From assembly GCF_000189635.1 (NCBI RefSeq), contig NW_002476539.1, positions 66,236-130,235 of the forward strand: 64,000 nt of DNA, read 5' to 3'. The position numbers were made by a program, and so were the translations under genes. Below, piece after piece: positions 1-64,000 of the stretch. Source of the DNA: Tetrahymena thermophila SB210. Its lineage: Eukaryota > Ciliophora > Oligohymenophorea > Hymenostomatida > Tetrahymenidae. Numbering within the stretch: the stretch's first letter is position 1; every line of letters starts with the position of its first letter. The notes under the pieces were generated by a model that saw only the letters and a list, made by a program, of their open reading frames with translations, was not told the DNA's origin and did not search any database.

Positions 1-1
1 T

Positions 2-1681
2 ATAAAAATGGTAGTAAGAGTTATTCTTATGCAGTACATTCAAATCTGCTTAGTGCTATCTCGAGATGATTATTATAGAAAGTCTGATTTACCAATTTAA
101 ATTTGTCTTCTGGTTTCTTTTTTCGTTCACCTCATCATTATCACTGCTCGAATAAATGTAATATTTTTTATAGAAGACTTTGGAAATGAAAATAACTACA
201 CAGAAGTCTATACAATCGATATGCAAGATCAAAATTAAAATAACATTCAAAATATTTAACAAAATATGATATAATAGAATTAGCATTAAGAGATGAATAC
301 AAATAATTAAGTTATAAATGATTATTAATAATTGAATGTGGTTGAATCGACGTCATCATTATCCTCTAACGTCACTCCTTTATTAAAAAAGAGTAATAAA
401 ACGACCAAAACATCTACCTGTTTTAAATTTAAATTATATATGCCTTCTTTTAGGTCAGCTGTTTCCTTTGTTGGAAGATTATCTTATTAATTATGTTTTC
501 AACTTCTTTTAGTTTTACTCTTGAATCAGTCATTTATAAACTCTCTCATTTATATTATCTCAAAGATGCTTATCTTATTTATTATAAATAGAATTGCTCT
601 CTACTACTAGCAAGGTCCTACGTTTAATTACTTAATCTTGATTCTTGCCCAATTCTTTTACATTGTGATTGATCACGGTCCTTTTTATTAATTTTACATT
701 TCCCCCTACAAAGTAAGTAATAATGAAAGGCTACTTTATTCTTCAAGCATTTTCTAAATAAATTCTCTCTACCAGCTTGTTGATGTAACTTCTATTTTTC
801 TTATGGATTACTTTATAACTGATTTCGATGCCAATCAAAAATTATAGTAGAATTAAACTGATGAAGGTAATAATCTCTAGATAAAAATCTAATTCTATTT
901 AAGATTTATTGCTTATATAATATTGGGAGTATGTTAGCTATGTTACCTTATCAACATTTCTCTTCGTTTGATATCTTTTTGTTCAAGAAAATACAGGATA
1001 TATAGTTCTAAGCGCTCAAACCTTAAAAAAATAGTTTAGATTCTTTCTAATAGCTCCTCTTTACAGTATATGTATGCCAATATCTAAACATAAGATATGT
1101 AAATTTAGCAGGTAGGACACTAAAATAGTTTAATCTTTGGTAATGATGCTGTAAACAGCTAAGATATTTCTTCTCTTACTTTAAATAGTTTAAATAGCAT
1201 ATCAAATTAAAATAAATATAATAAAAACTCAACTAGTTTAAACTAATGCTTTAAAATTATAACAAGAAAAAAATATTTTGAAGGAGCTTATATAGAAATT
1301 CAATAGGATTTTACCACAGTTATTTTGTTAGAAAACAATTGCATAATGTTAGAATAGAGATTTCACAAAACATTTTTAAAATTACTTCTATATGAAGCTT
1401 AACTCCCTTATACAAAATATGAATACACAATAACTAATAACAACAATAGCAATAATAATAATAATTTGCAAGTATTAAAGCAACAATTAAATATAGCTTT
1501 AAATATTCGGTTTCTCAATTACGGTCTCAATAATATTCAGATTTAATTAAATAAGAATACAGTGCTTTAAATGCAAAATTTAATTAACCCTATTCTACTA
1601 TAAATTTTTACTTACTATTAATTAATTAGTAAGAATCTCACATACAACCCTCATGTGATATTATACGATTTATATTTCTGA
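2..1681 (+). CDS. multipass membrane protein, 5'-partial (family A, copy 1)
   Basis: The frame is open from base 2 to a TGA at 1679-1681 with TAA/TAG as Gln, giving at least 559 residues and no intron. An ATG at 8-10 is in frame, but the first hydrophobic segment would then begin almost at once; comparison with the copy at 16801 suggests about 15 residues lie before the window, so I treat it as 5'-truncated. Several hydrophobic helices are visible (around codons 4-16, 27-50, and four more between about 140 and 310), separated by an Asn/Gln-rich linker. The C-terminal ~170 residues are soluble in character, contain an Asn run, and end in VILYDLYF. That ending matches the ends of the proteins at 14523 and 16801, so the three form one family. 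No known domain is recognised. Role: unknown integral membrane protein. Confidence 0.8.
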
Positions 1682-2640
1682 GAAAAGGCTTGAATAAGCA
1701 TAAAAAAAAGATTTGGCTATCTTTAACTAAGGATTAAATAATTTTTATCCTTGATCACCTTTCCTCTCTTTATAACCAACACACTATAGTAGATGTTTCT
1801 GTTATTAAAATTAAAAAAATAAAATATCTAATAATAAACTACATTAGTAGTATTAAAGACCAAAAATGCTCAAAAAAAAATTAAGTATATTTTGAACTGA
1901 CAAAATAATATGAACAAAATAATTAAATATCTTATTTTAATTTTATAAATAATTTTTTATTAATTGTTAGTTGGGTAAAAAGTAATAAAAGATATCTATT
2001 TTCAGCATAATTTTAAAAAATATGTGGTTAATAAAACAAAGTAAATTATTTGTAAATTAAATTGAGTTTGTGGTTAATAGAAAAATAATTGCAGTCTAAT
2101 CCATATATTTTTAAATAGTTAATAAATATTAATATTTCAACATTAATATATGTTTTTTGAATAAAAAATATCCTAAATAACTTAAAAAATAAAAATTCTT
2201 CAATAAAATTTTGTAAATATACAAGCTCCTCTTCTTTAACTACATTATTTAATCTTTTATAAATTTCCTTACATTACCACTACTATTACTATTGTTTTTA
2301 ATAACACCAACCTCACTGTTTAAAGGTAGTAATCTCAAAGTATAATGTAAAGTTTTTAATCAAGTGATAGAATTTATTTTAGATTTTAATGTGTTTATGA
2401 TAGTTAGATAGATGAATAAATTAAGTGATTTATGAATTAGGGAATTATAGATATTTAGTTTTAATCATATTATTTGTATATTAATTTTGTAATTATCATA
2501 TCTAAGAGATTACTGAATTAATAATTAATCAATTTTTAGTAATAAAAATAAGAGATAAATAACAATATAGTAATCTTTGTTTATACTTGATACAAGCCTA
2601 TAACGTTAGACAAGTAGAATCATTCCTAATTTTATTTATT
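1682..2640. other. intergenic, no gene seen
   Basis: Very AT-rich spacer between two plus-strand genes. I see no convincing open frame, RNA gene or repeat array. It should hold the 3' end of the upstream gene and the promoter of the gene at 2641. Confidence 0.6.
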
Positions 2641-5600
2641 ATGAGAAAAGCATAGAATTTATTTTATTTATTAATCCATCTTGTGATCGTTTATTATGCA
2701 GAAGCTGAACTAACTAAAGATTTTGGTAAATTTATCCCTTTGCTACATTTTTATAATTGTTGCTGACATTATTTATTTAAAAACAGAATTATCTAATTCT
2801 TCTTGCAAGGATATTTATAAGTTTTTCTAAAGTACTAATGTAGATTATTTCTTTGGATGCAATGAAAACAAAAAACCAAACAAATTTGTATTATCACTTG
2901 AGAATAATTAGTTGTTTAGTAGAGTCACTTTTAAAATTAAATTCCTCACATCAAAAAAAATAGAGAAAGATAACATCAAGATATAAATAGACAATTTTAT
3001 GATAGAAGATGTAAAAATGGTTAAAGAAGAAGATAAATTCTATTCAATAAAGGTTTTTCATGATGACGCAAAAGGTTAAATTTAATTTGATATCAAGCAT
3101 GAGGATGGAGAATTAAAAGTTTAGAAGTAATTTATTTTTTTTTATAAATTTGTTTTCTAATAATTCTTTATGTAAAAAATAGAGCCACTTTAAGTCTACT
3201 AATAGAAAACTGTGATCAATACTAAGAAGATGGTTCATGTTTTAAGTGCAGTCATGAATATTTTTTAAATTAAATGACAGGTTTTTGCTAAGATTACAAA
3301 GCAAATTGTGAAACTTAAGAAAATAAGAAATGTAAAAAATGCTAGAACGGATATTTACTAAATGAATCGGGCTTTTGTACTATTTCTTGTTAAGATAAAT
3401 AATTTAAGTATAATAATTCTTGTGTAAGCAGCTGCCCAACAGGATATTATTCTGATTAAAACTAATTTTGCTAAAAATGTGGAGATTATTGCGTATTTTG
3501 CCACTCTAATGATACTTGCTTATAATGCGAAGAAAATAGGTACTTTTAGGATGGTGTTTGTAAAGAAGCTTGTTCAGATGGATACTTTGTAAGCACCTAA
3601 GAGACAACAAACGGTTAATTAATTTGTGAAAATTGTGATGAAAGCTGTTTAACTTGCACAGGTCCTTCAAATAACGAATGTACAACATGTAGAGAGGACT
3701 TTATTATTTACCTTGGTAACTCTTGCTTGTAGTAATGTCCAGAAGGTTATTTCAAAAAATCTAAAAATATAAGTGAAGATATTAATAAAATTAAAAATAG
3801 CTCATATTATTGCGCAAGATGTTACTATTTAAATTAAAAATGTGTTGAATAGTGTCCTTCTTAAACCTTTATTGTAGAAAATTATATTTGTAAAACATGT
3901 TCCACTAAAAATTGTGCTAATTGTAATTCTAATGATATATGCAATGCTTGTTAAAATGAATATATATTAGATGAAAAGAACTAATGTGTTGAATGTGATT
4001 AAAATACTTACTATGATGCTCATAAATAAATTTGTAAAAAGTGTCCTGATGTAAATTGTTTAAATTGCAGTAGTGAATAAAGCGGAAGGGTTTGTATAAA
4101 GTGTAAATAGTATTATGAATTTAATGAAAATAAGCTAGTATGTTAATTTAATGATACTGAATATCTTTTAGAATGTGCTAATCCTTCTAACTGCACAAAG
4201 GAGCAGAATATTGTTAAAGCATCAGATGCCACAATTAACATTATTAGTATCTCTAATACAATTTTACTCCTATTCTCCTTTGCTTTCTTTCCAATCGGTC
4301 CTTTTTTTTGGTATACAGTTTAGGTTTAATAACAGATAGGAAACTTAATTTTAATAAACAATCTGAGGATTTTATCTCTTGGACCCACAGTAATATAAAA
4401 CTTCTATCAGTATAATATATTTCCTTTGTTTCCTGACTCTACATTAAACACATATAATGAAAGTGATTTGCTTTATGCTAGTAGCAGCTAGCTTTCAATT
4501 ATGGGTGCATTTAGATCTTAACCTTTAAAAAAATACTTTATTAACAACATGGCTTACTTCTTTGTTTTTCTTTTTATAACAATCCTAGTGTACATTTTAT
4601 CTAAGTGCATAAATAGGAAATATATTAGAATTATTGAGGCTAATTAAGCCTAAAAAAAATTAAAAGTAAAGGAAATTGATTGTAAACATGACAATAGTAT
4701 TTTTGACAACAGCTATAATCTCAATATAAGCTGCAGTTTAGACTAGAATGCTTCAAAAATAAATTAAAGTTAAAACGAAATAAGTCAAATAGGATAAAAT
4801 TTACTTGTAAAAAGGGAAAATGAAATTTAAAAATAAAAAGAAAAAAAAAGGTTAAATTTTTATATAAAAAACCAAACATTCTTAAAAATAATAGAGTATA
4901 ATTTATTTATAAGGTTTTAAATGGTATTCGGAAATTACTTTTTATTATCTCTATTTTACTCTGTTTATAAATTAACCTTAAATTCAACATATGATTTCAT
5001 AGATATAGGATTTAAGTCTTTATTCTCTCTGATTTACATCATCTTTGTTTGCTACTTAACCTATAAAGTGTCTAAATTCGATGAACTTGATTTTAACTAC
5101 GACTGTAGCAAATTTAAAGTTATTTTTAGTAATATTAAAACCTAAGGACTTAAAAGGTATTTTTGGATTCTCCTTGAGTTTCGTAAAATTTTATAAGTAG
5201 CTGTTTTGGTCTTTGTCACTCAAGATTTAATTAAAATATCCTCAGTTTTAGGAACTAATTTATTATTTTTGATTTATTTGCTTCATCAAAAACCTATTTC
5301 TTACACTATTTATCAAAAATTTATAATAGCAATAGAAGTAATAATTGGATTCTCGAATGTTTGTATTATAATTTATTAAATTTTACCTGATAGTATGATC
5401 AATTAAAAGTTTATAGCTTCTATTTTGGCGATTATGGCTTTAACTATACTGAACTTTATAGTGCTTGGCTTTTTATTAATGCAGATTTACATGTTTGTAA
5501 AGTTCAAATTCTTTCCTAGGTTTTATATCCTAGAGAATAAAATTATTGATACGACATCCATGAAAATTGAATAAGGTTACGATTAAAAAAATTCTAGATT

Positions 5601-6222
5601 TTTTAATGACCTAACAAATAATGATATTGACTATTATTCAAAATTATGGGGGATTAATCCAATTTTTGCAAAAAAAATTTATTAAGAAGCATAAGAAGAA
5701 TTTAGGAAAAAATATGAATAGGAAGAAATAAGAGTTCAATAACAAATTTAACTAAAGGAATAATCCAAATAAAAAGTTGTTGATAATACATTACAATCAT
5801 AAAAAAGAAGTATCTATACTCACAAAGAGGTTCATGGAACAGTCAAAGAAAAAAAGAAGCTGTAAAAAATATTATCCTAATCAATTTAATTTCAACAAAA
5901 TAACCTAAGAAATTAAAGAAAAAACATAGATTATAATAAAATTTATATTAATAACTTGCTTAGCAAAGGTAATATCTTTGTCTAAGAATAAAATCAAAGC
6001 AAAGCGCATTTTAGCCCAAATAATTCAAAGTTAATATCAAAAGATTCTTCTATAATAGAATTATAAAACACTTCTTAGCAAATTTTTAAATAAACCACAG
6101 ACTTAGACTCTTAATAAAATTAATAACAGAGATGCATAAAATTGATAAAACAGAAGGATAATTAAATTTCTTAAGTCTAGCTATAAAAAGAGCAATTTAC
6201 CTCAATCAATGATTCAAATTGA
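2641..6222 (+). CDS. large Cys-rich (furin-like repeat) multipass membrane protein
   Basis: Three exons (2641-2725, 2787-3126, 3183-6222) join in frame into 1154 residues; introns are 61 and 56 bp, GT...AG and very AT-rich. The ATG starts a hydrophobic signal peptide ending near YYAEAE. After a ~150-residue ectodomain comes a long run of CxxC / CxxxC repeats (roughly residues 140-490) of the furin-like or growth-factor-receptor Cys-rich type common in ciliate surface proteins. Several transmembrane helices follow (for example the stretch after TIN at about 4240-4310, and 4540-4600, 4925-5100, 5180-5500). The C-terminal tail is Gln/Lys-rich and cytoplasmic in character. Such ciliate proteins are large expanded families annotated as putative transmembrane proteins; ligand and function are unknown. 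The frame stays open for 104 codons after the terminal TGA (see next entry). Confidence 0.85.
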
Positions 6223-6537
6223 TTTGGTGTACAAGGTTATTTATCTAAATTGAGACATAAAATTCTCAATTTCAAAAAAATAAACACTAACGCTTAGATT
6301 GGAGGCTGCATAGAAATTTTTTAATTAAATTAAATATAATCAAGCAAAAGGCAATTATCTAATTTTTATAAATTTAAAATCTATTTTCCAAAAAAATAAA
6401 AAAGTAAGTACTACTAAATAAAAAAAGGGCAATATATACTGCTAATTACTTTAATATGTTATACAATAGCAATAATTAATATAAAGTATTTGTAAATTAT
6501 TAAAGCGTTTTTGAAGATTTTAATATATAATGTATGA
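6223..6537 (+). other. in-frame open extension downstream of the TGA of the Cys-rich gene
   Basis: Directly after the TGA at 6220-6222 the same frame continues for 104 codons to a second TGA at 6535-6537. The first ~30 codons keep coding-like base composition (Gly, Cys and His codons appear) and the end contains a hydrophobic helix beginning QYILLITLICYTIAI. This could be a lost C-terminus cut off by a nonsense change, a readthrough extension, or chance: in this AT-rich code a 104-codon gap without TGA is not rare. I do not call it a separate gene because it lacks a good start. Confidence 0.35.
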
Positions 6538-7710
6538 AATATATCAAAAAAACTAAGAATAAACTGTTAACTTTCTAAAATTTTAAATAAGCAATTAATT
6601 TTCAAAAAATCTATCTAATTACAAAAAGTACTTTCAAATATCAAAATTAATTAATTGCAAAACACTTTTTTATTTGAATATATAAATAGAAAAGCTTAAC
6701 TTTTTTAGATGGATTTGCAAAAATTTTTTTTAGAAATAAAAAAGTAATTGAAAATATAAAAGCTTACAGAAAGTAGTGAATAATAATCATATTCAAAAAT
6801 GAATAATAATTATATACAAAAAATATTTTCGAAACGAATAAAAGATCATTATTTAATCATTTATATAACTAAATTAAGTAATATTTTATTATTTTTAGAG
6901 ATATTTTGTCCATTTTATGTAAATATTCTTTCAGTTTTTATGGTAAAAATCTCGGTTTAACTACTTTATTTATTATATCTAATTAATACACTTTATCCTA
7001 AAATTTATTGTAACTTGATAAAGTTTTGAAATTTATCCAAAAATGCAAACAGTAAAAATTAATTGAAAATAAATTGTTATATGCTCGAATAAATCTATTT
7101 ATAGTTATCATAAAATTATAAGTTTTATAGCAATTGAATTAGCAGATGACCTAATATTCAGTTATTTATAGATAAAATCAACAGATTGTTTTCAATTTTA
7201 AATGTTTTTGAGCAAGTGATTAACTATAAATATTATAATAATGCATGCTTAGTGTATTAAAATTTTATGAGTCTATCAAATAAAATGATAATAAAAATTA
7301 AGTATTAGTAATTTATTTAAATTTATTTTTGCTTTAAAATAATTTTAATCCTTAATTGCCTTTAAAATATTAAAATTCTTTTAAAAAAAATGCAAATTTG
7401 ATATTTGAGATGTAAAATTCATTATTAATATATGATCTTAGCAAAGAAAATATCAAGAAAAAGAAGAAAAACATCTTATGTGTGTTTATGATAAATATAA
7501 TTTGAAGTTCTGAAAAAAGTATATTGATTTTATGTAAATAATTAAAAATAAATTATATAAGCAATATAAACATAAGTATTTTAGATAAATAATATATTAA
7601 AAATTTTCTTTATATATATTAGTAAAAATTAGTTGATATCTTAGTTGGTGTGTGAGCTAGTGAGTGAGTTAAAGGCTAGTTATTTTATGATTGAAAGAGT
7701 TCTGGAAGTA
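6538..7710. other. intergenic, no gene seen
   Basis: AT-rich spacer between two convergent genes. I found no supportable gene or structured repeat. A cluster of GTGAGTGAG-like bases near 7650-7670 lies just beyond the 3' end of the reverse-strand gene. Confidence 0.6.
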
Positions 7711-8388
7711 TCAGTTTTTTTTGTAATACTTAATTTCTTCTCTTAGAATTGGGTCTTAAATAGCTCTTAAAAGTAATTTAGAATACCAAAAAGTGTTTTC
7801 TTTATTTTCAACTTTACTGTGCTAGAGCCATAAATTTTAAATATTTTCAAGATAGTATTAAAATATTTTTTGGTGCTTCGAGCTTTTTAATAGACTCAGA
7901 ATTTTTTAATTCCATTGACATTTTTACTTTTTCAATTTCCTCTTTATAACTTTAATTGAGCTCTCCAATCCTTCTTGTTTAGAACTTTTATCTAAATGTA
8001 TCAATAGCAAATTTTTGTTTTACTAAGAATCTATAAATTTCAAGAAAGATTAGATGATGTTCTTGAATATATTGTTTCTTTCTATTGGTGAATCTTTTAG
8101 TTTTTACATGTATTCTAGCCTATCAGAGTCTTCTACTTAGCCTTAATCAATATTTTCCTATAGATTAGATTTTTAGGAATATAATTTTTTAAATATTAAA
8201 TATTCGCAATCTGATTTCTCAATCATGACTTATGAAATATTTTTAAAAGAGCACTATTTGACCTTGATCTTATCTTCATCATCATTGAGCTTAGCATTTT
8301 TAATGTTATTATTTATACTAGAGATCACTTTGAAATATTAAATTTATCTAACATTTGTAACTATAGAACTTTCTTTTTCATTATCCAT
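7711..8388 (-). CDS. hypothetical protein, 225 aa
   Basis: Single reverse-strand frame with ATG at 8388-8386 and TGA at 7713-7711, 226 codons, many TAA/TAG Gln codons. The protein begins MDNEKESSIV. It is Lys/Asn-rich and probably soluble, with no signal peptide or membrane helix. The C-terminal half is predicted helical: a segment beginning FKNIIQSFLKFI, then KCQWNQKILSLLKSS, then YYLENIQNLWLQHSKVE, and an end of LLRAIQDPILREE. I do not recognise a named domain; the pattern resembles small ciliate-specific families of unknown function. The frame has clearly higher G+C than its flanks, which supports real coding. Neighbours give no functional hint. Confidence 0.65.
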
Positions 8389-11193
8389 TTAAATTTGTAT
8401 GTTAATAACTTTATTTCTTTTGGTTTTGTAAATTAAATCAGTAATTATCAATTACTTGAAGATTTTATTATTTTGTAAAATTTTTAAGAGTATACAGTAA
8501 GAATATATGATATGTTAAGTAATTTGAATAAATGGATGAGTTGCACTTGAATGAAATTGTAATAAAGTTTTTTTACTGATTATCATTTGGAAAATATAAC
8601 AATATTCTTACAACTTAGGGACAGTCAAGTCAGTCTGTGCTTTAAAATTTGGTTTCTAATTAAATTTAAAAATGAGTTCAAATAATATTAATCATTCATT
8701 CTTACATATTTTCTGCCTATTATTTACTCTTTTAAAGCATCTTTGGTTTTTTTTAAAAAATTTTATCTTTTTTTTTAAAGTTATTTAATTTTAGATGCTA
8801 ATATTTGTCTCTCAAATAAAAAATTCATTTTTTTTGAATGATAATCATCTTATTTTAGTATGCTAATGTTTTTAATTTTAAAAGGACTCTCTTTTGACTT
8901 TCTATTGTATTAAGATATTAATTATTTTAATATAGGTTTTAGATGGTAAGATTGGACTAACTAAGTTTAAGAATTTTATGGTAATATGTATTTTACATAT
9001 ATAAAGACATATGAATAAATATAATATTATATAAATATTTATATATTTATATAAGCTAAAATATTGAATGATAATTATTTAAAGCTGTCAATCAATAATT
9101 GCAGATTAAAAAATTTGTTTACAGTTTACATAACTTCCGTTTATATAATGTACAACAATTCTAAAAATTCAACTAGCTGTTTTTTAGTAAGTTATGTTTT
9201 TCAAAAGAATTAACTTACTTCTTTTTAAGTAACCAACTTTATAAATGAAAAAAAAGTAAAAATATAGATAATTTACTTATTAAAATTATTTTTAAAAGCT
9301 AACATTATAGTTTAATGAAAACTTAAATAAACATAAATTCATTATAAAATTATATTTTCCATTCTAGCTATTCCCACTTGCAGTATTCCTTGAAAATATG
9401 AAAACTTATATTTAAAGACATACTTTAATATTTCGTTTACTAATATAAAAAATATATGCAGATAAATCAAAGTGAGACAGAGATAAGACTGAAATATGTA
9501 CTAATTTTATTTTTCAAGAAAAAATCAAAAAATTTAACAGTGACAGACAGTTTTTTTAAATTTTTTGCTGGCTAAAAAAAAATGTATGCTTTTAAAAGTA
9601 ATTAAGTAAGTACAATTAAAATTGTTCAAGGGATAAAACAAAAATGCGTTAAAATTTAAAACAAAAAGGGCCACCACATTTATCTTTAAGTTTTGAGAGA
9701 AAATTGGAAAAATATTAAAAAAATAGCAAAATTATTATTTATCTTTTCATTTTAAAAAGCTGTTTTTAGTAAAAATAAGAAAATTTTATTATAATTGACA
9801 AACAAGATTTGTTTGCTAATATAAAATAATCTTAAATTAATTTACCAAAAATATTATGATTCAGCCTCTTTAAAACTAGAAAAATATATAATATCTTATA
9901 AGTATGGATTTAAAATAGTCCTATTTTTTTTTAAATTATTTAAAAATTTTGATTCTTAATTTAAATCATTGTTTTTTTATTTTTAAAAGAAAAAAATTAT
10001 TCAAAAATGTAAAAATATTCATCATCAAATTATTATGTAAAAATAATTTTGACATTTTAATTTTTAGAAAGCTAATTTATCATTTTACCTATGTGCGTGC
10101 TAAGCCCATACATAATTTAAAAATTATTAATCTAAAACAAATTTTTTGAAAACATTATAAAGAAATGAAAAAATTAAAAAGACAAGAAAAGAAATGTAAT
10201 AAATTTAATTTCTTTTATAATAATTCTTATATTGCTTTCTAAATTAAATGCTTTTAATCTGTTTAGTTAGTTTATAAAAATTACAATTGTTCGTTTTGAG
10301 TAGTTAAAATAAAAATATAATTTTTAAAAATGCATTTTTGTTTTAAAAAAATTTATTTACACACATTATCAAATACACAAAAAACAAACAAATGAAAAAA
10401 ATTGGAGTTAAAATTTGTTTTTACATTATTATCAAATTAGTAAGAGTTCAAAATTCCTTATTTTTGAAATGCTATTCAGCTTATTAGGTGAAAAAATTAT
10501 AATCTCGTTTTTACTGATATAAATTTAAATTTGAGATGGCAAATTAATTTGTTGGTTGATTGGGTTAAAAGGAGTTTATTTTTAATTAATTTTTTGAATA
10601 ATCTTTTTAATTTTTTAATTAATAATTTTCAATTTTTTTTTTTTCATTTTCATTTAAAATAATCTAAATAATATTATTATAAATATTTTGAATCTCTTTT
10701 ATTGCATTTTAATTTCTAGAATAAATACTCATAAATATTAAATTTTAAAAATTTATGTTATACAAATTAAAATTACTTACTTAAAACTCATTTTTAAGCA
10801 AAAAACATCATTTTACATCACATTATCAAAATTATAAATGAAGTTTTTTTATATTTATATCTACAATTTTTTAATTTATAAAAAAGGTATTTATATAGAT
10901 GAATGTTCTATGATGTAATTTAATATATCTTTACAAAAATTTTTAAATATTTCAATATAAGTAAATATTTTTTTATTTAACTAGTTTATTATTATTATTA
11001 GTAAATTTAATTACAAAAGTAAAATTTTCTTTATCTATTTTTCAATTAACTTAGTTTTTAATATTTTAATTTAGTAAAACTAGGATTTCAATTTTTTAAG
11101 TTAATTTTTAATTTAAAATTTTATTCATGATCAATTTTGTGCAAAATTTATGAAGAAAAGTGAGTAATATAGCTTAGAGCTTTTATTTTGTAA
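8389..11193. other. intergenic, 2.8 kb without a supported gene
   Basis: Extremely AT-rich, with long T runs and A runs. Short frames open in the ciliate code occur but none has coding-like composition. It should include the promoter of the reverse-strand gene ending at 8388. I see no tRNA, array or clear repeat. Confidence 0.5.
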
Positions 11194-12370
11194 ATGGCAT
11201 TCAATTTTCATTTAGATCGTATAACACTAATTGATATGGAAGGAAGTTTATTTCATTTTTTAATTGCTTTAAAAATGCATTTACAGACATAATTGTTGAT
11301 TTTAATTTTTTTATTTTTTATTAGCTTGTCCTATTTAGCAGTTTAAAAATATAATTGCTTAGCTCACCATGCATGTAGCCATTGAAATATCTTTCAACTA
11401 AGTTTTAGAAAAGGTATTTATCCTCTAAGTCTTATATTTTAAATGTATTAAAGTAATATTCTGGCAGTATTTCTTCCTCTTATAGCAAAAGAAATTATTG
11501 TTCTGAGCACATCGGGTAATCATAGAATGATTTAACTTAGATTTAAATTCCTTTTTTGATAAGGTGCAGCATATTTTTAATGAGCTCATAATGCAATTTG
11601 CAAAAGTTACTTGAGCACTTACAAATTTCATAATTCTAAAGCTGATTATAACCTAGAGTAGATATAATTTAGCCCTTACTGACTAAATAAATTTCTATAT
11701 TGGTTGCAAACTCACACTTGTCTTTAAGACTGTTGTTGGCATCTTGCAAGGAGTCTTTGGAATAAATAAAGAAAATTTTATATTAGTAAATAGAAGTTTT
11801 GTATGTGTTAAAATCAAAGATTAATTATATTATGCTAGAGATAAACGCTAAGAATTAATTAATCAAAACTATCTAAAGACCATTAGATATTTAATCATAC
11901 ATATATATATTTTTTACAAAATTTTTAACTCCAAATATAAAAAGCATCAAAAACCTAAGAAAAGTGTAGTGATACAAAATAATCGTGATGTATTTCTTTT
12001 GTATAAGCGAACAGTAAAGTATCCTCGCAAATGGAATCATAAACAAGACACAAGTGAATTATTTTAGAAGATCTGTTCTATATTGATCTTTGCTTTTGAT
12101 GATGTAGAATATAATTATCGAGCTTAACAAAATGACAGAAAGGTTTAAAAAAAGAAAATAATTAGAAATCTGTATAAGAGCAAATGTGGAGAGATAGCTA
12201 GTCAATATAATTTAAATATATTTAAATAGGTATTCATAGCCTGTGAACTCTATCTACGTTATCATAACAGAAACTAGTACGAGCTAGCCTAGTAAAATAA
12301 GATAAGCCAAGTAAGCATCGAGAGGAATAACTTCAATGAAAATCATATTTCTACCAAACAGCATAAATGA
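11194..12370 (+). pseudogene. unresolved or degenerate protein-coding region
   Basis: Base composition rises to coding level here. The best part is one frame free of TGA from 11615 to a TGA at 12368-12370 (252 codons), rich in Lys, Arg, Tyr and Ile, with segments such as KYPRKWNHKQDTSELF and YKSKCGEIASQYNLNIF. It has no ATG near its 5' end. Upstream, an ATG at 11194 can be joined by a weak intron (donor at 11246, acceptor ending 11324) into the same frame, but that frame then meets TGA codons at about 11492, 11510 and 11612. A second frame is open from about 11340 to 11640. Either the gene has an intron I cannot place (for example 11607-11659, GTTACT donor) or it is a decaying gene. No domain is recognised. 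Confidence 0.35.
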
Positions 12371-14522
12371 GTCTAAAATAATCTAAGGAAAAAGAGCTGA
12401 TATAATATATCTAATGTATGTTCTTTCTAAATTATAATTTTACTCTTTTTGGTAAAACAAGAATCCAATTTAAAACATATCTGCTAAAATCATTTTCAAC
12501 TATTCTTTCTTATGCATCAATCCCTACATGCTCACTCCAACGAATTTATCCAAAATGAAATGAATCCAGAATAACAAAAAGTAAAGGTGATGGTTTGCGA
12601 TATAAAATTTAGCAACTAGATATATCCTAACTATATTTGAAATGTAATACAACTTTAAAATCTTAACTAATTCATTTCTATCAGTTTCTAAGATATCCAT
12701 TTTATAAACAATAAATTTATTTGCTTTTTCTTATAATACTAAAATACAATGACTCAAAATTTTTTTTAATAAATAGATAGAAACTTAAATATCTCTATTG
12801 CACCCCTAATAAATAAATAAATCAATCTTTCTGTTGTTTACTAGCTATTCACATATCAAAAATATGACGACACAAAATCTCAAACAATTCTTTATTTCTG
12901 ATTACTTCTATTTTAAATTTAGCTTATTATCACGAGATAGATCTCACATTATTAAGCTTAAATAAATTTCGAATATTTGCAAAAAAATCTTTCAAACTTA
13001 TGTTTGGTTATAAGAATTACTATGGAACTATTTGTTTGTTTAGCCAACGATCTACAGCTTCCTTTAATTTAATGCACTGTTTAAATTTACATAAAAATTT
13101 GTATCTAATTTACATAAAATTAATCAAATGTAAAATTCAAGAAGTAAATTAATATAATATTTGTATTTGTATCAAGTGTAATCTGCAAAACCTTATTTTC
13201 ATCAAACTAAAAAAATATACTTATAATTTCATTCTTATTCATTGATTTATCAAGCTATTAAGCTATATTATGATATTTAATTTTAATAAAGTTTTATTCT
13301 AAGCATCAATTAAAATTAAAAAAAGTAAAATATTTTAATTAAATAACATCACATATTATGATTAAGTTTGGAGAATTAATATATTTATAATAACAAATAA
13401 TCATTTCTTACTCAATAGTTTTTATTTTTTTACTTTTCTAATAAAATTAATTCTATATTGATTTCTATAAATAAATAATGCATAATCTTAGACTTAAATT
13501 TAAAACTCTTGCTGGCTGAATATTTCCAAATTTTTATGTAAGAATAGTTTTCTTACTAAAATGTATTGAAACAAACTAACAAATTTTATCGAATCATTAA
13601 CTATATTTTATCACTAAATATTTTAAAGAAATTATGCAAATTAAAATTTATAAAAAATATTTTTCAAAAATGATTGAAATTTCTATTCTTTTTTAGATAA
13701 ATAATATTATTTTATTTTAAATCAAAATTATATTAGTAATCTCTGTAAAAAAAAATCTCATAGTTTTAAAAATGTTTCAAATATTTTAATTAGTGTTAAA
13801 TCTAATTTTATTGTAATAAATTATTTTAAAATAAAGCATAAATGCCAAAATTTGCATCATATTTGAAAGAAATTTATCAAAAAGGCAATCTATAACATAT
13901 TTAGCTTATCTGATTACTAAAAATGAGTAATATTCTATTTTTTAAAGGCTTATTTTAGATATTAATTTAAAAAATTTTGAAAACTAAATAATATTTTTGA
14001 TTTACCCTTTTCTTAAATATTCTTTAAAAAAAAGAAGTATTAAGTTTATTTTACACACCATTGGTCATATAAAGTTCTCAATTTCATTTTCGAATAAATA
14101 ATAAAATAAAAAAGATATTCAAAGAAAATTTTTTGATTAGCATTTAATGAGTATTAAATTATATAATATGATTTATTCTTATAAAACCCCTATAAAACAA
14201 ATATTTAATATTTTATTTTTGTAAAATTATGAATATTTAAAATTTTTAGATGATTTTTAAATTTTTCCAATAAAATATTTAATTTAAACATTTAAAACTA
14301 TAAATATTTTTAAAACAAAGAAAATAAATCAATAATTCTAAAAAAATAAATTTATTTTGTAAACATTTAATTAGATTAAAAATAAATTGTTGATTTTATG
14401 TTTTTTATTTTAGAAATAGCCGTTTTTATAAGGTGGATTTAATAAATTATAACAAAAAGGAAAAATATAAAAATTAGATAATTTAATTAGTGATAAAGTA
14501 TATCAATAATAAATTAAAAGCA
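12371..14522. other. intergenic, remnants possible
   Basis: From 12371 to about 13080 the composition is still somewhat raised and the frame of the upstream region stays coding-like in pieces broken by TGA (for example around 12500-12640), fitting gene decay. From 13080 to 14522 it is plain AT-rich spacer. Nothing is firm enough to call. Confidence 0.35.
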
Positions 14523-16061
14523 ATGGATTTCAAAGCAAGCTTGGCATTTTCGATATCATCTACAATATCAAGCGCTTTATAGTTTTATTTAGCCATTTCA
14601 TTATTTGTAATTGATAAGTAATCTATGCTATGGTCAACTTTAGGATTAATTCTTTTAGTTTCGATTTCACAGTACGTCTTTTTCAATTAAGATTTTTATC
14701 ATAGCAAAAGAAATATTTTTTGGGTATTTTGTTTCTTTTAAATAGAAGTAGTGTTTGTAATTATTTACAAACAAATCCCTATGAGTACTTAATATTATCT
14801 CAAATATAGGGCTTTCTCTGAATATCTTTATGGCATTTAAAATTTCATTTATTTATTTGGTTTGAGAAGCTATGAGATTGAAAATGATACTAATGATATT
14901 GCAATCAATGCTTATGTTTTGGTGCTTATGAGATTCTATGAGTTTGCAATCTATGCCATAATTTATTTTAGGTTCGCTTATTTGCAGAACTTTAATCTCA
15001 AGGACTGTATTAAGGCTTTTGTGATATATTTAGCTTTCTATCTAACTCTAGGATCGCTCTTAACAATAAAGATAAGTGAATAGAAATTTAATTTAGGGTT
15101 AATGTGCTTAATTTTTATATTGGTTACTCACCTTATATCTTTTTTTTTGAATATCAAGTAAATTAGAGATCAAAATTATTAGCATTCCATCAAACTTCTA
15201 TATTCTATAGCTTGCAACTCTCATCCTTACTAACTTTTTTCATACGGTTAAAAAAAGACAAGTATACTTTGTGGATTCATAAATTAGTCATTTCTTTTTA
15301 CATTGCTTATATATTAAATAATCAAGTACACTCTTGATAGATTAAACAATTTCTAATAGCTTAACGAACACTAAAAAGTACTAGTTGTGAATGAAGTAAT
15401 AGCTTTTTTTTTAAACTGTTTTTACATTTTATCGTTTCTTTACTCTTTCTATCACATGGCAATCAAATATAAGAGTTCTTATGTAAGCACTGATGACGAT
15501 TTACGTAGTATTTCTAATGATCTTTGTTAAAAGTCATTATTTATTTCTGAAGTAGATATTTTATTTAAAACAAATTACTAAGCCACCTCTTAACCAATAA
15601 GAAAAGACATAGAATGAAGTTTACTCATTCCAAATTAATGCAATGACTCAGGCTGTGAATTATTATATAAATTCTTAAAATCTGTTTCTTTTTAAATGAA
15701 AAATAGAGTTTATGTTAATTTATCTTTACATACATTTAGCATTTGTAATTACCACACCTAAAAGCTTCTTTCAAAATAAGAATTTGTTTATTTACTTTAA
15801 GTTGAGTAAATATATTAAAATTAAAGCTTTAGAAATTCCTCTGCTCCCATTGAAATTCTAAAAGAAAGACTAACAAACGGTTTAATTAATACATAACTTA
15901 CAGAAATTCTCTTAACCAAACTTAATGATCCTTAGCAATCTATACTGAGAAAAATGTATTCACAAACTTATCAAGTATTAGCTTTCTTAAAAAACCAAAA
16001 ATTTATTGTTACTATTTTACCTGATCTAGCTCTATTTGACCTTTACAGTATAGATTCATGA
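14523..16061 (+). CDS. multipass membrane protein with one in-frame TGA (family A, copy 2)
   Basis: ATG at 14523 opens a single-exon frame; a TGA at 15615-15617 (codon 365) would end it at 364 residues. The same frame then runs without a stop to TGA 16059-16061, 512 codons in all. The first part has about eight hydrophobic helices. The part after the TGA is clearly homologous to the copy at 16801: a QCN-x3-C-x3-YK motif (residues 372-383) matches QCN-x3-C-x3-YK at 341-352 there, followed by a soluble domain ending in LFDLYSIDS against LYDLYSD. So the conserved family frame spans the TGA. Explanations are a nonsense mutation, sequencing error, recoding, or an unusual intron (GT at 15505, AG ending 15651 would remove it in frame but also the QCN motif). 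Function unknown. Confidence 0.7.
15615..15617 (+). other. in-frame TGA inside conserved frame
   Basis: Codon 365 of the 14523 frame, preceded by GAA and followed by AGT. It lies in a variable linker only seven codons before a motif conserved with the paralogue at 16801. There is no UxxC or similar redox motif around it, so selenocysteine is unlikely. Confidence 0.7.
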
Positions 16062-16800
16062 AATAGAGCTGATAATAAAAAAAATAGAAAAAATAAATAA
16101 TTTACTTTTGATTTTATGTAATTTAAACAAAAAGTTAATTTAGCAAATTAAATTAAATTCAAGTTAAATAAAAATGTGAATTAAAATATAAAAGCAATAT
16201 TTCAATATAATAAATTAACTAAATTCTATTTTATTAAAATAAGTATAATTTGTTATGATGTAATAAAATATTTATTTTGTATGATGCAATAAAATATTTT
16301 TAATTGATCTAATATTAAAAATAAAATAGGTCAAAATACCTTTAAATTTATTTAAGATTTAGATTAACTAAATTTCTTCTATAATTATTAATATATAGTA
16401 TTATCATTCTATTTGAATTTAACATATTTTACTATTATGACATAAAAAAAGTCGCTAGAATTAATGAATCAATAAAAAAAATAAATAATTCTATGCTTAA
16501 AGATACTTATTTTATGTTGTAATTTGTAGGTAAAAGATTAGCTTAAAATGAAAACATTAAATTGATTGAATTGTTTAAATACTTATCTTTTTTTAATTAA
16601 TTAATTTGGCTTTATATCATAAAGCTAGTATAAAAATTTAAATTCTTGCTTGAAGATACTTATTTCAATCAATGGTTCGTTATTAATATTAGTCTATTGT
16701 TTATATTTGATTTATAAAGTAACAAACTAATTAATTATCTTGTTATTATTTATTAAAAATTACAAAAATATTATTATAAATTAAAGCGAAATTATAATTA
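16062..16800. other. intergenic, no gene seen
   Basis: Very AT-rich spacer between two tandem family members. No supportable feature; it should contain the terminator region of the first and the promoter of the second. Confidence 0.6.
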
Positions 16801-18213
16801 ATGAAGGAACTCATCAAACTAGAGTCAATTTAAACTTTTGTTGCTATTGCTGGTCCTATAATTGTCGATATCTTAAATATTGCTGTTTCAATTAAACTTT
16901 TATAAGGTGATTTTTTACTCTATCCAATTATTTTTTGCTGCTTTTTCTGTTTAGAAAAGCTAGTCATCTTTTTAATTGCTTTAAATAAAAGATAATTCAA
17001 TGCGTTTATGTTCGCAGTTTCAGATGAAAAAGTGAATGATTATTTAGTCTTTAACATATCAATGAAATTTATACTTTTTATTATTTAAATGATTGCTTTC
17101 TATGGAATTTAGGTATTGAATAATATTATTAGCTTACAAATCATAAATCTATGCTTTTCCTCCTACTTTACTTTAGGATTTTTATTAAGTATTATTTACT
17201 ACTTTGAAATTAATAATTCTATCTAAAAGAGTCTTAAAGATTTTGTTAAATATTTTATTAGCTATCTAACATATTTAATCACAATAAGCTGCATGCTAAC
17301 ATTGGAAGATAACAATTAAATTAATCTAGGATTCTACACTTTAGCAATTCTTTTAACATAACAAATGTTTATTTATTATTACTCATCTAAATTCGATCCA
17401 TCAAATATCTTAATTGAAAATATAGCTAATATTATCTTCAACACTACAGAATCGATTAAGGATATTAAACCTATGAGTAAATACTTAGTGATTATTAATT
17501 TTTATGGAAAATTACTAAATTTTGTGATATTTTTAACTTTTGTTGATAGCATATACTCTGTGAATCATCACCATCTATAAAATATTACAAATATATCTAC
17601 AATTTTATTAAACGCAATATTCTTAGTTATTTATATACCAATGCTGTATAATGAGCTATTTTAACATAAAGTTTATTTTTTATCTTCTATCTAAAGTATC
17701 GATACATATGCTCAAGATATTAAACATAATTAAAGTATAAAAAGTAATTAAGTGATGATATATTTTACAAGTTAATTTAATCAAGGATTTGCTAACTAGA
17801 CATAAAATTAACAAAATAATCAGTGCAATAATAAATTATGTATGTGGTACTACAAACTAATAGAAGATGCTTCAAATAATATTTATACCCTTCCTTATAT
17901 GTAAATAAATATGCATTACTGCTAGTATCATTTTAAATAAGTTATAGAAAATGATATATAAATTGAACATCATTTTTTCAATTATTGTCTTGAAAGAATA
18001 GATAACAAAGAACTATCAAACTCATTAGCATAAAGAATATAATAAGGTCATTATAATATTTTTATTTATTTTTAAAAATTAAATGAAAAGCAAACTATTA
18101 TCTTCAAAAAAATAATTCAATCAATTTTTCAAATTAACGGATTCCTCAAGCATTAACAATTTTTTTTACCTATCTATCCTTAGCTAGTTTTATATGATTT
18201 ATATTCTGATTGA
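16801..18213 (+). CDS. multipass membrane protein, 470 aa (family A, copy 3)
   Basis: ATG at 16801 to TGA at 18211-18213, one uninterrupted frame with TAA/TAG as Gln. About eight hydrophobic helices occupy residues 12-290 (for example IIFCCFFCLEKLVIFLIAL at 43-61, and FYTLAILL near 178). A Gln/Asn-rich linker (about 300-340) is followed by QCN-x3-C-x3-YK (341-352) and a ~120-residue soluble C-terminal domain ending LVLYDLYSD. The same architecture and ending occur at 2-1681 and 14523-16061, the latter its immediate tandem neighbour in the same orientation, pointing to local duplication. I recognise no named family; transporter or receptor roles would be guesses. Confidence 0.85.
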
Positions 18214-20955
18214 AAATATTGCATAAAATACAATTATAATTTTTTTAACCTCTTTTGATAATTATTTAGTTCTTATTAATTGAATAAAAAGTTTTGTTCA
18301 AAAACAATTTTTCACTTATCTTAAAATAATTTAATAGAATAAGATATGTAACAAAGTCTTGTCTTTAAAATACATATTAAATTTTTTATGTCAGTTATTA
18401 TATAGCTTTTGCCAGATATATCTGACATACCAAATAAAAGAGAAATAAAAAATAAAATCTGAAAAAGTATAAATTATTTTTTTTTATTTTTTAGTTTCCA
18501 CAAAGATAGAAAGAATAAAAATCTAAAATGAAAACAATTGATTAATTTTTATTACATTTTATAATAAAATATAGATGAGAAATCAACTATTTTTTGTATA
18601 TATAATAGGGAGGGACCATATATTATGTTTTAAAGAATGTTATTAGGTTTGAACCGAATTTAATATAAGTTTTTTAAAATCAGCAATCATTATGAAATTA
18701 TAAAAAAGGTAGACGATTATTTACAACATATATACATTATTGTATATCAATCATAAAAATAGCTTATACAACAATTTTTATATTAAAAAGAGTTACCCAA
18801 ATTAGTATAACTAAGCTCTAGAAGAATTGTTATGAGCAAAAGATAAATTATTTTTGAAGTATCAATAAATTTAAAAAAATTAAACTATTCTATCAAAATA
18901 GCTTAGAAGATTGATATCTTACTACAAGCTTAGCTACAATACTAACAATATTATGATTAGTATTAGAATTTAATTAATTTAAATTTTATGGATTTAAATT
19001 TAAACTAAAATATTAGTAAAATATACTAATCTTTAAATAAATTAAATTTATTGTAAATTTAATTATGGGTTAAGTTAATACTAAAATCTAGGTAATAATT
19101 TTTAAATCATTTTATTAATATATTTAATTATACAAATAGCACAATCAGATTATATAGACCAATTTATTCTTCTAATAATATAATTTCATCATTATCATCA
19201 AATAGTTAAGTTTTTTATGATCTCATAATAGTCTGAATAATCCAACACATATATTTGATATTTTTTATATTTTATTTTAAATAAAAGAATATTAGATTTG
19301 GGAGGGATGAATAGAAAATATAAACCTAAATCCTAAATAAAAATATGTAAATTTAAGATTATAGTTTTGTGTTTTTATTACAATCTTTTTTATTAAATCT
19401 ATTGTTATATTTCAATTTATAATTAGAATTAATTTATTTAATATTTTTAAATTTCCAACAAAAATTGATCTTTGTGAAAAAAAGAATTTTTATCATTTTA
19501 AATTAGTAATGCTTTTTTAAAAGAAAAGATAAAAAATGAGATTTTCAAAATGCAAATAAATGATCATTCATAAATATGGATTAATTTTTAAAGTTAGAAT
19601 TATCTGTTAATTATAAATTTTCAAAATAATAAATACAAAATATTTATAATAGATGCTGAGTTTGTAGTATATATATGAGTATTTATAGTAAATATTTTTT
19701 TGATGAAATAGCCTTTAACTTTTCATTTAAATAATATTATACAAAAGGTTATCTTATTTTCCTATTATAATAATTTTGAAGCATTTTAAATTTTCTCATA
19801 AAATGAAATTTTTTATGTGGAGATGGTTTACTTTTTAACAATTAAGTATTTCAGCTTTTAAATTTAACAATAAATTTGATTTTTAAACATTTCAGTTCAA
19901 TTTTTTAAAGGATTTATTATTTTTTTAAATCATTCAGTCTTATAAAAGCCGACTAAATATTATTTAAAATGAATAAATTTGAAAAGTTATTATTTTCCAA
20001 AACATTAATTTACTTTTTTAACTAAATAATTTTGATAAATTCACTTTTTTTGGTCTATTACTTTTTAAATTTAGCAACTTTATTTTCATTTGAAAATTTT
20101 TAATTAAGCATATATATATTTTCCACTTAATCCAAAATATGATTGGCGAAAAATAAGAATCAATTTTTAAAAGAGAAGATTTAATTGACATAACAAAAAT
20201 CAAAATTTAAAAGCTATTTTTAAAAAAAATTGAAATATTATTTATTCTTTCATGTTAATATATCTTTATTTAATAGTTAAATGACTCAAATTTAATGAAA
20301 AGATTATATTTTTTTTAATTATTTATGCCAACGAAAATTCAAAGCATATTGCTACTGATAATTATAAACTAATGAAGGAAGATGTTATAAAAATCTATTT
20401 TACTTTAACTTCCAACTCAGATTTTGAAATTAAGTTTGATTATTAAGATCAGTGGAGAATTTTGATAATTAATATATTTTTTTACAGATTCTTTGAAAGT
20501 TTTACATATAGGCATATTCTTAAAGAATGAATTAATGAATGTTTATCTTAAACTAATATGTAGATCAGAATTTTAAGGGAAATTATATTTACATAAATTT
20601 AATAATATTATATGAATGAAAATTAACTTTGAAAAAATCTATTTTAAAAATTATTCAAGTAAATGTGTGTATATCTCATACTAAGATTCTCAGTAGAACA
20701 AATTTTTCTTAAATGAACTATTATTTCTTTGACTTAGTTATTTAGTCATATAATTAAAATTTTACAAGAAAAAAGCATGCAATTTTTTTAATATAAATAA
20801 AAACTTTTTAGTACTATATTTAGTATGCCTATTTACTTCTGATTTATAAAATTTACCTCAAGAATTTATTATTCAGCTATAATAAATTTTGAATAATTAT
20901 TAATTAATTAAGAAAAAATATAAATATATTGAATTAATTGTCTATATCTTTTTAA
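18214..20955. other. intergenic, 2.7 kb, one doubtful small frame
   Basis: Mostly AT-rich spacer. A 53-codon frame at 20372-20530 on the plus strand (starting MKEDVIKIYF, with TLTSNSDFEIKFDYQDQW inside) looks coding-like and stays open a further 29 codons upstream without another ATG. It may be an exon or gene remnant; too short to call as a gene. Confidence 0.4.
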
Positions 20956-21165
20956 ATGGAAAAAAAAATAATTAAGTTTTACACTAACTTGTTTTTAATA
21001 ATTTTGTATTTATTTAAATTTGCAGAAACTATTTTAGGGATTTTATTTTTTTACATAAATGTAAGCCTGGATATAGAATTTAATTTAACATTTTAATTAT
21101 CTTAGGATTGTTTTGATATTTTATTCATTTTAATACATTCTTTTTAAGTTATTACCATTAAATGA
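20956..21165 (+). CDS. possible first exon(s) of a small membrane protein, model uncertain
   Basis: ATG at 20956 opens 69 codons starting MEKKIIKFYT and containing one or two strong hydrophobic helices. A consensus-like intron (GTAAGC donor after residue 35, TCTTAG acceptor) lies inside and would preserve the frame. No convincing continuation is visible, although several frames stay free of TGA up to about 22100 and one carries a hydrophobic segment near 21450. It could be a small tetra-spanning-type protein with introns I cannot place, or chance. Low confidence. Confidence 0.3.
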
Positions 21166-22055
21166 ATGTCATTAATTTTTATATATACATGAGATAATTA
21201 TTATTAAACTTTTCAAGATTAGACACAAATTGTAAATGAGTAATTTACCTTAAAATTGCTGACGGAGATATAATTCCAGTAAATTAAACTAATACTTTTG
21301 ATGTTTTTACTGCTAATTTTTAAAATTTAAAAGTATTTTTATGGTTTTTTTTGAGTTTCAAGCTGAATTTCCTAAAAAAATTAAAAAGGTAGTCATATTT
21401 TTTTATGATTTGTAAAATTAATTCTAAATGCCTATTGATTTTGTAAGGATGTTTCTTATATTAATAATATTGATCATAAAGTTTAAATTTTTTCTTAGCT
21501 AAAATCTATTTGCTATTACAATTTAATAAAATAATAGACAGATAAAAATACCATAAATATTAAGGAAAACATAAAGCAAAATCCTTTACAATTAAATTTG
21601 GAATTAAATATCCCATATTTTAAAAGGAGATTTAACTTTGCATTTGCTAAAATAAATTTTTATAATAAGTGGTAAAGTTGTAAGTGTGGCATAAATGATA
21701 TTCTTTTTTTAAAATAGATAAATAGAAAGGTAAATCAAAATCAAATGTATCAACCAAAGACCCAATAAAGTTATCTATCTATCTATTTGCTAATTGTATG
21801 GCACAGGCATATAGCTAATTAAAATAAGCTTAGGCTTTCTTTCAGATTTTTTTCTCTATTTATAATGTATAATGAGTCTTAATTTAGAAATAGTTAACGA
21901 ATTGATAAATAAATTTGTTATATAACTTTGCTTATAAATAATTAGAAAAAAGAAAAATAAAGGCAAAAACAAAATTTGCTTCTAATCTTAATAATATTAA
22001 CTAAAACTCCAAAATCTTTAATATATTCATTTATTCATTAATATATTCTTTTAAA

Positions 22056-24164
22056 ATGGGTAATTGTTAAATAGATTTTTAAGGAGAAAAATCCTCTAGA
22101 TTGACCATCTCTTCCACAAACGAAATTCAATTATTTAAATCTGAAGCTGATATCCAGTAGAAAAATTTGGAACTTAGAAAGGCTATTAAAAGTCTTGAGG
22201 CAAAAGGGTACGGAATAACTTAGATTTTAAAATTTGAAGACTTTGAAGTAATTGCTACTGTATAGGAAAAGTCAACCGAAGATATGAAAAAATTTACTGT
22301 TAAAATATTTTTCAACAGGCTAAGAAACGAGTGTCTCTTTGATATTTTTGACCACAGCCCTGAAGCCACAATTTAAAATGAGCAAGATAAAAGATAATTA
22401 AAATTGGAGGCGTAAAATCTCCAAAAGTGTATTCATGATAATATTGTTTAAATTCACAGTTACTACATTTAAGATGGTATTTCTTATATTTTTATGGAGG
22501 AGTGCAAATATAGCTTAGCTTAATGTATAGAATATAGACACCATCTGAGTGAAATCTAAATAATAGAAATAATTTCAGAGCTAGTAAGTGGAATGAGCTA
22601 TTTACATTAACATAATCTCCTAGTAGGAGATTTTAACTTTTAAAATATTCTTTATGACAGTCAAAATAAATTGAAAATCACTTCTTTAATTTTTAACAAA
22701 GCATCGCTTATTAACGGAAAGTTCTGTCTCTATAAAAAATCTTTTTATTAACAACTCAACCCTATTTTTTTACCTCCTCATATCAAAAAGATTGTCGTCT
22801 AATTCCATGAAGATCATGATGAATCATTATTCGATGATCACTCGATTATTTATGACTAATCCTGTGATATTTGGGGTCTTGGTATCTTAATTTACATTTT
22901 GATGGGTTAGCATATTGATTTTGTAAAATAATATGGAATTAGAAGAGATACCAGCACTTACAAAGAAATTCCTTCTATGAGCTAAGAATTAAATAAGCTA
23001 GCTAAATAAATGCTAGATTGTGAAAATTCAATCAACCTTACAATATTTGATATTAAGACTATGCTAAATAATTCCGTAATTTAAGATGCTTAAAAAAGAA
23101 TAAAAACTTTGAATGATGAAGAATAAGATGAAAACTAAGAAACAGGAGTCTCTTATAAAGGATTAAGTAGGACAAATACATATGAAGCTGATCGTAGATC
23201 CTAATTTAATTAAAAGCCCGCTGACAAGCTTTTGTTTTAAACTGATAGCTTGAAGTCTAATTAATGTTCCCAATCTATTAAAAGTCCAGATCACTTTGAT
23301 AATTTAGACAATGACAATCTTGATAAGGCTTCTTGCATAAAAATTGGTAATACGTATCAAAGAGAATAACAATTTGATACAGCAGAGCAATACTATCGTA
23401 AGGCTCTTGAATTCGACCCATATTATGTGCCTGCTATGATAAATTTAGCTAATTTGTATCTTTAAAATGAAGCAAAATCTTAACAAGCAGAGGAAATTTT
23501 AAACAATGCTGCTAAGATAGATTCCAAAAATACAGATGTTTATTTGATGTTAGGAAAATACTATTCTTAAAAGAAGATGTGGAAACAAGCTTACGATAGT
23601 TTCAGTTAAGTTTATTCTTCAGACCCTAATAATTATAATAATATTTTGACTATGGGAGCTATCTTAGAAGAAAATAAGAATTATAAATAAGCTCTTTAAA
23701 TTTATTAAATAGCAACATAAACTAGTCCATGCAAGGCCACTGCGTATATAAGATGTGCTGAACTCTAATTAATTTACTCTGAGAAGGAATCTGAAGGAAA
23801 AGAAAGCCTTAAAAAAGCCCTTTAAATCGATAGCGCTAATAAAATTGTTAAGCTCTATCTTGGTATCCTTTCTAGAGACATCACTCTAAAAGAAGATATA
23901 AAGAGATATTTAGAACCTAAAAAGAATTCGATTGAAAATTGCAAATATTATCTAAATGCAGGAATTATATTCGCTAAATACTAGCGCAATTACATAGCAG
24001 CTTAGCACTGCTTCGAAGTATGTATTGAGCTTGCAGAATTATCAACACCTCTTTACAATAGAGCTGTTTGGTACCTCGCTGATTGTCTCTAGAATATTAG
24101 CATATAAAAATAAAAAATCAGAGAAGTTAAATAAAATGCATTAAAAGATGAATAAGATGATTGA
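22056..24164 (+). CDS. N-myristoylated-type pseudokinase fused to TPR repeats, 702 aa
   Basis: Single-exon frame, ATG 22056 to TGA 24162-24164. The N-terminus MGNC is a classic N-myristoylation/palmitoylation start, so membrane attachment is likely. Residues ~60-345 have a protein-kinase fold pattern: FTVKIFF with the ATP-binding-type Lys83, SYLHQHNLLVGDFNFQN in the catalytic-loop position (Asp192 and Asn197 present, Arg of HRD missing), and SCDIWGLGILIY (270-280) matching subdomain IX. The DFG position reads ITSLIF, so the Mg-binding Asp is absent and a glycine-rich loop is not clear; I infer a pseudokinase. After an acidic, Ser/Gln-rich linker (345-425), at least three tetratricopeptide repeats follow (about 425-670; e.g. 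AEQYYRKALEFDPYYVPA). Likely a membrane-tethered scaffold or regulator; partners unknown. Composition matches a solid gene. Confidence 0.88.
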
Positions 24165-25312
24165 ATTATTGCAGTTTATTTATTTATTAACAAACTAATT
24201 AGCTCAAAATTTAATTTCACAAAAAAATTAGCTTCTAATATTACTCTTAGAGATAATTTTTAATTAAAAATTAACTAAAAAAACAAACAAAAAACAAAAA
24301 CTATCTTCGCAAGAAAAATTTTTTCAATTCTGATTGTAGCTTTAACCTTTAATTGTAATTAAAATTTTCTAAAATATAAAATAGATATAAAAATATACAT
24401 ATAATCATACACATTTACAAACAAAAAAACAAACAAGCAAGTAATATCTTCTAATTAAAATAGCTCTCAAATATATAAAAACTACTTAATAATTAAACAT
24501 TATATATATTAACTCAAAAGTATTTTTGATAATTTTCCCAGCATTATTTATATTAAGTAAACTGTATTAAATACTATTATAGTTATTTATCTTTAAAATA
24601 AGCTATCAATCAAACACAATTTAAGTATGTTTCACACAATTTATTTATTAAATTTAAATTATTTTCTGTTTATAAATTTCCGCAAAAGCTTAAAAAGTAA
24701 TCAAAATAATATTAATTCTGTTTAAAATTCAAGTAAATTATTTATTGAGTTCATTCGTCATTTATTCGTTTGATAATTTATTTATGATTTTAATTCTGTC
24801 ATTCCTTCCTTCCAAAAGAATAAGGCTTTAAAAAATACTCTTTATAAAATAAATAAAAATTATAAAACATAAAACTTATTATTTATAAATTAATCCTCTT
24901 TACTAATAAAGAAAATTTCTAATAGATTGAATAGGAATTAAAATTGTTTTTTTTCTTAGGTATTTTAATATAAAAATTCATGCTAGAATTAATTATAAAT
25001 AAACTAAAAAAAATACATAGTTTATCTTTATAGTTAAAAAATTTATTATGAAAATAATTACTGATTATTATTTTAAAATCTTATAAAATCAATTTTAAAG
25101 ATTAAATTAAGCAATATTACCTTAACTATTTACTAAATACTCATAGTTTTTATCCTACATATTTAAAATTACTAAAATCAAATTAATTTTTTTTCTTTTT
25201 AATATTTATTTTGTATGGTAATACTGTATTGCCTTTAAATATACAATTATCCTTTTTTTTGAGTTAAAGGTTATAAGCAATTGTGGAAGTAATGATGATT
25301 AAGAATAAAATC
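24165..25312. other. intergenic up to the assembly gap
   Basis: AT-rich 3' flank of the pseudokinase gene with no supported gene. Ends at a run of Ns. Confidence 0.55.
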
Positions 25313-25412
25313 NNNNNNNNNNNNNNNNNNNNNNNNNNNNNNNNNNNNNNNNNNNNNNNNNNNNNNNNNNNNNNNNNNNNNNNNNNNNNNNNNNNNNNNN
25401 NNNNNNNNNNNN
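25313..25412. other. assembly gap (100 N)
   Basis: Exactly 100 Ns, a conventional unknown-size gap. The 13 bases TAAGAATAAAATC occur both immediately before (25300-25312) and immediately after (25413-25425) the gap, so the contig ends may simply overlap or a short repeat may have stopped assembly. Confidence 0.97.
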
Positions 25413-25947
25413 TAAGAATAAAATCAGGGGTAATTAATTCTTAGTGTAAAAGAGTACCTATGGTATTAATTAAAAAAATAAGTTAACAATTTTTATACAT
25501 TAATAATTAGTTCATAAAATTATATAATTTTTAATTTATTTATTTAACAATATTTGGAATCATTTTAAAAAAATATTTTTTTTGTTAGAATAAGTAATTA
25601 TTTTAAAAGTTAAGTATGGATAAGATATTTATTTCTTATAAATAATCAATCATATATAAATAAAAAAAACTAATAAATCTACATTAATAAAAGATGGATT
25701 GATGTACTCTATCTATATTTATTGATGTTAAAAATAAGGTATTCTATATTCAAAAAAACATCAAATTAATTAGTAATGAGTTATATAAAATTTGTAACTT
25801 GAAAAGAATAAATAAGTTTTTTTAATCCTTTTGATAAGTTTAACAGATAAACATTTTTATTTAAATGATTACTAATAATTAATAATTTTTTAATAGTTTA
25901 ATTAAAATATTTTTTCATAAATTTTAACAGTAATTATAATAATTCAA

Positions 25948-26958
25948 TCAGAGTATTTCATAAAGTTCTTTGCTTGGAGATTATATTTTTTTGACACATT
26001 AGCAGCAACTTCTTAGACGTTTTTTTTCTTCAGGGTTTGTATGAATATCTCCATTATAGAATGCATGGCAACCACAAAATAAGAATAAATGTCCACACTG
26101 TAACACCTCAGCTTTAACTTTTTTAGAGCAAACACCGCAAGTTAGATCATGAAGTTATTTTTATTGTTCCCACTCTTTCTAAGTATATAATTTGAACATT
26201 AAATCGTTTCTCACTGTATATTTTAGTCCTATTATATATTTATTATTAAATGCTTAATAAAATGAATAATTTTCATAAACTAACTACCTTTTAAAACATG
26301 AGATCCTTCATGCCACCATCCTTGCTATCTAAATATAACTATTTTTCCCTCCTCTGATTTACATTTATACTCATTAGATTCCCATCCTTCCCATTCAAAG
26401 CGAGTAAATCCTCCATTATCCACTGTATTCAAATAAAATTAAATTGTCAAAATAGAAAAGATAGATTTCGAAGGACTCCAACATCCATCTTAATGCATAG
26501 CAAACTTTTGATCTTTGCTATACTTTAGTATCCTGAATCTCTCATTCATTCCATGGTATAATGCTCCTTTAATATTAATAATTGTTGAAATATATATTCG
26601 TAAAATCTAATAAAAAGTTACCTTCTTAACATAATGGAACATATGGTCTTAGTTTTTCTGCCAAATACTAGGCAGTTTCAACATCGTCAATCATAACGCG
26701 ATTGCAGTCTCTAAAATCTTTATCAAGAACTCCTAAACCATATCCAACATTAACCAAAGCATCTTAAAAACCTTAGCTTTCTGAGAATTTAATTACTTCT
26801 TAACATTATTTAGTAGATAAAAACTTTTTTACTACCCAAATTTCTCCTTAGACTACTTGTTCTAATTACTTTTTCTTACTTAAATCTTTATCCTCAGATT
26901 TAAATATGTCTATAATGGATTTTTTTTATGCAGTCTAAACTACGCTTTTGCTATACAT
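25948..26958 (-). CDS. Fe(II)/2-oxoglutarate dioxygenase (prolyl-4-hydroxylase-like) with C-terminal zinc-binding domain
   Basis: Three reverse-strand exons (26958-26622, 26566-26288, 26228-25948) separated by 55- and 59-bp GT...AG introns give 298 residues. Residues ~40-220 carry the double-stranded beta-helix dioxygenase signature: iron ligands in MHQDG (His137, Asp139) and a distal His198 in WWHEGSHVLKG, followed by KYTVRNDLMF with Arg212 as the likely 2-oxoglutarate-binding residue. This pattern belongs to the P4H-like family that acts on protein or small substrates using O2 and 2-oxoglutarate. A C-terminal ~60-residue domain has CGVC (236-239), CGH (250-252), CGCH (257-260) and CCQC (280-283), which looks like a RING-type or related zinc-binding domain. 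The fusion suggests recruitment to, or modification of, a protein target; substrate unknown. No signal peptide, so probably cytosolic or nuclear. Confidence 0.88.
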
Positions 26959-29257
26959 TTTATTTATTCTATAATAAATTGATTGGATAATATCTTTTGC
27001 TTTTTTTATAATTTTTTAATATTCAATACATTTAATTTTTGTAGATATAAATTACGAAGATAAAAGTTGTAGGAGAAAGTCTAATGTTTTCTGATACTTA
27101 TATTATTGAATTTTCTACTATTTGAAATATTGTCGCTCATTATTTATTCTACCAAAAAAATAGACAAATCCTTATTCTACATCAAAAAGTTATTTTATTG
27201 ATAAACTCTGATCAAAGATAACAAACTGTACATATTTATAAATTTGTAAGTATAAAATAAATAATTATTTAATTTTAATGAGCAAGATAATGAAAAAAAA
27301 TACTTCTATCATCTTTTTAGCTAATAAAATATTATAATATATTAATTAAATTAAAAAATAGATTATGGTTTTAAGAATGAAATATAGAGGTAATTCTCAA
27401 AATAAATTTGATATTTGTGAACTGCAAAAAATTTTTTAGTTTTGCATAAGTCGTTTTGATAATGTTTGGCTTACTTGAAAAACTAAACATTCATATTTTA
27501 TAGTATTTTAATTATTAATTTAAGTTAAAATTTTACAAAACAAAAAGAAAAAAAATTAAAATAAATCATTAATTATAATTAAAGCTATAATTTTCATTAA
27601 AAATATGAGTTAATCAATGTATTTACCAGATACATTCTATTTTAAGCTTCTGTTAATACAAAATTTCTTATTTTTTCTTCAATATTATTTAATGATTTCA
27701 TAAATATTTCTTAATACTCTCATAAATATTTCTTAGTATATTTATAATATTTCCTAATAATTATAAATTAAAAATAAAAGTTAAAAAAAAGTATGAGTTA
27801 AATTAAAAATAGATGATTTGTATAAAAATAAAGCTTAATAATTAATACTCTAAAAATTTCTTGGTGAAATAAATTTATTAATTTAACAAATAATTTTAAT
27901 TTTTCAAGTATAAAAATTAATTTAAAAACTATAAAGAAGCAACTAAATTTTATAAATTTAATTTTATTTGTCAAAAAACATTATTTTAAGAGACCAGTGT
28001 TTTCTTTGAAAACTAAAAGAAGCTTATAATTTAAAAAAATGTGTTTTTACAAATTTAATTTAAATAATCTAAATTTTTAAATTTAATTTTTAAGGTTTAT
28101 AAAAAGTATATGCCATATTTTTTTTAATTTTTATCAAATAGATGTAATTTTTTTAATAAATCAAATAATATTTATTTATCATATCTTTAATGTTTGTCGT
28201 TTCATTTATAAAATTTTAGTTGAATATATATTTTATAATTCAACAAAATTTAGTAGTTGTTTTATGTATGTTTTTGATAAAAAAATAAAATTTATAAAAA
28301 TCTAATAAATTGAAAAAAATAAATTCATTATTATTTCAATCAAAACTACTAAAAATACCTTTATGTGATAAATTTTTTAACTTTAAATTAAACAACTTTT
28401 AAAAATGATATAATTTAAATTGATTTTTAAAAATAGAATCAAATTTATGTGAATAATTAATTTGGAAAATAGCAAATGATATATAAAATAAAATTATATT
28501 TTTTAAAATATAGAAAAAAAAATATTTTCATGTTCTTTAATAAATTTTAAAAAAATAAATTGGTTAACTTCTGAAATAGTCAAACAACTTTAAAGTAAAT
28601 ATTTTTCACTTTCCATACCAATTCAAAATGCTTCATTATATTATTTTTTTTATAATGTGAATATAAATGAAAAAAATATTGACGATATCAAATAATTAAT
28701 TCAGATTCTAGAAAGTCTTAATAATGATTCAAAGATTTTATTAATATTTTATAGAAAAATATAATATCAAATTTTACTTCCACGGTCGGTATTTTAAAAA
28801 TTGAATAGCTGAGTAAGTGAGAAGTTATTGTTTAACAATTACTAAGATTATTAAATTTGTGGTCATAAAATTTTTAAAAAGGGTTTATAACTAATTAAAA
28901 TAAATTACATACAAAATATCAAAAACACTTAAAAAACAAAATATAGTTAATGATTCATCAAATTTTAATAGTCTTTAGGGCATTTGACCATTTATTTAAA
29001 CTTATTTATGTGATTTTGATTAGATAAATTATAAATTTAATTGTTTTAAATTAAATCTCACAAGAAGTTGATGTCAATAAAATTTTATATGCATAACAAG
29101 ATTCAGAAATATTTAAGTAAAATAGATAATTCTGGAAGGTCTTTTAATAAATTGAGAAACTTCTACTTTGCTTTGACATAAATTTAATGTTATTAGGATA
29201 AGTTTATTTCAGATTGTAAAAAGCTGAGTCACTGTAAATGTAAAAATCAACTAAAAA
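26959..29257. other. intergenic, 2.3 kb
   Basis: Promoter side of the dioxygenase gene and AT-rich spacer. A 68-codon frame at 29071-29277 (start MSIKFYMHNK) is coding-like but overlaps the next small frame; I cannot decide which, if either, is real. Confidence 0.45.
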
Positions 29258-29680
29258 ATGGAAGGATAGGTAGTTGAATAGTTATTTAATACAAAATATT
29301 AACGAATAGAAGAAATTTGGAAAAATGATAGAACAAAGTCTTGGAATGCTTAAATTATCTTACTCATTGAGCTCCAATTTATAATGTATTGCGTAGATGA
29401 CGAATGGAAATAAAATACTTCTATATAATTTCTTATTAAGTAAATATACTATAAACAAAATTTAATTATAAATTTAGAGTTGCAAAAACAATAGCTTGTA
29501 CCAAAATAATACGCAAATGATCCTTAAGCAATTTTTACACTCTTAATAGAAGTTTTGTATAAATAGGATATTCACAAACAAATTAGTTTATTAATTTTAA
29601 TAATTCAATAAGAATTTTAATAATTAAAGTTAAATGGACACTAAAAAGGAAACCAACGTACCAACATAAGTAGATACTGA
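29258..29680 (+). CDS. possible small hypothetical protein, 140 aa, overlapping next gene
   Basis: ATG at 29258 (MEGQVVEQLF) opens 140 codons to a TGA at 29678-29680. The first ~115 residues look like genuine coding (KNDRTKSWNAQIILLIELQ, then VPKQYANDPQAIFTLLIEVL), Lys/Gln-rich and helical. The last part overlaps the first 47 bases of the selenoprotein-like gene at 29634 in another frame, so either the real end is removed by an unseen intron or the frame is fortuitous. No domain recognised. Confidence 0.3.
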
Positions 29681-30474
29681 GTTGGCAGACTACCTGATAT
29701 AAGGGTCTGGTGATAATGGAGTTAAATTCAGGACTCTTTACGAAGCTTAAAGATCCATAGTAGTTTTTATTCGTCACTTCAATTGATACGTCTGCAAAGA
29801 TTTCGTTAAAGTACTTGGCTAGCAAATCAACTTTGAGGAATTTAAGAAATTAGACATAAACTTCAATGTAGTTGGATGCGGCAAGAAGAACGGAATCAAT
29901 TTATTTAGCAAAGACACTAACTTCCCAATCAATCGTCTCTTTGTTGATCCTGATCGTTTTACTTACAACAAGTTAGGCATGATTAGAGCAAACGGATTTT
30001 CAGAATTGAAAGGTGATGGCAAGAAATCTTAAGAAACTTCTTCATCATTAGTCGGAGGAATGTCTTGGTCTTTATGGAAGGCCATTTCAAGAGGAAACTA
30101 AGGTGATGTTTATCAAGTAAATAACAATTTTTAAAAAAAATATTCATTTTTTAGCTTAATAAAAAATTTCAATAGCTCCTTTAAAATGCATAAAATTTTT
30201 TGATAATTAACTTAAGTATTTAGATGAAAATCTATTGAAAATTTTAATATTTTTTGAATAAAAAGTTAATAAGGCAAAATTATTAAACTTTATAAAATAA
30301 ATGAATTATTATTCTAACAAATATTCTTTATTAAATTAGTTGGGAGGTGCTTATGTTTTCGATATTACAGGAAAAATTTTATACAGCTTTGTTGACCATA
30401 GTGCTGAAGGACATATTAGTGTATAATAGATCAATGAATTAGCACAAACTTATGGAAAAAAAGCTTCATAATGA
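29634..30474 (+). CDS. PRXL2/SelU-type thioredoxin-fold protein with in-frame TGA (putative selenocysteine)
   Basis: Two exons, 29634-30116 and 30340-30474, with a 223-bp GT...AG intron, give 205 residues if the TGA at 29784-29786 (codon 51) is translated. The protein matches the AhpC/TSA_2 (PRXL2, FAM213/AAED1) family: a leading strand SIVVFIRHF, the redox site at 51-54 read as U-x-x-C where relatives have CxxC, then FRDF-like helix CKDFVKVLG, LFVDPDRFTYNKLG, and the hallmark C-terminal GDVYQLGGAYVFD followed by GKILYSFVDHSAEGH. The TGA sits exactly at the first active-site Cys, and everything after it is conserved, so termination there is implausible. SelU proteins in other eukaryotes use Sec in this position. 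Role: probable thiol/selenol redox or peroxidase-like enzyme in the cytosol. The stop is TGA 30472-30474, so the same codon has both meanings in this mRNA; a candidate SECIS lies ~100 bases after it. Confidence 0.88.
29784..29786 (+). other. TGA codon 51, putative selenocysteine of a UxxC redox motif
   Basis: Preceded by ...IRHFN and followed by YVCKDF. It replaces the first Cys of the CxxC found in the PRXL2/AAED1 family; the second Cys (residue 54, TGC 29793-29795) is kept. Known families use Sec in the same position. Confidence 0.82.
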
Positions 30475-32638
30475 TAAACTAAAACTAATAAATAATAAAA
30501 TAAATAATATATATAGACTGATAATATGAAAATGAAAGCAAAACTATGACATAGCCAGTAAAAAATAGAATAAATTAAATGAAGAAAGTGTTTTAAATCA
30601 CATTGTGATGAACATTATCTGAATAATTCAACTTTTATCTATTTTTAAAAACTTGTTAAATTTTGCTGTAATTTAATATATCACACTTTACCATATAACT
30701 TAACTAACTTATATTTTTTAATTAAAATGTTAAATATCTTAAAAGATTTCTATTTTTTATGTTAAGAGTTTGTATTTGATTTTAAAATTATTATGACTAA
30801 TATAACCATTTATAAAATTATGAATAATTTAATTTAAATATTTATATAAGAAACTATGAAGAAGGAAAATAAATATTATTTCTTCCAAAAACTTTAAGTT
30901 AGTAATATTTATTTTAATAAATTTATTTTATTTAACTAAAAAAAATAAAATAATCTTAACTCAAAAGAATAAAATTTTAATTACTTTATAACCTCTCAAT
31001 CTAGATCAAGACTCTTTACAAGCTGGCTCTAAATAATTCCCAGATTAATTAATTTTTATAGATTATTACGATAAATTAATTAGGTTAGAATTAATGATGA
31101 TTTACATTAACCAATATTTAGAATGATTTAATCTTTATAATAATGAAAATACCTTATTACGCATTATATGCTTTAAAAAGTGTAATTAAGTAATTGAAAA
31201 TAAAATAGGTTGTGAAATTTAATAATAACAATTGTAAACCTTTATTAACAATTTTCACTAAAATAAAAGGTCATATTCTCAAATTAAAAACAAACATTCA
31301 TTTTAATTTTTAATAAATAAATAAATATTTTCTAAATTCAAAAAATTACTTGAATCTTTTCAAAATCCACTAGCTATAAAAAGCTGATTTTCTCTTAATT
31401 ACAAGCTATTATAACTTTATAGTCTTTTAAAGATATTTTTTTTTGTAATTTTTTTGATTTAGATACTTCTTTATTTATAATTTATTTTTTAATATCCTTT
31501 TTATTTGAATGTTTGAAATAAAATCTCCAAACTGATTCGAGATGACATCATGCTTATTTAAATTTATTAAATAATGCAGCTACAGGCTTATTAAATGTAA
31601 TAGATAGATTACAATAAATATTCAAATTTTATTATAAGCTAAGTACTTACATTATTCAAATTTGCTATTAGTTTTCGATTAATTAAAAGAAAAATCATCC
31701 ATCCGTCATAGTAACAAAGGAAGAATTACTTAATGTAATTTATTATTGCAAAATACATTTTAATATTTGAATTATACCAATTTTTATACTTACTAACACA
31801 AATCGTAAATATTTTAATTCATATTTTCACAAAAACTATTTATAAGATTTAGCAATTAATATATTTTTATTAACTTGTTACAGTATTCTAAATAATTGCT
31901 TGAATATGTTATAGTGTAAACTGTTTTTAATATATGCTTTTGCTTTTCATGATTAAAGTTAAAAATTTATCAAAGATTCATAACTTCCAGTATATAAATA
32001 AATAATAAAAGTTTTCTATTTAGTCATAAAAGAAATCTTTAGAAATAATAGGCTAACTATTTTTTAATATTTAAATAAAAATATCCTATTTTAAAAATTT
32101 GTTACATGTAAAAATACTGTTAGAAAAGTTGTTAAATGTATTGGTTTTAATTCAAAGAAATTCAACTGCTGCTATTAATCCAAATTATTATGGTAAGAAT
32201 TGAATTCAGATTTTTATCTTATTAGTAATATAACCACACAATTCCAATTAAAAATGTAAATTTGATCAACACATCAATAAAATCTAATTTTAAAAAATTT
32301 AAATTGAAAACTAAGTCAAGCAATTGAAGCAGTTAATTTATTTATTTATTGTTGTTATATTTAATAATCTAAGCTTGGTTTTGGTTTGAGTTTTTCTTTC
32401 GAATATTAGTATTTAAAATGTGCTTAAATTTAAAAATTTTTTTAAAGTTTTAGTACTACATTATATTTTGTTTGATAATAAATAATTAAAAATTTTAAAA
32501 TAGCAAACAAGAAAATTTTAGAATTTGATTTGAATTTATATTAAAAAATTTGTAATGTTTTTTTTTTGTAATTTAATAAATTTTCTTTTTAAAGAAAAGC
32601 TAATAATCAAGAATGATAATAAAAAGAGAGTAAATAAT
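30475..32638. other. intergenic, 2.2 kb with undecided short frames
   Basis: Apart from the SECIS candidate I find no firm gene. Raised composition occurs near 30990-31130 (all three plus frames read coding-like; one ends DYYDKLIRLELMMIYINQYLE at about 31120) and near 31550-31900 (two overlapping open frames of ~115 codons). These could be exons of an unplaced gene or remnants. Confidence 0.4.
30568..30629 (+). promoter_or_regulatory. candidate SECIS element in the 3' UTR
   Basis: About 105 bases after the stop codon lies ATGA (30579-30582) and, 23 bases further, TGAT (30606-30609), the two sides of a SECIS quartet. Between them AGAAAGTG (30583-30590) and CACATTG (30599-30605) can pair imperfectly, leaving an apical loop TTTTAAAT that contains the expected A-A(-A) 12 bases after ATGA. 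A lower helix GAAT/ATTC (30568-30571 with 30626-30629) closes it. Pairing is imperfect and AT-rich, so this is a candidate only. Confidence 0.5.
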
Positions 32639-33196
32639 ATGAATTATTTTACATTGGCAAAAGACTTGTTTACAAAATGTAACTTTTACCATTTTTTTAA
32701 TGTTTAAAATTAAAATTTGTAACAAGAGCTATGGCTGTCTTTCAGATCCAAATTTAATCAAGAAGTTAATTTTTTTGCCGATTTACAATAATTAACAATA
32801 ATCAAAAAATAAAATCAAGAGAAATATTTGATAGAAAAATTTTTACTTTTTGAAAATGAATTAGAACGATAGCCTAATAATTTAAAGGCTAATAACTAAT
32901 AAGGCATATTAAATGTAAAATTGTTGATTTGTAGCTTGTTTGATGGTAAATAAATTGATAAAAAAATTAGTTACATAGACAATTAAAATTTAAAAGTTAA
33001 TAGATCCAATACCTATTTTGATGAATAATAAAAATAATTAGTGGAAGCGATTAAATAATACAATTAAACTATCTGTAAGCAAGATAAGTGTTTAAATTAA
33101 TTTGAATTTATAAATTTATCAATTTTAATTAGATTTTCTCCCGCTGGCTGTAATAATTAATCATATTTATTTTATTAATGTAAATTGTAATGTTGA
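32639..33196 (+). CDS. hypothetical protein, 185 aa
   Basis: ATG 32639 to TGA 33194-33196, a single frame with many TAA/TAG Gln codons and higher G+C than the flanks. Protein begins MNYFTLAKDLF, is Gln/Asn/Lys-rich, and has segments such as KYLIEKFLLFENELERQ and GILNVKLLICSLFDGKQIDK. The C-terminus is Cys-bearing (CKQDKCLNQ, SPAGCNNQ, QCKLQC), which might bind metal or form disulfides. No signal peptide or clear membrane helix. I do not recognise a family. The length is only moderately above chance for this code, so confidence is moderate. Confidence 0.5.
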
Positions 33197-35524
33197 TATT
33201 TAGCAAATATAATCAATAAATCTTTCATCTCAAATTTTCTTATTCACTCAACTATCAATTACTAAAATTTCTTTGTTATAAATTTGTTTATTATTTATTG
33301 ACAAAATTTAATTTTTATTCTAAAAGCTAATTCACATTTTTACATTTTTAATAAAAATTTATTTTTTTCTTTTTAGAATAATTAATATGAAAGAAGCTCA
33401 AAACTTTCTCTTATACTTTGATGAATACTTAAATAGTAAATCATTTATTTTTATATTTTTTAATTGTTTTGAATGTAAGCTAAATTTTTGCTTAAAATAA
33501 AAATATAGCAAACACAAGTAGTGATTTTTAAAATAAATATCACTTTGTAGGTTTTAAGCATTGATTAATTTACTAAAAATGATAATATTAAAAAAAATAA
33601 TCAAGACAAAAAAAGTTAATGTGAAAATAGATTTTAATGCAATTAAATATATTTTAGTTACTTTTATGTAAATTTATGTATAAAAATAACAATTTTTGTT
33701 GACTTTTAATAAAATTTATGATAGAAAATAATATTTTGTTAGAAAAAAATATATCTATAAATGAGCGTTACTAGTTAATTAGTATATTGTTAATGAAGTA
33801 ATATTTTTAGAGTTTGCTTAATTAACAATATTTATTGGTAATTACATTTTGTATCTTACTTGTATATCTTATGCTTAAAAGAGAAAAAAAGTACGTAGAC
33901 TCTTAATAAAGATTTGAAAACCCTTTATTTTGAGTGTAATCTAGAATAGGAATTACTATGACTTTTGAAAATACTATTCTACTAGTCCATATGTATTATT
34001 CTGAAGCATTAAAAGCTCATTATTAATTGAAAATTTAATAAAATAATACTACTTTTAAATCTAAGCGGTTGAATCAGAATTTATTAAGCTGAGCAGAAAC
34101 CTTATTAAATCTAGAAATTATGTAATAACTTATCTGATATACTTCTTTTATTGAAAGTATGGAGTTTACACATATAGGTAAATAGGGAAGATAAGAAAAA
34201 GATTGCTAAGAAACGAAAAAAGAAAGAAAAAAGAAGTAAATAAATTTAATACGAATGAATGAATCATTTAATAAATGATACGTCTGAAGTGTAGATTATT
34301 AAAAAAAAAATTGGCTCATTTTCTTAATGATGCAATTCATTTAAAATTCGAAATTTCTAAACAAACAAATGATAATTAAATTTGAATTTCTACTATTAAG
34401 TTGTAACAATTCATAGATCATTTATCAATTGGCATTTTAATATGTTTGTTTGTCGGGGAAATGTGAAGTAAATAATTTTGGCTTACAGGATAACGTTGAT
34501 ATGAAATGAGTAAGATAAATTAAGAAACAAACGTTTTGGTTGGCTAATATAGCAAGAATTAATCTTGAAAAAGTAGTAATTGTTATTATAAGGACTGCTA
34601 ATATTTGTTTGGTTGTTTATTTGTATTGATTTGAAGGAAAATTAATTAAATTAATTTGTGTTAAATATAAAACAGAAAAGCGGGAAGTAAGAAGGAATTA
34701 TAAAAGGAAATCTGATTACAATTTTTAAAATCAGTAAGACATAGGTTTTTTTAAAGGAGTTTACAACAAAGAATAGGGAATTAATTTATTTATTTATTTA
34801 TAAACGAATACTAAAAATTGATTTAAGTTTTTAAACTACTTTTTTTAATTACAGTAATCTTATTAAAAATGAATGATATTGTGTTTATACAGAAATTATT
34901 ATATATATTTTGTAAAATTCTATATTAGTGATAGTGTAAAATTAAAATTCTTTGAGTTTATGCAGAAGTAAAAATCATTTCGATTCAAGAGTTTTTTATA
35001 GGAATTATTTATCGTTTAAAGGGAACAAAATATTTTGATATTTATAGGTTTATTTGTTTGTTTGTTTTGATTGCTAAGCTGAAAGCTTGGTTGGTTAGTG
35101 CAAAAGATTTTAGATCAATTTATTTATTTAATTTATTGATTGATTGATTTGCGATCTAAGTAAATTTTTAAAATGTTTACTATGGATTACTATTTTTTCT
35201 TACTAAGTTTGAGAGTGCGAATGCATAACTGATTCTGGTTAATTTAATTAATTTAGTTAGAAATCTATTGGAAGCAAGTGTATTTTTTATCAATTTTTTG
35301 TTGGCTGACTTCCCAGATAAAGATATTAAGAGGAGTAATTAGGTTTATAAGAAGTTATTAATTAAAGTTAGTAATATATTAATTTACATTGTAATTTATA
35401 CAATTTTCTTTTCTTTTTTTAATTCTTTAAATTCTTAAAGCAAAGGAGAGAGGAGATTTCCCGAAAATAAATTATTTATTTTTTTTTTAGGTGTTTGTTT
35501 ATTTATTGTAATTCATTTTATCAT
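33197..35524. other. intergenic, 2.3 kb
   Basis: AT-rich spacer. Around 33840-34150 short coding-like frames appear in more than one phase (for example MTFENTILLVHMYYSEALKA starting near 33956) but none is long; a gene remnant is possible. From 34400 to 35524 purine-rich and TTGATTGATT-type short repeats (near 35135-35150) occur downstream of the reverse-strand gene. Confidence 0.45.
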
Positions 35525-36622
35525 TCATGAGGAGTATCTTTTTATTTTTTGCAAAAATACCTCTGTTTTTTGTATATATTCTTCAGGGAATATGGGAACT
35601 AATTGACAATTCGCCTGCTTTCTCCTCGAAAGTAGACCTTTGATTACTTAATTTGGGATAGTATATAAGTCTAGTACTATGAATCCAAGTAAAGCTCCTC
35701 CGTACACACATGGGATCACATATTTGTTGATTACACAGTTGAAAAAGAGCCTTTCGAATGTTTCGAGTTGGCAATTTTCTGTGTAGCAGTGAAAATTTTT
35801 ATTTTCATGAATTTTATCATGGCAGATTAGGAGAGATTCTATTATAGACATATTGTAACGTAGGCGAACTTCCTAGTGGAAGGGAAGATAAGATCCAGAG
35901 CGCATTAGCATTTATTAGAAATTATTTCGACTAGAACCAAGGATTGAAATAAAAGATTCGCTGAATCCCATTTTATAGATGTAAGGAGTTAATTCATCTT
36001 CCAAACATTGTACGACTGTGTAGGAGAAGAATTGTTGCTAACCGTTCAAATCATTTAATTTAGTGATTTCTTGATTGCAGAACTAGTAAAAGATATTTTC
36101 TTTAGTATCTTATTACAATTTTTATTAGGTAGGATTAATACTACTCATACATGAATCACTACTACTTTAATCTAGATAGTTGAAACTTGAAGCCTAGTTT
36201 CTTAAAGTAAAATATCGTTCAAGTGTTTAGCTAAATTGAGGTTTTTTTGCTTAGAACTCATAAAAGAGCTCTTGTTGCTCATATTAATTGAATTAGATAG
36301 CTGATTTTTCTTATAAAATAGTAGCCTCGAGTTGATTGCATTTGTTGTTAAATTGAATGCAAGTTACTGGTTATAACTTTTATCTTAGCTTCATGAGGAC
36401 CTAGTAATACCCTTCCTCTGAAAGATTGCTCATTTCATAGTGTGAAGAGCTAGGAGAACCGCAATAGAAGGAATTTGAATTTTAAGGACGAAGAACTGGT
36501 GAGCTTTAATTACTATTATTGGCATCTACCTCAAAAAGCATGTTGCCAATAGTAAAGTATTTAACTTAAGCAGAATCGTTCGAAGGTATAGAACTAATTG
36601 TACATGCTTGAGTCTGCTTCAT
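35525..36622 (-). CDS. hypothetical protein, 365 aa (family B, copy 1)
   Basis: Reverse-strand single frame, ATG 36622-36620 to TGA 35527-35525, clearly higher in G+C than the surroundings. The protein starts MKQTQACTISS; the N-terminal ~170 residues are Ser/Gln/Asn-rich. A conserved core follows: FSYTVVQCLEDELTPYI, GFSESFISILGSSRNNFQQM, and near the C-terminus NKYVIPCVYGGALLGFIVLD then LLSRRKQANCQLVPIFPEEY. All of these match the protein at 43948-45054. No signal peptide; the GALLGFIVLD stretch is a buried strand rather than a certain membrane helix. The core could be a PAS-like sensory fold, but that is only an impression. Function unknown. Confidence 0.82.
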
Positions 36623-37349
36623 AGAAGTTTAAACGTTGTACTAGATCTTTTTTTTTTGTTGTTCCAAGGATATTTTTAATTAAATTTTGAATAATTTTTT
36701 TTTTTTGTTTTATTAAAGTTATTAATGTTTACTTATTAAAGTTTTAAGAGGGTTTATTTACTTGTTAGTCAGTGATGATTATTTTCTTTGGAAGGTAAAG
36801 AAAAATTTGAAAATATATAATCAATCTCTAAGTAGTGAATAAAATCTGAGCTACCTGGCTAGGTTTTTGTTGATATCTGATTATTATTAAAAACTATTAA
36901 TTAAAAATTAATCAGAAAACATTAAATCAGTTTAGGCAGTAACTTTGGTAGTTTGAGTAAAATTTTTTAGCAAATGCGTTTACTACAATTAAAGAATGTA
37001 GTTTAACTGAAAATATCTGTTTTGCACAAAAATTTTAAGTTTCCTCTTTTACTTCCTAGAATTTTTTTAGCCAAAAAAAATTTTTTCAAAAGAAGAATGA
37101 ACTAGTTGAGTTATTTAATAACCTTTGTTTATGTGCTTGCAATTATAATCACAAATTTTTTTATTTTATTGTAATAATCAACAATCAACATTTGTAAATA
37201 CATAATAATGATAGTGGGTAAATCATAATTTAATTGATCAACTTTTTAATTTATAAGAATTATTTAAGTTATCATCTGCTAGTTTTTCAATCATTCTAAT
37301 CCCATGCAAAAATCTTACATGAAATTAAACATTACTTGTTATTTGATTT
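36623..37349. other. intergenic, no gene seen
   Basis: Upstream (promoter) side of the reverse-strand gene; T-rich tracts just before its start. Nothing else supportable. Confidence 0.55.
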
Positions 37350-37799
37350 ATGGTTGTTAGTCATTCTATAAACTTTTAATAGAAACATTCTACCATGAAA
37401 ATTACGTATTATGTAAGCCTTTTTAGAGCTAAAATGAATAAATTCGTCGTAGTAAAAAATACATAATAATTAGGAAGATCCTAATTATTATTTAAGGAAT
37501 ATGCTTACTCCTTTAAATTTAAAAACTATGATCGATACCACCAAAAATCCTTTAAAATTAAATTTGCATATAACTTTGATTTACAAAAAGGGATTTTTAT
37601 GCTTGAGCGTAAATGTAAGCGTTCTAATTTTTCCAAATAACACTTTTATAATGAATTAAAATTTGGGCTTAAGATAAATAATACGTCAAAGGTGACTGTA
37701 TCTTATTTATATTTTATTATATTTTATGTCTATGCATCAATTAATTCGATATCTCGTAATGTTTCAACGTATATTATATTGTAAAAGATATCATTTTGA
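37350..37799 (+). CDS. possible hypothetical protein, 149 aa
   Basis: ATG 37350 to TGA 37797-37799 with composition above background. Basic and aromatic-rich: segments FKEYAYSFKFKNYDRYHQ, IKFAYNFDLQKGIFMLERK, then a hydrophobic stretch SYLYFIIFYVYASI near the C-terminus. No recognised domain. A 150-codon TGA-free run is expected by chance now and then in this sequence, so this is tentative. Confidence 0.3.
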
Positions 37800-39660
37800 T
37801 ATTGGAAAGATTAATTAATGTGCTAACAACATATATGTGTTTTTATTTATTTATATATATATAATATTTGATATCAGAACTCCTCAATTTGATTTTAATC
37901 TTAGATCACAAAGATTACTTAATTATTTTTGTTTTATTATCTTTCTTTTTGGAAAAAAAAAAAACAATCCAATCATTCTAAATCTCAAAAATTAATTAAA
38001 AAGTAAGTAAATAAAATTTTACTAATTATTATTAAATGCGAATAAGGTTCATTCATTCATAATTTTTTTGATTTGTTCAGCCAATCAATCTCTTCTTTTG
38101 CTAATAAAAAAAATAAACTATCTTTGTAATTTAACATTGAATGCGTATCTATCTATACTACTAGGTATGCAAAAAAATATTTAATAAATCCTTGAAATTA
38201 CATCAATAAATATTATACAAATAATTTCCTTAAAAAAACAAACTCATAATTAATACATACAAACAAATTTTAAGTAAAATCCCTCTAAATTAACAAATAA
38301 ATAAATATATCAATATTATCCAATAAGACATATCCTTGAACAAAAGAATTAAATTTTACTAAAAAAATAAATTCTTTTTAATTGGCACTTGTTCAAATAT
38401 TACAAGAAAAGCTGTAAACAACAAAATTAAAAGATTTCGATTATGGATAGATAAGGCTTAAATATTTGTTTTTAATTTTGAAAAATATTTATTACATTTA
38501 TATAAAATGAAAATTATGGTTTATCATTTATTCTATTTTCTTTATAATTGATTTCTTAATTTGAGTGTAATAAAATTAAAATATATTCAATAATATTATA
38601 AATACTTCTTACGCTACTATAAATATCTTTAATTTTTGTAAGTTTATCAAGTTTAAAATAAAATAAAAATTCTAAGGATCATAATCCATTTGTTTTATCA
38701 TAACATACATGGAATTACACTTATTTGTAATAGCTAAGTTACTAAAATATGCTATCTATATATCTATAAATTAAAATTAGGCGAAGCAATTTTTTACAAT
38801 CAGTTTCTATTAAAATTTATTGCTATTTTCATGCATGTATGCTTCCTTTTTCGAGAAATTATTCTAAATTTGGAAGAATAAGCTTTTTAAGAAATGAAAA
38901 TGAAGAATGGATTTAGATTGATAGATAAATACATTTTAAAAATATCAAGTGATATTTGGTTCTAACTAATATGATTATCAAAATTAAATTATAATATAAG
39001 GAAATAGGCAAAGATTCTTCTCTTAAAATAAAAAATTTTATAAAAATAATTCATTTTTATTTTATGAAGACTTTTTGGGAGGTAGGGAGGGAGGGAAGGA
39101 TGGATATTTTTAATTAACGATTGAATAAATATTTTGTTAATTAATTATTACATGGTGATTAATACATCCCAAAAGTAAAGTATAAGCCAATTTACATTCC
39201 TAAAAGTTAAACTAAAAGATTTATTATTGACAATTGTTAGTATTTCAAAAGCGTTAATTTTTATTTAATTTAGCGATGTTTTATTAAATTTAAATAAATT
39301 TATGTTCAAAATACCAAATAAAACTCTAAATATTCAAATAAAAACTTCATAATTGGAGCCTTAAAAATGCCTATGCCAGCTTACACACTAAATAAAAAAA
39401 AATGAAAAGAATGGTAAAATTCTATTTGTCATTAAAAATTCAATAATTATTATAAGCTAAAATCAGAATGGTTTCTAGGTATAACTGATAAATTATTTCA
39501 ATCAAACTGAGATCCGGTGAATTTGGATTCAATCTACATTTTGTGGTTCTGATTCAATCCATGAATTTTTGTAAGAATAGGCTGTATAGCTTTTAATTTC
39601 ATTACAATTTTTTACAAAACCCATAACTAGAAGAATTCAAATAGAAATTAATTTTTTTAT

Positions 39661-39730
39661 TAATCAATTAATCAATCAATCTATCAATTAATCAAAAAGT
39701 CAATCGATTAATCAATAAATCAATCAATCT
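39661..39730. repeat. imperfect AATC tetranucleotide tract
   Basis: About 70 bases made mostly of AATC/ATCA units with a few interruptions (TATC, CGATT). Simple-sequence repeat in a gene-free region. Confidence 0.8.
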
Positions 39731-42700
39731 AGTTATCATTCTTTCTATTAATCGACTTAATTATATACTCTCCCAGTCAGTATTATTTTATTCATAAATA
39801 CAAATAAATCATAAAAAACACATAGATAATATTTTAGCGATAATTCTAAAACAAAATCTAATTCTAAAATTAAACAATTTCACAAAATATTTCTGGGATA
39901 ACTTCAAATTTTTTGTTTTATTGTTAATATTAATTTCTTTTCAAATTTGTTCACTTTGTCTATTGCTTTTATTGAAAAATAATTTGTGATCTTCTATTCA
40001 TCCTTATTAAGATCAATAAAAAAGTAATCTCCTTCCAAATCAATCAAAAATTTTTTTACTGATAAAAACTAAATCTGTATTCCAAAATTTAAATTTTGAC
40101 CACCTTAAAAACATTCCAGTGGAGTTAGGCTGAAAGAATCTATAACATTTTGTTACAAATTAGTAAATTTATTTACAATTAAAGCAAAAGAATAGATAAA
40201 GATGATCTCTTAAAAATGTAAAAGTGTTTCTATACTAACTTTATATGAGTTTTTGAGGAGATAAATATTTTGAGGAAAAAGATATTTATTTATTTTAGTT
40301 TAATAAGCAAATATTTGCATTAAATTGGATTTAATTAAATATGCCTGATTAGATTGAATTAATAGTACTCTTACAAATCAGAAATTATTTTTAAAATTTT
40401 TAAAATAAAATTTAAATATTTCAATAACTGCATAAATAGAAAATGCAGTGAATTAACTCCACCATTTGAAAATAAATTGACAAAATATTTGCTAATAGTT
40501 AATAAAATATATGCGTAATTAAAAATTAATACTTGATTTAAGTATTTGAAAAATTATTTATTCGTAATTTAAAGTACTAGAATTCAAAAAGATACTTTTA
40601 ATAGTTTGATAAATTTAGTTTGTTTTTTATCACTAGTTTAATGAAATAATTTATTGCATATTCTCCACTAATTTAAAAAATGTATTAGCCTAGGTAATAG
40701 CAATATTTTTTTTATTATATTTATATTTATCAATTTTGATCAGAATTTATATTTTTTAATTTGAATAAAATTATAGTTCTGCTTACTAAATTTAAATAGT
40801 GAGTGAATTAATTTTCTAATTTAGTGGATTTTTTAATACAGCAATCAAACTAATTTAAATCACTCTTTTCTTTTTACTATCACTGTTTGTTATAGTTTTA
40901 ATAATTTTTTATTATTTCATAATTTTATGTCTAAAAATTCTTTTCTATTTATTTGTTTTGTTGAATTTATATTTTTGTTAATGTCTGAATTTTTGATAAC
41001 TTTTATAAATATTTACTATTGTGAATACTTTGAAAATTATTGATTTAATGTTTGTTTATTTCTTCATTCAAGAAATTTTAGATTTTTTTTTCATACTTGA
41101 AAATGTAAAAAAATTAAATTAATTTAATAATGAAGTAACTAAATAATAATTATCATAAATTAAGAAACGGAATTTTTTACAACATTCTTGAATGCAAATC
41201 CAAGTTAGTTGCTTTAATAAATATTTTGTAAACTTCAAAACAAGCTATCGAATATTTTTGTTTATAAATTCAATTGATTATTATTCTTTTTCTTTTATTG
41301 AATTATTCATAACAACAATTTATTAATCTTATAAAAATAAATAGAAAACTTTTATTATTTACTATTTCAAATGTAATAAAATAGAAAATTAAGGCGTTTT
41401 AAATTACTCTATTCCTTCTTTTGTATTACATAGGTTATAATTTCTATTCAAAAATATTTGTGGAATCTAAAACTTTTTTAGTTTTTATTTATTTATTTAT
41501 TAATTGAAATTGTTTCAAATGTTTTCTGCTTTTCATTATAAAATTTTTTCTGATTGTAAAATATTGATGATAATTTGAACAAAAAAGCCAATTTAACTTC
41601 GAAAGTTGAACAATAATATCATTTTTTCAGTGTATTTTTTTAAAAAAATACTGATTTCTTTTCAAAGTAAAAAATTGGTATTTACCATTAAAAGTAAGCA
41701 AATAATGAAAATTTTAAAAAATAAAATATGCCAAGGATATAGAAAAAATCACAATAAAATGCCTTCTTTATTAGATTTTATTTACTCTATTATGAATGTG
41801 TGCAACATGAAGATTAAACTTCGAGAAATTTAGTCCATTTTCTTAAAGTTTGTGTGATAGGATGTCTCTTTTCTGCAAAAATTTTTGTCAAAAATTTTCC
41901 ACTTAATGTTGCAATAATTTAAAAAGACACATTCATTAAAACTATTTAATATATAACTTCTGGAAATTTAGACCTAGAACATTAATGGAAATGTGGTGAG
42001 CAAACATCATCAATTTCGGTATTCATAATAGAGTTTAGTTTACCCCTTTTTTTATTTTTTTTGGTTACAAGAGAAAAAAAAGTAAGTATTTGAGGTTTTA
42101 GATTCTGTATTGTTTTGATTACTAGAAAACATCGTAATAGAATGATAGATTTTATTTATGTATTTCAGCACTAAAAAATCATAAATTGAGGAAGTAAACA
42201 TTATTATATATTAAGTTAAAAAGTAAAAAATTTAACTAAATATTCTTTTACCTATCTATTAGTTAGAACTACTTATTGAGCTTTACAGTTTTTGAGAAAA
42301 CCCACAAATTTGATATTAGATTATGAGATTAAGTTTTCAAGATAATATACTTATAATTTCTGAAAACTTATATTTTTGTTAATGTCTCAAAAAAAAATAA
42401 ATTAATAATTAAAAGATTTATTTTTGGATGGAATTCTATAAACAAATTAATTTTGTATGGAAATCAATTGATAATTTATTATATTATATTTTTTTTTTTT
42501 TTGGATCTTGGGGGTATGTACAAACACTTTTAAATCAAAAGAGTAAAATGTAAATTTTCTTATTTTATTGAGTAAAATTATATCTATTCATTATGTTTTT
42601 TTGCACAGATTATTTCTTTAAAAAATACTTACTGTTTAACTATGAATGATAATTTCAAGAAAATAGTTAAAATGGGACATATAAATACCTTTATTCTTGA

Positions 42701-43690
42701 ATTCCATGTTTTTTATTCACTACTAACAATAAAAAATAGAGAAATGATTGGATTTCTCAAATACAACGTCACATGGTTCACTTGTATCTGATTACACTTG
42801 GAACCTGTAATATTTTTTAAGTATGTAATTTTTTGATTCCTAAAAATAAATTTAGTTACAATCAAAATTAAAAATTAATCCAAATATCTGAATATTAAAA
42901 ACGAATATAAAATATTTGAAAGTATTTTTGTCAATCTTACAATAACTTTTAATAAGGGTTTTACACAAAAAAAATATTTCAAGTAAAAAGCTTGTAACAA
43001 AGCTATTACTGAAATTTTTAAGGATTAGATTAAAATAATCTATTTTAAAAAGTTCTGTATAAGTATACATAAATTTATGTTCATTTTGTTCCTCGATCTT
43101 AGCGATGTAAAGATTTTATCGTAATTTTACAAGTTATAATTTAGAAATGTAGTATAGACAAAATCGATCAAATAAAAATAAGTATGAATCTAAGTTAAAA
43201 TTTACACATATAATAATGATTAACTAGAGAAATATAATAAAAATTGATTTCAGTAATGAAAAGAAATTTATTTATTGCTTTAATTTGTTCCTTTTAGAAA
43301 TTAACAGACGACTGTAAGATTTGCAATAGAGAAAATTAGATAAATTTAAGAATTTTATATAGAAAGCTAATAAACATATAAATAAACATTTAATTATTTA
43401 TTGGTATTTTTTAATATTAATTGATGATAAATTTTAATTAAATTTTTTTGATGTTTTATTATCAAATTATTAATTGATAGATTGATTGATTTATTGTTTT
43501 ATAAATTTTTTGATTAGTAAGGTCTTGAAAATAATGATATTTAATTACATTCTTTATATACGAATTTATTTATAAGTGATTGTATAACTATGATTCTTGT
43601 CTAAATGATCTTTTTCAATTTTTTAATAGATAACCAAGCTAGTTACATTCTTTAAATGATATGATTGATTACTGGTATATTTGTTATTTA

Positions 43691-43713
43691 GTTAGTTAGT
43701 TAGTTAGTTAGTT
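43691..43713. repeat. GTTA tetranucleotide tract
   Basis: Five perfect GTTA units and a partial sixth, just downstream of the reverse-strand gene at 43948. Confidence 0.9.
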
Positions 43714-43787
43714 TATATATTAACTTATTTCTTGTTAGTCTATTTGTTGATTTATAGATTGATTGATTTGTTTTTTTGTTTGTTTTT

Positions 43788-43807
43788 TTGATTGATTGAT
43801 TGATTGT
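43788..43807. repeat. TTGA tetranucleotide tract
   Basis: About four TTGA units following a T/G-rich tract. Similar TTGATTGATT repeats occur on the same (3') side of the paralogue at 35525, near 35135-35150. Confidence 0.85.
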
Positions 43808-43947
43808 TCGAATCGTATAATATAGATAGATAGTTTGAATTTGCACTAAAAATTAATTTATATAAGATTTTGTTCATGATTACAGAAATTTGGATAGGAA
43901 TGAGTTTTTTATGTTAGTATTTTGTTTTTTAGTATGATGAGTAAAGA

Positions 43948-45054
43948 TCAGTTTGTATTGTTATAGCATTCCATTTTTTATAGGAATAATTCGCTTTTGA
44001 TGTTGTATTCTTGTTCATTCCAGAAGTTAGGAATTTACATCTTGTTCACTCTTCTGTCTGCGATAAGCTTTTTAACAATTGGAGCTTGGAATGCATAGAA
44101 TTCGAATTAGATAAAACCTAATAAGACTCCATTTAATATGCAGGGAATAGCTGTAGAGCTTACAGTGCAATTTAGAATTATTTTTTCTAAAGTTTCAATT
44201 TGAGATTGATAGTAATTCACTAAGGGCTATGTGGGAAGGAAGTTTGGATAAAAAATTTATTAGGAGGAGGAACTTTGCTGTGAGTAAGCATCTTATGATG
44301 CCATTTTGGATGCTTCGAAGCATTACAAGTGGGTTTAAAGGAGCTGATTGTTTTATTAACGACGAATTTCTTAAGAGCGGGGTTCGTAAGTTGAGATTCT
44401 CATCATCATTTACTAGAAATGATTACGGTTTGAACCTAGGATAGTTACAAGGGATTCACTGAAGCCTTTACGCAAGATGAAAGGTTCTAGCTCATCTTCG
44501 ACACACTAGATAATTGTGTAAGAGAAAATTTATGATTTACCATTAATTCCTGTATTGTTAGAAAAGCTGCCCAGCTCTTTTTCAATAAAGTAAGCAAATG
44601 CTGATTCTTTTGATTCTAATTCCTAGCAAGATTAATAACTAGCGCGACCACTACTCGAATCGGAATCACTTATATTATTATTTTCATTCTAATATTTATG
44701 ATCCTATGATAAAGTCAAATACTTTTGAATAGAGTGTTGCTATTCAGCACAAATATTATTAACTTGTTAAGACATTTCTTTGAAACTAGAGAATTGAGAG
44801 CGCTTTTGACAATAATTTACTTCTATGATCCCTTTCTGCTTCTTTTCTAAAATGCAAGAAATAGGAAGTGCATTTTGCTTAGCAGATAAGACACTGTTAA
44901 AGTAGTCTTCTTCGGAAGCAGATTAACAAAATTAAGGGTTAGTCTCGAACACAAGATTCCCAATAGTCAAATGATCAGCTTAAGAGTTGCTTGGAGATGT
45001 TTCTCCGAAAGAGCAAGAGGAACCATCAATAAGTTAAAAATCAACTTGTCTCAT
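43948..45054 (-). CDS. hypothetical protein, 368 aa (family B, copy 2)
   Basis: Reverse-strand single frame, ATG 45054-45052 to TGA 43950-43948. Starts MRQVDFQLIDGSSCSFGE. Overall layout equals the protein at 35525-36622: an N-terminal Ser/Gln/Asn-rich half with a shared LTIGNLVFE / FTIGNMLFE block, then FSYTIIQCVEDELEPFI, GFSESLVTILGSNRNHFQQM and, near the end, STAIPCILNGVLLGFIQFE. The copies differ most in the linker (here an Asp/Ser stretch SDSDSSSG and a Gln/Ser-rich insert). Same strand and ~7.3 kb apart, so a duplicated pair. Possible PAS-like core, unproven; function unknown. Confidence 0.82.
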
Positions 45055-48000
45055 TTTTATATTTTCTTTTGTTTGATTGTTCGTTACGGTTATTGTTAGA
45101 TTTATAATTTCTGATAGTAATTCGTTACTAAATGTAAAACAAAAGAGGAATTTCTTTCTTTTAGCAAGGGTTACTAGTATTGAGTGTAAATCCTAGATAC
45201 GATATTTTGCAAAATTGCTTGAAGAGCGATTGAATATTTCAAAGTATTTAGCAAATAGAGATTATGTATTTTGCTCCTTTCTTTATTATCTTTTGTTGAG
45301 TAGAATCTAGTATTTGATTTTATATTAGGTATTAATTATGAATGGGTTATGAAGAAGATGATGATGATGATTTTTTTTTTTTCTTTTTTAAATCTTTAGT
45401 GTTTTTATGAAATTATGAGAATGGATCAGCCTCTGGAATTAAATAGATGAAATCAATATATAAAAATAATAAATAGATAGATAGACAGCTAGCAAGTTAT
45501 TTAGCAATGGACTTTGATTAAAACTGAATTAAAAAGTGATAATTGCTATCGGAAATAATTAATTATGCTCGTATCTTTTAATGAAATTTTGTTTACATTT
45601 ATCATTTCCTTACAGTTGAAATCTAAAATTCACTCTTCAGTTTTTGAAAGAATGAATGATTGAATAAATAATTCAATTAATTGCATACGCCAGCCTTTAT
45701 TTATGTGCACTAATTGAAATTTTTTCTATCCCCATCTTTCAACATGCGCCCAGCTTAGATTTTAACATTTTACAATGAATTCTGTCCCAAATTAATTACT
45801 TCCTACGATAAATTCTGTTTCCCACTAATTTTTGTAATCCTTGCAGCCCTCTGAGCTGCTTGTTACTTTCTGCTACTAAGTTTCTTAAATGAAAAAAATT
45901 TGATTTACCATAACGCGCACTCTCTGAAAACAAATTTAAAATATATTCTATTAATTAATCAATCAATTTATGCATTTAATCTATAGATTGATTAATTGAT
46001 CTGTGAATCTATCGGGTAGTTAATTAAAAATCTAAGATATTTTAAAATAAGCAAACAAGGAACTTGTATTTTATATTTATTTATTTGATTGATTGATTCC
46101 CCACTCTCTTTCTCTCGATAGCTTTCTTTTTCTTTATCTCATTCGTTTGCTTTTTTTAAAAATTCAAATATTTCATAGAAAAATCTTCACTAGCAAACCT
46201 ACATTGTAAATTTGCTAAAAGAGCTCAGTAAATTGTTCTATTGATAAATTCAGTTATTTTTATTTAAAAAAAGAGTTGTTTTTACTGAAAAATAAAATTT
46301 TTTTTAAAAAAAGCTTAAAAAACTAAATTTACTGGACCAGCAATAAAATTTATGTATGGGGGAATATTTTCTTATCGACAAATTAAAAATATTTGTTTGG
46401 TTTGTTTGAATTATGCTATCGTTTTCATTTCAATCCATTTAACATTATTCAAATTATTCTACAAAAAATAAGAAATTTATAGACGATTGTAAGGTGTCTT
46501 TATCAGCGAAAAATAATGACAATATTATCAAAGCAGCTTAATAGTGTAAATTTTGTATTTCATATCAATAATTTTCAAGTGAAGCAAAATTAAAGGACTT
46601 TTTAACATGTAGCTCAATTCAAATTGCAAAATATCTATTTAAACGATCATAAAATACATTGCAAATATGCTAAAATAAAAATTTAGCAAGTAAAATTTGT
46701 CTCAGAAAAAACTTCGTTCTAAACAATTATATTTAATTATAAAAGGTAACTATGAATTGAAAATTCAGTAAACAAATAGACTATTTTAAAATAAATTCAT
46801 CAATAAAAATTAAAAATTGATAGGATTTATTTAAAGATCTAGGCTAAATTTATTCAAATATTAAAGAATATTATTTTGTATTCAAAATCCTAAATTATTT
46901 ATCATAGAAAATGGCGATTACCATTCATAAAGAGTAAAGTATAGTTTTTTAATATAAACTACATTGAGTCTGAAAATCTAATAAATAAATCAATAAAAAT
47001 AGCAAATTTATATTTTCAAATTTTTAATAAGAAAATTCTTAATTGAATATAAAAGTCAATCAATAGTTGACAAAAAAATCAACCAATAGTTAGTTGATAA
47101 AAGAATCAATCAATCAATTAATTAATAACAAAATTAAAAATTTATTAATCGACCAATAAATAAATAAATAAATAAAGACTCAAGCCAATTAATTAGTCAA
47201 TAATTTGCAATCGATCATTAAGAACATAGAAAAGAATATGAATTAATGATATATCAAGAAGCTTTAATAGATACAAAAAAAATTGATTGCTTAAAATTGA
47301 GTTATTTTTCTAGTAAAAGTTTAAATTAGAATTTTAATTAAGAAATAGAAAAATAAATAAATAAATAAATTTAGATGTTAGAAATTAATAGCTCCTTCAA
47401 AAATTAATTTGTTTAAGCTTTATTTAGTTCTATTTAAAAAAGACCTATTATCAACCAATCACTATTTTTTTGCAAATTTTATATATTTTTGTTTCTCAGA
47501 TAATTTCTTTTATTTTTTTAACTTTTCTTCTTTCTTTCTGCTTTATTTATTTGTTTGTTTGATTGTTTTTTTGTGAATCATTTTCACTTAATTATGTAAT
47601 AAATAAGACTAATATTTTATGCTACTTAAGAATTCAATTAATTTTGTTCCTTCATCTTTCTCTTATATTCTTACTTATCAAGCGACAAACAAATAAATGT
47701 AGAACAAAATAAAATATAAAATAGAAAATCTTTTTCATTGAATATAAAATTTAACATTAAAAATCCAAACCTTTTCGCCATTTTTGGTCTCTTGTTTATT
47801 TAAAATGATATTTTTAATTTTGACTGATAAAAAATATTCATAGCAAATTAATTTTTAAATATTACAACTTAAAAAAACTTATAGACAGTTACTTACTTTT
47901 AGATTTTTTTGTCTATTTAACACAAAAAAGTGAGGAAGTATTTTGGTTAGCATTTATTTAATTTTTCCTTGATAGTAATATCTATTTATTCTTAATTATT

Positions 48001-48589
48001 TCGATTAATAAACTAATTTTTCCCACCCTATAACTTCTTACTATTAATTTATCTTTTTTTTTTAATTGTTAGTTACTATTTTAAAATTAAATGATTACAT
48101 AGTAAATTTAATATTCCTTGATTGATAAATTAGTAAGTAATCACAAATATTTCTAAAAAAGGCCGATAAAAGGGCATATTTTTGCCAATAAGAAATCAAT
48201 TCGAATTTTAAGTTTATCATTAATTTTTTTCAGCAATTCCATTAAATACATATGTAAGTGTGGTATAAAGTGTAATCTTTGGTTATATAATTGTAAGCAT
48301 ATACAAATTTAATATTTACTATTACATGCCTTAGAATAAACTAAATTGCCTTTAAAAATTATATTTGTGTAATGTTCTGAACCTGTATATTTTTATGAAG
48401 TCAGGATTACAATGCTTTGTATGCATTTTAGTTATATTTTATTAAGAAATAGCAAGATTTATAATGTAATTGCAATTCATTTTTAAAAAAATGAGTTAAA
48501 AATTAATTGTTAGTTTTAAATATTGAATTTTTAGAAAAGAAATCATAAGATATTCCAGATAAGATAGTAAATTATAATCAAATAAAGAA
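45055..48589. other. 3.5 kb without a supported gene
   Basis: The first ~900 bases upstream of the reverse-strand gene have unusually high G+C for a spacer (about 45690-45930, with GCGCCC and CCCTCTGAGC), perhaps a long 5' leader or a lost exon. The rest is AT-rich with AATA and ATCA tetranucleotide tracts (for example 47155-47176) and a GATGATGAT run at 45357-45371. Confidence 0.45.
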
Positions 48590-49080
48590 TAATGGTAAAT
48601 AATTGCTTGAAAATTTATGAAATAAAAATTGAAAATTATGAGCTTATTTCTAATCATTTGAAATCACCAATACTTTAAATTATCAAAATAAGGAAAAATA
48701 AATTTAATAAACTGAGTCCTTTTCTTGACAAATCTAAGTAAGGATCATTACGTATTTTTAAAAAGTTTTTGAATTTGATGAGCGTAAATTTCTTATTGAG
48801 ATGAAGGACTTAATTTTTTTAATAACCTTAAGTAAAGTGAAACAAACAATCCTTTATGAAATTATGTTTAGCAGAATTTAAAAATCAGTTTACACTTCAA
48901 AAACTGATATATGAAATTAAATTAGTGTTATCAGAAAATGATTCAATTTCTTACAATTAAAAATTCGAAAATTCAATAAAACTGCTTCTAAATAATATTC
49001 AAATACTGAATTTATAAGTTTTGAAGATGATGACATGAAATTTGGCTGCTTTACTTACATGGGAAGTCAATTACTTAATT
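48590..49080 (+). pseudogene. possible gene remnant
   Basis: Three coding-like pieces lie in different frames: MVNNCLKIYEIKIENYELIS... (ATG about 48592, 70 codons), MKLCLAEFKNQFTLQKLIYE... (from about 48857) and, overlapping its end, FISFEDDDMKFGCFTYMGS (about 49012-49068). Order and spacing suit one frameshifted gene, but each piece is short enough to arise by chance. No family recognised. Confidence 0.25.
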
Positions 49081-52000
49081 AATTAATTTATTAATTGATG
49101 AATTATAATTATACTTAAAAATAAAAGAATTTTAGATAAAAATAGGGCAATTTTTTCTTTTGATAAAAAATTTGACAATCAATCTATTTTTATGTTCTAA
49201 AACTAAATTTGTATAATTATTTTATGCATATCTCTTTCTAACAAAAAGAACAAGTTACTTAGCAAATTCACGCGTAAAAGTGAGCAATAATATTTAATTC
49301 TACATTGTTTGTTTTCCACAGTTTCAAGAAAATATCTTGTTCTATTCAAATTACTTTTTATCAATAAAAAGTAATTTAATTCTTGTTTGAAAGAAAATTT
49401 CCCTTTTTGTCTGAGTGTAGACTCAGTTTACTTCTCAATTTATTTCATGCTTTATTTAAGAATACTTGCTGGACATTGTCTAATAATTAATTTTAAAAGA
49501 CTTCCTTTTTACAAAGGTAGGATTTTTATAACTTTTAATAAAACAAATTTACAATTAATATCTTAATTTCATTAAGAAAAAATCCTACGAAATTCGTGCT
49601 CATTTACACACTCGATCTTTGTTTTGTAATAAAGCAGAATATAATCTAAATTTTATCAAAACATAAATTCTTCTTTCTTTATTAGATAATTACTTGAAAG
49701 ATTTATTAATAAATTTAGTTCATGTTTACTTTAAAAATTCAAACAAAATAATAATCAAATAAATGAATAAATCAGTCAATAAGTCAGTAGTCATAATTAT
49801 TTTTTACTAACTTTTTGAATTAAAAAAATAGCAAGTTTTAATATTTCTCGAAGTTTGTGAAATACTTGGGGGAAATAGCTAAATTAAAAAGAATAGTAAT
49901 TCTTTTTTATAGAAGGAAAGTCAGTCGTCTTTCTTTAATTAAATAATTCTTCTACAAAATATACTTGAATTTATCAATATAATAAATAAATATTACATTC
50001 ATACAATCAATAAATTAATTAAAAAATTTTGTTTACACTCAATATTAAAAGATTAATTAAATAAGTGTAAATTTAATTATTATTTATAAACTAATAGTAT
50101 TTCATAAATTAAATATCAGACAGACAGATAGGCAATCAAAAGCGGCCTAACAGTTCAAATACGCCTGAAAAAAAAAGCGTCATACTTGGAGATATAACCA
50201 AGCATTAATCAATAAATACTGCTTAATTTTATTATATAGTGTAAATTACTATACTTTAATTTCAGTTACTAGTGTATACACCTAAAAACCAAAATAATTT
50301 AATTTTTATGCTTAAACCTATTACTTAGGATATTATAATTCTATTAATTTTACATTATAATTTAACTCTTTCCTCGAAAGAACTTAGATAAAATATGCTT
50401 CACAAATTTTTAATTTATTTATTTATCAATAAATATAATATAAATATACTCAAATAAACATATGAAGAGATAATAACTAGTTAATAAATTAATATAAATT
50501 TTATTCGAGTATATAGCTATTTATTGTTAATAGTAAATAGTTATTGCATAGAGAAAACCTATAAGTAGAATTATTCTATGTATGTTTTTAATGCATTTAT
50601 ATATTTTAAATTTAGCAAAAAATTATCTATAATTCAATAAATATATTTACTTAATTAAAATGTAAGCTAATTGCTTCATTATTTTCCTTTTTATCAACCA
50701 AAATTAAAACATTTAGTTTCATTCTCTCAAAATTGAATTATTTATTGAATCTAGAAAACTTGATTTTATTACTTCTGTTACTATTAGTTCTAATCTTAAA
50801 TTAAATTTCCTTAGGCATCATATTACGTCCCTACTTGACCTAGTTGTTAATCTTTTTTTATTTAGATGTTCTAAATAGCTCTATGATCCTAAAATTAGAC
50901 TATTTTATTTTTAAATTGATATGTGTTTAACATTTTATTAGTTATTACAAATTAAAAAATATTAATCGAGTAATCTAAATTTTATAACAGGCTATCATTT
51001 TTTTATCTTACATTTTTTAAATTAGCTTGATTCAAATTAGTGCATTTTTGGGGTTATCTAAAATTAATCTAATGGTTTTGAAATTTTCTTCTTTTTCAAG
51101 CTCAAATCAAACGCATTCTGATCAAACCACATGAACAGATTAAATTTTTGCTCAATTGTTGTAGATAAAAAATTTTTTAACTCTTATCAACGAGCATAGT
51201 TTTTTTTTTTTCAAAACTCAATTAACTATTTTCTTTGTTCTATAAAATATTAAATGCTCTCAAAAAATTTGTCTTTATGCTTAGTTTGTTTTTTGAAAAT
51301 ATATACATGCTTTTTATTTACTTAATTTTCGAGAGAATAGTGCTAGCTTTATGTTTTTTAAAGAATGAAAAAAAGTGTAAATTCGCTATTCTGACTAAGA
51401 TAATCAATCAAAAATAATAATTTGCTATTTAGCAATCAAAAAGAATTAATACTCGCGTTATTAATTATTTGGACAAATTAAACAGTCTAAATCTAAAACA
51501 TTAACTATCTATCTATAATATTTCCAAATAATAATTTTGATTTGCATTAGGCTAAAATACTTCAAAAGAATGAATAAATTAATGTATGACTGAATGAATG
51601 ATAGATTTAATTCTGATATATTTGTAACATAAGCACATAATTTAGCTAGAAATAATTAAAAAAGTTTTAATGGTGAAAAGATATTTTAATTAATTCGATG
51701 AAAATAATTAACATCAATGACTAAAAAACGATATTATGTCAGATTAATAAATAAATAGATTAAATTGCTGAAAATAATACTAAATATCTTTCTATTCTAA
51801 ATTTATGTTTTACTGGTTCTTAAATTACCTTTCATCAATCACTAATGCTAAAATTATATCAAATAGAATTTTTTATTAGCAACTTTACTAGTAAATTCAG
51901 CTCTACTGTAGATAAGTAAACAAACACTCAAACTACAATACGAACAAATCAATTTCACTAAATTTTTCTCTCTATTCTTTATCTCTTTTTATTTTAATAA

Positions 52001-52563
52001 TTTTTTTGTGAAGTAAAGATGCTTATTTCTTTATTCTTTAAATTTTTGAAAAAATAGATTTTATTTGACCCAAAATCTTAAAGCACAATTTTGATATTAA
52101 ATAAAATTATCATCTAAAAAATAATTTTAGCCTTTACATTTTGAATTTACTAGTAATAAATACTTTCTTACAAGCTTCTAAACATTTCCTTGATTTTAAT
52201 TAAATTTTTATTTTCTTTTAGAACGTTTACATGCACCAATGTTTGTAATTTATTTAAAATATTAACTGTTTTTTAATCAGTTAATTTACTTTTAAAGTAT
52301 TTTTTATATTTTTTAATCTTTTTAATTGATAGATAGATTTTTTGGATTGTTAGTTAATACTTTATAACTTAAATGAGGGTTTGTAAACTTATTACATAAA
52401 TTTACTTCGCTTGATTGATTTTAACATTTTGTGCTTGAAAAGAATTGTAAATTTTCAAAATCAAAGTGTAAAATAATTCTATCAATTTTAAAAATTTGAT
52501 TAGAAAATAGAGATAGATAAAATAAATAAAAAATGTGCCTCTCTCTATCAAAATTAAATTCTC
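49081..52563. other. 3.5 kb without a supported gene
   Basis: AT-rich. Short frames exist on both strands but none with convincing composition. Ends at the 3' end of the reverse-strand hydrolase gene. Confidence 0.5.
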
Positions 52564-55393
52564 TCAATTAAGTATAAAATTATTGTTTTTCTTACATGGA
52601 GAAGTATTTCTGTCTGGTGTATTAGCAAGATTATTTTTATTATCTAAATGCTGGTTAGGCGTGTTGCCCGAAATTATGGAGTTTGTGTGGAAGAACAAAT
52701 TTTGCTACAATCTTTCATTTTAACTAAAATTTTACATGTTTTAGATATTAGGAGAGGGAAATCTGTTGGAATTAGCTTAGTTGTTTTGTTGCACACCGCT
52801 GTTGTGTATTTATGAATATTCTGGGGGTAAATAAAAACCACTCAGACCTATATTTTGGTTAACATTTTCTTAATCTAATTTATCTATTTTACTATTGAAT
52901 TGAGTGTCCTCTTCTTCTTTTATATCTTAATTTTTATTTATATGGTGTTGAATTATGCTTCCATTATTAATTATTTGTAAGCCATTATTGCTGCCTATGT
53001 TATTATTGGAATTTATAGCATTGTTTGTGTTGTTATTGTTGTAGCGTTGGAAGTTAATCAAAATGTTGTTTGAGTCAAAGTTGTATTATGATTTTGGTTT
53101 AGGACTTTGCTCAACTCCTTCAGTATTCAAATTAACCTGGGCATTTGGCATATTTACGCTATAAACTTTAGATTCCTCACTCATAACTCCTTCTTATTCT
53201 TATTGCTCTAACTTAGATTCTTCTTTCATAAATGTTTCTTCGTTTTAATTTTTCATTTGCTAAATATGTCTAAAGTTAGAAAATTGGATTTAACTTTTTT
53301 AATTCTTGTTATTTCTGTCAACAGATTTTTCTTGACTGTTATTTCCATCTTCATTTATTTAAATAATGCTGTTGCTGCCTTACTAAATAGTATTTTGAAC
53401 CATAGAAAGAGGATAAACATTGTTATTATTATTGTTGTAATTGTGGTTGATAGTTTTTATATTGCTGAAACTGCTATTTTCCTTACCGATTTTAAGTTAA
53501 TTTCCATTATCAAGTTGCAATTCAGAGGGATTCATTTTATAAAACGAATCTAGCTTAAATTTGGTGTTATTTTAATTATGAAAATCATATTAAGTCGTAT
53601 CATTTTGTATTGAGGGCTCTGGCACTATGCTTTTTGGTGAGAATCTCTCTTTATGAAATTTAGGTGGCTGAGCGTTGAGTGAAATATGATTGAGAATATT
53701 ATTATTATTATTGTAATTATTATTTGTTGGATTTATTTTTATTTATTCTGACTTTTGCATCGAATTCATTTCTCCTTCATCTTCTTCTTGAACTTCTTCT
53801 TTTTCAACATTTTTGCTTTGTAATTATCCAGTCGAGATATACTTTGTCCTATTTTATAAGCTAACTGCTGTTGCATTTTAATTATTTGAATCTGATTTGC
53901 CTAGATTATCTTCTTTTTGTGAAGGATTGGAAATGCTATTGCCATTTATTTATTTTGTAGAAGGGTTATTTTACATTGAGACTACTGAATTAGGCGCTGC
54001 AACAGGAGCTATTGAAACAACATTTTTTTGAATGCCATTTTAATTAGGGTTTGACTGGGCTTCTGTTTTGTTAAAATTAGGAAGCTGAGGAACCAATTTA
54101 AATACATTAAATTACTTTTTTGCATACTCATCAAAAAAACCGTTGTAAAAGAATTTAGTAATTTCTTGGTTAATTTCCTTTGGGCGACGAGAATTATGCG
54201 TGCCTTCAAACATCAATAAACGCTTAGGTCCTCTGTATAAATTATAAAGCTTTTGCGAATGGGAAGGACTAATTAATGTGTCAGCCTTTGCAACTAAAAA
54301 GAGAGCACATGGCTTGCTTTTTTAATTTTAAACAGCTTTTAAAGCGTCACAATCATCTAAATCAAAGTTGGCCAAGTTTTTTATTTTTCTTCGAATGTAT
54401 TGATATGCCCAATTCAAAATAAACTTTGGAACCTTATATTAGTTCGTAGCAATTTCTTCACAAAGCTATTTAATAGATAGAAAGCTGCTGTCTATAACTA
54501 TAAATCTAATTGATAAATCTTCATTCAAAGAAGTCATTAGTGTCGTAGCAGCTCCCATCGATCTTCCCCACAAACCAAACTCAGTAATTGGTTTCCATTT
54601 TTTAACATGTTCCATTACTTATTTAGCATCATACTTTTCGTAATACCCAAGCGAAATAAATTCACCTTCACTAATACCACATCCAGAAAAATCCATAAGG
54701 ACCAGTGAAATCCCATAAGGCAGCAAATATTAAACTAAAACTATTCCTTCATTTCTGCTGGATGAATTTCCGTGCAAATATAATACACACGGATGTGGTT
54801 TTCCTGATAATGAAATGGGCTCAAAGTAAGAGCACTCTAAATTGAATCCGCGTGAGTTTTTCACTTTAAAATCCTCTCTCTTAACTATGACAGTCTTATC
54901 TAAAACAAATGAGACAGGTCCTTTATATATTTAAGTTAAATTTTATTTAATTGCTATAAAAACTGAAAATAAGTTTTAACATTTCTACTTTCAGAAATCT
55001 AATTTATTCATATCGCTAAATGAATGAAGTAAATAGCATTAAAATATTTCTTAATCTCAATAAAAAACAAGTTTTGCTTCTAATTTAATCTGAAAAATAA
55101 AATATTTCTTTAATTTTTGCCTTGATATTACCTAGTTATTGTGGCTTGTAATTAATTCTATTGGGTGGACGAATAAGGGCTCTCCATAATTGCTCAATAT
55201 ATCCTGGTTGCTTTTGCTTTTTAACTTATTTTGTATCTTTTTCTAACTCCTTTGGGTTTGGCTAACCATTAGCTGACTGGCATGCTGCTTTATTTGGTGC
55301 TTAATTCTATTACTAAACTAAAGATATTCCTTTTTATGGTTCATTCAGAACAGATGTAGGCCCACTTTCCTATTTTAAGGCACTTGGTAACAT
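52564..55393 (-). CDS. alpha/beta hydrolase with long Asn/Gln-rich C-terminal tail, 872 aa
   Basis: Two reverse-strand exons (55393-55132 and 54920-52564) with a 211-bp GT...AG intron. Residues ~90-350 are an alpha/beta hydrolase of the serine-peptidase/ABHD type: oxyanion-hole strand PCVLYLHGNSSS, nucleophile elbow GRSMGA (Ser208), acid ADTLISPSHS (Asp301) and base EGTHNS (His329). This places it among cytosolic or membrane-associated ester/thioester hydrolases; substrate not deducible. The first 87 residues are Gln/Pro/Lys-rich and contain EQLWRALIRPPNRI, a motif typical of this family's N-terminus. The last ~500 residues are low-complexity, rich in Asn, Gln and Ser with Asn runs, probably disordered. 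The G+C and codon pattern are those of a solid gene. It is divergent from the USP gene 768 bp away. Confidence 0.88.
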
Positions 55394-56161
55394 CTATCTA
55401 TCTATCTATTTTCTTAAATAGAATTGATTAAAAACAAACTATTTGTAATCTGAACTATTCTATCTATAAATTTAATTATTTACTTTTGTTTTAAAATATT
55501 CAAAAATTATAATAATTATTAATTAGTTAATAATTCATTGATTCAATCAATGAATCAATATTGTTTCTAAAAATGAGTTTTCTGTTTATAAATTTTAATG
55601 GATTTTTATTAAACAGCAAATTTTATGACTTATCTATCTGTTTATAAAAAACTAACATTTATTTATTATTTTTAATTGAAAAACAATAACAAATTATAAT
55701 TGTTGATAGCACTTACTGGTTATTTCAAAACAAAAAACAATGTTTCTTATTAATTTTTAGATATTAACAAAATAAAATATTTTTTTATAGTTAAAAATTT
55801 TCCTTAAATCTTAAATTTTTAAATAATTTTTTAAATTTGCAAAAAATATTTTTGATTTAAACTAAAAAAAGTTTGTTAAAAATGTTTAACAAATAAAATA
55901 ATATTTTAAAAATAAATTTATAGAAAATTTTTAGATATTATATTTTAATATTTAAAAATATAATAAAATATTAAATAATCATTTTCATTTATTGTATTTT
56001 AAGAAGAAACACCTTTAAATTATTTCCATATTAAGATATCTTGCGAATTTGGTATAGATGAAAATTATTAATCATTTACTTTTAGTAAATTGCAAATTAG
56101 TTAAATTAACTTAGTTATTAAGTAAGAAAAAAAAGTAGCATAATCAAGAAACCAAATTATC
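55394..56161. promoter_or_regulatory. divergent intergenic region (two promoters)
   Basis: The 768 bp between the start codons of the reverse-strand hydrolase and the forward-strand deubiquitinase must contain both promoters. It is very AT-rich, begins with a CTAT/GATA tetranucleotide run next to the hydrolase start (about 55393-55410), and contains an inverted ATTGATTCAATCAATGAATCAAT-type palindrome near 55540-55560. No conserved box is identifiable by eye. Confidence 0.5.
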
Positions 56162-59100
56162 ATGAGTGTCTGTACTCATATCAACAAGGTAATTAAAATT
56201 AGATATATCTTTTAAGCTATTAAAGCATTTAGGTATTGTAAGAATGCTTAAAATTTTGATAAAGATCCATTTTTTGCCATATATTTCATATTTTTATTTA
56301 TTCTAATAAATTTAGTTAAAAGTAGAAAAGATTGCCAATTTGGCAAACAATGTTAAAAAAATTGACTTTTGTCAATCTAACATTCATAGCAACAAAACTT
56401 TAAATGTGAAACAATCTAGTGATATTTGGATTTGCTTAGATTGTGGCAATTAAGCATGTTCAAAATACTCAGAAAGTGCATGTGCACAAAAACACTGTGT
56501 AGAGTAGAAGCATAGATTAGCAATTGGAGTAAAGAAATTACTCATATTTTGTTTTGAGTGCGATAATGATTTACAATCTATATTGGATGAATTAGAAGTA
56601 GATAATGTATCCAATAACAATACCAAAAAGCTAGAAACATTCGTAGATAAAGTGAAGCAAATTTTCTTTAAATTGTAGCAAACAACTAATAAATCAAGCA
56701 ATATCTCAGCTAACAATAGTAGCTAACAAACTGTAAAGATTGTAGACTAAAAATAACAAAACAATGCCTTAAATCAACCTTAAAAATTAGAAAAAATACC
56801 TAATTGCATTTTTGGACTTTAGAACATAGGGAATACATGCTTTTTCAACTCAGTCATTCAAGTATACGGTTTTTTTTAATAAATTTGAAAAGGAGATCTG
56901 TTGATCCATTAGTCCATAAAATATGTATAATAAATTCTTTTTCTACCTAATAGCGATAAGAATTTTAATAAAAATTTTGATATAGAAGAATTGATTCTAA
57001 AGATATTATTAAACAAACATTTGAGATGCTTTAATTTAATTCTAAATAAATTTGATAAATAACAACAATTATTAATATAATAGTGTCTAAATGGAACAGA
57101 ATTAATCATATAAAATTACATAGACTCTATTGAGTATGATTTCGATTAATAAATAGATGTTTGGGAAGAGATAAACAACGAAGAAAAAGAATAAACTTCA
57201 GTCTAAGAAAAGAAAGACGAAGATGATGGATGGAATTGTGGTATGTCATTATTTTCAATAACATATAATATTTTTAATCTTTTTATAATAGAAGCAATAC
57301 AAAATTAAACATTTAAATAATTTATTTTACATTAAAAATATTTCAAAAATGCTTAAAATTATTTAATTATTTATTTTGCTTAAATAGAAATAAGATCTAA
57401 ACACCATTTTTAAGTTTATTTTATTATTTAATAAAATTATAACAAATTTTTCATAAAAAAACTATTTTTGTAAATTTTAAACGGCTAATAATATTTTCTT
57501 CTTATTAAAATATTAACAATCTTATAAAATAATATAATTTAATAATAAAGTATGCTTTATTTTTTTTATTCAAAAGAAAATTAATAAATTTCAAATTAAA
57601 ATTAAAACACTCTTTTTTAATAAATTAAAATAGTTTTTTTTATTTTTTTACAGACCTAATTTAAGAATTTATTTTAATGAAATAGTTAAAAAGAAAGATG
57701 TGAAGAAGATTACTGTCATAGATAATAGTAAATACACATAAATACCTGCTAAAAAAATAAATTAGCTTTTCAAAAAATTACTTGTAGAAGCTAGGTTAAC
57801 TAAAAATCACATATTTAATCCATAAAGTATGTATAATGCTATTTCTTAATAGTTTTCTAGATTCAAAACATTTGAGCAATAAGATGCTCACGATCTTTTA
57901 AGATGTTTACTCGATAGTTTAATTGTTGGAGAAGAAAAGTGGCAAAATGTTAAAAAGAGTATTGAGAAAAAAATAGGAAAATAGAAAAATACAATAACTG
58001 AAAATATATTTGGTGGATATTTGGCTAATTATCGTAAGCAATATAAATAAATTTAACATAAATTACTTAAAATATTTTTGATTAGTTAAATGTTTAGAGT
58101 GCAATCATGTCAGTAGAACTTTTGATTTTTGCTTAGATTTAGCTCTTCCAATTGTTTCTAAGAAAAGCTAATAAGCACAATAAAAAAAGATAGTTGCTCC
58201 TCTTGATATTCTTGGTATTGAAGAAGAAAAAAAAGAAAATAATGTTTAGTCAGCCACTTAAAATCAGATTGCAAAATAAAATGAGGAATCAAAGTAACAG
58301 AACCAAGAAAAACCTATTGAGAAATAATAAATTTATCAGGTTATAGATAGTAAAGAACTCACTGGTTCAAAAGTTCCATATTTTTCTTAGGAAACTCCTT
58401 AGTATATGTGGGAACCATTAGAATATACCTCTAAAATTCAAGAGAACAATTCTCAAATTAGAAAATTGGAGAATCTTCTTGATGAATTCTTTGGATTTGA
58501 AGTTTTAAACAAAACAAACAACTACTATAAATGTGAAAAATGCGGCTAGTCCTGTATATAATATTTATATATAAATATATTCTTGTTTAAAAATTATTTT
58601 TCAATTTATTTTTATTTATTCAATTTTAGCCAAAGCAATGAAGAAATTTTACCTATATGAAACCCCTTAAGTTCTCACATTAGTCTTAAAGAGATTTGTC
58701 TAAACTGGAAACAACAGATTTGAAAAGATCAATTTTCATGTTGATATTCCAGAATTTATAAATGTTGATCCATATACACTTATTAAAAGTAAAAATTTAA
58801 TCTAAGCAAGCTAACTTTTATTTTTTATTTACTTATTTATTTATTTATTTATTTATTTTTAGGCACTAGTAATTAGTAATTAAATGAAGAAAATACTAAG
58901 AAATTTAGAAAAAACATTAATTATGAGCTATATGGTACTGTTTGCCATTAGGGCTCTCTAACTTAAGGTCATTATGTATCTTATGTCAAACATTTTGCAA
59001 AGTAATAAATTGAATCTCTTTTTAAAAAATATTTATAAATTATTAAAAATTAAAAGTGGAGAACCTCATTGGTTCTATTATAGCGATGAAGAGTATCATG

Positions 59101-59171
59101 AAACAAATTGGAATAATGTGAAAGGATGCTAAGCATATATACTTTTTTATAAAAAAATATCATCTAGCTGA
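56162..59171 (+). CDS. ubiquitin-specific protease, USP16/USP45-like, with N-terminal ZnF-UBP
   Basis: Eight exons (56162-56188, 56316-56861, 56913-57240, 57686-58033, 58086-58553, 58630-58788, 58863-59001, 59057-59171) join in frame to 709 residues. N-terminal zinc finger of ubiquitin-protease type: Cys4/His6, Cys49, Cys52, Cys57, His69, His75, Cys88, Cys91. The peptidase C19 domain follows: Cys box GLQNIGNTCFFNSVIQ with Cys184, the QQDAHDLL block, a zinc pair ending LKCLECNHVSRTFDF plus YKCEKCG, VLTLVLKRF, and His box YGTVCHQGSLTQGHYVSYVKH (His662) with third-residue block WFYYSD (Asp682). It should cleave ubiquitin from proteins, USP16 relatives acting on histone H2A. The first exon codes only nine residues; the 445-bp third intron is the least certain junction (acceptor AATAG ending 57685). 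The intron before exon 7 ends in a TTTA repeat. Confidence 0.9.
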
Positions 59172-59806
59172 AATTAAATAAATAAATTATATTTAGTTAA
59201 ATTAAATGTTGCAATTTATTTATTTATATTTATATCATTAATAATAAGCTTTAAAAAATTAATATCCTCCTAACAAATTTTTTATCTCAAAATTTTAAAA
59301 AATTTTAAATTATCATTTATTCGGTATTCGGTATACTTTTAAAAAGTGATATTCGGTCTGACCCTATTATTAATACATAAAAATTAAATAAATATTTATT
59401 AAATATTGAAATGTATTTATTTAATTACAAAAAAAACTATTTAGAAATAACATTTTCCTATAATTCTTAATGCTGATATTTCTAATTATTCTGATTAATT
59501 CATTCTTCACCAAATATGTGTGTTCTTTGATTTTATGATTTATTGTGTAAGAAAAATAAATTTTTTATTACTATTTAGTATTATAATATGGTTATTATAA
59601 ACAAGCTATTACTTTTAGATAAGTAAGTAAGAATGTTACTAAGATTTATGGTTTCTAAATTTATTTTATATGATTAATTCAAATCATTTATTAGTTAGTT
59701 ATTTAGTTAATTATATATATATATATGTTTATATTAATATTTAGTTAAAATAAGGCATATACATTAACATTAAATTTTAGTTTTTTTTTTAATATAAAAA
59801 ATAAAA
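59172..59806. other. intergenic, no gene seen
   Basis: AT-rich spacer with a short TA repeat (about 59712-59726). Promoter of the first Cys-rich gene expected here. Confidence 0.55.
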
Positions 59807-60436
59807 ATGATTAAAATGAGTTTCTAGATTAAAGCAAGTTTAATAAGAAATATTATCATAATGCTCATAATTTGTAAAGTGAATTGTTTCTCATATTTAG
59901 ATTTTTTAAACTGTTTCAATGAAAATTGCTTTGAATTTGAGTAAAGATGCAAATAGGATATTAGCTGTAATATTTAATGGATTTAATTTCAATTATGTAC
60001 AAATAAATCATAAACTATCAAAAAATTTTAAAATTGCTAAAAATAATACATAAAAACTTCTGAAGATGATAGCATTTTATTTTAACTAAATAATTGCTTC
60101 TAAATTTGCTAAGGCAATAGCTTATATAAATGCAATAAATATTTACTAGAATACTAATACTGTAACTAAAATTTTGATTGTGCTAATCAATATTTAAAAG
60201 TATATGAAGGAAATTTGTAAGTCTGCATGAAATAAAATGTTTCTACTTGCCAGCTTCAAGAATATCAAAAGCTAAAATGCTATAATTCTCAAATGTTTGA
60301 TTGCATAAACTAGTCATCAAATCTATAAACAAAACCAAATTAACTTTATAATTGTATTTTAGAAAACAGTTTAAATAATATAATAATACTTTCAGTATAA
60401 TTTCTTTCACTTCTACTATTATTTGTGCTTTGTTGA
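59807..60436 (+). CDS. small secreted or anchored Cys-rich protein, 209 aa (family C, copy 1)
   Basis: ATG 59807 to TGA 60434-60436, one exon. An N-terminal hydrophobic signal segment (RNIIIMLIICKVNCF) is followed by a Cys-rich domain starting LDFLNCFNENCFEFEQRC and a second block with CFQICQGN and CNQNFDCANQY, then a C-terminal hydrophobic tail (SVQFLSLLLLFVLC). This layout suits a cell-surface protein held by a GPI anchor or a single C-terminal helix. The spacing C-x4-C-x3-[EQ]-x2-C recurs in the two genes downstream (61374 and 62380), so this is a tandem family. I do not recognise it as a known antigen or enzyme family; function unknown. Confidence 0.78.
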
Positions 60437-61373
60437 ACTCAATAAATTAAGAAATTATAAAAATAAATTTGATTTTTTCAATTAATTTCTAAATGACTGA
60501 CAAAAGATTTTCAAAATAGCTACAAACAAAAACAAATTGATTCACTTAACAAATTATTATTATTGAATAAACTTTTTTATTAAAAATAGTAAATTGATTT
60601 TTAATTTGAGTGGTGAAATATTTGCATTTATTATTCTTTTCTTTAATTGAAAAAATTAACATTTATTAATTTAATGTCCTTCATAGCATTACTATATATA
60701 AAAATTTAAAAATGTGTATACATTCACACATGCAAGAAAGAATATTTCATATTTAACTAGTAAAACAATTATACAAATCTTTTCTATCAACATAATTTTT
60801 TATTAACTGTTAATAGAAAATTAATGCCCAATAATAATGTATTTATTTGTTTTAATTTTTAACATTTCAAGTATACAAAGAACTATTTTTGTTTAATTTT
60901 GGAAAACAAACTAATAATTTTAAAAATGTTCTTTACTTCTTTCTAATAGCATTTATTTCAATATTTCTTATAGACTTCAGAAATATTTTTGATGATTATA
61001 TTTAAAATCATTAAATCATACTTTGAATTGAAATTAATTAGATTTATTTATTTATGCGTTCTATTAATTAATTATTTTTAGATGAATACTCAGCCAAAAA
61101 AAAAAATAAATATATACAAACGGAGTGATGGTTTAAGCAAGTTGAAAATATTTGTTTACATTAATTTATAAATAATTGCTATTTAGGTTTTCTGATTATT
61201 TTATCTTTTTGAAATTCATGATAGATTGAGTGAGATATTAGTTTTTAAGATGTTTAACTAAAATACTTATTTTGCTAAAATCAAATCATTTGTTTTTATA
61301 ATTAATATATTGCTAGAAATAAGAGTATGTATTAAAGACTAATAGAAACTTAAAAATCGTTTAAAAATAAAGA
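60437..61373. other. intergenic, no gene seen
   Basis: AT-rich spacer between tandem copies. No supportable feature; the promoter of the second copy is expected near its 3' end. Confidence 0.55.
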
Positions 61374-61985
61374 ATGAAAAATTTTGGAATTTTGCTAACA
61401 AGTATTTTGTTTTTAGTTTTTATAAAGGCATAAAACACTTATATAGAATTTTTACTTTGCTATAATATGTCATGTTATTAATTTGAGCAAAATTGTGTAA
61501 AAGATCCTGTTTGCTCAATATTATGGAATTAATTTTAAAAATGTTAAAAAAGATCTAGATATAATTATCAAAGCATATAATGTATGGATTTGTATATTTA
61601 GAGTTATAAAAACACTAATACTGGTTATTTAATTGAAAGTTTACACGGATGTTACAATGATTGCAATGGGGCAAACTTGTTTGTTTGTAATTCTGAAATT
61701 GAAAATTTTGAGAATTGTTAATCTTCAGCAAGTTGTTATGAATAATAATTGGCTGAATTTGAGAAAGATATGTAAGAATGCATAATAGCTGATAAAGATT
61801 TGTGTAAACATTATTAAAATGCCAATTAGTGTCACATATTTAAATCCTATAGATGCATATAATAAAAATCCTACATATCACCTGTGGTTTAATATTATGC
61901 TGGTTGTAGATTGAATTCAAATTTTTCTATGCTTCTTGCTGCTAAAGCTATTTTAATATTAGTAATTACTCTATTTGTTATGTGA
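61374..61985 (+). CDS. small secreted or anchored Cys-rich protein, 203 aa (family C, copy 2)
   Basis: ATG 61374 to TGA 61983-61985, one exon. Signal peptide MKNFGILLTSILFLVFIKAQ, mature part beginning NTYIEFLLCYNMSCYQFEQNC, then CSILWNQFQKCQ, GCYNDCNGANLFVC and SSASCYEQQLAEFEKDMQEC. The last ~18 residues are hydrophobic (AKAILILVITLFVM), consistent with a GPI-anchor signal or a membrane tail. Closest in pattern to the neighbour at 62380 (shared CYxSCxQ[FL]EQxC, WNQFxxCQ and CYxxCNGxN), and to 59807. Same strand, ~0.4-0.9 kb spacing. Function unknown; extracellular disulfide-rich role inferred. Confidence 0.8.
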
Positions 61986-62379
61986 ATAAGAAATTAATTA
62001 ATCAAAATCATAAATCTTAATTTCATATATCTTTTTAACTTATAAAAAACAAACAGCTTAGAAATATACTAGAAAATATTTTTTTTAATTTCTTTATCAT
62101 TAAAATTAATTTCAAGTATATTTGTATGCAAAAATTATTTATTTATGAATGATTTTTCAGATTATCTAAGTCCCTTTTTAAACTGGAAATGTAGGGTATA
62201 TAAACATTAAATTGATATATAAAATAAATAAACACGCTTTTTTTAGTTCTACTTTATATTTTTTTCTTTTTATATATCAAATAAATGTAATGATTTACTA
62301 TCGTTAATTAAAACTTGTTATATAAAATTTGCATTAATAATAATTAATTAATTAATTAGTTCTCTATTTATAAAGAAAA

Positions 62380-62982
62380 ATGCAAATTTGGAGGATTTTA
62401 ATCTTATCTTATTACACTTTTTTTTAGTAAATTCATGGCTCAACATATTCAGAGTATCTAACATGTTACTATGAATCATGTATTTAACTAGAATAGTAAT
62501 GCTTAAACAATAATTAGTGTTAAGCAGTATGGAATTAGTTTAAGAGATGCTAAAATAAACTCTATTTCGTTGATCCAATCTAACAATGTGTTAAATAATA
62601 TAAAAATGCAGAAGAATAAAATAAAATAACTTCAGATTTATTCAAGTGTTATGATAGTTGCAATGGATTAAATACTGGTATATGCAATATTTAGAAGATG
62701 GATTACGAAAATTGCTAATTAGATAATTTATGCTATCAGAAAGACTTAGTTTACTTTGAAAAGTAGATGTAGTCTTGTTTAAAATAAAATTTAAAAGATT
62801 GCGAAAAAAAAAATGATATCATTTGCATTTAAAAAGAAACAAACAGATGTATGATAATAAATTCAAAGTACTCTAATCATTTAAGTAATTTAATGAGTTG
62901 TAAACTGCTTTATCTTTTAAAATCAACTAATATTCAAGCTTTCTATTCATTATGTCTTTTATTACTTTTATATTTACTATGA
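62380..62982 (+). CDS. small secreted or anchored Cys-rich protein, 200 aa (family C, copy 3)
   Basis: ATG 62380 to TGA 62980-62982, one exon. I chose this ATG because it adds a hydrophobic signal peptide (MQIWRILILSYYTFF) directly before the conserved domain. That domain starts YSEYLTCYYESCIQLEQQC and continues with CQAVWNQFKRCQ, CYDSCNGLNTGIC and NCQLDNLCYQKDL, the same spacing as the copies at 61374 and 59807. The C-terminal end is hydrophobic (FYSLCLLLLLYLL), again like a GPI-anchor signal. Third member of the tandem array. Function unknown. Confidence 0.8.
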
Positions 62983-64000
62983 AACTTAATTTACATAAAT
63001 TTCTAACAAGTCGGATTCATTTAATTTTTTGTAAATAAAACAAACAATATATAATTAATATAAACCCCATACTTTCATACATACACAAAAAAAATAATTT
63101 AAACAATTTTTTTTTTTGATATAAATATCTTTTAAAAATTTTTGTATTTTTTATCACTGATTGTAAATACAAAATAGAAATATTTACATAAAATAAATAA
63201 AAATTTATTGTAATATATTTTAATGAAATAGCTTGAAAGTTATTATTAATTATACTAAAACAGTATAATTTTTACTTTTTTTAATGCTAAATATTTATTT
63301 TTAATAATTTTACCTAATCTTTTATAAATTGAATTTGATTATTTTAAATTTAATATAAAATCCACATATATCTTATACATTTTAATTCATCAAATCAATC
63401 TAATTTAATTTATTACTTTATCTAAAGTCATATAAATAAAATTCTTTTTTAACATTTAAATATGTTTTAAGCAAAATATAACTTCAATTCAGTAAGAGTA
63501 ATTTAGTAAAACTGTTTTACAATTTTTTCAGTTTTATGGTTAATAATTTAAAATATTTACAAAATTTTATGCTATATAGTTTCATTCATTTATTAAAAGC
63601 TAAACAAGTTCCTCTTTTTTACCAAAGGTTATTATATTTCTATTTTTTTCTAATAAGGCAGCTTACTTTTCTCTTAAATTTTGCTCCACTAAAGTAGTAC
63701 TATGTTTCTTTTATCCAGCACATATGTCAACAGATTTATTTAAGTATTTTTGATTCTAATTTTTATAAATAAAATTCAATAAAATTAAATTAGAAATCTA
63801 AATAAAATGATTTGTTTATTAAATGTTTATTTTGGATTAAAAGAATCCATAAATAAATAAATAGTTTTGAAATAAAAGAATAAATCTGATTGTTTGAAAA
63901 ACTTATCAGATTTCTAAAATACTTTTTAAATTTGAAATGCTAAACTTAAATCTTATTAAATAAATTTACATTTAGGTATTTAGGTGCTGCTGCTGTATTA
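62983..64000. other. right-edge spacer, possible exon beginning near the end
   Basis: Mostly AT-rich. A short coding-like rise at about 63600-63730 and another at 63977-64000 (TTTAG followed by GTGCTGCTGCTG, which could be an intron acceptor and the start of an exon) suggest a gene continuing beyond the window; strand and frame cannot be settled. Confidence 0.35.

Follow-up and report, generated by a model that had tools for sequence, protein, structure and literature searches.

A putative selenocysteine-containing SelU/PRXL2-type protein in Tetrahymena thermophila, a ciliate with UGA as its sole stop codon

We analyzed a stretch of 64,000 nucleotides of Tetrahymena thermophila SB210 (contig NW_002476539.1, positions 66,236 to 130,235; hereafter, the window). 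On its plus strand lies a SelU/PRXL2-type gene that begins with the ATG at 29634 and comprises two exons. Exon 1 (29634–30116, translation and gene model) encodes codons 1–161, and exon 2 (30340–30474, gene model) encodes codons 162–205 followed by the terminal TGA (30472–30474). The 223-nt intron between them (30117–30339, GTAAAT...AATTAG) was inferred from sequence, and its removal in the gene model gave a protein of 205 residues, joined as ...GDVYQ|LGGAYVFD...KKASQ. The initial annotation had placed a gene at 29634–30474, and the interval stands, with this one intron inside it. In the Tetrahymena code, UAA and UAG specify Gln and UGA is the sole stop, as given in the available text of PMC7409322; the gene contains nine TAA/TAG codons (seven TAA and two TAG). 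Direct readout confirmed both the terminal TGA and the in-frame TGA at codon 51 (29784–29786) on which that annotation was built. The latter occupies the first position of a U-x-x-C motif, and the TGC of Cys54 (29793–29795, direct readout), which is invariant across three paralogues, is its proposed resolving cysteine. The gene had been expected to be missed or truncated by standard gene callers, which fits the open reading frame listing, in which the frame ends at 29786. An ORF on the minus strand at 26542–27312 neighbors the SelU-type gene, and its sequence presumably resembles the beginning of a 2-oxoglutarate/Fe(II) oxygenase.

When codon 51 was rendered as Cys, the protein matched the AhpC-TSA_2 family (PF13911) at 61.4 bits against a curated cut-off of 27, in agreement with the family first suggested; the score rose from 35.7 to 61.4 bits once exon 2 was added, and the match begins at residue 67, past the redox motif. 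Among 14 control genomes, PF13911 was matched in five, in two of them over the cut-off. In the SelU family, Sec occupies the redox-active Cys site. U51-Y-V-C54 aligned with the Cys-x-x-Cys of PDB entry 9us9, the TGA falling on its first Cys, which is the place the initial annotation had given it. The window protein also has what we take to be a resemblance to C9orf21/PRXL2C (RHFxCxxCK). An AlphaFold2 single-sequence model of exon 1 alone had a mean pLDDT of 34.5 and was too poor to use as a guide to a thioredoxin-like fold.

A protein search of the genome, an assembly of 101 Mb in 445 contigs, at E ≤ 10 returned three genes only, in six exon matches. Besides the window gene, the PF13911 matches in the genome number two, both on the minus strand of contig C174: P2 (646945–646257) and P3 (645233–644558), with 55% and 49% identity, respectively, to the window protein. 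The introns of all three genes lie at the same codon position, after GD(V/I)YQ, and those of the two C174 paralogues measure 80 and 61 nt. P2 carries TGA at the codon 51 column (RHFF-TGA-YVCKDF) and P3 carries TGC (RHFF-TGC-YVCQDF); the flanking RHF and YVC are invariant across the three paralogues, and P3 aligns continuously and without gaps across the site. As expected of a eukaryotic selenoprotein, UGA is found where homologues have Cys (TGC in P3, Cys in 9us9), and neither of the two TGA genes has another in-frame TGA ahead of its terminal one. P2 and P3 are adjacent and mutually closest, being identical at 33 of the 50 residues that precede the site and at 112 of the 151 that follow it. 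On these three sequences, the simplest history would be a Sec-containing ancestor, with a Sec-to-Cys change and loss of the SECIS element in P3. No relatives were confirmed in the prokaryote genomes and viral contigs scanned, and the plasmids scanned gave only two weak matches (E values of 0.3 and 1).

Next, we compared substitution rates on the two sides of the TGA. After the TGA, over 151–153 codons, pN/pS was 0.26/0.69 for the window gene and P2, 0.32/0.83 for the window gene and P3, and 0.14/0.60 for P2 and P3; before it, the corresponding values were 0.28/0.82, 0.28/0.58, and 0.16/0.55. In two of the six, dS had reached saturation. In all three pairs pN was well below pS after the TGA, the coding constraint past UGA that is expected of a eukaryotic selenoprotein, and the reading frame is therefore kept beyond it. 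The values after the TGA were similar to those before, which argues that the full-length protein matters to fitness. This evidence bears on the possibility that the main product is a truncated peptide of 50 residues, with Sec insertion rare or selenium-conditional, which in part overlaps with the Sec reading. UGA is the organism's stop codon and eukaryotic Sec insertion is often inefficient, but the constraint on the 151–153 codons behind the site, resembling that in front of it, makes predominant truncation improbable.

Downstream of the gene, a descriptor together with folding revealed a SECIS-like core on the plus strand at 30579–30623, consisting of AUGA (30579–30582), AAA (30595–30597), an upper helix, and UGAA (30620–30623). 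The hairpin lies 104 nt past the stop, its AAA lies 12 nt after the AUGA, and it folds as.((.(((((((...(((((...)))))))))))).)) with an energy of −7.4 kcal/mol. An AATAAA just upstream (30569–30574), one of many such A/T-rich motifs, weighs somewhat against the mRNA reaching the hairpin. The descriptor was drawn from six published T. thermophila SECIS elements, of which TrxR_00823430 has the same plan as the window hairpin; the AA sits 12 or 13 nt after the AUGA in five of the six and 16 nt after it in SPS2, and since the background scans used a spacing of 11–13, the SPS2 element would be missed. The 93-nt published TrxR SECIS (TTHERM_00047660), as printed in Table 2 in the available part of PMC2612030, was found in the genome with a 100% match.

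The helix score of the window hairpin was 14.5, lower than those of the six published elements (18.5–21). Across both strands of the whole window (128 kb), it was the sole place with a helix score ≥14.5 and an energy ≤−1; by helix score alone, two other places were higher (15.0 each). Among shuffled UTRs, the hairpin was matched in 60 of 5000 and 230 of 20000 by helix score alone, in 6 of 5000 and 37 of 20000 when an energy ≤−3 was added, and in 1 of 20000 with an energy ≤−7.4; these cut-offs were chosen, once the candidate had been seen, to equal its own value, which favors it. The wider 98-nt local fold had a z score of −2.19, with 7 of 200 shuffles folding equally well. With the Rfam SECIS_1 model, the hairpin reached 17.2 bits, short of the gathering score of 35, and at gathering scores Rfam found nothing over the window. 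In the whole genome, just one match to RF00031 was among those listed at E ≤ 10 (23.8 bits, below gathering), with 132 of 1998 first-look candidates scored. We treated Rfam as weak here because the published TrxR SECIS (in locus L016) was absent from its matches listed at E ≤ 10. The 3′ UTR SECIS expected of a eukaryotic selenoprotein is thus indicated by the six-element descriptor, the fold, and the shuffles, the Rfam gathering score not being reached.

P2 is likewise followed by a hairpin, 76 nt past its stop (score 16.5, energy −3.5; matched by 2 of 20000 shuffles), and no hairpin candidate was found in the 430 nt searched after the Cys-coding P3. When 42 loci were scanned at a score ≥14.5 and an energy ≤−3, seven distinct sequences passed, each situated downstream of a TGA-containing gene: the window gene, P2, TrxR, two GPx, a SelW-like gene, and a SelT-like gene. 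These loci amount to 272,994 bases over both strands, overlap in part with each other and with the window, and were not sampled at random. The descriptor had been defined in part from the TrxR and GPx elements, and those of the window gene, P2, and the SelW-like gene had already been seen when the cut-off was chosen; of the seven, the SelT-like hairpin is the one hit that had not been seen by then. A model built from seven hairpins contained no base pairs, and RNAalifold on the same alignment likewise gave none.

The genome also encodes Sec machinery, as expected for a eukaryotic selenoprotein. A tRNA-Sec was found at C396:319831–319916 (68.6 bits; the only one of ten matches over the cut-off of 47), with UCA at the anticodon position as read by eye from the alignment, and SepSecS was found on contig C318 (426.7 bits). 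Among the 14 control genomes, tRNA-Sec was matched in all 14, in five of them over the cut-off, and SepSecS was matched in three. For T. thermophila, the available text of PMC7409322 reports eEFSec, SPS2, and an SBP2-like protein. An alternative is that a near-cognate tRNA for Cys, Trp, or Arg reads through the UGA and no Sec is inserted. UGA is the organism's sole stop and could be read through at some rate here, but two paralogues carry it in the column of the catalytic Cys, the SECIS-like hairpins track the TGA genes, and this machinery is present, all of which makes such read-through very unlikely.

A sequencing error or an inactivating mutation, leaving a Cys-coding gene or a pseudogene, would require only a single base, by which TGA differs from TGT or TGC, and P3 does have TGC at the column. 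Against this, P2, which lies on a different contig, shares the TGA at this column; past that codon, both TGA genes are under purifying selection, and neither has a further in-frame TGA before the terminal one; and SECIS-like hairpins lie behind both of them and are absent behind the TGC gene; we give this explanation slightly less credence still. That the TGA lies within an unrecognized intron and is spliced out is scarcely credible, since P3 runs through the site gapless, the RHF and YVC flanks are invariant in the three paralogues, and the second Cys of the motif aligns with that of 9us9, even though at least one intron occurs in 71% of gene models (PMC2612030, available text).

Collectively, we assign a probability of about 0.93 to the reading that the gene encodes a genuine Sec-containing redox protein of the SelU/PRXL2 family (AhpC-TSA_2), with putative Sec51. 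The Sec reading of the TGA is supported by the TGA and TGC paralogues at the column, by purifying selection after the TGA, by the hairpins that follow both TGA genes but not P3, and by tRNA-Sec and SepSecS; the paralogues and the SECIS-like hairpins are evidence beyond that of the initial annotation. Its proposal that UGA serves as both Sec and stop codon was supported as well, without being new, as such dual use is already printed for Tetrahymena in the available texts of PMC2612030 and PMC7409322. Once the ribosome reaches codon 51 and its UGA, the 3′ UTR hairpin would recruit the SECIS-binding protein and eEFSec with Sec-tRNA(Sec) (anticodon UCA), Sec would be inserted, and translation would continue until, at the terminal UGA, the release factor prevails. 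We infer both the actual insertion of Sec at codon 51 and the escape of the terminal UGA from recoding. In the catalytic cycle envisaged, Sec51 would carry out the nucleophilic attack on a substrate of peroxide or endoperoxide type, Cys54 would resolve the resulting selenenic acid to a selenenylsulfide, and the thioredoxin system would reduce the latter; this choice of substrate and reductant is plausible and somewhat favored.

Six putative T. thermophila selenoproteins (two GPx, three TrxR, and SPS2) are listed in the available text of PMC2612030, according to which others may remain, and that of PMC7409322 counts five only. The two also conflict on GPx, since PMC2612030 gives both a SECIS, and PMC7409322 accepts Sec only in TtGPx12, without a SECIS. 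The SelU-type protein adds to the published list of this organism, as it is not among the six of PMC2612030, in whose available text the word SelU is absent. Searches of the open-access literature for SelU or selenoproteomes of Tetrahymena or of ciliates showed no report of this gene.

Other TGA-containing genes were observed in the same genome (G000). A SelW-like gene on the plus strand of contig C334 (locus L013, 1142–1420 and 1509) reads MNANVIKAFVEYCGG-TGA-GYKP... and matched the Rdx family at 43 bits; its hairpin, with the AUGA 88 nt after the stop, accounts for the one genome match to RF00031 among those listed (23.8 bits). A second gene on the plus strand (C4:362832–363245; locus L024, TGA 1525–1527, stop 1921–1923, hairpin 2009) reads VQYCIG-TGA-SYKG..., and 85 nt past its stop lies a SECIS-like hairpin; we take the gene to be SelT-like from its motif and an Rdx match. 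Stop-to-hairpin spacing was thus 104 nt in the window gene, 76 nt in P2, 88 nt in the SelW-like gene, and 85 nt in the SelT-like gene. Both the SelW-like and the SelT-like genes are outside the six listed in the available text of PMC2612030. Two of 15 GPx matches (C167:245366–245536 and C65:149955–150128) contain TGA, with published SECIS elements nearby downstream, and TGA was found in none of four MsrA and none of three MsrB matches. The Sep15/SelM and SelK families had no genome match at E ≤ 1; the SelK control also matched nowhere, so absence is not implied. At the TrxR C-terminus (L016 1645–1653, contig C122), which reads GC-TGA-GGT-TGA, the Sec UGA (L016:1645) and the stop UGA (L016:1651) start six nt apart, 199 and 193 nt from the SECIS, and the distance to the SECIS alone can therefore hardly decide between them.

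We tentatively suggest, as a possibility short of an even chance, a selenoproteome well above the five or six proteins in print, with at least 10 genes (the six of PMC2612030, two SelU-type, the SelW-like, and the SelT-like), in which UGA would be assigned by more than distance to the SECIS. The Cys member of the tandem SelU pair would then represent a Sec-to-Cys conversion retained next to its Sec counterpart, where it might serve as a backup independent of selenium. In its available text, PMC7409322 (2020) uses the count of five selenoproteins against a link between aquatic life and large selenoproteomes; if confirmed, the new TGA genes would weaken this argument. Tetrahymena is genetically tractable, and its tandem pair of Sec and Cys genes would also make possible a direct test of how one codon serves as both Sec and stop where there is no other stop codon.

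Among known systems, the six published T. thermophila selenoproteins share with the SelU-type protein the organism, the dual use of UGA, and the hairpin plan (AUGA, AA 12–16 nt later, UGA), and differ from it in belonging to other protein families. Prostamide/PGF synthase (9us9 and 9usa) aligned with residues 21–194 of the three-paralogue profile (E values of 9.3e-08 and 7.9e-05), with CxxC in 9us9 and Ser-x-x-Ser in 9usa where the Tetrahymena protein has U51-x-x-C54; it is a distant relative, and nothing seen points to a prostaglandin substrate in the ciliate. The SelL-related redox protein family (NCBIfam NF040769) matched over residues 22–193 with an E value of 2.5e-18; at 66.3 bits against a curated cut-off of 120, the Tetrahymena protein is therefore not a member by that test. 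According to the available texts, SelU occurs as a selenoprotein in Ostreococcus and Thalassiosira (PMC2375036), and all Sec-containing SelU are placed in SelU1 (PMC3316567), in disagreement with the Sec forms of SelU1, SelU2, and SelU3 all reported from invertebrates (PMC3473315). The SelU proteins of algae, fish, birds, and invertebrates are, as here, of the Prx-like2 type with Sec forms (PMC2375036 and PMC3473315, available texts), whereas the host of the Tetrahymena SelU-type protein is a ciliate in which UGA is the sole stop.
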